A stretch of DNA of 48,046 bases, taken from positions 1-48,046 of the forward strand of contig JABHRR010000029.1 in assembly GCA_018670095.1 (NCBI GenBank), given 5' to 3'. The stretch comes from Candidatus Woesearchaeota archaeon. GTDB lineage: Archaea > Nanobdellota > Nanobdellia > Woesearchaeales > GW2011-AR9. Shown here in pieces: positions 1 through 48,046 of the stretch. The notes beneath the pieces were generated by a model that made no database searches, was not told the origin of the DNA, and worked only from the letters and a program-made list of their open reading frames with translations. Numbering within the stretch: the first letter of the stretch is position 1; each line of letters starts with the position of its first letter. The position numbers and the translations under genes are program-made.

Positions 1-138
1 AGACTACTTTTTTTTAAATACTTCTAAGGATTTTAGGGTTTTATAAAGAAAAAAAGGGCATTTTAATTATGGTCACTCGAAAGTATATATTGGAAAGGCG
101 TAAAAAACACCCTTAACCTATATATCCCATAATAAAAG

Positions 139-250
139 TGGCCCCGCCGAGATTTGAACTCGGGACTTCACGATGTCTAGACCATACTTGATATATCAGT
201 TTCGCATCCAATAATGGAACGTGCGCTCTACCAAGCTAAGCCACGGGGCC
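139..250 (-). tRNA. tRNA-Ile(GAU) with two predicted introns (201..219 and 175..193)
   Basis: On the minus strand: acceptor GGCCCCG/CGGGGCC, discriminator A, D-arm GCTTAGCTTGGTAGAGC, T-arm CCGAG-TTCAAAT-CTCGG. Removing two 19-nt segments gives a perfect anticodon stem CACGA/TCGTG, loop CTGATAA (anticodon GAT) and a 74-nt mature tRNA. Confidence 0.88.
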
Positions 251-327
251 GTAATCAAGCAAAATCTACTCTTCTTTAAAAAGATTACGGCCTGTTCTTA
301 GAAAATCGATTCGTTACTTCTATTATT

Positions 328-1122
328 TCACCATTCTTCAAAAACTTCTTCACTTCCATTAGGATGAATATAAACCACCTTACTTGAAGAATCAATACGA
401 CTAAAAGTTACATTAGCTAAATCTCTATTATCAAATTTATAAGTAGCACCTACAGTTGATTCTGGTATATGTACTTCACCTTTTTTCTGTCCTAAAAAAG
501 TAAAAGTACAATCTTTAGATCCAATACCAACATGTGAACCAATCTTTCCTCTGAAGATATATTGACAATGTTTTGAATCATTTCCTGTATCATAACCACA
601 ATCACCATGAATATCAAAAACGGTATGTTGTGAATTGTTTCCCACACAATTACCTATATTCCCATAAATATTTACTTTTAAAGATTTATTTGCATCGATA
701 CTTCTAAGAAGCATGGGAAGCCCAGATATTGGTTTTAAGTTTTGCACATCAAAATTAAATTCCTGTTGTTTAGAATCATGTAAACCTAATAACATTAGTC
801 TACTGATAAAAAATCCAGTATTTTTAGTATATCCAGGATGGTCTTCATAAATAGCTGTCATTTGTAAAAATCTATTTATCTCTTTCGGATTCAATAATTC
901 TTGAGTCCTAAGTAAAGATGAATTATATTTTTCAATTCGATTAACATACCAATAATTTAAATTTGCTCCATCAGCTTTATCTAAAAATTCACCATATTGA
1001 TTAAGTAATGATTTAAACTTATTCTCACCAACAACTTCTACACCACTTTCACTTTCTATACCTTGAGCAGTGTGACCACTAAGCGACTCTTCCAATGATC
1101 GCTTCTTCAGTGCTGGATTCAT
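328..1122 (-). CDS. Tagged GxxG-repeat paralog 1 (last gene of operon)
   Basis: N-term LKKRSLEESLSGHTAQGIESES; GNxGxxxGxxS repeats; C-term VVYIHPNGSEEV; 4-nt overlap with next gene. Confidence 0.9.
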   Translation of the reverse strand: MNPALKKRSLEESLSGHTAQGIESESGVEVVGENKFKSLLNQYGEFLDKADGANLNYWYVNRIEKYNSSLLRTQELLNPKEINRFLQMTAIYEDHPGYTKNTGFFISRLMLLGLHDSKQQEFNFDVQNLKPISGLPMLLRSIDANKSLKVNIYGNIGNCVGNNSQHTVFDIHGDCGYDTGNDSKHCQYIFRGKIGSHVGIGSKDCTFTFLGQKKGEVHIPESTVGATYKFDNRDLANVTFSRIDSSSKVVYIHPNGSEEVFEEW

Positions 1123-1904
1123 TTTGAATAGCTCCTCACTACTTCTTCTTTACCATTAGAATGAATATATACGATTCTATTTCCACTACAAACTTCATCT
1201 AATAAAATGTTTAATGTTTTTTTATTCGGAGTTTTGAATGTATTCGAAAGCAGGTGATTAGAATAAGATCTAGAATGATCTTCTCCATTTAAAACAAAGG
1301 TGCACCTTTCTGAATCATGTCCTATTTGAATACCAGAATTACCATTAATGATAAATTTAGAATTTTTAGCCCCCATTCCACATAGGCCCCTTACATTTCC
1401 ATTGATACAAAAAACCCCGTATTCAACATCTTGAAAAGGTTCGTAACCTAAATCACCAACAACATTTACTTTAATTTGTTTTCTTTCCTTTCCTTTCAGA
1501 AAAGATCCAAATTGATCAATTGGATTTAAACCGCTAATATCAAAATTAAATGTTCTGTGTCCTTTGTGATAGCTATTTCTAATAAGCCTACTAATTAAAA
1601 ATCCAGTATTTGGATTGTATAAATCCATATTTTCATAACAAACACATAATTGTAAAAATTTATTTATGTTTTTTGGAGTTAAAGTTTCTGTTATTTTCCA
1701 AGTAGCAATTGCATGTTTTTCATTGAAATCATCATCATTTATAACAGAAGGAAGCTTTGTTTTTAAGAACCGCTCACCTTTTCTTAATAGTTCTTTAAAT
1801 TCACCTTCACCAACAACTTCTACTCTACTTTCACTTTCAATAACCTGAGCAGTGTGATCACTAAGAGAATCTTCCAATGACTTCTTCTTTAATGTTGATT
1901 TCAT
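1119..1904 (-). CDS. Tagged GxxG-repeat paralog 2
   Basis: N-term LKKKSLEDSLSDHTAQVIESES; C-term IVYIHSNGKEEVVRSYSK; ATGA-type overlaps. Confidence 0.9.
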   Translation of the reverse strand: MKSTLKKKSLEDSLSDHTAQVIESESRVEVVGEGEFKELLRKGERFLKTKLPSVINDDDFNEKHAIATWKITETLTPKNINKFLQLCVCYENMDLYNPNTGFLISRLIRNSYHKGHRTFNFDISGLNPIDQFGSFLKGKERKQIKVNVVGDLGYEPFQDVEYGVFCINGNVRGLCGMGAKNSKFIINGNSGIQIGHDSERCTFVLNGEDHSRSYSNHLLSNTFKTPNKKTLNILLDEVCSGNRIVYIHSNGKEEVVRSYSK

Positions 1905-2683
1905 GAATAATCCCTCACAACTTCTTCTCTTCCATCTGGATTGATAAAAACTACTTTATTATATGATCTAGGTTTGACTCCATTTTCCCGGTCCAGTAAT
2001 TTCTTTAACAAATCTTCATCAGCAGTTTTGAATATGTTATCACTCATATTATATCCAAAAGATTGAAAATCCCCTTCAATCCTAACAGTTGAATCCGTCA
2101 GATTATCAAATGCGTAAAAACCAATATTTCCTCGAACATATATTTCTGAATCTTTAACACAAGCTCCAAAAAAAGAATCAGCATTTCCTTCAAAATTAAT
2201 TCTACACTTCTCAGAACCCCAAGCAAAATTAGAATCAACATTTCCTACAACATTAACAACTAAAGGATAACCAAGATCTCTATCTCTTAATTCTAAACAA
2301 ACTTCATTTAAAGGAGGTAAGTCAACAAGATCTATCTGGTAATTATTATGTCCAGCAATAAACGCATTATCAACCAACTTGCTGATAAAACATCCCAGAT
2401 AGCTGTAATAATTCTCATTATCTTTTAAATGTGGAGTTGCCTGTAAAAAAGCATTTAGTTCATGATTACTTAAAACATAAGGGATTCCTTGAAAGTAAGC
2501 TTCATCTAATTCAAGACGCTCACCTACAGGAATATCCCCTTCTAAAAACTTTTCAAAATTCTCAAGAACTTCAACAAGAACATTCTCACCAACAGTCTTA
2601 ATTCCACTCTCACTTTCAACTACTTGAGCAGTGTGTCCACTAAGCGACTCTTCCAATGACTTCTTCTTCAATGCTGTATTCAT
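1901..2683 (-). CDS. Tagged GxxG-repeat paralog 3 (subfamily A, with 9 and 11)
   Basis: N-term LKKKSLEESLSGHTAQVVESES; body nearly identical to ORFs 8441..9226 and 10116..10901. Confidence 0.9.
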   Translation of the reverse strand: MNTALKKKSLEESLSGHTAQVVESESGIKTVGENVLVEVLENFEKFLEGDIPVGERLELDEAYFQGIPYVLSNHELNAFLQATPHLKDNENYYSYLGCFISKLVDNAFIAGHNNYQIDLVDLPPLNEVCLELRDRDLGYPLVVNVVGNVDSNFAWGSEKCRINFEGNADSFFGACVKDSEIYVRGNIGFYAFDNLTDSTVRIEGDFQSFGYNMSDNIFKTADEDLLKKLLDRENGVKPRSYNKVVFINPDGREEVVRDYS

Positions 2684-2684
2684 T

Positions 2685-3632
2685 TTAGTAGTCCTTCACC
2701 ATTTCTTCTCTTCCATCAGAATGTAAATAAATAATCTTATTTTTTGAAGGTCTCCCTCTCACTTCTTTTATAAAACTAAAACTTCCTTCGAGAAAAGCAG
2801 GTATATCTTTAATTAAAGCCTTTAATGATTTACGAGATGATGTTGAAAACTCACAATTTCCCATTATTCTTTTTTGATACTCACTCTGCTCTTTATTAAC
2901 TAAGTAATCCCCCTGGATTTCATATGAAGAATTATGAGAATTTTGTCCAATCCGAGGGCCTACAGTTTGTTTTAAAACATACTTACCAGACATAGAATCT
3001 GTACCACAAGAATGAGCAACATTTCCTTCTACAACAAATTCACAATTTTGTGTTCCATGCCCTAAATAAAAATCAGCATGACCTTCAATATGAAATGTAG
3101 ATTTCTTAGAGAATCTACCAAAGCTAGAGCCTACATCTCCATACAAATGAACATCGACCCTTTCAAGACTATTAAATCCGTGACCATCACCATTATATTT
3201 TAAAGACATTCTCCTATCTTCCCCAGTTACACTTTGTAGTCCCCAAAACATTCCGTTTATAGGCCTAGTTAAACAATCTCCAGACAATTCAAATCCATTA
3301 TGTCCTTCTTTAAATGAATCATACAATAACCTAGTAAGTTGTGCTGCAAATAAAGGGTCAAAGTCAGGATCATCTTGATAATGTGAAGCAACTTCGAAAA
3401 ATAATTTAATTTCATCAGGAGTGAGAACACCCAATTCTTCTGCTTTAGATCGATGTTTATATTGAACATCAGTTTGTACAAGTAATTCACCTAAATTCTC
3501 TCGGAAAAAATTTAATTGTTTACTTAAGTTAGTATTTCCAGGAGTCTCTAAAGTTCTTACCACTTCAACAACCTGAGCAGTGTGACCACTAAGCGACTCT
3601 TCCAATGACTTCTTCTTCAGTGCTGTTTTCAT
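2685..3632 (-). CDS. Tagged GxxG-repeat paralog 4
   Basis: ORF 2685..3659; start moved to MKTALKKKSLEESLSGHTAQVVE to match the family, leaving the same 1-nt gap after the preceding stop as other junctions. Confidence 0.88.
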   Translation of the reverse strand: MKTALKKKSLEESLSGHTAQVVEVVRTLETPGNTNLSKQLNFFRENLGELLVQTDVQYKHRSKAEELGVLTPDEIKLFFEVASHYQDDPDFDPLFAAQLTRLLYDSFKEGHNGFELSGDCLTRPINGMFWGLQSVTGEDRRMSLKYNGDGHGFNSLERVDVHLYGDVGSSFGRFSKKSTFHIEGHADFYLGHGTQNCEFVVEGNVAHSCGTDSMSGKYVLKQTVGPRIGQNSHNSSYEIQGDYLVNKEQSEYQKRIMGNCEFSTSSRKSLKALIKDIPAFLEGSFSFIKEVRGRPSKNKIIYLHSDGREEMVKDY

Positions 3633-3633
3633 T

Positions 3634-4512
3634 TTATATTTCGAATATCTTTTCCTCATTACCTTTTGATTTAACTAAATAAACAGAAATCCCTCGAGGA
3701 GAATTATTATCGGGCTTTTCTTTATTTAAAGATTTTATAGCGATATGTGCTGAAGTTTCATCATAAAATTTAAACACACTATCTTTTGCTTCGCGACCAA
3801 TATACGGTATAAAATCTGTATCTATTTTTCCATGTAAAACAAAAGTACACCTTTCAGACATTAAACCCATTTGTTGTCCAGTATTCCCATAAATCTCAAA
3901 ATGACATCTTTTTGCATTATCACCAAGTTGGTATCCACTATCTCCATGTATTTCAAAAACAGAATCTTCTGAAAATGAACCCATAATCGAAATACTTTGA
4001 CCAAGACAACTTTTTATAATAGCTCTAACATTTTTAGCATATCCAAAACCACCACGTATTCCTTCTACATTTATTGATAAAGGATGATCTTTTGTGCCTT
4101 TTAAAGTCGTACCGACAAAATCTAAACCATTTTTTCTATTATCAAAATTAACATAAATATCTTCTAAATCTAATTCAAAATTATTGAATCCATGATTATA
4201 ACTTCTTTGGATTAAAGCAGATAAAAAATTACCACTGCTTCTAAAATGTTTATGATCAGTATGTGCTTGAAGTAAAGATGGAACTTTAGTAATATCTTCT
4301 GAAGTGATTATATCTTCGCCAATAAGTTTAGAAAGTACATACTGAGGGATACCAAATCTACTGCATTCTTCTAACCATTTAGTATAACCTCGATAAATGT
4401 TTGTTAATATAGAATCACCAACAACTTCCACTCCATTCTCACTTTCAATAGTACCACTAGTGTGATCACTAAGCGACTCTTCCAATGACTTCTTCTTCAA
4501 TGCTGTATTCAT
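3634..4512 (-). CDS. Tagged GxxG-repeat paralog 5
   Basis: N-term LKKKSLEESLSDHTSGTIESEN; GDSGYQLGDNAKRCHFEIYGNTGQQMGLMSERCTFVLHG repeats. Confidence 0.9.
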   Translation of the reverse strand: MNTALKKKSLEESLSDHTSGTIESENGVEVVGDSILTNIYRGYTKWLEECSRFGIPQYVLSKLIGEDIITSEDITKVPSLLQAHTDHKHFRSSGNFLSALIQRSYNHGFNNFELDLEDIYVNFDNRKNGLDFVGTTLKGTKDHPLSINVEGIRGGFGYAKNVRAIIKSCLGQSISIMGSFSEDSVFEIHGDSGYQLGDNAKRCHFEIYGNTGQQMGLMSERCTFVLHGKIDTDFIPYIGREAKDSVFKFYDETSAHIAIKSLNKEKPDNNSPRGISVYLVKSKGNEEKIFEI

Positions 4513-5633
4513 TCTGAATAATCCCTCACGAGTTCAAACTCTCCTTTACTATTTTGAAAAATAATTTTTCCACTTCTTAATTTCCATTTAGAATTGTAGG
4601 CTTCAGAAGAATTAACACATTTTTCAAGTAAAGATTTATTTGGAGTAATAAATGTAGAATTGTTTCCTATAAAAGAAGGGATTTTTTCAGATTCTCCATT
4701 AAGATAAAGTGTGCTTTCTTTAGCACAAATCATCATACTTCCTCCGACATTTCCTTTAATATGATAAAGAGATGATTTTGCTCCAAGACCAACATCTCCA
4801 GGAATATCTCCTTCAACATAAAATTGGCAACTAACAGAAGGGTTGTTTACATCATGTGGTCCAAGAGAACCCCCGTTACCTTTTAACACAAATAAACTAT
4901 TTTTAGCACTTGTACCAACATAATTTCCGAAATCACCATCTAAAAAATATGAGGAATTAGAAGAACCGTTACCTAAATTAATTCCAGTATTACTTTTCAA
5001 ATGAAAAATTGAATCTTTTGCTCCAGATCCAAGATAAGCACAAGTATCTCCTTCAATGAAAAAAACACAATTCTTTGAACTCTTAGCAGTAGAATGTTCA
5101 AATTTTCCTTTGAGGTTAAGGATTGAATTTTCTAAGAAACTAAATGAATCTTTTGAAAAATCCCCTTGAGCAGATAAAACTAAAGGATTATCTTTTCGAC
5201 CTTTTAAAAATGAGAAAGCCAAAGGTTCTTTAAATGTTCCTAGGAAGTCAAACTTAAAATTATTATGTCCACAATTATAACTATGTTGAACTAACCTTGA
5301 TAAAGTCAAATCAAGTTCATAAAATCTTTTTCCTTCATCAATATTCTGGGCCACAACTAAAGTTGAAAACGCAGAAAGCTCCATTGGAGTAAGTAACGGT
5401 GTAAATTTATGTTCTCCACAAACAAATTTTTCACGCATGCTTTTATTTTTACGAAATGATGGTGTGAAACCTGATGAAAGGTTTACTAACATTTCATGAA
5501 CCATAAAAGCATCCATTATATTAGATTCCCTAACGGGTTTAATGGTTTCAACTTTACCCTCACTTTCAATAACCTGAGCAGTGTGACCACTAAGAGATTC
5601 TTCCAATGACTTCTTCTTCAATGCTGTATTCAT
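4509..5633 (-). CDS. Tagged GxxG-repeat paralog 6 (longest repeat array)
   Basis: Start taken at MNTALKKKSLEESLSGHTAQVIESE (inside ORF 4509..5642); about 7-8 ~20-aa GxxG repeats. Confidence 0.9.
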   Translation of the reverse strand: MNTALKKKSLEESLSGHTAQVIESEGKVETIKPVRESNIMDAFMVHEMLVNLSSGFTPSFRKNKSMREKFVCGEHKFTPLLTPMELSAFSTLVVAQNIDEGKRFYELDLTLSRLVQHSYNCGHNNFKFDFLGTFKEPLAFSFLKGRKDNPLVLSAQGDFSKDSFSFLENSILNLKGKFEHSTAKSSKNCVFFIEGDTCAYLGSGAKDSIFHLKSNTGINLGNGSSNSSYFLDGDFGNYVGTSAKNSLFVLKGNGGSLGPHDVNNPSVSCQFYVEGDIPGDVGLGAKSSLYHIKGNVGGSMMICAKESTLYLNGESEKIPSFIGNNSTFITPNKSLLEKCVNSSEAYNSKWKLRSGKIIFQNSKGEFELVRDYSE

Positions 5634-5634
5634 T

Positions 5635-7545
5635 TTATCCATAAAACGTAGACTCTATTTTATCATCATCAGGAACAATTCTTCTGGCAGCACCAACTGC
5701 TAAACCTCGCAAATCTGTAGGTTTGTCAACTGGGATAATCTGCGTGTTAGGTAAAGTTGCTTCCGTCCAAATTTTGTAATCAGAAGAGTTGTCGATAAGG
5801 AAAATTGTATTCCTTGTAACGTCAGCTAAACTGTTAAGATAACCCACAACCTCGTCAATGTTAGCTATACCCCCATCGGTAATTAAGAAATTGTCGACTT
5901 TTTCATAAGTCTCTTTAATTCTACCGCGAAGATTCAGTTCAAGGTCCTTATCAACAAACTCCTTCTGTTTTTCTGGTGATAATGATCCTAAAAAATGTTC
6001 ATATTCTTGTTCTGTTGTAAAATATCTTGGCATATCTCTTACATCAGAATGAGCAACTCGTTCCATATACTCTTTGATTTTAGGAATATTCAAAGCAGTA
6101 CCTCCATTCCAAAAAGCACACATCATTGAATAAAAATCATTAAGTTCTCTGGTAGGCATTAAGAAAGCTGTATCAACTGAAAAATTAACAGCACCAACCT
6201 TAGCACCATTATTATGATAATTCCTCCCTAAAATAAAACCTGCCAACACTGCATTTGAACCATTACGAGGATCTTCCATCGATCCAGAACTATCAATGAT
6301 AACATTTGCATTTGGAACTTTGTACAACCTATCTCTTTTGTGACTCTGTTTTAATTTCTTTCTTCTAGTAATGGAAGGTAATATTCTTCCACCAGTTGAA
6401 AATGGATCTAAAGTTTTAATTGCATCACCTACCCTAAATCTTTCTGAACCTTCAGGGAAAGAATCAGTAGAGTCAACAACAATTGGTTTTTTATGAATAA
6501 ACATACCATATGTTGCAGCTAACCTTTCATAATATCCAATCTGATCATCATTATTTTTTAAATCAGAACTTCCTAAACCAATACCTTTACCTTTACTTTT
6601 AGGTGGAGTACGATCAAAATTTTTTCCAGTCTGTCTTTCAACATATTCTTTAACTCGTTCATATCGACCTTTATTCTTCCCTCGAATAATTGAATCTAAT
6701 CCGTCTTCTATTTGTTCATCAGTAAAATCTCCGATATTAATTGGTCTACCCATAACAGTGCCCTCACCTTGACCACTACCACTACCGCCTCCACCATTTT
6801 GCATAGATTTAGGTAAAATATTTTTACGTTTCTCTAAGACGTCCATGATATAATTACCAAACAAAATGAAGTTCTGTAAATTAGCACTTTCATCACCAAA
6901 ATCTAAAGTCATTAGTTGAGACAATTTTTCTTGGAAATATTCGTCATCTACATGAACTCCTAAGTCTTCTTTTGTTTGTTCTTGATAATATGAAATTAAT
7001 AATCTGTCAATAGAATACCTTTTCAAATCTTCCATAACTTGCTCAGGATCTTTTGAATGTTGTCTAAGTACTTCTTTTTGTTTTTCTGTAAAATCTTCTT
7101 CCTTTTCAATTAATAGGTTGAACCCTTTATACAATTCTCTAACGTCCTTTCCAGTTTTTTCTTTTAATATCTGTGGTAAGTTATCTTTCAAATCTACCCA
7201 GTATGCTAATACATCTTTAGCATATTCCCCGAATGAAGATTCAGCTAAATGTCCTAAAAACATTAGTTCTGCACATTCTCTTGGATAGTGAACGTAATGG
7301 CCAACTTCGTGTTTATAAATTCCTGCCAAAGCAGTTTCTGGATCCATTTCTCCATGTTCAACTAGTTGATCTAAAAATTCTTTAGAAACATGAGTTTCGT
7401 TTGTTTTGAAATCAAAGTAGGCAGTACCTATTCCTTCAATTTTATCTTCTAATTTAATATGTGGATATACTAAAGGATTGTAAAACTCGTGTAATACTCG
7501 AGGTGCAATTACTTTAGCTAATTCTTCCCATGTTATTTCAGTCAT
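5635..7545 (-). CDS. Metallopeptidase-motif (HEVGH) + von Willebrand factor A (MIDAS) fusion protein
   Basis: HEVGHYVHYPRE in the N-terminal half; NVIIDSSGSM (DxSxS), WNGGTALN and FLITDGG form a full MIDAS set in the C-terminal half; glycine-rich linker NGGGGSGSGQGEG. Confidence 0.85.
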   Translation of the reverse strand: MTEITWEELAKVIAPRVLHEFYNPLVYPHIKLEDKIEGIGTAYFDFKTNETHVSKEFLDQLVEHGEMDPETALAGIYKHEVGHYVHYPRECAELMFLGHLAESSFGEYAKDVLAYWVDLKDNLPQILKEKTGKDVRELYKGFNLLIEKEEDFTEKQKEVLRQHSKDPEQVMEDLKRYSIDRLLISYYQEQTKEDLGVHVDDEYFQEKLSQLMTLDFGDESANLQNFILFGNYIMDVLEKRKNILPKSMQNGGGGSGSGQGEGTVMGRPINIGDFTDEQIEDGLDSIIRGKNKGRYERVKEYVERQTGKNFDRTPPKSKGKGIGLGSSDLKNNDDQIGYYERLAATYGMFIHKKPIVVDSTDSFPEGSERFRVGDAIKTLDPFSTGGRILPSITRRKKLKQSHKRDRLYKVPNANVIIDSSGSMEDPRNGSNAVLAGFILGRNYHNNGAKVGAVNFSVDTAFLMPTRELNDFYSMMCAFWNGGTALNIPKIKEYMERVAHSDVRDMPRYFTTEQEYEHFLGSLSPEKQKEFVDKDLELNLRGRIKETYEKVDNFLITDGGIANIDEVVGYLNSLADVTRNTIFLIDNSSDYKIWTEATLPNTQIIPVDKPTDLRGLAVGAARRIVPDDDKIESTFYG

Positions 7546-8444
7546 TTTGAAACCTCCTGTAATTTTCCATCTTCTAATTCTCTGTATATTTTATGTCCAT
7601 GTCCAAAAAAAAGATGATTTAATAAATACTCTATAACATTCTCATTAGGAGATATAAATTTACAATTTTGTGCATTAAAATCTCCAACCCAATAATCACC
7701 CACTAGATCTCCACCAATTCTAAAAGTTGAATCTTTAGCTTGTTTAGCAAGATAATGACTACTTACATTTCCTCTCAAGTCAAAATAAGATTGTGAAGAA
7801 TTATATCCGAAACTGTAATCTATATTTCCATCTACAATAAATTTAGATTGACTAGAACTATTGCCCATTGCACCTTCAGCATTACCTTCTATGTGGTGTA
7901 AACTATTTTTTGCCCCAAAACCAAAACCATAACCTACATCTCCTTTAACAACAACATCGAGATAATGGCACCCCCTCAAAAGGTTAATACTATTACTTAC
8001 ATTCCTAAATGTAATTTTTGTTCTTTCTGATTCATCATTATTTACGTTGCCCCATATGTTTCCGAAAGGATTATGTTGTCCAAAACCCTGCAAATCAAAT
8101 TCAAACTCCCTATAACCTGCATCTCTGCTTCCATGAATAACTTCTTTGAAAAAACCACTAAATATTTCTGCATAATTTCTTTCATCCATAAAAACTTTAG
8201 ATGCATCTAAAAATAATGCAGCTTCTTCAGAAGTAAGTGCTCCAACTGTTTCTCTTAGTTGAAAAGCTATTAATGAAACTTTAAAACCACGTTTAAAATA
8301 ATCAAAGTATTCTTCAGCTACTCTCAAATATTCAGTGACTTTATTATTTCCAACAACTTCTATTACTTTTCTTTCTTCAACCTGAGTAGTGTGACCACTA
8401 AGAGAATCTTCTAATGACTTCTTCTTCAATTTTATTTTTTTCAT
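7542..8444 (-). CDS. Tagged GxxG-repeat paralog 8 (subfamily C)
   Basis: N-term KKIKLKKKSLEDSLSGHTTQVEE; C-term IYRELEDGKLQEVSK; closest to ORF 9223..10119. Confidence 0.9.
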   Translation of the reverse strand: MKKIKLKKKSLEDSLSGHTTQVEERKVIEVVGNNKVTEYLRVAEEYFDYFKRGFKVSLIAFQLRETVGALTSEEAALFLDASKVFMDERNYAEIFSGFFKEVIHGSRDAGYREFEFDLQGFGQHNPFGNIWGNVNNDESERTKITFRNVSNSINLLRGCHYLDVVVKGDVGYGFGFGAKNSLHHIEGNAEGAMGNSSSQSKFIVDGNIDYSFGYNSSQSYFDLRGNVSSHYLAKQAKDSTFRIGGDLVGDYWVGDFNAQNCKFISPNENVIEYLLNHLFFGHGHKIYRELEDGKLQEVSK

Positions 8445-9226
8445 GAGTAATCCCTCACCAGTTCTTCTGTTCCATCTGGTTTGATAAAAATAACTTTATT
8501 ATCTGATCCAAGTTTTATCCCAGATTTGCTGTCCAGTAATTTCTTCAACAGATATTCATCAGCAGTTTTGAATATACTGCCATCAATGTTATATCCAAGA
8601 TTTTGGAAATCTCCTTCAATCCTAACGATTGAACCTGATATTTCCTCAAATGCGTCAGAACCCATATTTCCTCGAGCATATATCTCTGAATCTTTAACAT
8701 TAGCACAAAAATAGTGATTAGCATTTCCTTCAAAATTAATTCTACACTTCTCAGCACCCCAAGCAAAATCAGAACCAACATTTCCTACTACATTAACAAC
8801 TAAAGGATAACCAAGGTCTCTATCTCTTAATTCTAAACAAACTTCATCTAAAGGAGGTAAGTCAACAAGATCTATCTGGTAATTATTATGTCCTGCAATA
8901 AACGCATTATCAACTAACTTACTGATAAAATATCCCAGATATCTTTTATAATCCTCATTATCTTTTAAATGCGGAGTTGCCTGTAAAAAAGCATTTAGTT
9001 CATGATTACTTAAAACATAAGGGATTCCTTGAAAGTATTTTTCATCTAATTCAAAAGGCACATCTTCAGGAATATCTCTTTCTAAAAACTTTTCAAAATT
9101 CTCAAGAACTTCAACAAGAACATTCTCACCAACAACTTCAACTCTTCTTTCACTTTCAATAACACCACTAGTGTGACTACTAAGAGATTCTTCCAACGAC
9201 TTCTTCTTCAATGCTAATTCATTCAT
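8441..9226 (-). CDS. Tagged GxxG-repeat paralog 9 (subfamily A)
   Basis: N-term LKKKSLEESLSSHTSGVIESE; C-term VIFIKPDGTEELVRDYS. Confidence 0.9.
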   Translation of the reverse strand: MNELALKKKSLEESLSSHTSGVIESERRVEVVGENVLVEVLENFEKFLERDIPEDVPFELDEKYFQGIPYVLSNHELNAFLQATPHLKDNEDYKRYLGYFISKLVDNAFIAGHNNYQIDLVDLPPLDEVCLELRDRDLGYPLVVNVVGNVGSDFAWGAEKCRINFEGNANHYFCANVKDSEIYARGNMGSDAFEEISGSIVRIEGDFQNLGYNIDGSIFKTADEYLLKKLLDSKSGIKLGSDNKVIFIKPDGTEELVRDYS

Positions 9227-10119
9227 CTTGTAACCTCCTGTAATTTGCCGTCTTCTAATTCTCTAAAGATTCTATTCTCCTGACCCCTAGGGACTCTATC
9301 ATAAAATGATTTTATAACTTCTTCATTAGGAGATATAAATTTACAAATTCGAGATTCTTTTCCTATTTTATAATCTCTAGAAAGATCTTCAATTCTAAAA
9401 GTCGAATGGTCAGATTTATTAGCAAGACAAAAACCATTTACTTTTCCTCTTAAATCAAAATAACAATCTGAAGATTTATATCCACAATTATGATCTACAT
9501 CTCCTTCAACAAAAAACTTAGAACTTACAGCTGTATGTCCAAGACCGTATGATGCTTTTCCTTTTATATGGGCATTAGAAACCTTAAAAAGGTATGCAAA
9601 GTTTTTTCCAACATCCCCTTCAACAATAGCTTCAACATAACTACTAGCAATAAAAATATCTTTAGGCAAAGCATAGCTTTTAATTTTAATTTTTAATTTA
9701 GGACCCGGATGTTCTTTACCTTCTAAAGCAAAAATAGGTGTTGCATCATCTTTTCCAAACAAACTTAAATCAAATTCAAAATCATTATGTCCCGCCCCAT
9801 AACTGGTCTGAATAACCCTCCTAAAAAATTCACCAAAAATATTGTCAGGATCTTTTTCATTTACATATGCTAAAGATGCCTGTAATAATATTTCAGCTTC
9901 TCCAGGCGTAAGAATTCCTAACAGACCTTTAAGTTTTTCATACCTAGCTCTTACAATTGAACCTAGACCTTCATCCAAAAAACTTTCAAATACTTTTAGA
10001 TGTAATCCTACTTTACTATCTCCAGCAACTTCTACTCCTTTCTTATCTTCAACTTGAGCAGTGTGACCACTAAGAGATTCTTCTAAACTTTTACCTTTCT
10101 TCAATTTTATTTTTTTCAT
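9223..10119 (-). CDS. Tagged GxxG-repeat paralog 10 (subfamily C)
   Basis: N-term KKIKLKKGKSLEESLSGHTAQVED; C-term IFRELEDGKLQEVTR. Confidence 0.9.
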   Translation of the reverse strand: MKKIKLKKGKSLEESLSGHTAQVEDKKGVEVAGDSKVGLHLKVFESFLDEGLGSIVRARYEKLKGLLGILTPGEAEILLQASLAYVNEKDPDNIFGEFFRRVIQTSYGAGHNDFEFDLSLFGKDDATPIFALEGKEHPGPKLKIKIKSYALPKDIFIASSYVEAIVEGDVGKNFAYLFKVSNAHIKGKASYGLGHTAVSSKFFVEGDVDHNCGYKSSDCYFDLRGKVNGFCLANKSDHSTFRIEDLSRDYKIGKESRICKFISPNEEVIKSFYDRVPRGQENRIFRELEDGKLQEVTR

Positions 10120-10901
10120 GAGTAATCCCTCACCAATTCTTCTGTTCCATCAGATTTGATAAAAACTACTTTATTATTTGTTCCAAGTTTTATTCCATAT
10201 CTTGGAATCAATAATTTCTTTAACAAATCTTCATCAGCAGTTTTGAATACATTACCACTCATGCTATATCCAAAAGCTTGGAAATCTCCTTCAATCCTAA
10301 CAATTGAACGTTCCATTTCTACAAATGCGCTAGAACCAATATTTCCTCGAGCATATATTTCTGAATCTTTAACATTAGCACAAAAATAGTGATTAGCATT
10401 TCCTTCAAAATTAATTCTACACTTCTCAGCGCCCCAAGCAAAATCAGAACCAACATTTCCTACCACATTAACAACTAAAGGATAACCAAGGTCTCTATCT
10501 CTTAATTCTAAACAAACTTCATCTAAAGGGGGTAAATCAACAAGATCTATCCGGTAATTATTATGTCCTGCAATAAATGCATTATCAACCAACTTACTGA
10601 TAAAATATCCCATATTTCTTTTATAATTCTCATCCTCTTTTAAATGTAAAGTTGCCCGTAAAAAAGCATTTAGTTCATGATTACTTAAAACATAAGGGAT
10701 TCCTAGAAATGGTTTTTTATCTAATTCAAAAGTTTCATCTTCAGGAATATCTTTTTCTAAAAACTTTTCAAAGTTCTGAACAACTTCAACAAGAACATTC
10801 TCACCAACAGTTTCAACTTTACTCTCACTTTCAATAACCTGAGCAGTGTGACCACTAAGAGAATCTTCCAATGACTTACCTTTCTTTATTGCTGCTTTCA
10901 T
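10116..10901 (-). CDS. Tagged GxxG-repeat paralog 11 (subfamily A)
   Basis: N-term IKKGKSLEDSLSGHTAQVIESES; body nearly identical to paralogs 3 and 9. Confidence 0.9.
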   Translation of the reverse strand: MKAAIKKGKSLEDSLSGHTAQVIESESKVETVGENVLVEVVQNFEKFLEKDIPEDETFELDKKPFLGIPYVLSNHELNAFLRATLHLKEDENYKRNMGYFISKLVDNAFIAGHNNYRIDLVDLPPLDEVCLELRDRDLGYPLVVNVVGNVGSDFAWGAEKCRINFEGNANHYFCANVKDSEIYARGNIGSSAFVEMERSIVRIEGDFQAFGYSMSGNVFKTADEDLLKKLLIPRYGIKLGTNNKVVFIKSDGTEELVRDYS

Positions 10902-11692
10902 TTCTCAACCACCAATAATTCTTTTTTACCATCTGGATGAACAAAATAAATTTCATTATACTTAAGAGCTTCAGCATATATTGCAGTATATTTCTTTCTA
11001 ATAATTTCAAACGATTCTCTATCTGAAATTAAAGCAGTAGATCCTTTCGCATTAACAAGATTAATGTTTTCAACCCTACTTTTTAAATCAAATAAACAAT
11101 TAGATGAACAAAAACCAGTCATCACACCAACATCTCCACTAACATAAAATTCAGAATTATTAGCACGATCCCCACAATAAAAACCTGTATCACCATCTAA
11201 ATAAAATTTAACATCATTTGAATTAACACCTAAGTGGGTTCCAACATTTCCTTTAACTCTGATAGATAAAGGTTGTTCTTGAGATCCATCTAAAAAAGCA
11301 CCCATCGCTGATAAAAGTCTTAGATTCTGAACATTCAAATCAAATAATGAATTGCCATCATTATAAGATGTTTGTATTAACCCACTCAAAAATATAGAAG
11401 TATTTAACAAATAATAAGAATGGTCTTCATTAGTAATAGTTGATTGTAAAAAAGTATTAATCTCGGCAGGACTTAAAACAGTCTTAATTTGATCTCTAAT
11501 TCTAACCCAAGCATTTACATCAAGATCACCATCTGTAATAAAATTTCTATCAAGAAATTCTCTATACTGATCAAGAACACCACCAAACTTACCATCTCCA
11601 ACAGTTTCAACTCTACTCTCACTTTCAATAACACCACTAGTGTGACCACTAAGCGAATCTTCCAATGACTTCTTCTTCAAAGCTGTATTCAT
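10898..11692 (-). CDS. Tagged GxxG-repeat paralog 12 (subfamily B)
   Basis: N-term LKKKSLEDSLSGHTSGVIESES; C-term EIYFVHPDGKKELLVVEK. Confidence 0.9.
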   Translation of the reverse strand: MNTALKKKSLEDSLSGHTSGVIESESRVETVGDGKFGGVLDQYREFLDRNFITDGDLDVNAWVRIRDQIKTVLSPAEINTFLQSTITNEDHSYYLLNTSIFLSGLIQTSYNDGNSLFDLNVQNLRLLSAMGAFLDGSQEQPLSIRVKGNVGTHLGVNSNDVKFYLDGDTGFYCGDRANNSEFYVSGDVGVMTGFCSSNCLFDLKSRVENINLVNAKGSTALISDRESFEIIRKKYTAIYAEALKYNEIYFVHPDGKKELLVVEK

Positions 11693-12492
11693 TTTTCAAT
11701 CACCAAAAGTTCTTTATGTCCATCTGGATGAACAAAATAAATTTCATTACGTTCAAGTGCTTCAGCACGCACTACTCCAGCATATTTCTCTCTAGTTCTT
11801 TCAAACAAGTCTCTATCTGAAATTAAAAAAGTAGATCCTTTCGCATTAGCAAGATAAATATCTTTAACTTTACCTCGCAAATCAAATAAACTGTCACGAG
11901 AACCAAAACCAACCCCAGAAACATCTCCCTCAATATAAAATTCAGAATTTTGACTACAAGAACCACAAAAGAGAGTAGTATTTCCATTTAAATAAAACTT
12001 AACATCTTTAGAACTAACACCTAAATAGCTGTCTATATTACCATTAACTTTTATAGATAAAGGTTGTTCTTGAGATCCGTCCAAAAAAGCCCCTATGGCC
12101 CACAAAGAATTAAAATTCTGAACATTCAAATCAAAAGACGAATTACCATCATTATAAGACTCCTGAATTAATCCACTTAAAAATAAAGAAGTATTTGACC
12201 AATAAAGAGGATGATCATCACAGATAGCAGTTAATTGTAAAAAATTATTAATTTCTTCAGGGGTTAAAGTCCGTTTAACTAAATCAAAAGCATAACTTAC
12301 ATCCTCAGCATCAAAAGCACTACCTTGATAATTAAAAATCAAATTCTTATCAAGAAATTCTTTATACTGATCAAGAATATCCCTTAATTCATTTTCCCCA
12401 ACAACTTCTACTAATCTCTCACTTTCAATAGTACCGCCAGTGTGACCATTAAGAGATTCTTCCAATGACTTCTTCTTCAGTGCGGTATTCAT
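11689..12492 (-). CDS. Tagged GxxG-repeat paralog 13 (subfamily B)
   Basis: N-term LKKKSLEESLNGHTGGTIESE; C-term EIYFVHPDGHKELLVIEK. Confidence 0.9.
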   Translation of the reverse strand: MNTALKKKSLEESLNGHTGGTIESERLVEVVGENELRDILDQYKEFLDKNLIFNYQGSAFDAEDVSYAFDLVKRTLTPEEINNFLQLTAICDDHPLYWSNTSLFLSGLIQESYNDGNSSFDLNVQNFNSLWAIGAFLDGSQEQPLSIKVNGNIDSYLGVSSKDVKFYLNGNTTLFCGSCSQNSEFYIEGDVSGVGFGSRDSLFDLRGKVKDIYLANAKGSTFLISDRDLFERTREKYAGVVRAEALERNEIYFVHPDGHKELLVIEK

Positions 12493-13286
12493 TTTTCAAC
12501 CACCAAAAGTTCTTTAGTATTATCAGGATGAACAAAATAAACCCCGTTATATTCAAGAGCTTCAACATGAGGAGTTTTTGTATGATATTCACTAATTCTT
12601 TTAAACGATTCTGGGTCTGAAATTAAAACAGTAGAACCTTTTGCATTAGTAAGATGAAGTCCATCAACTTTACCACGCAAATCAAACAGACAATCAGATG
12701 AACCAAAACCAGCCACGCGAGAAACATTTCCACTAATATAAAATTTAGAATTACAAGCCAAGGAACCACAAAACTTATCTGTATCACCATCCAAATAAAA
12801 CTTAACACCACCCGAATTTATACCAAAATAACCAGCTACATTTCCTTTTACTCTAACAGAATAAGGGTGTTCTCTAGTTCTACATAAAAATGCTCCAACC
12901 CCTTCTAAAGGTTTTAATCCTTGAACATTCAAATCAAAAAATTCATTACCATCATTAAAAGACGCCTGTATTAATCCACTCAGAAACAAAGAAGTATTTC
13001 TACAATAGTAAGAATGATCTTCATTAATTATAGTTGTTTTCAAAAAAGCATTAATTTCTTTAGGACTTAAAACAGTTTTAACTTGAGCAAAAGTAATATA
13101 TCTTGCTTGATAATTAAACCCGGTAGAATTAAAATCTATCTCCAGAAACTCTTGATACTGATCAAATAAAACTTTAAACTTATTCCCTCCAACAACTTCA
13201 ACGGCCCTAGAACTATCTACATGAGCAGTATGTCCTTCTAGCATAGTCTCCAGACTAGGTCCTTTCTTCAAATGGTTGTGGGTCAT
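12489..13286 (-). CDS. Tagged GxxG-repeat paralog 14 (subfamily B, divergent tag)
   Basis: Start taken at MTHNHLKKGPSLETMLEGHTAHVDSS, with GAGG SD ~9 nt upstream; C-term GVYFVHPDNTKELLVVEK. Confidence 0.87.
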   Translation of the reverse strand: MTHNHLKKGPSLETMLEGHTAHVDSSRAVEVVGGNKFKVLFDQYQEFLEIDFNSTGFNYQARYITFAQVKTVLSPKEINAFLKTTIINEDHSYYCRNTSLFLSGLIQASFNDGNEFFDLNVQGLKPLEGVGAFLCRTREHPYSVRVKGNVAGYFGINSGGVKFYLDGDTDKFCGSLACNSKFYISGNVSRVAGFGSSDCLFDLRGKVDGLHLTNAKGSTVLISDPESFKRISEYHTKTPHVEALEYNGVYFVHPDNTKELLVVEK

Positions 13287-13297
13287 AATTATAATCC

Positions 13298-14689
13298 TCA
13301 AAATCCTTGAGGTCTAATCTCTCTAAATCTGTGAACATATTCTTTTACGAGAGGGTGATCAATCTTAGTAGCCGTTAACAAATCATTAGCTCTTGCTTTT
13401 TGATCTTCTGTTAAACTACCATCATTTTTCAAAGCTACAACTAACAAATCAATATCCTGTTTTACACTGGCATAATTTGATTCTATTTTTTTAACCAAAG
13501 CTCTTGAAAAATGCATTTCTTTAGGTTCTCCAAATAAACCTTCTCTATTTTTTTCTTCCCAGTCACCTTTAAAGTCTGGCGTGAATTCAACCCGATGACC
13601 TAAAACATGCGGAGCCATAGCTTCAATAAACTCTTTACCAACTTCACTTGCACCAGTTAAATATGCTAAAGCTTTTGCATAATCTTTCATAGCTCTTATT
13701 GCTCTTGGAGAACATCCGTTCTCAACAGAAGTACTCGCCAAAGATTGAGCATGGTTAGATGTATCAACTGGATCATTGCTTCTCTTTCGACCAAAAGTGG
13801 GTGTACTGTTCAACTCACTATTAATCATCTGAGTTAAAACCTTTGCTTCTGTACTCAATGGAATATCTCTTATCCGAGCCATAACTTCTCTCTTCAAATC
13901 ATTATCAAAAACAGTAGTTCCAACTTCTCCAGTCTCTAATTTCTGGACATAAGACAATTTTGCCTCTTCTATTTTTTCAAATTTTTCTTTAATCTCAATT
14001 GATTGATTATTAACAATTCCCATAATCCTTTCAGTCAAAGAAGTATCCCATAATTCATCTCTAATATTATCCCGAGCGTTTTCAATATCATCATCGTAAA
14101 GTGCCCCAATATATCCAATTTCTATGTGTGCACCAAACCTATCTCTTAAAGGTGGAATCATAATATGATTACCATCATCTGGATGGTTTGCAGTAGAAAT
14201 AAACGGTGTTTTCCCTGAATAAAAAGTTGAATTTAAATAATTAAATCTACCAGTTTCTAAAGCGTTTAAAAGTTCGTCCTGATTACCTCCAGGTAAACGA
14301 TTAATCTCGTCAATTATTCTTACCGGTAAATAAGCACTTAATAACCAAATAACTGATTCTTCTTTAGACAATTTAGAAAAATCAGGTCTAGCAATCATAG
14401 TTTCATAAGTTTGATCGGGATGACCTTGAATCTGGGCCGCTTCATATAAATCGAATGGAAATCCACTCATTACTGAACTAACAACTTTAGCAGCAGTAGT
14501 TTTAGCGAATCCGGGTTCACCAACTAATAAAGGATTCTGATCCATGATATATGATAAAGCTAATAGAGTAGTATTCCAATGTGGAACTTCTATATCCCCA
14601 CCGATTCTTTTAGTTTCTGGATCTATAAAGAAATATTTTCCAATAACATCAATGTTCTTTTGTAAGCCTAATTTATATTTATCTTCCAT
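13298..14689 (-). CDS. MoxR-family AAA+ ATPase
   Basis: Walker A GEPGFAKTT, Walker B VRIIDEINRLP, STANHPDDGNHIMIPPLRDRFG sensor/arginine region typical of MoxR/RavA. Confidence 0.9.
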   Translation of the reverse strand: MEDKYKLGLQKNIDVIGKYFFIDPETKRIGGDIEVPHWNTTLLALSYIMDQNPLLVGEPGFAKTTAAKVVSSVMSGFPFDLYEAAQIQGHPDQTYETMIARPDFSKLSKEESVIWLLSAYLPVRIIDEINRLPGGNQDELLNALETGRFNYLNSTFYSGKTPFISTANHPDDGNHIMIPPLRDRFGAHIEIGYIGALYDDDIENARDNIRDELWDTSLTERIMGIVNNQSIEIKEKFEKIEEAKLSYVQKLETGEVGTTVFDNDLKREVMARIRDIPLSTEAKVLTQMINSELNSTPTFGRKRSNDPVDTSNHAQSLASTSVENGCSPRAIRAMKDYAKALAYLTGASEVGKEFIEAMAPHVLGHRVEFTPDFKGDWEEKNREGLFGEPKEMHFSRALVKKIESNYASVKQDIDLLVVALKNDGSLTEDQKARANDLLTATKIDHPLVKEYVHRFREIRPQGF

Positions 14690-14840
14690 TTTTTTTCACT
14701 CCTTTCTCTGAATTGTCAATGAAACTATTAACAGCAAATTCTATAACGTGACTCTTATTACGAAATTTTCCTGACTCAATAAGATTTTCAATCTCATTCA
14801 CAGTCTTTTCTTCAACACTAACACTAAGCTTTCGTTTCAT
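14679..14840 (-). CDS. Small ribbon-helix-helix (CopG/Arc-like) DNA-binding protein, 53 aa
   Basis: Not in the supplied ORF track (<60 aa). MKRKLSVSVEEKTVNEIENLIESGKFRNKSHVIEFAVNSFIDNSEKGVKKNGR*; overlaps the moxR start by 11 nt with AAAGGAG SD inside its C-terminal codons. Confidence 0.82.
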   Translation of the reverse strand: MKRKLSVSVEEKTVNEIENLIESGKFRNKSHVIEFAVNSFIDNSEKGVKKNGR

Positions 14841-14874
14841 ACTACCGCGTAGTAATTACTACTACTTATAAATC
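14841..14874 (-). promoter_or_regulatory. Promoter/operator of the tagged-paralog operon: TATA-like box plus 14-bp perfect palindrome GTAGTAATTACTAC (14849..14862)
   Basis: gtagtaattactac equals its own reverse complement; second inverted repeat ACTAC-CGC-GTAGT (14841..14853); minus-strand gatttataag TATA-like box at 14865..14874. Confidence 0.65.
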
Positions 14875-15116
14875 TTTTGGTGATAACACTCCTGCCCAAT
14901 AGTAAATTCAAGAGATTATCAATTTCAGCCAACAACCAAATTCTCTATTTAGTAGCACTGAGACAAATTCGTCATCAGTAGTAAAACTGTTTTTCACTTC
15001 CAAAATGGTATCAGCTTGGAGTATATATTTTCCACTTCAACATTCTTTATAAACCGATTCTATTTCCAAAGAAGCTAGGTAGATGTTTATAAAAAAGAGG
15101 GGTGGGTGTTTTCAAT

Positions 15117-15194
15117 ATGTCAAAAATTTCTTACAAAGCAGCAATGAGTTGTCACACATTAAGTTCTTTCATAGAAAGTGAAGAAGAAGAATAA
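15117..15194 (+). CDS. Putative leaderless 25-aa microprotein
   Basis: MSKISYKAAMSCHTLSSFIESEEEE*; tttataaaa TATA-like box ~30 nt upstream of ATG. Confidence 0.35.
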   Translation: MSKISYKAAMSCHTLSSFIESEEEE

Positions 15195-15386
15195 TTTATT
15201 TTTATTTATTAAACATCTTATTAAACAATATTTCTTTAACAATATGAAAAGAGATCAACATATTTAATTATATAAATAACACAATTATCTGGATAAAATT
15301 TAATAGTTCTCAAAATATAAATCCATCATCATCCCCCAGTAGTAATTCCCATAAGATTTATAAACACAAGCCTATTATACACCAAT

Positions 15387-16478
15387 ATGAGACTTATTTC
15401 ACTGATTACACATGGTTTTTTAGCCGCATCATTGATGGGCACACCTCATCAAAGCCATAATATAAATGATCTTATTAAAACTAATCATGAAGTTGTTCAA
15501 AATGAAACTGCCGAAATTGAACCATCAGAGTTATATATTGTAACTGAGATTGAAGGTTCTCAACAAGCTGACCAAAAGCCTAAAAAAGTTACTATTGATG
15601 ACAAAGTAAATTTACATGCTGTATTAAAAGCAAAAGAAAACAATAAATCAATTTATTTTTCAAACGCAAAAAATATCAAAATTAATGGTAAAAAAATAAA
15701 CCCTAAACAAATCAAACCCTGGCCAAAAACAAAAGAAATTGATATTGAATGGTTTAAAGTTGAACCAATAAAAGAAAGTTATTCATACGTTAATTCAGGA
15801 AATAGAATTAAATATGAAGAAACTAAATTTGATCAAGGGTGGACAACCATTGCAGACGTTCATCCAACATACCTAATGGATCAATTTCCTGAAGAAAAAA
15901 CTGGTGTGGGAGTTATGCGTTATAAAGTAAAATTAGCTACTGACAATAAAACTTTATCAACACCAGGTAAAAATAAAAATCGTAAAGGTGGTATAAGCGA
16001 TAAACTTGTCCGTGTATCATTTCGTCCAAACACTGGCAGTTGGGTAGATTATGTTTTTGAACTGTTTAACACGCCTTACATTTGGGGTAGTAGAACTAAA
16101 CAAATTGATGGCCAAGTTGGTTCAGACTGTGCAGACTTTGCCTTATATGGATGGAGACGAGCAGGAAGTAAGTTACCATATACTTGGTCCTATGGCCTTA
16201 AAGATAAAAAGTATACAAAAAACGTTGCAACAATTGATGGGATGACAGACAACGGTCATTTTTTAAATCAGAAAAGAAAAGAAATTACTTATTCACAAGT
16301 TAATGAGGGTGATGTAATTTTATATCCAAGACACATTGCTGTGCTATACAAAGATAATGGCAACAAAATATTTGATTGTGATGATTTAGTATTACATACT
16401 TTATTTGAAGAACCTAAAATTGATACGGTCTGTGAAGCTTATGGCATTCCCGAAGAAGTACTTCGTTGGAAAAAATAA
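15387..16478 (+). CDS. Secreted NlpC/P60-like cysteine peptidase candidate
   Basis: Hydrophobic N-term MRLISLITHGFLAASLMG; FNTPYIWGS...VGSDCADFALYGWRRAG...VNEGDVILYPRHIAVLY matches the NlpC/P60 Cys/His layout. Confidence 0.7.
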   Translation: MRLISLITHGFLAASLMGTPHQSHNINDLIKTNHEVVQNETAEIEPSELYIVTEIEGSQQADQKPKKVTIDDKVNLHAVLKAKENNKSIYFSNAKNIKINGKKINPKQIKPWPKTKEIDIEWFKVEPIKESYSYVNSGNRIKYEETKFDQGWTTIADVHPTYLMDQFPEEKTGVGVMRYKVKLATDNKTLSTPGKNKNRKGGISDKLVRVSFRPNTGSWVDYVFELFNTPYIWGSRTKQIDGQVGSDCADFALYGWRRAGSKLPYTWSYGLKDKKYTKNVATIDGMTDNGHFLNQKRKEITYSQVNEGDVILYPRHIAVLYKDNGNKIFDCDDLVLHTLFEEPKIDTVCEAYGIPEEVLRWKK

Positions 16479-16502
16479 AAATAATTGTGAGGAATATAAA
16501 AA

Positions 16503-16982
16503 ATGATAAATAAATTAAATAAAATTGCTCTTGCTACTAGTTTATACTCAACATTAATGTTCGGAGCTGTAGACGCTGGTTATGCTAAAGAAAAACCTAA
16601 AGAACCACAAAGCACCGAAGAAAGATCTATATTAGAAGATATATTAAAAATACCAAACTGTGTCAGAAAATTTAGAAAAGATCTTAACCAAGGTCCTGAA
16701 GGAAGAGAACTAGTACTTGTTGAACTTGCTCCAGGAATGAAAAGATATATTTTATCTGATAAAGACGGAGATTTAATAAAATCTTTTGCTAAACATGAAC
16801 TCCATATGAACGATGAAGATATTGATCAATTAGTTTATCAAAAACCAGAAGGCGGACACGTAGATTATATGGGTCACGCATTTAGATGTACACCATTTAG
16901 TAATTTATATAATCAAATTCAAAAGACTTTCAATAAAATGGATACTAACCATAATTTAGTAATAGAACCAAGAGAACGTTAA
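16503..16982 (+). CDS. Secreted protein with possible EF-hand-like loop
   Basis: Signal-peptide-like N-term; C-term NKMDTNHNLVIEPRER. Confidence 0.55.
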   Translation: MINKLNKIALATSLYSTLMFGAVDAGYAKEKPKEPQSTEERSILEDILKIPNCVRKFRKDLNQGPEGRELVLVELAPGMKRYILSDKDGDLIKSFAKHELHMNDEDIDQLVYQKPEGGHVDYMGHAFRCTPFSNLYNQIQKTFNKMDTNHNLVIEPRER

Positions 16983-19900
16983 CTAAATTTTCCTTTTTCT
17001 TTTGCTTTTTCTAAATCTTTAATTTGTTTTTTAGATAATTTAAATTCACGATATAATTTATAATCTTCTTCTTCATAAGTTACAATTTCACTTAATTGTG
17101 ATGCCCTAAATTTTCCAGTTTCAGGATCAATCCAATAAGTACATTCTGGACAACGAGGATTATCAAATAATTCTCTCCCGGTATATTCTTTTGTTTTTGG
17201 AATAACTATTTCTACCAAATCTGATGGAGCAGTAAGTTCCGAATTAACTAAATCTGTATTAACCATTTCTTCATTAATTGCCGAAGTAGTATCAGCACTT
17301 TCATCAAGGATTTGCTGCCAATATGAAGTAGGTGGCTTAATAGTTGGCTCGACAGTTTTTATTTCCGGTTCAGGTAATTTTATTTCATCTGGAGAAATTG
17401 GTTCTGAAACCGCAATCTCAGGCACTGTTGGAGCCATGACAGGATCTAATTGTGGGGTTGGTTTACTTTCCTGAACTGTTGAAGCATCTTTTGGTACGGC
17501 CGCTACTTCTTTACGTTGTGTATCAGAAATATCTGGTAAATCTAATTCTGCTTGTTCTTCCCCTAGTGATTCTGAGAAATCACCTGCTTTTGTGTCAACT
17601 TCAAATATCTCGCTAGATGAATCAGCTTGATCACCAACTGGAATTTCTATACCACCATCTGGCAATTCTAATTCCGGTAAATCCACATCAGATGTTTCTA
17701 AACTTGGTACCGTGGTAGGTACAGATATTGGGTCTAATTGTGGAGTTGGTTTAATATCCTGAATTGAAGCATCTTTTGGTACAGCTGCTACGTCTTTACT
17801 TTGTGATTCAGGAGATTTAGGTAAGTCTAATATTGCGGATTCTTCTCCTACTGATTCTGAGAAATCACCCGCTATTGTATCAACTTCAAATTTTCCGCTA
17901 GGTAAATCAGAAATAGCTTGATCACCTGGAATTACTATACCACCATCTGGCAATTCTAATTCCGGTAAATCCACACCAGATGTTTCTAAACTTGGTACTG
18001 TTGAGGGCCCAGATATTGGGTCTAGTTGGGGTACAGGCTGACTTACTGGAGGAATTATTTCATCACCCAGAAACCTCCAACGAAACACAGCAGTGTTTAA
18101 TCCCGTATCTTTATCTCTTTTCAGTTCATCAACACTAACATAATCATCATAAACATGAGCACTTAATGCTGGTTGTGAACCTGCAAACTTTTTAAAATAT
18201 TTTTTACCTGTAACTGGAGGAATCCTAATTACTTCTTTAATACCAATTGCATGACCAGAACGCAAAATTACATCTCCCGGCTGTATGTCCTCATAATCAT
18301 TAACTATTTGAATATCATTACTCCAACTACCAACATTTTTTATTTCCTTTCCAATACCATTAACATAAGTTTTTGTTCCAGTTCCCGACATCCAGCCCGT
18401 AATAAATTTTTGTTCTTTTCCTTCAAATTGACTTAAACAAGTTTCACCATTATTATAACAAATATTTCTTCCTGTTGCTTTAGCATACTCATAAGCTAAT
18501 CTGAACTGAGTATCAATACATTCTTGAGCACGATTTAAGATGTCTAAATCTAAAGAATCAGCATTAGAACTCTTAATGATAGGAACCTTTAATATTTCTT
18601 CACCAACTGTAATTCCTTTTTTAGGTTTATAAACTTCAGCAGTAAATTCTAAAACGTAATCATTTTTTAATAAAGGAAAACCTTCAATAAACTCTTGATA
18701 AGATAATTTTGCATTACCATCTTGAGAACTTATAATTTGACCAAAAGCACCAGTTTTTTGTTGACCTAAATCAACAACAATTCTTTTTGTATTGTCATCA
18801 ATTTTACTACCTAATGTACTTGATTCAGTTCTTAACTGGTAATACGCACTAGCAACTTCTCCCTCTACAAGTTCATCTCTCTCTTTTATCAAAGCAAAAA
18901 TATTCTGGTTAATATTTTCCATCTTACTTTTAATATCATTAACAGTTATTTCTTGTAATTGTTTATTATCATTAGGAGTTAATAAAGCCCTTGCAAGTTG
19001 TCCTTCTTGATACTTATATTCCTCATATAAACCAGCAATAGGTGTTTCAGAAACAATATCAAATGTTCCAAGAAGTTTTCCATTGATCTCATCAAGTTTA
19101 CTTTCAACTTTTTGAATTTCTGGATTAGCCTTAAGCTCCTCCATAGCTGAATTAATTTGATTAAATCTTAATGTTAAACCTTTATTTTCCTCAAGAAGTT
19201 CTTGTCTTTCTTCATCAGACAATGAAGTAAAAAATGTTTTATCAACATCTAAATCATAAGTTTTCTTTTCACCCTCAGAAGTTAAGTATTCAAATCTCAT
19301 GTCAGAAGAAACAGAATTAGTTTGTCCTTGACCAGTTCCCTCTGGAGCATAATCAAAAAGTGTTCTTCCTTTAATTTCATTACCATCAATTAAAAATTCC
19401 CACTTACCATTATTAATTTTTCCTTTACCTTCCATTTTCAAATTGAGAGCCAAAGGTTGACCATCCCTAGAATTTTTTCCAACTTCCATCTCCCCGCCAT
19501 CAGGATGAAATTCTAACCTACTTTTCTCAGTCCGTGTAACTCCTTTTTCATTAAATTTAACAAACTCCGGAAATATATTATTACCTTCTTCAACTTTAGT
19601 ATCAAAGTTTCGTCCACCCAACCAAACTTTTTTCTGACCATAAATAAAATAATTTTCTATTCCTTCTGGATATTGATTTTTTTTAATTTCAGGAATAAGA
19701 GTATCATATATCTCTTGTCTTTCAGCTTGATATTTTTTAACTATTTCTTCCCTCTTAAATATTAGAGGCAAATATTCATCTGTAATAATCTGTCTGTTAA
19801 TTCCAGCTTTGCCAATTTCTATAAGAATTTGTCTTGATTCAACACTTAATTTTTCAATTTGTGAAAATATAGCTTCTTTATTTGCACTTCCAGAATATAG

Positions 19901-21085
19901 TTGTTCTCTTAATTTCTCCAAATCAACATTAATCTTATTCCTTTTAGCTGAAAGATCAAAAACTTTGGCACTTTCCTCTTGAATTTCTTTATTCATCTCA
20001 GCAAAAGTAAGTTTGTTATCTTCTCCTAATCCTTCTCTTAAAACATTTTGTAACTCTTCTTCTTCTTTCCGGTCAATATCTAAAGTTTCATCATTTTCTG
20101 CATAAAACAAATTCAGTTCACTTACGTACCACTCTTCTTCAAACTCCCAATCTTTATTATCTGAATACCCATAAGTATTATGGTTAAATCCCTGCACAAC
20201 AACATCAGAAGAAGTTAAAACTTTTACTGGCCCACCATCTTTGTATTCTAAACCCCCTTCACGAATCAAATCATTATTTGGAAGCTTAATATTTTCACCC
20301 ATGATGATTAATTCACTATCTTTACTAATTTGATCAATCTGTGCATTAGCAGTTTTTAATATATTTTGTTCACGATTAAATTCAAAATCAGGCAATTCCT
20401 CATTTTCATTTAAAGCAAAAGTAAAACCAGCAATACTATCAGCTGTTCCACGTACAACACCATTATCAAGAATAAAATTAGCACCAATAATCTTTTTATC
20501 TCCAAATTCACCGTCATTAATCGTAAGTACTGTTTGACCGGCAGGAGATGTTTCAGCACTTAAATCTCCTTTAAATGCCCATTCTTTTTTACCATTATCT
20601 ATCAAAATAATATTTCCATCTTTGTCAACATCAATCTTAAGATTAGAATTAGAAAATTGATAAATATCAGCGATTGCACCATTCTTTCCTTTTAATGTTC
20701 CTTCTTTAGAAAAGTCTGTAACCCCTTTACCTTCAGCAATGTTAAAATCAACACCTTTATGTTTCATGAACTTAACAAAAGTATCTTTATTTTCATTAAC
20801 ATTCTGAGGATTAATAAAATAATCAGTAGCAATTTGTATGTTCTCAGGATTCTGGAAAGAATTGATTGTTGAAATAAAATTAGCTTGATCTGCAGGATTC
20901 ATTAAAACAAAATTTTGCGGGGAAGGGTTTTGATAAAATTGTTCAAGTGTTAGTTCAGAATTAACTCCTCCAGCAGGAGCTTGACCGGGCACTGCTGGTT
21001 CAGAAATAACTAGAATAGAAAACATTAACAAACCAATAACTAAATTAAAGTACAACAAATTTAACTTATTAATTTTTTTCACCAT
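16979..21085 (-). CDS. Giant secreted/anchored protein (1368 aa) with beta-repeat N-term, coiled-coil middle, Cys/His peptidase-like segment and Pro-rich C-terminal repeats
   Basis: N-terminal hydrophobic segment LLYFNLVIGLLMFSILVIS; CIDTQFRLAYEYAK...QPGDVILRSGHAIGI; repeated PQLDPIS.P.TVPSLETS.VDLPELELPDGGI. Confidence 0.75.
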   Translation of the reverse strand: MVKKINKLNLLYFNLVIGLLMFSILVISEPAVPGQAPAGGVNSELTLEQFYQNPSPQNFVLMNPADQANFISTINSFQNPENIQIATDYFINPQNVNENKDTFVKFMKHKGVDFNIAEGKGVTDFSKEGTLKGKNGAIADIYQFSNSNLKIDVDKDGNIILIDNGKKEWAFKGDLSAETSPAGQTVLTINDGEFGDKKIIGANFILDNGVVRGTADSIAGFTFALNENEELPDFEFNREQNILKTANAQIDQISKDSELIIMGENIKLPNNDLIREGGLEYKDGGPVKVLTSSDVVVQGFNHNTYGYSDNKDWEFEEEWYVSELNLFYAENDETLDIDRKEEEELQNVLREGLGEDNKLTFAEMNKEIQEESAKVFDLSAKRNKINVDLEKLREQLYSGSANKEAIFSQIEKLSVESRQILIEIGKAGINRQIITDEYLPLIFKREEIVKKYQAERQEIYDTLIPEIKKNQYPEGIENYFIYGQKKVWLGGRNFDTKVEEGNNIFPEFVKFNEKGVTRTEKSRLEFHPDGGEMEVGKNSRDGQPLALNLKMEGKGKINNGKWEFLIDGNEIKGRTLFDYAPEGTGQGQTNSVSSDMRFEYLTSEGEKKTYDLDVDKTFFTSLSDEERQELLEENKGLTLRFNQINSAMEELKANPEIQKVESKLDEINGKLLGTFDIVSETPIAGLYEEYKYQEGQLARALLTPNDNKQLQEITVNDIKSKMENINQNIFALIKERDELVEGEVASAYYQLRTESSTLGSKIDDNTKRIVVDLGQQKTGAFGQIISSQDGNAKLSYQEFIEGFPLLKNDYVLEFTAEVYKPKKGITVGEEILKVPIIKSSNADSLDLDILNRAQECIDTQFRLAYEYAKATGRNICYNNGETCLSQFEGKEQKFITGWMSGTGTKTYVNGIGKEIKNVGSWSNDIQIVNDYEDIQPGDVILRSGHAIGIKEVIRIPPVTGKKYFKKFAGSQPALSAHVYDDYVSVDELKRDKDTGLNTAVFRWRFLGDEIIPPVSQPVPQLDPISGPSTVPSLETSGVDLPELELPDGGIVIPGDQAISDLPSGKFEVDTIAGDFSESVGEESAILDLPKSPESQSKDVAAVPKDASIQDIKPTPQLDPISVPTTVPSLETSDVDLPELELPDGGIEIPVGDQADSSSEIFEVDTKAGDFSESLGEEQAELDLPDISDTQRKEVAAVPKDASTVQESKPTPQLDPVMAPTVPEIAVSEPISPDEIKLPEPEIKTVEPTIKPPTSYWQQILDESADTTSAINEEMVNTDLVNSELTAPSDLVEIVIPKTKEYTGRELFDNPRCPECTYWIDPETGKFRASQLSEIVTYEEEDYKLYREFKLSKKQIKDLEKAKEKGKFS
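17430..18045 (-). repeat. Tandem protein-coding repeats (~85-90 aa) PQLDPISxPxTVPSLETSxVDLPELELPDGGIxIPxxDQA
   Basis: Near-duplicate blocks readable in both the nucleotide sequence and the translation of ORF 16979..21085. Confidence 0.8.
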
Positions 21086-21087
21086 TT

Positions 21088-22146
21088 TTATCCAGTTACT
21101 TTGAATATTACAAATTCGTTATCTTTCTCGGCAGTAGTTTCAGCAGTAATAATAACAAAATGAGTCCCTTTATCCATTTTATTCGCAGTAAAACTAATCT
21201 TTCCGTTAGCACTAATCTCAAACAATTCAGAGTCATCTGTGTAACTAACATCCTCTTTATTAGAAACAATTGTTTTTTCAAAAAGTTCTCCAACACCAAT
21301 CTCAAACGTTCCAAGATCTTCTATTTCTAACTTTTCTTCTATTTCTACTTCAAGGTATTCCATAATAAATTCAAAAGTAAAATTTTTATAGTCCAAGATT
21401 ACAGGTTTTTTGTCCTCCAATCGAAACATGATAATATCATTAGCAAAAACTGAACTATCATGAATAGGTAACGCATCAATAAGAATATTCTTACTGGCAG
21501 CTGTATCTTCCATACAAGTTAAACAGATATAACCTTTATCTTCCAAATTTTGTTCAACTAATTCTTCAGCAGCTTCAATAAACTTTTTAACATTAACATT
21601 TACCACTTTAATAAAAGTGTCAAATTCCATCACATCTTGTCCCAGTTCAAACTTTAGAGGATAATTCAAAACAATTTTGGTTCTCTCATTATAACTTACA
21701 TTAACAACAATTTCGCCCTCAGTAATATCATATCCTGATTTCTCAAATATTTTAAAGTTATCTACACAGACTGGTAAATAATCTTTAATGTATCTTTCCA
21801 ACTCTTTCTCAGCATCTTCAATTTCTAAAACTCTAATTTCATCTTCGTAATAATAGTAAGGAAGTTTATCCCCAACAAATAAAATTGAATAATCTAACGG
21901 TGATTGATAATAGCCACCCTGCCTACCGATTAAGACTAAACCCTCTTCAGAAACTCTGTTTAAACAAGATTCAACAAACAATTTAATATTGTCTCCCTGA
22001 AGTGGAGTTAACACCTCTTCAGTAACTTTAACATTTTTACTTACTGAAGTTTGCTTTAAGATAAAGAATAATGAAAAAACAAGTACTATAAGAATACCTA
22101 GAATAATAAAGACTGTAATCTGACCTTTCCTATTTAAATTAAACAT
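21088..22146 (-). CDS. Membrane-anchored protein with archaeal class-III-signal-like N-terminus
   Basis: MFNLNRKGQITVFIILGILIVLVFSLFFILK. Confidence 0.7.
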   Translation of the reverse strand: MFNLNRKGQITVFIILGILIVLVFSLFFILKQTSVSKNVKVTEEVLTPLQGDNIKLFVESCLNRVSEEGLVLIGRQGGYYQSPLDYSILFVGDKLPYYYYEDEIRVLEIEDAEKELERYIKDYLPVCVDNFKIFEKSGYDITEGEIVVNVSYNERTKIVLNYPLKFELGQDVMEFDTFIKVVNVNVKKFIEAAEELVEQNLEDKGYICLTCMEDTAASKNILIDALPIHDSSVFANDIIMFRLEDKKPVILDYKNFTFEFIMEYLEVEIEEKLEIEDLGTFEIGVGELFEKTIVSNKEDVSYTDDSELFEISANGKISFTANKMDKGTHFVIITAETTAEKDNEFVIFKVTG

Positions 22147-22190
22147 CTACTATATAACTAAATATTAGCGATATATAAATGTTATTAATT

Positions 22191-22925
22191 TTATCTTAAA
22201 AAAACCCTATAAAATTCCCTAGCTTGTTCTTTAGAATATTCTAAAGTGCCACCAACATCCATGCTAACTAATTTAACTCCCTTCCGTTCAAACACTTCTC
22301 TGAATTCAGAAGAATCATATTGTTTCTTTAACTTCAATTGAAATTCAAGATTCTCAAATTCACAATTATCATCTTTATCTCTACCATCCAATCTTCTAAT
22401 TACCTCAGAAACATCTTCAATCGTAGGAACTATCATGAAATCCATTGGATGTTCATAACAGAAAGCATTCCCCGGCAATTTCATTATTTCATCCATACTA
22501 AATTCTCTACCTAAATCTAAAGCCATTTGTTGTTGATAAACAATGCTAGTAGAAAATGATCTACTTTGATAGACATCAATCCCCGCTTCTAAAACCGGAA
22601 GTAATAATTGTTCATACAAAATGTGACGATCTAAAGAATATCCTCCAGCAACTGTTTCCGGAGAATATTTTCTACCGTTCTTAGCAATTAACTCATCACG
22701 AACTACTCTTCCTGCACCAACAAATGTAGGTTCAGAAGTAAGAATAATATCATATTCACCAATAATCTCTTTTGGATTCGGGTGGAAATCATTTTCATTC
22801 CAGAACTTGTGAACATCAAAAACTCTTTTGCCTTCTTTAATCGCTTCTTCAACAAAAGTATCTATAATAACTCCTTTACCACAACCATCTAGTCCATCAA
22901 CAACAATAAACTTACCTCTTTCCAT
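22191..22925 (-). CDS. tmk: Thymidylate kinase-like P-loop kinase
   Basis: MERGKFIVVDGLDGCGKGVIIDTF Walker A; later motif SRSFSTSIVYQQ. Start moved to Met7 of the ORF. Confidence 0.65.
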   Translation of the reverse strand: MERGKFIVVDGLDGCGKGVIIDTFVEEAIKEGKRVFDVHKFWNENDFHPNPKEIIGEYDIILTSEPTFVGAGRVVRDELIAKNGRKYSPETVAGGYSLDRHILYEQLLLPVLEAGIDVYQSRSFSTSIVYQQQMALDLGREFSMDEIMKLPGNAFCYEHPMDFMIVPTIEDVSEVIRRLDGRDKDDNCEFENLEFQLKLKKQYDSSEFREVFERKGVKLVSMDVGGTLEYSKEQAREFYRVFLR

Positions 22926-22976
22926 AACAAAAAGAAAACCCAACTTATTAATAAATTATATGGTGCTAGAAAGATA

Positions 22977-24137
22977 TTAATCAAAAAATTTCAAATCACG
23001 AATTTCTTCAGGCAAATGTTCCTGCTTGAAACTTTCCTTCTCCTCTGCACTTAAATCATGATAATACTTATACCCTTCACCCAAACCTTGATCTTTCAAA
23101 AAAGAAGTTTCTGCGTTCTTCAAATGTATTGGCACATCTAAGTTTCCAGTTTCTTTAATCGTCTGTTTAACTTTGTTAACAGCCACGTAAACTTTATTAC
23201 CTTTCTTTGCTGAAGCAAGATAAACAATTAATTGTGCTAAAATAACTTCACTCTCCGGCAGACCAATTACTTCATGAGATTGAAAACATTTAATAGCAAA
23301 TTCTAAAGCTTTGTTATCAGTATCACCAATGTCTTCAGAAGCAAACCTGATTAAACGACGAAAAATATATTTTGGATCTTCACCACCATTCAACATTCTA
23401 AAAGCCCAGTATAAAGACGCATCTACATCACTGTCACGCAAAGATTTGTGTAAAGCAGAAATCATATTATAATGCCATTCCTGGTCATAAAAAATATTTC
23501 TATTAAGTAATTTTTTTGCTTCTTCTAAAGTCAAATTTTCTTTTTTTGATAAAAATTCTAAACTGTTTAAAGATTTTCTCAAATCTCCATCTGAGATGTT
23601 ACAAATAAAATCAATAATTTCTTCTTTAATTACAATCTTCTCATTCTGAGAAACATTAAGCAAATATTTCTTAATTTCCGATTGAGGAATCTTATCAAAC
23701 TTAAACACTTTTATTCTAGAAAGTAAAGCATTGTTAACTTCAAACGCAGGATTTTCTGTGGTGGCACCAATTAAAGTCAATGTACCTTTCTCTACATGTG
23801 GTAATAAATAATCTTGCTGCATCTTGTTAAAACGATGAATTTCGTCAACAAAAAGAATTGTTCTAACTCTTGAAAATAAAAACAAGTTTTTAGCTTTCTC
23901 AACACATTCTCTTAAATCTTTTACTCCACTGGTAACTGCACTAATTTCAATAAAATTAAGATCAAGAACGTTGCAAATTATTTTCGCCAGTGTTGTTTTT
24001 CCTGTTCCTGGAGGTCCCCAAAAAAGCATAGAAAATATATTGTTATCATTAATATAATCTTTAAGAACAATATTCTCAGAAGTAAAAACAAAACCTTTCA
24101 TATCTTTTGGTCTTACTTTATGTGCTAATGGCTCCAT
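22977..24137 (-). CDS. rarA: RarA/MgsA replication-associated recombination AAA ATPase
   Basis: HKVRPKDMKGF, GPPGTGKTTLAKI, LFVDEIHRFNKMQQDYLLPHVE, GATTENPAFEVNNALLSR, EDIGDTDNKAL. Confidence 0.93.
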   Translation of the reverse strand: MEPLAHKVRPKDMKGFVFTSENIVLKDYINDNNIFSMLFWGPPGTGKTTLAKIICNVLDLNFIEISAVTSGVKDLRECVEKAKNLFLFSRVRTILFVDEIHRFNKMQQDYLLPHVEKGTLTLIGATTENPAFEVNNALLSRIKVFKFDKIPQSEIKKYLLNVSQNEKIVIKEEIIDFICNISDGDLRKSLNSLEFLSKKENLTLEEAKKLLNRNIFYDQEWHYNMISALHKSLRDSDVDASLYWAFRMLNGGEDPKYIFRRLIRFASEDIGDTDNKALEFAIKCFQSHEVIGLPESEVILAQLIVYLASAKKGNKVYVAVNKVKQTIKETGNLDVPIHLKNAETSFLKDQGLGEGYKYYHDLSAEEKESFKQEHLPEEIRDLKFFD

Positions 24138-24240
24138 ATTAGCTTCAGGAGTTTAACCGTTTATTAAGATTTTCGTTGTTGAGATGGCATTATGGATTAC
24201 AACAGAAACATTTATATATTATAGCCCACTATAGTTCACT

Positions 24241-24459
24241 ATGGCAACAACAATTCAAATTAGTGGGGATTTACAACAAGAACTTGCAAGCAGAAAAATG
24301 TTTGCTAAAGAAACCTACGAAGAAGTAATTTGGGATTTAATAGAAGATACTAAAGAACTTTCTGCTGAGACTCTAAAAAATATTGAAATTTCTAAAAAGC
24401 AAATCAAAGAAGGAAAGACTCATAGTCATGAAGAAGTTAAAAGAAAGTTGGGTTTGTAA
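24241..24459 (+). CDS. Type II antitoxin candidate
   Basis: MATTIQISGDLQQELASRKMFAKETYEEVIWDLIED, RHH/VapB-like N-term, 3 nt upstream of a RelE-like ORF. Confidence 0.75.
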   Translation: MATTIQISGDLQQELASRKMFAKETYEEVIWDLIEDTKELSAETLKNIEISKKQIKEGKTHSHEEVKRKLGL

Positions 24460-24462
24460 AGA

Positions 24463-24714
24463 ATGTACGAACTAATTTATTCTGACGAAGTTTTAAAACA
24501 ATTAAAAAAATCAGATAATATTCTTAAAAAAAGAATTATTACAACTCTAGAAAGAATGAGGTTCAGACCACATTCATACACTAAAAAACTAGTAGGTTGT
24601 CCCCATTTTTCTTTAAGAGTTGGAGACCATAGAATCATTTTAGATATTCAAGATAATAAATTAATAATTTTCGTAATTGAGCTTGGTCACAGAAGAAATA
24701 TTTATAAGAAGTAA
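24463..24714 (+). CDS. RelE/ParE-family toxin
   Basis: MYELIYSDEVLKQLKKSD...LRVGDHRIILDIQDNKLIIFVIELGHRRNIYKK is a RelE-fold signature. Confidence 0.88.
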   Translation: MYELIYSDEVLKQLKKSDNILKKRIITTLERMRFRPHSYTKKLVGCPHFSLRVGDHRIILDIQDNKLIIFVIELGHRRNIYKK

Positions 24715-24731
24715 TCAATTAACTTAACAAA

Positions 24732-25307
24732 ATGAATAAAATAATCTGTTTAGTAGGAATGTCTGGTTCTGGTAAAAGTGTCGTTGCTGATGAACTGGTA
24801 AGAAACGGTTTCGAGTTTGCTCGTTTTGGACAAATCACATTAGATATTGTTAAAGAACGTGGTTTAGAACCAAGCGAAGAAAATGAAAGACCAATCAGAG
24901 AAGAAATGAGAAAAGAGCATGGCATGGGTGCATACGCAACTTTAAATATTCCAAAATTTGATGATCTTTTAAAGAAAGCTAACTTAGTTGCTGATGGACT
25001 TTACTCATGGACTGAATACAAAATTCTTAAAGAATATTATAAAGAAAGATTAACTGTAGTTGCTGTTTTAGCACCACCAGAAACAAGGTACGCTAGACTA
25101 GCAGGAAGAACAGAAGTTGATGAAAAAATGCGTAACAGACCAGCAACAAGAAAACAAGCAATTGCCAGAGATTACGCAGAAATTGAAAACATTGAGAAAG
25201 GCGGTCCGATCGCCATGGCTGATTATTATATTCTGAATATGGGCAGTAAAGAAGATTTAATTAAAGAAGCAAAAAAATTGTTAGTGGAATTAAATAAGAA
25301 ATCATAA
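24732..25307 (+). CDS. UPF0200/dephospho-CoA-kinase-like P-loop nucleotide kinase
   Basis: MNKIICLVGMSGSGKSVVADELV P-loop; UPF0200-like body. Confidence 0.7.
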   Translation: MNKIICLVGMSGSGKSVVADELVRNGFEFARFGQITLDIVKERGLEPSEENERPIREEMRKEHGMGAYATLNIPKFDDLLKKANLVADGLYSWTEYKILKEYYKERLTVVAVLAPPETRYARLAGRTEVDEKMRNRPATRKQAIARDYAEIENIEKGGPIAMADYYILNMGSKEDLIKEAKKLLVELNKKS

Positions 25308-25367
25308 CCACAACACAACCATTCTAGTATAATAATCAATTTATAGTTATTCTTCTTCCAATTTATT

Positions 25368-26378
25368 ATGATTATCGGCATTACAGGATTAGATGGTTCA
25401 GGAAAGAATATGGTGACTGAATCTTTAGGACAGAATAACTTTATTCAAATAAGTTTCTCAGACATTCTCAGGGAAGAATTAAAGAAAAGAAACTTAAAAA
25501 TTACTAAAGAAAATCTTATCGAAACAGGAAATTATTTGAGAACTAGATACGGCAGAAAAATTCTCGCGCGATTAGCGTTAAGTAAAGTTGAAGATGGCGA
25601 AAATTATGTTTTTACTTCCATCAGAAACCCGTTAGAAGCAGAATTCTTAATGTCAAGACACGATTTCTTATTAGTTAACGTAACTGCTCCAGATAATATT
25701 AGATTAAAACGTATCATGAAGAAAAGGTTAGAAAGTGACCCTAGAACAATAAAAGAATTAAGAAAAATGGACGCTTTAGAAAATAGTTCTGATCCCAAGA
25801 AACAACAGTTACATAAAGTCATGAAAATGGCACAAGTAACTATCAATAATGATTCTACTTTAGACAAACTTCAAAAGAAAGTTGATCAGGTGTTAAAAGA
25901 TTGGATGTTTAAACTGCAAGACCCACGACCAGATTGGGACCATTATTTTATGGAGATAGCAGAAACTGTAAAATCAAGATCAAGTTGTATGTCTCCAAAA
26001 AAAGGCGCATTAATTGTTAAAGATAAACAAATTCTTTCTACTGGTTATAATGGCACGCCTAGAAATGTAAGTCATTGTACTGCTGGATCTTGTGAAAGAT
26101 GTTCATTAAGACATCAAGGTAAGATTAAATCTGCTGATTACACTTCTGCAATATGTATCTGTGCCCATGCTGAAGAAAACGCGATTGTACAAGCAGCAAA
26201 TACTGGTGCCTCAACAAAAGGGGCAACAATTTATACTACTTTTACCCCTTGTAATATGTGTGCGCGGATGATCATTAACGCGGGAATAAAAGAAGTTATT
26301 GCTAAAGTTAAATATCCCGATGATGTTGGCACAAAGTTGTTAAAAGAAGCGCGAGTAAGCTTAAGAGTTTTGAAATAA
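25368..26378 (+). CDS. Fusion: N-terminal P-loop kinase-like domain + dCMP deaminase
   Basis: GITGLDGSGKNMVTE P-loop; CAHAEENAIVQAA (HAE) and TPCNMCARMI (PCxxC) deaminase zinc motifs. Confidence 0.88.
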   Translation: MIIGITGLDGSGKNMVTESLGQNNFIQISFSDILREELKKRNLKITKENLIETGNYLRTRYGRKILARLALSKVEDGENYVFTSIRNPLEAEFLMSRHDFLLVNVTAPDNIRLKRIMKKRLESDPRTIKELRKMDALENSSDPKKQQLHKVMKMAQVTINNDSTLDKLQKKVDQVLKDWMFKLQDPRPDWDHYFMEIAETVKSRSSCMSPKKGALIVKDKQILSTGYNGTPRNVSHCTAGSCERCSLRHQGKIKSADYTSAICICAHAEENAIVQAANTGASTKGATIYTTFTPCNMCARMIINAGIKEVIAKVKYPDDVGTKLLKEARVSLRVLK

Positions 26379-26389
26379 AAATAAAAAAA

Positions 26390-26731
26390 TTAAAGAATCT
26401 TTCTTCCTAAATCAAAGACCCCACCAGTTTCTTCGTGAGCTTTAACTGCTCGATCAACACAATGGTGTGGTTCTTGATAATCTCCAGGAATCCGATTAAA
26501 ATCAGGTTCAGATAATCCAATTACAGAAACTGGTTGCTCTGATCTGATATTAAAATTTTTATCTTTGTAACAAGCCGGACAATCGTTACCAGTTAACTGT
26601 ACATAATCAGTGTGATAAGTATCTCCACATTCTTGACAAGAATATGCATTGTCTTCAACTATATTCTGTTGAATTGTAACCATTGCGTCATCAAAATCTT
26701 CTAATATTTCAACTAAATCATTATTTACCAT
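26390..26731 (-). CDS. Zinc-ribbon protein
   Basis: CQECGDTYHTDYVQLTGNDCPACYK. Confidence 0.6.
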   Translation of the reverse strand: MVNNDLVEILEDFDDAMVTIQQNIVEDNAYSCQECGDTYHTDYVQLTGNDCPACYKDKNFNIRSEQPVSVIGLSEPDFNRIPGDYQEPHHCVDRAVKAHEETGGVFDLGRKIL

Positions 26732-26820
26732 TGGAAAACTAATAAAATATATGGTGTATATAAATATTATGGAAAATCTAGAAAGATTTAAATATTAATT
26801 ATCTCTCACGAATAGTAAAT

Positions 26821-27741
26821 ATGACTGACACACTTGATATCGGATTTTATTTAGCTCCTGGAGCGGAAACTAAAGACACTTATACTGACAAATTATTAGT
26901 TGATGAATCTAACAAAAGAGGACACAATTCTTTTGTTTTTAACAACTTCACTTTCTTTGACAATAAAGCTTATGGTTTAATGAATGATGGCGAATGTTTA
27001 CCATTAACTGATTTGAATGTATTATTTCTAAGAAAAGAAGATATGGATGAAGACGATTTTAAAGATATGAAAAGACTAAGAGAATATTCCGATTTACCAC
27101 CAATGTTAAATGCCCCAGGAATAATTCTGAAAGCTGATAAAAAATATATGGAACCTTTCTCAGAATTCACTCCTGAAACTTATTTTACTACTAGCGTTCA
27201 AGAAGGAATAGAAAAAACTAATTATTTTGGTAAAGCAATTCTAAAACCAATTCAAGGTCGTTCTGGTCAAGGGATAGAATTAGTTGATACTAAAAATCTT
27301 GGCCAAGAAGAATTAAAAGAATTAATTGAAGGAATGATTGCTCAATATCAAGAAATTGTTGTTCAAGATTACGTTCCCGGCGTTGTTCGTGGAGATAAAA
27401 GAGTTTTCGTACTTAACGGAGAACCTATTGGTGCTTTTGTAAGAATGCCACAAGAGGGTAGCCATAAATGTAATATTGGTGCCGGTGGTTCAGCACATCC
27501 TTCAGGGATTACTGATTTAGAAAGAAAAGTAGTTGCTGCAACATCTCCAATAGTAGTTGCTGATGGTGGGATTATTACTGGTTACGATTTCATGTATAAA
27601 GAAGAAACGGGAAATGAAGAAGTCTTAACAGAAATCAATTCCACAGCTGTTGGTGGAGTTTCTCAAATTAATGAATTCCAAGAAGCTGGAGAAATGCCAT
27701 TAGAAGAAATAATCATTGATTATGTTGAAGAATTAGTTTAA
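26821..27741 (+). CDS. ATP-grasp ligase, glutathione synthetase (GshB)-like
   Basis: LNAPGII, KAILKPIQGRSGQGI, VVQDYVPGVVRGDKRVFVLNGEPIGAFVRMP, TEINSTAVGG. Confidence 0.8.
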   Translation: MTDTLDIGFYLAPGAETKDTYTDKLLVDESNKRGHNSFVFNNFTFFDNKAYGLMNDGECLPLTDLNVLFLRKEDMDEDDFKDMKRLREYSDLPPMLNAPGIILKADKKYMEPFSEFTPETYFTTSVQEGIEKTNYFGKAILKPIQGRSGQGIELVDTKNLGQEELKELIEGMIAQYQEIVVQDYVPGVVRGDKRVFVLNGEPIGAFVRMPQEGSHKCNIGAGGSAHPSGITDLERKVVAATSPIVVADGGIITGYDFMYKEETGNEEVLTEINSTAVGGVSQINEFQEAGEMPLEEIIIDYVEELV

Positions 27742-27750
27742 GATAAATTT

Positions 27751-27930
27751 TTACCTATCTTCTCTTCTGTAAGGAGGATCTAAATGTACTGGAGGCAAAC
27801 CAGAAGAAACCCCGTTAATACGATGAGCATATTTCTGAAACTCAACTTTATAATCAATATTTGCAACTGCTTCATCTGCTTCTTTTCTTAATACATCCCC
27901 CCGTGGAGGCATTCTTTGTTCTATTCCCAT
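27751..27930 (-). CDS. Small uncharacterised ORF (59 aa), below the ORF-track cutoff
   Basis: MGIEQRMPPRGDVLRKEADEAVANIDYKVEFQKYAHRINGVSSGLPPVHLDPPYRREDR*. Confidence 0.5.
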   Translation of the reverse strand: MGIEQRMPPRGDVLRKEADEAVANIDYKVEFQKYAHRINGVSSGLPPVHLDPPYRREDR

Positions 27931-27985
27931 GTTTTAAAAAAAATGAAGATTCATTTATATTCTTTTCTAATATTAAGAGGTTATA

Positions 27986-28216
27986 TCAAATCATTCTTAA
28001 TACTTTATCTCTACTTTTACTTCCAGACTTAATCTCTACTTTCAGATTATATTCTTTCTTAAAGAATTTAATAACAGCTTGGTTAGCTTTCCCTTTCTCC
28101 GGAACTGCTTGTAAGTATAATTTCAAGCTTCCGTTTACTTCTTTCAATTCAGTTCTAGAAGCGTTTGGAATCACTTTGATTCTGAGAAGACTGTTCTTAA
28201 TGTGTTTGTTGATCAT
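27986..28216 (-). CDS. DUF167/UPF0235 (YggU-like) protein
   Basis: RIKVIPNASRTEL...VPEKGKANQAVIKFF...SGSKSRDKVLRM. Confidence 0.85.
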   Translation of the reverse strand: MINKHIKNSLLRIKVIPNASRTELKEVNGSLKLYLQAVPEKGKANQAVIKFFKKEYNLKVEIKSGSKSRDKVLRMI

Positions 28217-28247
28217 ATAATTAAAATTATTTTATTGTTTATTAACG

Positions 28248-28574
28248 TTACTCAATAATCTCTGCTTCCCGAAGTAAATAAAGATTAGCTTTCTCATCTA
28301 ATCCCAACTCATATTTCTGATTCTTAAACATTGAGACTAAACTATCGTACTCATCTAACTTTCCCTGATAAAGTACTCGATCTCCTAACAATACTGCAGA
28401 AATATCTTCATCATGTTCAAACATATGATTCCAAACTTGAATTACTTTCAAATTTAAAGAATCGTCAACATATAACCCAGAAACATTTAACTTGAATGAT
28501 TGAGCAGTTCCTGGTTTCTCTTTAAGAAACTGGCTGCCAAAGTTTTCTTTGTAAAACTGATAATCAAGGGCCAT
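28248..28574 (-). CDS. Uncharacterised protein
   Basis: ORF 28248..28634; start moved to MALDYQFYKENFG. Confidence 0.55.
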   Translation of the reverse strand: MALDYQFYKENFGSQFLKEKPGTAQSFKLNVSGLYVDDSLNLKVIQVWNHMFEHDEDISAVLLGDRVLYQGKLDEYDSLVSMFKNQKYELGLDEKANLYLLREAEIIE

Positions 28575-28643
28575 AATTAGTGTGAAACATATATAGAATA
28601 TAAATATTTCTGGGATGGAAAGGTTAATTAGCAAGTAAATTCA

Positions 28644-29909
28644 TTACAAACACATATTCACTTCATCCCAAACTTTATCAACTTCTCCATCAGAATTATA
28701 ATCACAGTATGTTTTAGAATAGATTAAATTCCCTTCTGAATCATATTTATGTTCAACTACTCTTTCAGGATTTCCGTCTCCATCATAATCACTCATTTGT
28801 TGTACAATATTACCATCTGAATCAAATGTATTTTCAGAGGTAAAATCTGCTTTTCCATCTTTGTCATGGTCACAAGTAAATGATTTCAATGTATCATCAT
28901 TGACGTAATCAAATACACACAAACCATTTTTGTCATCAGTTGTTGACTTTACAAGTTTTCCATCAGCACCATATTCATTAACAACAATATTTTCATATTT
29001 ACCATCTTCATCAAGATCAGTTTGATATATTTTTTTAACTAAATCACCATTGGTATTATATTCAAATTCATCTATGTATTCAGCAATCCCGTTTGCATTT
29101 CCATCATGAGTTTTTTTAATAATATTTCCTTGTTGACCAAAATATTTAGCCAGAATCATATCAATTTTGCCATCTTCATCAGAATCAATTTCAAGTATTT
29201 TTTTAACTAAGTTACCATCCTTGTTGTATTTAGATTCTTCTGTTTTTTCAGCAATACCATTTGCATTTTTATCAGAAGTACATTTGATAAGATTACCTTG
29301 AATATCATAATACCAACTAGTGATTTCATCAATTTTGCCATCTTCATCAGAATCAATTTCAAGTATTTTTTTAACTAAGTTACCGTCCTTATTGTATTTA
29401 GATTCTTCTATTTTCTCAGCAATACCATTTGCATTATTATCAGAAGTATATTTTATTAGTTTTCCCTGATCATTAATGTAAAAACCTTCAATAGTATCAA
29501 TTTTTCCATTGAGGCCATTATCAGTATATTCTTTATAATTCCCTTCAGAATCAAAAACATAAATTTTTCCTGCTAATTCACCATTTACTGGTTCAAATTC
29601 AGTATAAATCTGATCTCCTTCAAATTCAAATTCAGGATTCCCATCACCATTGTAGTCACAAGATATTCTTTTGGTATATCCATCATCTAGTTCAAGTTTA
29701 CATTCAATTGTTTGCCCATCCTTTTTTTCAACAGTAATCCATGCCTCATCGGGGTCGCCATCTAGATTATTATCACAACCATAAGAAGTAATTTCTATAT
29801 TTCCCATTGGCAAAGATTGTTCTTTACAATTTAATGGAGTTTGAATAGCCCCACATGAATTTAGTAACATCAGAGATGAAATTACTAAATATTTGATTTT
29901 TTTAATCAT
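28644..29909 (-). CDS. Putative lipoprotein with Ca2+-binding-like DxDxDG repeats
   Basis: Lipobox-like MLLNSC; repeats EIDSDEDGKIDEI / SDNNANGIAEK / DYDGDGNPE. Confidence 0.75.
   Translation of the reverse strand: MIKKIKYLVISSLMLLNSCGAIQTPLNCKEQSLPMGNIEITSYGCDNNLDGDPDEAWITVEKKDGQTIECKLELDDGYTKRISCDYNGDGNPEFEFEGDQIYTEFEPVNGELAGKIYVFDSEGNYKEYTDNGLNGKIDTIEGFYINDQGKLIKYTSDNNANGIAEKIEESKYNKDGNLVKKILEIDSDEDGKIDEITSWYYDIQGNLIKCTSDKNANGIAEKTEESKYNKDGNLVKKILEIDSDEDGKIDMILAKYFGQQGNIIKKTHDGNANGIAEYIDEFEYNTNGDLVKKIYQTDLDEDGKYENIVVNEYGADGKLVKSTTDDKNGLCVFDYVNDDTLKSFTCDHDKDGKADFTSENTFDSDGNIVQQMSDYDGDGNPERVVEHKYDSEGNLIYSKTYCDYNSDGEVDKVWDEVNMCL
29161..29459 (-). repeat. 168-nt (56-aa) tandem coding repeat within the lipoprotein
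   Basis: tcaattttgccatcttcatcagaatcaatttcaagtatttttttaactaagttacc starts at 29161 and again at 29329. Confidence 0.9.
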
Positions 29910-30027
29910 AAAACAAAAAAGACTTAACCACTTATAAACCTTTCTATATTTTACTACTCCTTAATGACACTTAATAAATGGGTTTTTTCTTTCTATTAAA
30001 ATCACTTAATCACTTGTTTCAAAAAGC

Positions 30028-30050
30028 AGAGTAACCTTTAAAAACATTCT
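30028..30050 (+). promoter_or_regulatory. Promoter copy 1 of a 23-bp direct repeat agagtaacctttaaaaacattct
   Basis: Identical to 30576..30598; TTTAAAAA ~30 nt upstream of ATG 30068. Confidence 0.65.
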
Positions 30051-30067
30051 ATCTAAATACACTATCT

Positions 30068-30589
30068 ATGGAAGAAAAAGAATTATTACCTGAACAAATA
30101 ATCACCCTAAATGATTATCCAGTACATAATGAAAGAATCTTAGAATTATATTATAGAATTTATAAAAATGGATGTAGTAAGATTGTACCATTCTGTCCAT
30201 TGATTCATAAGAAGATTGTTTTAACTTTTTTAGATTCAGAATTATTAACTAAATTTAAAGAATTTGAAAGTAACCATCCAAAAGCAGAATACTTTATGTT
30301 AGACGGCAGTCATCGAACAACAGCAGCAACTCTTACTAAATCACCCATTAGAGGTATAATTATTGAAAACGATCAAGATTTAATAAAAGCAAAAAGTATG
30401 ATTGATCAAGGAGATGTTCTCTCAAATGATATTGTAGAAAAGAATATCAAAGAAAATTGTTTAATCTTAAATGACCATTTCAAAGAGAAACCTTTCTTTC
30501 AAACTGTTAAAGAAAAAACTGAACGAATGATTAAAGAGAAGATTATTGCTAAGTATTTGTTTGAGGGTTATTCTGAGAGTAACCTTTAA
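30068..30589 (+). CDS. ParB/sulfiredoxin-fold-like protein
   Basis: YFMLDGSHRTTAATL resembles the ParB-like DGxHR motif. Confidence 0.55.
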   Translation: MEEKELLPEQIITLNDYPVHNERILELYYRIYKNGCSKIVPFCPLIHKKIVLTFLDSELLTKFKEFESNHPKAEYFMLDGSHRTTAATLTKSPIRGIIIENDQDLIKAKSMIDQGDVLSNDIVEKNIKENCLILNDHFKEKPFFQTVKEKTERMIKEKIIAKYLFEGYSESNL

Positions 30590-30598
30590 AAACATTCT
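30576..30598 (+). promoter_or_regulatory. Promoter copy 2 (for leuS), embedded in the 3' end of the upstream CDS
   Basis: Same 23 bp; TTTAAAAA ~31 nt upstream of ATG 30617. Confidence 0.65.
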
Positions 30599-30616
30599 CT
30601 CATTCTCATCCATATT

Positions 30617-33427
30617 ATGGAATGGAACAAAATCCAAGATAAATGGCAAAAGAAGTGGGCAAAAGCAGAACTAGGTAAAGCAGAGACTAATAAGAAGAAA
30701 GAAAAGTTCATGATGATCTTCGCTTACCCAGGCGTTTCAGGATACTTACACGTTGGTCACATGCGAGGTTTTTCCTATACAGATGCTATTTGCCGATATC
30801 AAAGATTGTTAGGTAAAGAAGTTTTATTTCCAGTAGGAACACACGCTTCCGGTAACCAAGCCCTAGGTTTCGCCAACAAAATAAAAAATAATGATGAAAC
30901 TTGGATCTCTTACCTAAAGAATAACGGCTGTCCAAAATCTAAAATTAAAGAACTTACCCCTCCAGAAGCAGTTGTAGAATATTTCAACCAAGTTTATATT
31001 AACGATTACTGGAAAAAGTTTGGTTTTCTTTGCGACTGGGATAGATTCACTTCTACAACAAATCCCGATTATGAAAAGTTTATCCAATGGCAATTTAAAA
31101 AATTGCAACAGAAAGATCTTCTAATTCAAAAACCGTACTTTGCAACTGCTTGTCCAAATTGCGGTCCAGTAGCTGTAGACCCAAGTGAAACAGACATTTC
31201 TAAAGGAGGAACTGCAGAAAAAAATGAATATGTTCTTTTAAAATTCAAATTCAATAACGATTTCTTAATCGCCGCTACTTTAAGACCAGAAACTGTTTTC
31301 GGGCAAACTAATTTGTGGATGAATCCAAAAGCAAAATATGTCCGTGTAGAAGTTGAGGGAGAAAACTGGATTATTAGTAGAGAAGCAGCTGATAAATTAA
31401 AATATCAAAAAGACGATGTTATTTTGAAAGAAGATGTTAACCCAAAAGAGTTCATTGGTAAAACCGCTTTAGCACCAGGAATTAATAAAGAAATTATTGT
31501 TCTTCCTGCAAAGTTCTGCGACCCAGACGTAGGTTCCGGAATTGTAACTTCTGTTCCAGGCGATGCCCCTTACGATTATGTTGCTCTAAAAGAATTGCAA
31601 GAAGATAAAGAAACGATTAAAAAATATAATCTTAACGAAAAAGAAATTCAAAACATTAAACTAATTCCAATTATTAAATCAAAAGGGTACAAAGATTTTC
31701 CTGCTGAAGAAATTGTAAAAAAACTTAACATCACTTCTCTAGATGATCCGAAGTTAGAAGAAGCTACTAAAGAAATCTATAAAGCTGGTTTTCATACTGG
31801 AACTATGACTGACATCTGCGGAAAATTCTCTGGAAAGAGAGTTGAAGAAGCAAAAGAGTTAATGAAAGCAGAAATGTTAGAAAAAAATCAAGCAGATTTA
31901 TTTTACGATTTATCTGAAGAAGTTATTTGCCGGTGCGGTGGAAAAGTTATCATTAAAAGAATTGATGACCAATGGTTTATCAGATATTCTGATCCAGAAT
32001 TAACTGAACGAAGTAAAGAACAAGTTAAAGAAATGAAAATTTATCCTCAAGAGTATCATCATAATTTACCTGCTATCCTGGACTGGTTCTCAGATCGAGC
32101 CTGTGCCAGATTAGGAAATTGGTTAGGAAGCAAATTACCTTTTGACGAACGTTGGATTGTTGAACCAATCAGTGACTCAACTTTGTACCCTGCTTATTAT
32201 ATCGTTTCCAAATGGATTGAAAATAAAACAATTAAAGTTAAAGACCTAACCGAAGAATTTTTTGATTATGTTTTCTTAAACATTGGCGAGGGTAAACCAA
32301 AATGGAAACCAATCAAAGAAGAGTTTGATTACTTTTACCCGTTAGACATTAATCTTGGCGGTAAAGAACATAAAACGGTTCATTTCCCAGTTTTCTTGAT
32401 GAACCACGTTGCTATTCTTCCAGAAGATAAATGGCCCAAGGGAATCTTTGTCAATTGGTGGGTTACTGGCAAGGGAAGTAAAATTTCTAAAAGTAAAGGT
32501 GGCGCAGTTCCAATTCCAGAAGCAGTTGAAAAGTATGGTGTCGATGCAATGCGTCTTTATTATGCCCATATCGGCTCTCCCCATTTAGATGTTATTTGGA
32601 CAGAAGATATTGTCATGAACTATAAAAACTCTTTAGAGAGAGTAATCCTTCTAATTTCAGAACTTAAAAAAGTTGACGGCAAGAAAAAATCTGTTGATGA
32701 CTGGTTAGTTTCTAGAATGAATGAACATCTTAAAAAAATTGCTCATGAAATGGAAGATTATAATCTTCGAGAACTTGCTTCAACAGTTTACTTTACTATT
32801 TACGATGATTTAAAATGGTACATTAGAAGAGGCGGAGAAAATAAAAAAGTTATCGAAGAAACCATTAATACTTGGTTAAAATTAATGAACCCAATTACTC
32901 CCCATATGAGCGAAGAATTAAATGATACAAAAGAATTAGTTTCTTCATCAGAATGGCCAGAAATAGATCAAAATAAAATCAGTCTGAAAGCTAATGCTGG
33001 CGAGCAATTAGTCAGAACAGCAATTGATGGAATGAGAAACGTTTTGAAATTAGCTAAATTAGAAAAAGCTAATAAATATACTTTATTCGTTGCTGAAGAA
33101 TGGCTCTATGAACTTTTTAATCTTGTCTCATCTGAAATTAAAATTACTAGAAACATCGGCGAAATTATGAAAAAAGTTTTGGAAATTGAAAGAATGAAGA
33201 TGAAAGGTAAAGAAATTAGTAAAATCGTGTTAGGTTTAGTTAAAGACGTTTCTAAGATTCCTGCTTTAGTAACTTCACAAATTGAAGAGTATGACATTAT
33301 TATTGAAGCAAAAGATTTTTTGGAAAAAGAATTTAATTGTAAAATTAATGTTGTTAAAGGAGAAGATTCAAAAGAGAATAAAGCGAAATCTGCAATGCCT
33401 GGAAAAGTTGGAATCTTGGTGGAATAA
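30617..33427 (+). CDS. leuS: Leucyl-tRNA synthetase
   Basis: YPGVSGYLHVGHMRGF (HIGH-like), SKISKSKGGAVP (KMSKS-like), archaeal LeuRS layout. Confidence 0.95.
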   Translation: MEWNKIQDKWQKKWAKAELGKAETNKKKEKFMMIFAYPGVSGYLHVGHMRGFSYTDAICRYQRLLGKEVLFPVGTHASGNQALGFANKIKNNDETWISYLKNNGCPKSKIKELTPPEAVVEYFNQVYINDYWKKFGFLCDWDRFTSTTNPDYEKFIQWQFKKLQQKDLLIQKPYFATACPNCGPVAVDPSETDISKGGTAEKNEYVLLKFKFNNDFLIAATLRPETVFGQTNLWMNPKAKYVRVEVEGENWIISREAADKLKYQKDDVILKEDVNPKEFIGKTALAPGINKEIIVLPAKFCDPDVGSGIVTSVPGDAPYDYVALKELQEDKETIKKYNLNEKEIQNIKLIPIIKSKGYKDFPAEEIVKKLNITSLDDPKLEEATKEIYKAGFHTGTMTDICGKFSGKRVEEAKELMKAEMLEKNQADLFYDLSEEVICRCGGKVIIKRIDDQWFIRYSDPELTERSKEQVKEMKIYPQEYHHNLPAILDWFSDRACARLGNWLGSKLPFDERWIVEPISDSTLYPAYYIVSKWIENKTIKVKDLTEEFFDYVFLNIGEGKPKWKPIKEEFDYFYPLDINLGGKEHKTVHFPVFLMNHVAILPEDKWPKGIFVNWWVTGKGSKISKSKGGAVPIPEAVEKYGVDAMRLYYAHIGSPHLDVIWTEDIVMNYKNSLERVILLISELKKVDGKKKSVDDWLVSRMNEHLKKIAHEMEDYNLRELASTVYFTIYDDLKWYIRRGGENKKVIEETINTWLKLMNPITPHMSEELNDTKELVSSSEWPEIDQNKISLKANAGEQLVRTAIDGMRNVLKLAKLEKANKYTLFVAEEWLYELFNLVSSEIKITRNIGEIMKKVLEIERMKMKGKEISKIVLGLVKDVSKIPALVTSQIEEYDIIIEAKDFLEKEFNCKINVVKGEDSKENKAKSAMPGKVGILVE

Positions 33428-33429
33428 AA

Positions 33430-33837
33430 ATGATAGATGAACTTAAATGGATGAAAGAAAGAGTAAAAAAAGCCCAACTATTATTAACATATCCGATTAA
33501 AGAAGAAGGAAAAAGAAAAAAAGAATGGAAACATGTTTTTGACCTAGTACAAAGAGAAGTTGTTTTAGGAACGGGGATTGAACCAACCGGCTTAGACTTT
33601 GCATTTAATTTTAATAAAAAAATCTTATTTTCTGATCTTCATTTTGTAGATGTTATAAAAGTTAACCATGCCATTCTTAAACGAAACGAAAAAGGATATT
33701 ATTCTATTACAGAATTAGAAGGAAAAGTAAAAGTTAATGGTAAAACAATATCACAAGAAACATCATTATTAAATAAAAGCAAGATTCAATTAGGAAAAGT
33801 CAAAGATTTAGAGATACAAATTCTTTACAGTAAATAA
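33430..33837 (+). CDS. Uncharacterised protein, possibly FHA-like C-terminus
   Basis: VKVNGKTISQETSLLNKSKIQLG; weak. Confidence 0.4.
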   Translation: MIDELKWMKERVKKAQLLLTYPIKEEGKRKKEWKHVFDLVQREVVLGTGIEPTGLDFAFNFNKKILFSDLHFVDVIKVNHAILKRNEKGYYSITELEGKVKVNGKTISQETSLLNKSKIQLGKVKDLEIQILYSK

Positions 33838-33861
33838 AATAAAAAGAAAAAAATTAAAAAC

Positions 33862-34290
33862 TTATTCTCCCCAAGCTAAGATTCCCCACATGATAAAGTA
33901 CCAAACCATTCCAACAATAGGAATAAATGTTAATAATACCCACCAACCAGGATGATCTCTTGCTTCACAAATTTTCCATTGCCAGATAATTGTAAATATT
34001 GAAAAAATAATTATTGCAATAAAATAAATCACTTGTCCAACAACAGGAATCCACATAATTAATATTGTTGTTAATAATAAAACCGGCCACCAATGCATTT
34101 TTGCCAATCTTGCCATCAATACCATATTACCTACAGGTATCCATGCTAACCACGGTTGCGGATCATTTAATCTTTTTGCTACCGCCATTAAAGCCAACGC
34201 AACATATACATAAAAAGCGATCCCAAATAATAATAATACTCCTATCATTGCGCCTAATATAGCTGTTAATCCCATCAAATCATTTGCCAT
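33862..34290 (-). CDS. Polytopic membrane protein (DUF5684-like)
   Basis: Four hydrophobic segments; RLNDPQPWLAWIPVGNMVLMARLA. Confidence 0.65.
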   Translation of the reverse strand: MANDLMGLTAILGAMIGVLLLFGIAFYVYVALALMAVAKRLNDPQPWLAWIPVGNMVLMARLAKMHWWPVLLLTTILIMWIPVVGQVIYFIAIIIFSIFTIIWQWKICEARDHPGWWVLLTFIPIVGMVWYFIMWGILAWGE

Positions 34291-34393
34291 TATATCATAT
34301 CACCTCAAATTTTATTAAGAATAAGTAAATAATTTAGCTATTTAAATGTTTGGAAATTATAAAAAATTGAAAAAAAGAAAAAAAAAGAATTAA

Positions 34394-34648
34394 TTATTGC
34401 GAATCTTGATAAACATGGACCATAGTTACGATTGCCCAAATCCACATTGCAAATGCTAATGGAAATCCAATCAATACAAACATTAAAGGAAAACTAATTA
34501 GAGTAAATACTAATTGAATTATTCCCGCAGTCCTATATTTTGGTCCTGCAATAATTGCCCATAATCCAGGTAATACGCCCAATATAGTTAAGATTAATCC
34601 TACAATTGCTAAAGTACTATCCGGTTTCACCGTCTTATTTTTTGCCAT
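34394..34648 (-). CDS. Small membrane protein
   Basis: Two or three hydrophobic segments; ORF plus upstream AGGAGGT SD. Confidence 0.6.
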   Translation of the reverse strand: MAKNKTVKPDSTLAIVGLILTILGVLPGLWAIIAGPKYRTAGIIQLVFTLISFPLMFVLIGFPLAFAMWIWAIVTMVHVYQDSQ

Positions 34649-34765
34649 CTTATTTTACCTCCTTTTAGTTGTTTTAATTATTGTGAATATAATCATATTA
34701 TCAGCATATTTAAAGTTTTGTTTTTCGTTAAGTTTATTAATACCAAAAAAATAACTACAATTACA

Positions 34766-35281
34766 ATGAAAAAGAAAGAAATTATTATTGCGATTACAAT
34801 TGCCATCATTTTTGCTTTATTTGTAGGGTATGGCATTGAAGTATTTGATCCTAGTCCAGACCATGATGACTTTTGTCCAGAAAAACTTTATGATATAGAT
34901 AATGAAGAAAAATGTTTAACAGCAAGTGGAACTTGGGGTACTAATTCTAATAAACCAAGAGTTCCAGTAAAAGAATATGAGGCAATAGAAGAAGAGTTCT
35001 GTTCACCAGCAAAAGAATGTTATGATGAATTTGATACAGCTAGAACTAAACATGATAAAATCGTTTTTATTGTTAGTATCATTGTCGGTTTAATGGCAAT
35101 CTTTACCGGTGTACTTCTAAAGAAAGATGCAGCAAGTACAGGAATCTTAAGTGGTGGAGTTTTGTTGATTATCTACGGAACAATTAGATACTGGCAACAT
35201 GCTAATGATACTTTAAAGTTTATCTTGTTAGGAATTGTTTTGGCAGTATTAATTTGGATTGCTTACAAGAAACTGAAGTAA
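34766..35281 (+). CDS. Membrane protein
   Basis: Start moved to MKKKEIIIAITIAIIFALFVGYG; further TM segments at the C-term. Confidence 0.6.
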   Translation: MKKKEIIIAITIAIIFALFVGYGIEVFDPSPDHDDFCPEKLYDIDNEEKCLTASGTWGTNSNKPRVPVKEYEAIEEEFCSPAKECYDEFDTARTKHDKIVFIVSIIVGLMAIFTGVLLKKDAASTGILSGGVLLIIYGTIRYWQHANDTLKFILLGIVLAVLIWIAYKKLK

Positions 35282-35284
35282 ACA

Positions 35285-35737
35285 ATGAAACAAATACCGC
35301 TAAAAGTAAAAGAGTTAAACAAAGAGATTGAGCTTTATGGAATTAGTTATCATAAGAAAGATCATGCAGTTATCGTTGAAGATGAAAAGTATAAACTGAT
35401 TCTGGTGAATAAAAAGCCAGAATTCTTTTATTATGAGAATAAAATAGTTCCTACATTAAAACTCTTACAAGAAAAAGATGTTCTTAAAAAAATTACTGTG
35501 GATATGGGTGCAATCAAATTCGTTGTTAACGGCGCAGACATTATGCGACCAGGCATTGTTGAAATTGAAGATAATATTAACCAAAACGATTTCATTATGA
35601 TAATTGATGTCAATAATAAGAAACCATTAGCTGTGGGAATCGCTTTACTAAATTCAGAAGAGATGCGTTCTGCTACTGGTGGGAAAGTTATTAAGAATAT
35701 CCATTTCGTTGGTGATGAACTCTGGAGATGGGAATGA
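35285..35737 (+). CDS. PUA-domain protein (MCT-1/DUF1947-like)
   Basis: IKFVVNGADIMRPGIVEIEDNINQNDFIMIIDVNNKKPLAVGIALLNSEEM. Confidence 0.82.
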   Translation: MKQIPLKVKELNKEIELYGISYHKKDHAVIVEDEKYKLILVNKKPEFFYYENKIVPTLKLLQEKDVLKKITVDMGAIKFVVNGADIMRPGIVEIEDNINQNDFIMIIDVNNKKPLAVGIALLNSEEMRSATGGKVIKNIHFVGDELWRWE

Positions 35738-36066
35738 TAACTAATAAAACCACCAACAAAATAATCAGCAATAAAGAATCTGTTTGTAACAACGTTTTCT
35801 CACAAACATTAGGGTTAATGTTTTCCAAAAGAAAAAATTTGATCATGGTTTTCAATAAAGAAAGAAATATTTCTTTGCACAACTTCTTTGTCTTTTATCC
35901 AATCAATGTTTTAGTACTAAATGAAAATAAAAAAGTAATTGAAATCAAAAATAACTTCCGACCATTTACATTCTGGAATTCTAAAAACAAAGGAAAGTAT
36001 CTAATTGAATTAGGTAAAGACGAATCAAAGAATAAAGTTAAAGTAAATGATTTGTTAGAATTTTAA
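35728..36066 (+). CDS. DUF192-family protein
   Basis: LIMVFNKERNISLHNFFVFYPINVLVLNENKKVIEIKNNFRPFTFW. Confidence 0.7.
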   Translation: MGMITNKTTNKIISNKESVCNNVFSQTLGLMFSKRKNLIMVFNKERNISLHNFFVFYPINVLVLNENKKVIEIKNNFRPFTFWNSKNKGKYLIELGKDESKNKVKVNDLLEF

Positions 36067-36067
36067 A

Positions 36068-36637
36068 TTAATTATAATTAGCACTAGCATTCTCAGAACG
36101 CCCTTCTGCAACTTTTGCTAAAGATTCATATTTCTCTTTAATTTCTCCTTCAGCACCTGCAGCCATTTCTTGAAAATATTCTTTGATAACATTTTCCGTT
36201 TCTGCTTCAGATTTGTAACCGGCAGCGTGAGCAAATTCGTGTGCTAAAACATATTCGGTAGTAGCTTCATCACTCAACCCATACATCTCCGCCATTTCAG
36301 AAATTCTTTCAGTAAAAGGTTTTCCATTATAGTTGCTGAGGATAACTCCTTCAATTCCATCATGTAAAACCGCTGCCACCACATTTTCCCCTAAATCCCC
36401 TGAACCATATTCTCTAATATTAATTTTATCTTTACCTTTAGCATCAAGATAATCCATTAATGATGTGCCTTCTTCAGAAGAAAGATAATTACTAACTAAC
36501 TCTTCCATCTTTTTAGCTTCATCAATATGCTCATAAGGTTGGTCGCTAGAATGAAGATTGATTTTTTTATTATCATCAACTGTTGCCATACCCATTGCGT
36601 ACATTTCTAATTGAGACCTTTCTGCATACATAAACAA
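36068..36637 (-). CDS. Zincin-like protein with HEFAH motif
   Basis: YVLAHEFAHAAGYKSEAETE. Confidence 0.6.
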   Translation of the reverse strand: MFMYAERSQLEMYAMGMATVDDNKKINLHSSDQPYEHIDEAKKMEELVSNYLSSEEGTSLMDYLDAKGKDKINIREYGSGDLGENVVAAVLHDGIEGVILSNYNGKPFTERISEMAEMYGLSDEATTEYVLAHEFAHAAGYKSEAETENVIKEYFQEMAAGAEGEIKEKYESLAKVAEGRSENASANYN

Positions 36638-36689
36638 TAAGAAGTAAAACTAGTTTAAAATATTTCCCTAAGAAAGTGGGACATAAATG

Positions 36690-37826
36690 TCAGTTAACAA
36701 AATCAACTTCCATTTCTAACTGATCAGCAGTAGGATACTCAACCACAATCGCTGGAACCAATCCCAAATTAATAATTTGAGTTTTATTCTTCTTCACAGT
36801 TTTTTTAGAAACTAAGATTCTAGGTTTAGCTTCATCTAAGAAAATTTCATTATCTTTCAATTTTAATTTCTTCTGAACAGAACCAAACAATTCTTTCAAC
36901 TCACTAATTACAGCAGAATGATCTTCTTTCAAACTCTCTCGATAACCTGCTCCTGGTTTCAATGAATCCAAATACAAAGCACCACGAGTTAACATTCCTT
37001 CTTTATCAACAATGTCAAAATCTTTATGAGAATATTTTGCTTCCCTTTTAATTCTTTCAGATAATTGAGTAGCATCTTTCAATTTTGCAGTACAAACATG
37101 AACAGCTAAATCATACTCTTTTTCTTCTGCATACTCCATTAATTTTAATCCTAACTCTAAAGAATCTTTAACAGCGTAACTCATTTCATCTTTAACTTTG
37201 AAACCCATTTCTAACAATTTTGAACAACTATTATCAGCAACTTCTAACTCATTCAAATTTAGAAAATCAACTTTATCGTGAACATGATTAATTAATTTTT
37301 TCATTTCTTTTTCTTTACCAGGAATTAAAGGAACTTCTACACCAACTTGCCAAGGAAACTTTCTCGCCACTGCTAATTTATTCCAAAACGATTCACTTTC
37401 CAAATCTAAATGAAACCGAATTTCATCTAATCCTGCCATATACAACTTTTGCAACAAATCATCATTAACTAATCTTAAAGAAGTATAAAGATGAGCATGA
37501 AACTGTTTTCCAAAATGTTTTTTTAATTTAGTTATAAAACGAACCGTTCGATCAATCTTAACTAAAGGATCTCCACCAGTAATTCCTACCCCTTTAGCTT
37601 TCATCAACTCTGCTTCTTTAATCACATCTTCAGAAGAAAAAACTCTTCGTTCATTTGCAAAAGCAACATCTTTACCAGACTTTTCATCAGATACAGGACA
37701 GAAATAACATTTTCGAGGACATAAACCAGTAACAAACAAAACTAACTTTTCTCCTTTCACACACATCTTACAGCCTTTCGGCAAACTCTTATTATTGTAT
37801 GAATAAAATTTATTTATGTTCACCAT
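36690..37826 (-). CDS. Radical SAM protein
   Basis: LFVTGLCPRKCYFCPVS (CxxxCxxC); GVGITGGDPL. Confidence 0.88.
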   Translation of the reverse strand: MVNINKFYSYNNKSLPKGCKMCVKGEKLVLFVTGLCPRKCYFCPVSDEKSGKDVAFANERRVFSSEDVIKEAELMKAKGVGITGGDPLVKIDRTVRFITKLKKHFGKQFHAHLYTSLRLVNDDLLQKLYMAGLDEIRFHLDLESESFWNKLAVARKFPWQVGVEVPLIPGKEKEMKKLINHVHDKVDFLNLNELEVADNSCSKLLEMGFKVKDEMSYAVKDSLELGLKLMEYAEEKEYDLAVHVCTAKLKDATQLSERIKREAKYSHKDFDIVDKEGMLTRGALYLDSLKPGAGYRESLKEDHSAVISELKELFGSVQKKLKLKDNEIFLDEAKPRILVSKKTVKKNKTQIINLGLVPAIVVEYPTADQLEMEVDFVN

Positions 37827-37831
37827 TTTTA

Positions 37832-39247
37832 TTATATAAAAGGATGCCCCTTAATTATTTCAGTTGAGATAGTGCCTTTTTTAATACCATCTAAAAAGCC
37901 ATCATGAAATTTAAGATATCCAACTTCTTCAGAAATCTGACCTAAAGTATGAAAATAATCTCTAAATTGATCAGGAGCAGTACAACCATCAAATATCTGG
38001 TCCATCCCCATTAATTCTAAAAATAAAGTGTGCAAATAACTAGCATCGTTTTTTTTCCTTTCTTCCATATCTTCTTTCATTCCCGCTCTCTTTTTTCTTT
38101 TATGATAAATTATTGGAAGTTGTAATTGTTTTACCATTGCATTAGCAAAAACTCCTAATAAAAAATTGTTATATTCTTCTTTACCTAATTTAGTCTCACA
38201 AAGATATTCAGCAAACTCACCATTCTCTGCCTGTTTCAATACTTTTATTGCTTCGTCATCTTTATTTTCATAAGCATGTTCAAGAGCTAAATATCGATTA
38301 ATAAGATTAGAAAATTCACCACCCCGAATAATGTAATTATTTCCAATAGGGTGAATAACTAAAGCTGAACCCAAATCAGTAGATTCATAATCAATATGGA
38401 AAGTTTCTAAATCGATAGTAACAGGTTCTTTTTCTTCTTCTGACGCATCTTGATCAGGAATAATTAAATGGTTAGCGTGAAAATCTCCATGCACAAATAA
38501 TTCTCTATCATGAAATGCTTTCTTCTTTAAACCCCATAATTTACCAACTAAATCATCAATTCGAGAAGTACTCTTTTTTGGTACCATTAATTTACGAAAA
38601 TTTTCTTTAAGAAGTTGTTCATTAGCTGCTGAGAACTCTTTTGCTTCTCTATAATAAGAAGGATATTTTTGATGATATTTTTCATGGTCGGCATTAACAG
38701 AACCAACGAAACGAGCTACCCCTCCAACAAATTCGTATAAAGCAGATTTCATTTCTCCATATAAAAGTTTACTTGTTGGCTTATCTTCTAATTGTTTTAC
38801 AATATTAACCAATTTAATCCAAGAACTTTCTCCATGAATACGTTTAATAACACTCATGTTGTTATCAGTATCAACCAAATGTGAAGCCGGCACTTTTCCA
38901 GAACCAGAAATATCTGTAATGTTATTTAAATTTCTACTCTCTCTACTTTGTAAAGAATTTGGATTATTAAAAAGTTTATGATACTTTCCAAGTGATCGTC
39001 CCATATGTAAATATCTTTTTGCTACTACGGACAACTCATAATCATCTTCTCTCATTAAAGTAGCATCAATTAATTGAGCATGATTAGTTCTTCGATTATT
39101 TTTAACAGAAACTAACTGATAATCTGGTGTATATCTTTGTAATGAAGAAGTTATTGCTTCTTTAAATTTAACATTACTCAAATCTCTAACAAGCCTACGT
39201 TTTTTAGCTTTCTTCCTACTACCAGCTACCATAAAAGAAAAAATCAT
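37832..39247 (-). CDS. Aminoglycoside/choline-kinase-like phosphotransferase
   Basis: LFVHGDFHANHLI...VTIDLETFHIDYESTDLG. Confidence 0.7.
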   Translation of the reverse strand: MIFSFMVAGSRKKAKKRRLVRDLSNVKFKEAITSSLQRYTPDYQLVSVKNNRRTNHAQLIDATLMREDDYELSVVAKRYLHMGRSLGKYHKLFNNPNSLQSRESRNLNNITDISGSGKVPASHLVDTDNNMSVIKRIHGESSWIKLVNIVKQLEDKPTSKLLYGEMKSALYEFVGGVARFVGSVNADHEKYHQKYPSYYREAKEFSAANEQLLKENFRKLMVPKKSTSRIDDLVGKLWGLKKKAFHDRELFVHGDFHANHLIIPDQDASEEEKEPVTIDLETFHIDYESTDLGSALVIHPIGNNYIIRGGEFSNLINRYLALEHAYENKDDEAIKVLKQAENGEFAEYLCETKLGKEEYNNFLLGVFANAMVKQLQLPIIYHKRKKRAGMKEDMEERKKNDASYLHTLFLELMGMDQIFDGCTAPDQFRDYFHTLGQISEEVGYLKFHDGFLDGIKKGTISTEIIKGHPFI

Positions 39248-39290
39248 CTTTCTTTTTTAAAGGTTTCTGTGATTTACTATCAAGAGATAG

Positions 39291-40244
39291 TTACTCTAAG
39301 GTATAAACTATCCTTCCTAAATTATGAATATTTGTTACTAATCTTTGTAATCGATTAACAACTTTGTTCAAATGCTCAATTTTTTGTACTTCGTTTTCCA
39401 GTTTATCTAAATCTTTTTCAAAATCCATCTTCAAATCAGAAAGTTTAAATGCAGCTTCAATATCTTTCTTGTAAAAAGATTTCATAGTACCAACGTAATA
39501 ATCTCGCATTTTCTCTAAAAATGATTTAATTTGTTTCTTGATTTCTGGAGAACCTTCAATCATCCGAGCATAACGTATAGCTCTTCTTACTTCATCAGCA
39601 ATAACTTCAATGTAAAATCCCATAAATAAACTTCTTAACATATCCATTGGAGTTAATTTAAAATTCTTCATTGCTTTGGTAGGATTTTCCATATTAAAAA
39701 GTGCTGCCCGGTAAAGTAAAAAATAAAGGCGATTAACATCTTTATCTCTATCATTAATGCTATCATAATTACATTCTTCGAAAACTTGACAACTTTCATT
39801 AATCATTGTCCTAGTTACAACGTCCATCTTTTGAATTAGTTCTAGTAAAGAAACATTATCCATATCAAGAAAATCTTTAGCTACAATTGTATCTGAAGTT
39901 TGTTCCATAATTTCAAGAGCAATTAAATTCTGAACAACATTCTGTAATTCTTTAACTTTGTTTTTTATCTCACTACCTTGAAGAACAATTTCATGATTAT
40001 TAAGAATATAACCACTACAAACTTCTCTCCAAATCCAATGTGGTGATTTCTTATCAATGTCTATAATTTTTCTTTTATTTTCTTTCTTTTCAGAAGATTC
40101 TTTCTTACTTAAAATCAAATTACTTCCACTTTCTTCAATATAAATATGATCACCTTTCTTTAGCTTATTTTGAATAACCCAAGGTTTAGGAATAGAAACA
40201 ACATAACTGCTTTTCCCAAATGATATTAGTTTTCTATATTCCAT
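39291..40244 (-). CDS. PhoU-like protein with N-terminal AbrB/SpoVT domain
   Basis: MEYRKLISFGKSSYVVSIPKPWVIQNKLKKGDHIYIEE; helical PhoU-like remainder. Confidence 0.82.
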   Translation of the reverse strand: MEYRKLISFGKSSYVVSIPKPWVIQNKLKKGDHIYIEESGSNLILSKKESSEKKENKRKIIDIDKKSPHWIWREVCSGYILNNHEIVLQGSEIKNKVKELQNVVQNLIALEIMEQTSDTIVAKDFLDMDNVSLLELIQKMDVVTRTMINESCQVFEECNYDSINDRDKDVNRLYFLLYRAALFNMENPTKAMKNFKLTPMDMLRSLFMGFYIEVIADEVRRAIRYARMIEGSPEIKKQIKSFLEKMRDYYVGTMKSFYKKDIEAAFKLSDLKMDFEKDLDKLENEVQKIEHLNKVVNRLQRLVTNIHNLGRIVYTLE

Positions 40245-40257
40245 TTTAATTATCCTC

Positions 40258-40308
40258 CTAATTTAAAATGGATTTTAAAAATTCAAACTGAATTTTTCTA
40301 TATTCCAT
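40258..40308 (-). CDS. Putative 16-aa upstream ORF duplicating the 5' end of the PhoU-like gene
   Basis: MEYRKIQFEFLKSILN*; own GGAGG; stop TAG overlaps the GGAGG of the main gene. Confidence 0.5.
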   Translation of the reverse strand: MEYRKIQFEFLKSILN

Positions 40309-40449
40309 TTTAATCCTCCAAATCCATCTCCCTCTATTTCCCCGTAATATTTCCGAATAAGCATATACTAGATATATAGCATTGAGGAAATGTATTTATA
40401 TTTAAATGTTTTGTAACAAATACAGCTAATATCAAATTAGTTAACCGGG

Positions 40450-40707
40450 GTGGTCAAAATGTTCAACAAAGTAATACAGATATTGTCAAAACCAAAGAAA
40501 AATAATAAGGAAGACATTTATTCTAAAGAAGTAAGAGAACAGCTTCTAGATGAAGGAGCATTAAACATTGAAGAAGACGGCTTTATGGAAGGCTATGGGG
40601 AAGAAGAGTTCATTGATGATCATGAATATGATGACGATGATGATGATGATAACCATGACGACAAATATTCGTGGAAAAGTGAAAATAATTATGAAAGTGG
40701 TTACTAA
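40450..40707 (+). CDS. Small acidic protein
   Basis: DDHEYDDDDDDDNHDDK tract. Confidence 0.5.
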   Translation: MVKMFNKVIQILSKPKKNNKEDIYSKEVREQLLDEGALNIEEDGFMEGYGEEEFIDDHEYDDDDDDDNHDDKYSWKSENNYESGY

Positions 40708-40710
40708 ACT

Positions 40711-40911
40711 ATGTCACTTAAAAAAATATTAGGATTAGAATCATTTCCGATAAACAATTCGGAAATAATGCGTAAGATAGTCGAAGCTCAACGTAATAAT
40801 ATCGAAACTATCGAATTCTCTTCAGGAATTAAGAAGGTTAGAATTAATATTAGTAACATTCCTTCTTCTAAAATAATCTGGCAACAAAACGACTACCGAG
40901 GCATAGGGTAG
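40711..40911 (+). CDS. Small uncharacterised protein
   Basis: ORF 3 nt after the preceding gene. Confidence 0.45.
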   Translation: MSLKKILGLESFPINNSEIMRKIVEAQRNNIETIEFSSGIKKVRINISNIPSSKIIWQQNDYRGIG

Positions 40912-40958
40912 CAAGTAAACACAAAACATATTTAAACCTCAACTAATTTCTCTACTTA

Positions 40959-41771
40959 ATGAATTATTTAAAAAGAGGTTTGAAGAACACTTATCAAGCG
41001 ATAAAGAAACACAAATTACTATTCTTCAGTCTAATTATTCTGCAAATAATCTTGATTGTCGTTACTTCTATGGTAACATTAGAGTATCAAATAAAAATAT
41101 TAGATAACACTAAAGGAATAATGGAGCCGATAGAACAAGGAAACTATGATTCCGATAGTATTCAAGAAGGTGAATTGTTTACTCAAGATACTCTAAAAAT
41201 ATATCAAAGTTATCGTTCTTTAACCAAAAATATTCTTCATTATTGTTTATGGATCTTAGGAATATTTATAATTTTTAACGGAGGATTATGGATTTTAGTG
41301 CATTCACTCTTTGAAAGAAAAAATTTCCATGAAACTATGCACGCCTATTTGAAGTTCTTCTTCTCTACAATCATCTCCATCATCCCATTTTTCATTATTG
41401 CTTATTATTTCCTCAAAAAAATGGTGGAAGAAATTTCAGTTACAAATGTTTCCCAATTAATTCAAAACACATCTTATGCTTTGATAATTGTCTACTTTTT
41501 CTTACTAATCGCTTTTGCTTTCATTGATGTAAGATCTTGGAAACTATTTTTCAAAAAATGGTTTAAAGTCGGAATTAAAAATATTCACAAGAGCATATCA
41601 GTATTATTAATCAATTTAACATTAATTCTTGGTAGTGGATATTTAATTTACCGTTATTTATACGAAGAAACATTCTTCTTGATGATTTTATTCAGCGCCC
41701 TATTTGTGATTATTTTAGTTCTCACAAAAATATTCTGGATAGCTTGCCTGAAAGAAATTGGAAAAAATTAA
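40959..41771 (+). CDS. Polytopic membrane protein
   Basis: Multiple hydrophobic segments. Confidence 0.7.
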   Translation: MNYLKRGLKNTYQAIKKHKLLFFSLIILQIILIVVTSMVTLEYQIKILDNTKGIMEPIEQGNYDSDSIQEGELFTQDTLKIYQSYRSLTKNILHYCLWILGIFIIFNGGLWILVHSLFERKNFHETMHAYLKFFFSTIISIIPFFIIAYYFLKKMVEEISVTNVSQLIQNTSYALIIVYFFLLIAFAFIDVRSWKLFFKKWFKVGIKNIHKSISVLLINLTLILGSGYLIYRYLYEETFFLMILFSALFVIILVLTKIFWIACLKEIGKN

Positions 41772-41772
41772 C

Positions 41773-42381
41773 TTAAAATAAACTTGTATCCCCGGCTAAA
41801 ATTCTATTAATTAAATCATAAATTTCTGGATCTTTTTTCTTAAGTTTCTTGTTTCCACTAAGAAGCCCGTAAAAACCTTTACCTAAATAATATTCTCCAG
41901 CAGAAGCAAAATACTCTTTTACATTATTCAGTTGATTCTTAGTTACAACTCGATTTTCACTTAAACATTTATCAAATAAACGAGAAATTTCTATTTTAGT
42001 TTTCCTATTCAAAATGTTTTCATGAAGATGATGAAATATTTCATGTCTAACAGTAGCCACATTAACAAAGTCAAGTAATAAAATTACTTTGTAACAATGA
42101 TATGCCCCTGCTGCATTTCCTAAACCTCTTAACATTTCTAAAGAATGCTTTGTACTCCCTACTTTTTTTGCCAAAAATTTGATGAAATTCTGGTTCAACA
42201 TCAGTTCTTGCGGTTTTAAGCTTGAAGGAACAACTAAAATCTTTAAGTCTGATTCTTTAATTAACGCTAAAATATTAAAGAAACCTTTTAATGCCAATTC
42301 AATTTTAGAATAAATCTTTTTATCAATCTTGTTAGGAAAGAAAAATTCACATTTCGTTGTTTCTGCGATTATATCTTGCAT
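41773..42381 (-). CDS. Protein with zincin-like HEIFH motif
   Basis: ATVRHEIFHHLHENIL. Confidence 0.5.
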   Translation of the reverse strand: MQDIIAETTKCEFFFPNKIDKKIYSKIELALKGFFNILALIKESDLKILVVPSSLKPQELMLNQNFIKFLAKKVGSTKHSLEMLRGLGNAAGAYHCYKVILLLDFVNVATVRHEIFHHLHENILNRKTKIEISRLFDKCLSENRVVTKNQLNNVKEYFASAGEYYLGKGFYGLLSGNKKLKKKDPEIYDLINRILAGDTSLF

Positions 42382-42452
42382 TTGATTAAAGTAAACAAAG
42401 AAGGTTTAAAAATATTACTAACAAAAACTATTATAAACCCTAAAATAATTCT

Positions 42453-42830
42453 ATGACTATGAGAAAAATAATCTTGGATACAAATGCCCTGATGGCTATC
42501 GCTGAGTTTAAGATAGATTTATTCTCAGAATTAGAAAGGATCTGCGATTTCACTTATGACCTATATATATTAGAAGGAACTATCAAAGAATTGAGAAAAA
42601 TTATGGAAGAGCAACGACAAAAGTTCAAACGGGCAGCTAAACTGGCTTTAGCGATTGTTAAAGCTAAAGGAATCAAGAAAATTGCTTCTTCAAATTATGT
42701 AGATGACGAATTGGTTGAACTTTCTAAGAAAGGTAATTTAGTTCTCACGCAAGATATTGAATTGAAGAAGAGATTAACTAAACCCTATTTTACTATTAGA
42801 CAAAAGAAGAGAGTTGTGTTAGTTAAGTAA
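42453..42830 (+). CDS. PIN-domain (Fcf1/VapC-like) nuclease
   Basis: KIILDTNALM; VDDELVELSKKGNLVLTQDIELKKRL. Confidence 0.85.
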   Translation: MTMRKIILDTNALMAIAEFKIDLFSELERICDFTYDLYILEGTIKELRKIMEEQRQKFKRAAKLALAIVKAKGIKKIASSNYVDDELVELSKKGNLVLTQDIELKKRLTKPYFTIRQKKRVVLVK

Positions 42831-42926
42831 CATACCCACTCCAGAATAACAAAACATTTAAATATGATTTCTTATCAAAGATGTAAATATAATAAAAACA
42901 TTAAATTCCGTGGGGTGGAAAATTAA

Positions 42927-44930
42927 ATGATAGGAATAATTTCAATAATTGTTAGTTTAATTGCTTTAGCATACGCTGGTTATCTTTCTATGAAAATCTT
43001 AAAGATAGATCCAGGTACAGAGAAAATGCAAGAAATTGCTAATGCAATCAAAGAAGGAGCTATGGCTTACATGGCTCGACAGTATAAAACCATTGCTATT
43101 TTTGCAGTAATTATTACGGCGATACTTTACTTTCTGTTTGGTATTCCAATTGCAGCAGGATTCTTATTTGGAGCAATCTTATCTGGAATCTCAGGTTTTA
43201 TTGGAATGAGTATTTCTGTAAGAGCAAACGTTCGTACTGCTCAAACTGCTAAAAAAGGTATCGGTGAAGCGTTACAAGTTGCTTTTCAGGGTGGAGCAGT
43301 TACCGGAATGGCAGTTGTTGGTTTAGCTTTACTAGCAGTAAGTATTTTCTATACAATCTTTAAAGACCCCGCAATGTTAGTTGGATTAGGTTTTGGAGCA
43401 AGTTTAATTTCATTATTCGCACGAGTTGGTGGCGGAATTTATACTAAAGCTGCTGATGTTGGTGCAGATTTAGTTGGTAAAATTGAAAAGGGTATCCCTG
43501 AAGACGATCCTAGAAACCCAGCTGTTATCGCTGATAACGTTGGAGATAATGTTGGTGATTGTGCAGGAATGGGTGCTGACCTGTATGAAACTTATGTAGT
43601 TACACTTTTAGCAGCAATGTTACTAGCTATGATTCCATCCGTTTCCAGTACTTATAATATGGCAATTGAATTACCATTAATGTTTGGTAGTGTTGCGATT
43701 ATTGGTTCAATCATTGGAACTTGGTTTGTCCGTTTAGGAAAGAAATCAAAAAATATCATGGGCGCTTTGTATAAAGGTTTAGTTGCCGCTGGATTATTAT
43801 CAGCTGCAGGATTTTACGGAGTTATCTGGTATACTAACAATCCTTTAAACTTATTTTATGTAGCACTTATCGGTTTAGTAATTACTATTCTAATTAATGT
43901 TGTTACTGAATATTACACTAGTACAAAGTATCGGCCAGTAAAAGCTGTTGCTGAAGCTTCTTTAACTGGAGCAGGTACAAACATTATTCGTGGCTTAGCA
44001 ATTGGTATGGAATCAACTGTTGTCCCTGTATTGATTATTTGTGTAGGAATTGTTGGTGCATATGCTTTAGCAGGAGTTTACGGAATTGCTATCGCCGCAG
44101 TATCAATGTTATCATTAACAGGAATTATCATTGCCCTTGATTCTTACGGGCCAATTACTGATAATGCTGGCGGAATTGCAGAAATGGCTGGCTTGGATAA
44201 AAAAGTTAGAAAAAATACTGACGCTTTAGATTCTGTTGGTAATACTACCAAAGCAGTTACTAAAGGTTATGCAATTGGTTCAGCTGCACTTGGTTCATTA
44301 GCTTTGTTCGTGGCATTTACTCAAGAAATTAAACTTGTGATTGATACGCCAATAAGTTTCTTGTTAACTAACCCTGCAGTTGTTGTGGGATTAATTATCG
44401 GAGCAATGTTACCTTTCGCTTTCTCAGCTGTGTTGATGACTGCAGTAGGAAGTTCTGCTCATGCAATCGTTTTAGAAGTAAGAAGACAATTTAAAGAAAT
44501 CAAAGGCATTATGTCTGGAAAAGCTAAACCTGATTATGCAAGATGTGTAGACATTGTTACTAAAGCAGCTTTGAAAAATATGATTTTACCAGCAGTGATT
44601 GCTGTTGCTGCTCCTCTTGCGGTCGGATTATTGTTAGGAATAAAAGCATTAGGTGGATTATTAATCGGAGTAATCTTATCTGGATTAGTTATGGCTTTAT
44701 TCATGAGCAATTCCGGAGCAACTTGGGATAATGCTAAGAAGTACATTGAAGATGGTAAGCATGGTGGTAAAGGTAGTGATGCACATAAAGCAGCAATTGT
44801 TGGCGATACTGTAGGAGATCCATTTAAAGATACTGCAGGACCTGCATTGAACGCTTTGATTAAAGTTATCAATACTTTAGCAATCGTTTTCGCACCGCTA
44901 TTTGTAATGTACGGCTTAAATCTATTTTAA
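42927..44930 (+). CDS. hppA: Membrane H+-translocating pyrophosphatase
   Basis: KAADVGADLVGKIEKGIPEDDPRNPAVIADNVGDNVGDCAGMGADLYE; GDTVGDPFKDTAGPALN. Confidence 0.97.
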   Translation: MIGIISIIVSLIALAYAGYLSMKILKIDPGTEKMQEIANAIKEGAMAYMARQYKTIAIFAVIITAILYFLFGIPIAAGFLFGAILSGISGFIGMSISVRANVRTAQTAKKGIGEALQVAFQGGAVTGMAVVGLALLAVSIFYTIFKDPAMLVGLGFGASLISLFARVGGGIYTKAADVGADLVGKIEKGIPEDDPRNPAVIADNVGDNVGDCAGMGADLYETYVVTLLAAMLLAMIPSVSSTYNMAIELPLMFGSVAIIGSIIGTWFVRLGKKSKNIMGALYKGLVAAGLLSAAGFYGVIWYTNNPLNLFYVALIGLVITILINVVTEYYTSTKYRPVKAVAEASLTGAGTNIIRGLAIGMESTVVPVLIICVGIVGAYALAGVYGIAIAAVSMLSLTGIIIALDSYGPITDNAGGIAEMAGLDKKVRKNTDALDSVGNTTKAVTKGYAIGSAALGSLALFVAFTQEIKLVIDTPISFLLTNPAVVVGLIIGAMLPFAFSAVLMTAVGSSAHAIVLEVRRQFKEIKGIMSGKAKPDYARCVDIVTKAALKNMILPAVIAVAAPLAVGLLLGIKALGGLLIGVILSGLVMALFMSNSGATWDNAKKYIEDGKHGGKGSDAHKAAIVGDTVGDPFKDTAGPALNALIKVINTLAIVFAPLFVMYGLNLF

Positions 44931-45016
44931 ATATGGCAACGACCATATTTAGAACATCAAAAAACATATTTGTTTTTTGTTTGTTTTAATTTCTTTTTTT
45001 TTAATTTAATTTTTTA
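44928..45016 (+). terminator. Two consecutive hairpins followed by T-rich tract downstream of hppA
   Basis: TAAATATGG-CAACGA-CCATATTTA (44928..44951) and CAAAAAACA-TATT-TGTTTTTTG (44958..44979), then T-rich sequence. Confidence 0.65.
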
Positions 45017-45040
45017 AATAATAAATGGGATGATATAAAA

Positions 45041-45469
45041 ATGGTAGAAAAAGTAAATTTAAATATTGGAATTGAAAATAAATCAAACCTTGAATTAATC
45101 CTAGGATCATCAGATTTAGTTCAAAAAAATGAGTTACATGTTCAAAGAGGAAAAGAATATTCAAAAGAAATTGCTAGTGCTGATTCTAATTTTTCAATTG
45201 CACTTGTAGCAATGGCAGATGAAGGAACCCCAAACTACACTATTGGATATATTAATAATGTTAAAGTAATTTTTAATAATGTTCAAGCAAGCCCACTAAT
45301 AATAAATAATGGAATGGTGCAAAGAGCTTTAGAAGAATTTACTGAAAATAGTATTTATCCAACATACAAGCTTATGCTTGTTAGTCCAAGAACAGACTGG
45401 TCTGAGTTATTAGGAGACAAAGGAACTTTAGCACATTATGCAACACCAGATAGAATTTATGAGAAATAA
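45041..45469 (+). CDS. Uncharacterised protein
   Basis: Complete ORF with upstream GGGATGA. Confidence 0.5.
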   Translation: MVEKVNLNIGIENKSNLELILGSSDLVQKNELHVQRGKEYSKEIASADSNFSIALVAMADEGTPNYTIGYINNVKVIFNNVQASPLIINNGMVQRALEEFTENSIYPTYKLMLVSPRTDWSELLGDKGTLAHYATPDRIYEK

Positions 45470-45476
45470 TAAACAA

Positions 45477-45914
45477 TCAAATTCTTTTTCTAGAATCAAT
45501 TGCAGAATAAATACCTTTTTCCAATATATATGGGCAACGGTTTATTTCCATTTTATCAAGAACTAGATCAGCATCTGCTTCTTTCCATTTCACTTTATAA
45601 TCAACAAAATCCAAATTACCAGAAATTCCTAAAATAGCAAGCCTTTTTCCAGATGGACATTCTCTTGCTGCAGAACAAAATTCATAACCAAACATCTTAT
45701 CCATTTCTGTATCTACAACCGCAGCATCAAATTTTTTTTCTTTAATTAACTTTAAAGCTTCATATCCATCAGCCACTCCATAAACATTAAAACCGGCAAT
45801 TTCAAGTCTCGCACTAGTCAATTCTCTATGGGCTGCTTCATCATCTACTACTAATACGCTTGGTCCGCTTAATACTGCTTGTCCAGGTTCAAATATTTGA
45901 TCTATTAATGACAT
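45477..45914 (-). CDS. Stand-alone response-regulator receiver (REC/CheY-like) protein
   Basis: SVLVVDDEAAHRELTSARLEIAGFNV...DAAVVDTEMDKMFGYEFC...AILGISGN. Confidence 0.85.
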   Translation of the reverse strand: MSLIDQIFEPGQAVLSGPSVLVVDDEAAHRELTSARLEIAGFNVYGVADGYEALKLIKEKKFDAAVVDTEMDKMFGYEFCSAARECPSGKRLAILGISGNLDFVDYKVKWKEADADLVLDKMEINRCPYILEKGIYSAIDSRKRI

Positions 45915-46003
45915 GAAGCTAGCATTTCGTTCGTTTTGTTTATAAAGCTATCGGTTCAATATATGATGTATATGCTTTTTGTAGAATAAGAGAGAATAAT
46001 TGA

Positions 46004-46252
46004 TTATAACTGAACACCACTAACTATATTAAGCAATATATTTTTTGTTCTCTGGTCATAAATTTTTGTTTTGTCTGTTGCAGAAATATCCACCAATACA
46101 GGTTCTTCTACAATATCGAGAGGAGGCAAACGTTTTGTGTAATCAACAACTTGGTCTATAGATTTCATGGAAATATAAGCGTCATTTTTAGAAGAACCCA
46201 CTAAATAAGTTCCATCTTCCAGTCCAAAAACTTCTAGTCCGTATTCAACCAT
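46004..46252 (-). CDS. Small uncharacterised protein
   Basis: ORF 46004..46354; start moved to MVEYGLEVFGLEDGTYLVG. Confidence 0.5.
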   Translation of the reverse strand: MVEYGLEVFGLEDGTYLVGSSKNDAYISMKSIDQVVDYTKRLPPLDIVEEPVLVDISATDKTKIYDQRTKNILLNIVSGVQL

Positions 46253-46354
46253 ATTTGATTTTATTTTGTAGCAGTTATAAAGTTTACTAAACAAATTAAA
46301 AATATAGGTTAAAGAACAATAAAGTTTATAATTAAAAAAAAAATCTAAATCCAC

Positions 46355-46762
46355 ATGATAATCTCAACACTGCCAATTTTAGACTTTCCGAGCCATCCGG
46401 GAATCCTCCCAGAGTTTTCTACTGAAGAAACTAGTAGTTTAGAGGAAGCCATTAAAGAAGATTTTGGAGAAAAAGGATTAGAAAGATTTAAAGAATATAA
46501 GATACAAATTAGTGCTCCAGGATATGATTTTTCTTTAGGTTTTGAAAGAGACGGTGATTTATTAACATTATCTACAGAAAATCCAACGAGTGGTAGAATT
46601 TATAGTATTGCCACTCAAGAGATTAAAGGAATCAGTGCCCAAGATGGAACTTTTCATTATCGTAAAGAAAGTAATGATAAAAGAAGAATTTCAATTGATC
46701 TTGATTTGAATCCTAATGACAAAGAATGCCAATATCTAAGATTATCATTCAATTCTATTTAA
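46355..46762 (+). CDS. Uncharacterised protein
   Basis: Complete ORF, upstream AT-rich promoter. Confidence 0.45.
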   Translation: MIISTLPILDFPSHPGILPEFSTEETSSLEEAIKEDFGEKGLERFKEYKIQISAPGYDFSLGFERDGDLLTLSTENPTSGRIYSIATQEIKGISAQDGTFHYRKESNDKRRISIDLDLNPNDKECQYLRLSFNSI

Positions 46763-46835
46763 TTTTTGTTTTTTAGTTTCAACTTCTCTCAAACCAACCG
46801 CCAAATTTATAAATAAGATAAAAGATATAAGTAAT

Positions 46836-47858
46836 ATGATTTGTTTTATCGCTTTAATCGTATTTGGAATTATGGGAATCTTCTCAGCTACGCACAGAAA
46901 AATTGCTCTTGAAGCATTCGATTGTGTTTTCAGAAAATTAACTCTAAGAAAATGTACTACTGGCCTAGATACAAGAATCAAAAGTTCCATCACAGGTAAA
47001 TTTTTAAGAAAAAATCCACAAACCGGTAAATTAATTTACAAACACTTCGAAATCATTTCCTGGGGATTTACAATCTTATTAATAGCAAGTATGGTTTGGA
47101 CAGGTATTTCTGGATATAATTATTACGTTTACGGAAATTGTAATGGTCCTAGTGTAGAAGATCAGGGTGGATTATGTTTGTTTGATCCTACCGGCAGTAA
47201 TTCAGAAATCACTAAATGTGAAGATGATAATCTTGAAACAGAAAATAGTGAACCAACTATAGAAAATGTTGATTTATCTTTATTTCCAGTATATCAACCC
47301 AAAGAAAGTCAAGATTCTTTAGTTTACGTTGGCTGTTATACTTGCATTAACACCAGAAAAGTTAACCCTACAATTAACGAATTAGTTATTACTAATAAAG
47401 AAACTTTAGAATTTACTTTTGTTCATTTGCCATTACATAAAGAGTATGAATACATTTCCAAATTAGAAAATTGTTTATATTCAGAAAGTAAAACTGCATT
47501 TTGGAAATTCCATAATGCTTTGATGCAAATGCCTATTGCTGATTTAGATAATCAAGATAATGTTTATTCTGTCTTGGATAAGATTGAAGAAATTGATAAA
47601 GAGAAAATCATTTTTTGTTCACAAACAATTCAAGCGGAAGAATTGTTAGAGAAACAAATTTCTGAAATTAAAAAAATGAATGTTGAAGGTACACCAACAA
47701 TCTTTGTTAATGATCAAGTGTTTATTGGTCCGAAACCATTACGTGTCTATGAGAAACAGTTAAGTACAGATATTGATTGGTTTGGATATGGATTGTTAGG
47801 ATTAGGTGCTTTGATATTATTAACAATGATTTACTTCGCTGTTTTTAAGAGAGAATAG
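46836..47858 (+). CDS. Membrane-anchored DsbA-like thioredoxin-fold protein
   Basis: YVGCYTCINTRKVNP (CxxC), VEGTPTIFVNDQVFIGPKPL (cis-Pro region), TM segments at both ends. Confidence 0.75.
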   Translation: MICFIALIVFGIMGIFSATHRKIALEAFDCVFRKLTLRKCTTGLDTRIKSSITGKFLRKNPQTGKLIYKHFEIISWGFTILLIASMVWTGISGYNYYVYGNCNGPSVEDQGGLCLFDPTGSNSEITKCEDDNLETENSEPTIENVDLSLFPVYQPKESQDSLVYVGCYTCINTRKVNPTINELVITNKETLEFTFVHLPLHKEYEYISKLENCLYSESKTAFWKFHNALMQMPIADLDNQDNVYSVLDKIEEIDKEKIIFCSQTIQAEELLEKQISEIKKMNVEGTPTIFVNDQVFIGPKPLRVYEKQLSTDIDWFGYGLLGLGALILLTMIYFAVFKRE

Positions 47859-47911
47859 ATTATTTAGGATATAAAAGTTTATTAATAATAACACACTTAT
47901 TTAAGATACAA

Positions 47912-48046
47912 ATGACAGAAGAAATAGAAGTTACGGATAAAGTAGTAAAACAAACTAGAAATTTTTATATGACCGTTACAGCAGCAATAGTAGCTATAGG
48001 AGTTGGTGGACATTATGTCACAGAATACTTAGAAAGCGAAATAAAA
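47912..48046 (+). CDS. Partial ORF running off the window (small TM protein)
   Basis: MTEEIEVTDKVVKQTRNFYMTVTAAIVAIGVGGHYVTEYLESEIK... Confidence 0.5.
   Translation, partial: MTEEIEVTDKVVKQTRNFYMTVTAAIVAIGVGGHYVTEYLESEIK

Follow-up and report, generated by a model that had tools for sequence, protein, structure and literature searches.

Operon-specific N-terminal tags on arrays of divergent proteins beside a MoxR-VWA core in DPANN archaea, probably docking peptides

The stretch of DNA analyzed here (the window: 48,046 nucleotides of a Candidatus Woesearchaeota contig) carries thirteen paralogous genes on its minus strand at 328-13301, six of them downstream and seven upstream of a gene for a VWA protein, with 4-base overlaps between genes of the operon (Table 1). 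A MoxR-type AAA+ ATPase gene stands upstream of the array, and its start is overlapped by a short ORF for a protein that is RHH-like in sequence appearance and could possibly be the operon's regulator. The MoxR protein scores above the cut-off for both AAA_5 and AAA_lid_2 and shares 49-59% identity with its counterparts in sister operons. The VWA protein gave no significant match to Pfam or NCBIfam, its structure model is weak (mean pLDDT 61), and VWA/I-domain folds head its fold search at E-values of 5e-3 or worse. Its C-terminal domain holds the MIDAS residues D418xS420xS422, T483 and D557, which places a MoxR-type ATPase and a VWA protein with the invariant DxSxS, T and D in the same operon, as in MoxR-vWA systems. 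Its N-terminal domain bears HEVGHYVHYPRE, an HExxH motif that makes this domain look zinc-peptidase-like. Among relatives, HExxH is present in all near-complete VWA proteins and the MIDAS in nearly all.

Table 1. Genes of the tagged operon, from its upstream end
Feature	Position	Strand	Tag core	Basis
RHH-like protein, 53 aa, untagged	14679..14840	-		ORF; RHH call from sequence appearance only
MoxR-type AAA+ ATPase, 463 aa, untagged	13298..14689	-		Pfam AAA_5 6.8e-11, AAA_lid_2 2e-11
Tagged paralog M, divergent tag SLETMLEGHT	12489..13286	-	13228-13256	
Tagged paralog L	11689..12492	-	12440-12468	
Tagged paralog K	10898..11692	-	11640-11668	AF2 model
Tagged paralog J	10116..10901	-	10846-10874	
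Tagged paralog I	9223..10119	-	10061-10089	
Tagged paralog H	8441..9226	-	9171-9199	
Tagged paralog G	7542..8444	-	8389-8417	
VWA protein, 636 aa, untagged	5635..7545	-		Motifs kept in relatives; fold search
Tagged paralog F	4509..5633	-	5581-5609	
Tagged paralog E	3634..4512	-	4460-4488	
Tagged paralog D, candidate GXGXG beta-solenoid	2685..3632	-	3580-3608	Profile search: GXGXG 4.9e-6, FwdC 6.3e-6
Tagged paralog C	1901..2683	-	2631-2659	
Tagged paralog B	1119..1904	-	1852-1880	
Tagged paralog A	328..1122	-	1070-1098	

An earlier, sequence-only reading of the locus had described a near-invariant N-terminal tag on the thirteen paralogs, and all 13 do carry it, with an identity between copies of 0.86 over the ten-residue core versus 0.27 over the bodies. 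Most invariant residues of the 13-copy alignment lie within the tag (M1, K6, S9, L10, E11, L14, H17 and T18), and no 10-column block elsewhere exceeds 0.46 (mean 0.28), so that the tag's 0.86 is the best in the alignment. The core that had been proposed, K-S-L-E-x-S-L-x-x-H-T followed by IESE, holds for most copies and is written more closely as KSLE[ED]SLSGHT; copy A reads R-S-L-E, copy M, the operon's first, reads PSLETMLEGHT with differing codons, and IESE is missing from D, G, I and M. The absence of the tag from the MoxR, VWA and RHH proteins was confirmed, and a degenerate DNA pattern run over the 1.2 Mb genome returned the 13 sites and one chance-like match on contig C10, against 0 for the reversed control. 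Genome-wide tag searches were DNA patterns throughout, the tags themselves were gathered with by-eye patterns that bias the sets toward matching copies, and the genomes are metagenome assemblies with predicted gene starts. In the AlphaFold2 model of paralog K, tag residues 1-32 are predicted to be disordered (pLDDT below 50 almost throughout), and the body is modeled at a pLDDT of about 97. Hydrophobic stretches of the kind seen in signal peptides or membrane helices were not found. Sorting of the PEP-CTERM/exosortase type likewise serves many divergent proteins through one short signal and one machine per genome; those signals are C-terminal and membrane-linked, whereas the tag described here is N-terminal, soluble and operon-specific.

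Many operons composed of a MoxR AAA+ ATPase, an HExxH VWA protein and an array of tagged proteins occur in DPANN relatives (Woesearchaeota/Nanoarchaeota), and each has a tag of its own that is common within the operon and loosely alike between operons, even where the bodies are homologous. Within operons the tag core is 0.85 identical in G291, 0.92 in G351 and 0.85 in G124, with bodies at 0.26, 0.11 and 0.32, respectively; between operons with homologous bodies, tag identity is 0.13-0.37 and body identity 0.25-0.29, and the tags have thus diverged as far as the bodies. The expectation of the sequence-only reading that the tag would be conserved beyond the body is therefore borne out within operons and fails between them, since tags are private to their operons. 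G125 contains two arrays whose tags differ, and in G351 a single tag, with 10/10 copies inside that operon, is carried by TPR, coiled-coil and GXGXG proteins. The tag of G291, LALKKLKGIKPKGVKVK, is free of acidic residues, yet the G291 VWA protein retains its MIDAS, which rules out as a general mechanism the earlier suggestion that conserved tag acids coordinate the MIDAS metal. No tag was seen at the VWA N-termini of sister operons, with G263 and G508 ambiguous, and co-variation with the tag was established for neither MoxR nor VWA. A class-level test covered 20 loci outside those that had shaped the idea, 16 of them with at least two flanking genes. In 13 of these 16, N-terminal 12-mers matched at six or more of 12 positions in 0.27-1.00 of flanking-gene pairs, compared with 0.09 of cross-locus pairs; bodies are also alike at many of these loci, and tag and body separate clearly only in G407, G566, G557, G616 and G489.

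Purifying selection acts on the tag, with a core pN/pS of 0.37 in the window and of 0.07-0.44 in most sister operons. At identical tag residues in the window the codons agree at 0.76 against an expected 0.48, and the bodies are close to expectation; in all operons tested, similarity at synonymous tag sites exceeds expectation, and this excess is a sign of DNA exchange. Within the recent trio C/H/J the helical part of the body has diverged less than the tag, which looks as if it had been exchanged. These observations and the 4-base overlaps would suit an effect at the DNA level only: the peptide would have no special role, the 5' ends owing their uniformity to gene conversion or recent duplication, or else assisting recombination or the coupling of translation. 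We consider this highly improbable, since the low core pN/pS speaks against it, as does the occurrence of one tag on unrelated folds and, within G616, on genes of separate contigs. The conserved DNA of the window tag moreover begins at the start codon, and this onset together with the core pN/pS rules out gene conversion alone as a sufficient cause.

The bodies beneath the window tag would be GXGXG-type beta-solenoids, a weak assignment given that the resemblance was weak in every search and that the best match of paralog D (26.7 bits) lies under the curated cut-off of 32.5 (PF01493). They appear to share this fold with the GXGXG domains of glutamate synthase and FwdC, which stand in an enzyme context that the window bodies lack, leaving the scaffold alone in common. 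In a body tree the window bodies form nearly one group, and lineage-specific expansion therefore contributes to the array; G124 and G125 bodies are intermixed. PADLOC anti-phage models gave no convincing match for the window MoxR, VWA or paralogs, and no relatives were found in the viral contigs searched.

Elsewhere the tag is attached to proteins diversified by retroelements. Diversity-generating retroelements (DGRs) act on tagged proteins at six loci, in G566, G441, G251 (two loci), G514 and G616, genomes that each hold a reverse transcriptase, a template repeat and an adenine-specific variable repeat, and 82 of the 86 template/variable differences at these loci fall at template adenines. 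In G616 the tag of the operon is met again on five further contigs, where its bearers include a hypermutated protein adjoining its own reverse transcriptase. The G251 body aligns with AvpA, a retroelement protein (5IOO, 1.3e-6), in a match that starts after the tag; the G251 proteins share an AvpA-like body and an adenine-specific variable region with AvpA-type archaeal DGR proteins (PMC5006420), but are extended at the N-terminus by a tag of some 40 residues and lie in a MoxR-VWA operon. Further reverse transcriptases, at G125:C5 and G251:C69, have targets of their own that are untagged. The window genome yielded no RVT_1 or reverse transcriptase and hence no DGR, so the window solenoids are only candidate recognition proteins. 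A later survey reports that conflict-system domains are missing from CPR/DPANN clade 5F DGRs (PMC10907252), a clade that may not contain the reverse transcriptases considered here. Retroelement-diversified DPANN proteins are usually explained by host attachment; through the tag they are tied to a MoxR-VWA core in the cytosol. The sequence-only reading had not noticed that tags are private to operons, that they sit on heterologous bodies or that they are linked to retroelements.

The closest known parallel is the MoxR-vWA ternary conflict systems of Kaur et al. (2020, PMC7159879), which have the same MoxR AAA+/vWA core, join variable partners to it through a common terminal adaptor, and likewise have adaptors that resemble each other more within an operon than between operons. 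That adaptor (EAD) is a folded domain, whereas the DPANN adaptor is a short disordered peptide absent from the core proteins; the DPANN vWA protein also carries an HExxH domain, unlike theirs, and their paper makes no mention of DPANN archaea. VMAP, iSTAND and FtsH were not recognized among the window operon proteins in Pfam/NCBIfam searches, which held no VMAP-specific models. EADs are proposed to act by homotypic interaction (PMC7159879), and a tag common to all members of an array could similarly let identical tails bind one another with no need of a core reader. We judge this improbable, as EADs are folded and have one copy on a core component, while the window tag is no small folded domain and has no copy on the MoxR or VWA protein.

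MoxR/VWA pairs of known role are remodeling chaperones (PMC13036017), and the tag might accordingly mark proteins for assembly or maturation, with MoxR-VWA acting as a chaperone in the manner of NorQD or Rea1/Midasin, loading or remodeling them into a common complex, and HExxH perhaps clipping the tag as a leader afterward. The conserved HExxH and the flexible N-terminal tail would fit such a scheme; NorQ-NorD and RavA-ViaA, which also combine a MoxR ring with a MIDAS-bearing VWA partner, serve one or a few dedicated clients, in contrast to the arrays of tagged clients and the HExxH domain found here. Unrelated and retroelement-diversified folds under one tag are unlike the subunits of a fixed complex, and a search for a cleavage motif across operons found none, which leaves assembly unlikely, if the strongest of the competing accounts. 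Regulated proteolysis typically combines an AAA+ protein, a peptidase-like domain and a disordered terminal tail, a logic that could apply were the tag a degron by which proteins made in excess or bound to a target reach the VWA-peptidase/MoxR machine and are destroyed, the privacy of each tag sparing the proteins of other operons. An entire operon made for self-destruction would be wasteful unless conditional, and we know of no MoxR protein that works as a processive unfoldase feeding a VWA protein; we give the degron very little credence.

The sequence-only reading had taken the tag for a recognition peptide of the VWA/AAA+ machine. A portable, disordered and selected peptide on unrelated folds in association with MoxR and VWA agrees with that reading, and the reader of the peptide would be the VWA or MoxR protein, bound directly. 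One flexible tail on varied, even hypermutated, proteins makes the tail look like a plug to a motor and a metallopeptidase, and we regard the tag as probably a docking peptide, particular to each operon, by which the MoxR-VWA core is coupled to variable recognition proteins. A constant disordered tail of about 15-25 residues would bring many recognition proteins to one core, comprising the MoxR AAA+ ring and the VWA protein with its zinc-peptidase-like domain, with heads that may be beta-solenoids in the window and TPR or retroelement-diversified C-type-lectin-like proteins elsewhere. Purifying selection and 5'-end exchange between copies would uphold the private tag, so that heads can diversify and tails still fit their reader. 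A head would capture a cytosolic target with its tail still plugged into VWA-MoxR, and target binding may set off ATP-driven remodeling, the peptidase, or both, a form of head-to-core signaling that could serve an immune-like purpose. More tentatively, DPANN archaea may possess antibody-like modular recognition, in which a private constant tail and exchangeable heads work through one core, with several insulated systems per cell. Among the observations that run against docking, the MoxR-VWA loci of G606, G368, G622 and G417 have no tag array, and the window paralog bodies show dN/dS below 1.

We found no description of this tag/MoxR-VWA arrangement in the literature. The tag provides a handle on retroelement-diversified proteins, as a 20-residue peptide could pull down the interaction partner. 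Docking would add a new route by which AAA+/VWA machines recruit many clients, and the private tags would supply naturally occurring docking peptides that seem to be orthogonal. Compared by eye, all tags suggest a common skeleton of L..G plus hydrophobic, then charged residues.

The N-terminal tag that the sequence-only reading had described on all the paralogs of the window (lettered A to M) is indeed present at the start of 13/13, and its far greater conservation than that of the bodies holds within the window: pairwise identity is 0.86 in the tag core SLE..L..HT versus 0.27 in the bodies, with all other ten-column blocks of the alignment at or below 0.46. A whole-genome search with the back-translated core, a check suggested along with that description, returned the 13 paralog sites plus a single chance-like hit on a different contig, and a control pattern returned 0 sites; the genome is 84% complete, so a further tagged gene could be missing.

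Features of the window's single minus-strand operon in gene order, its neighbours, and tagged genes in relatives (G, genome; C, contig; L, locus)
Feature	Position	Strand	Remark
Ribbon-helix-helix-like protein, 53 aa	14679-14840	minus	
MoxR AAA+ ATPase	13298-14689	minus	
Seven paralogs, M to G	between MoxR and VWA genes	minus	
VWA protein, 636 aa	5635-7545	minus	
Six paralogs, F to A	after VWA gene	minus	
Intron-containing tRNA	139-250	minus	directly after operon; Rfam match, no ARAGORN match
Tiny ORF MSKISYKAAMSCHTLSSFIESEEEE	15119-15194	plus	tag-like HT...IESE, probably a chance likeness
Secreted-looking NlpC/P60-type protein	15387-16478	plus	adjoins operon; 1.8e-4, just below cut-off
Tagged solenoids (G030)	L057:7913-10296		enlarged by numerous similar GNVGxxCGxxSxxGTYxI repeats, each at most about 24 residues, turn residues varied
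742-aa protein (G124)	L118:11746-13974		about three fused paralog bodies behind one tag
Tagged retroelement target (G616:C6)	L168:1013-3192		far from MoxR-VWA operon
Tagged retroelement target (G616:C11)	L185		far from MoxR-VWA operon

Sequence comparison across relatives indicates that each operon has its own tag. Between operons with homologous bodies, tag identity is 0.13-0.37 and body identity 0.25-0.29, so the tag's advantage over the body does not extend to wider alignments; the tag is free to change across operons while held within one, and a cross-genome alignment would therefore hide it. A long cluster in G211:C23 (L127, L103, L128), with PP2C- and kinase-like genes recognised by eye and LEERLKETFQRLKEREAAEAA-like N-termini common to two proteins, may be a further tag system, one in which no VWA was recognised.

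Examples of operon-private tags, collected from patterns picked by eye
Operon	Tag	Copies
Window	SLEESLSGHTAQVIESE	
G030	GGGLDDVLRGMKPQKPEE	
G032	GTGIDDLVRDYVPERVEE	
G039	DLDRILEGLNPDSVEE	
G124	GLDDLIRGYTARKPDERKEI	
G291	LALKKLKGIKPKGVKVK	at least 15
G125, second array	LDGIDDARDVQAREQTTLDKL	
G052	LTGIEKREKKE	
G351	PLEEQLRKIK	10
G454	VLGDLETPTPEKKLKV	
G494	DLIKRIGIKPTNKRNEALDTYI	
G557	MPIDDYLxxLE	about 12

A DNA-only reading of the tag has to be weighed against signs that the peptide itself is under selection: pN/pS of the tag core is low (0.37 in the window, 0.17 in G291, 0.07 in G351; above 0.6 in 4/15 sets), similarity among the window paralogs starts with the initiation codon, and the G351 tag sits on GXGXG, TPR and coiled-coil proteins of a single cluster whose bodies are unrelated. 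At the DNA level, codon likeness in the window tag is 0.76 versus 0.48 expected, with bodies near expectation, and the tags of the recent C/H/J trio differ more than their helical body part, which points to exchange of 5' ends between copies. We read these patterns as peptide selection and 5'-end exchange acting together.

Our AlphaFold2 model of paralog K, built on 31 relatives (mean pLDDT 88.6), predicts a helical domain and beta-solenoid from residue 35 onward, with pLDDT mostly near 97, and values below 50 almost throughout residues 1-32, which hold one short helix turn (10-13). The window bodies resemble, weakly in both sequence and fold, the GXGXG solenoids of glutamate synthase and FwdC. 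A cytosolic location of the system is probable, since hydrophobic stretches of the kind expected for export or membrane insertion are missing from the tagged proteins. The VWA protein had no significant match in Pfam or NCBIfam; in a fold search of its model, VWA/I-domain structures ranked first (E 5e-3 at best). Its MIDAS is intact, its N-terminal half carries HExGH, and HExxH occurs in every near-complete VWA relative examined, the most distant included.

In the simplest reading, the tag is a docking tail linking heads to the MoxR-VWA core: the heads would recognise targets, the tail would plug them into the core, and the core would act through ATP-driven remodelling or the VWA HExxH domain. 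The link between tag and core is drawn from gene neighbourhood and co-occurrence, from which we infer binding; rivals of the docking reading are a tag serving an assembly chaperone, a homotypic tag, a degron and the DNA-only reading. The earlier proposal that acidic tag residues fill the VWA MIDAS fails as a general mechanism because the G291 tag holds no acidic residue. In bacterial MoxR-vWA conflict systems, the adaptors are folded effector-associated domains (EADs), one copy of which sits on the core (PMC7159879). A docking tail would work as an adaptor in a similar way, yet it lacks both of these defining features, being a predicted unfolded peptide absent from MoxR and VWA. A search of open-licence papers on MoxR with DPANN or Woesearchaeota turned up no description of such an arrangement.

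The operon type occurs in five more genomes of the window's family, and its named records are Woesearchaeota/Nanoarchaeota metagenome assemblies. VWA-protein matches, weak ones counted, were found in 42/359 genomes of the order and 34/383 sampled in the class, these relatives being metagenome bins that may mix genomes. Distribution is patchy: two genomes of the same genus as the window have no such operon. Tags were absent at four MoxR-VWA loci of the class sample.

Reverse transcriptases adjoin tag operons in G251 (two loci), G566, G441 and G514, where template repeats match eight tagged proteins at their C-terminal ends, with 64/68 template/variable differences at template adenines, the signature of a diversity-generating retroelement. 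Starting at residue 49, and hence after the tag, the G251 body aligns to AvpA, a retroelement protein with a crystal structure (5IOO, E 1.3e-6). By these matches, at least some tagged proteins combine a constant N-terminus with a hypermutated C-terminus. The window genome has no reverse transcriptase; head diversity there would come from the paralogs. Further retroelements with adenine-type differences lie at L169 (G125:C5), L173 (G008:C24) and L174 (G251:C69), the targets at L169 and L174 being untagged proteins. On contig C6 of G616, a retroelement target (18/18 differences at adenines) bears the tag belonging to the MoxR-VWA operon of contig C10, and the genome holds eight tag sites across six contigs, on several unrelated bodies, versus 0 for a control pattern. 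The variable end on G616:C11 shows a candidate likeness to the C6 template minus one codon.
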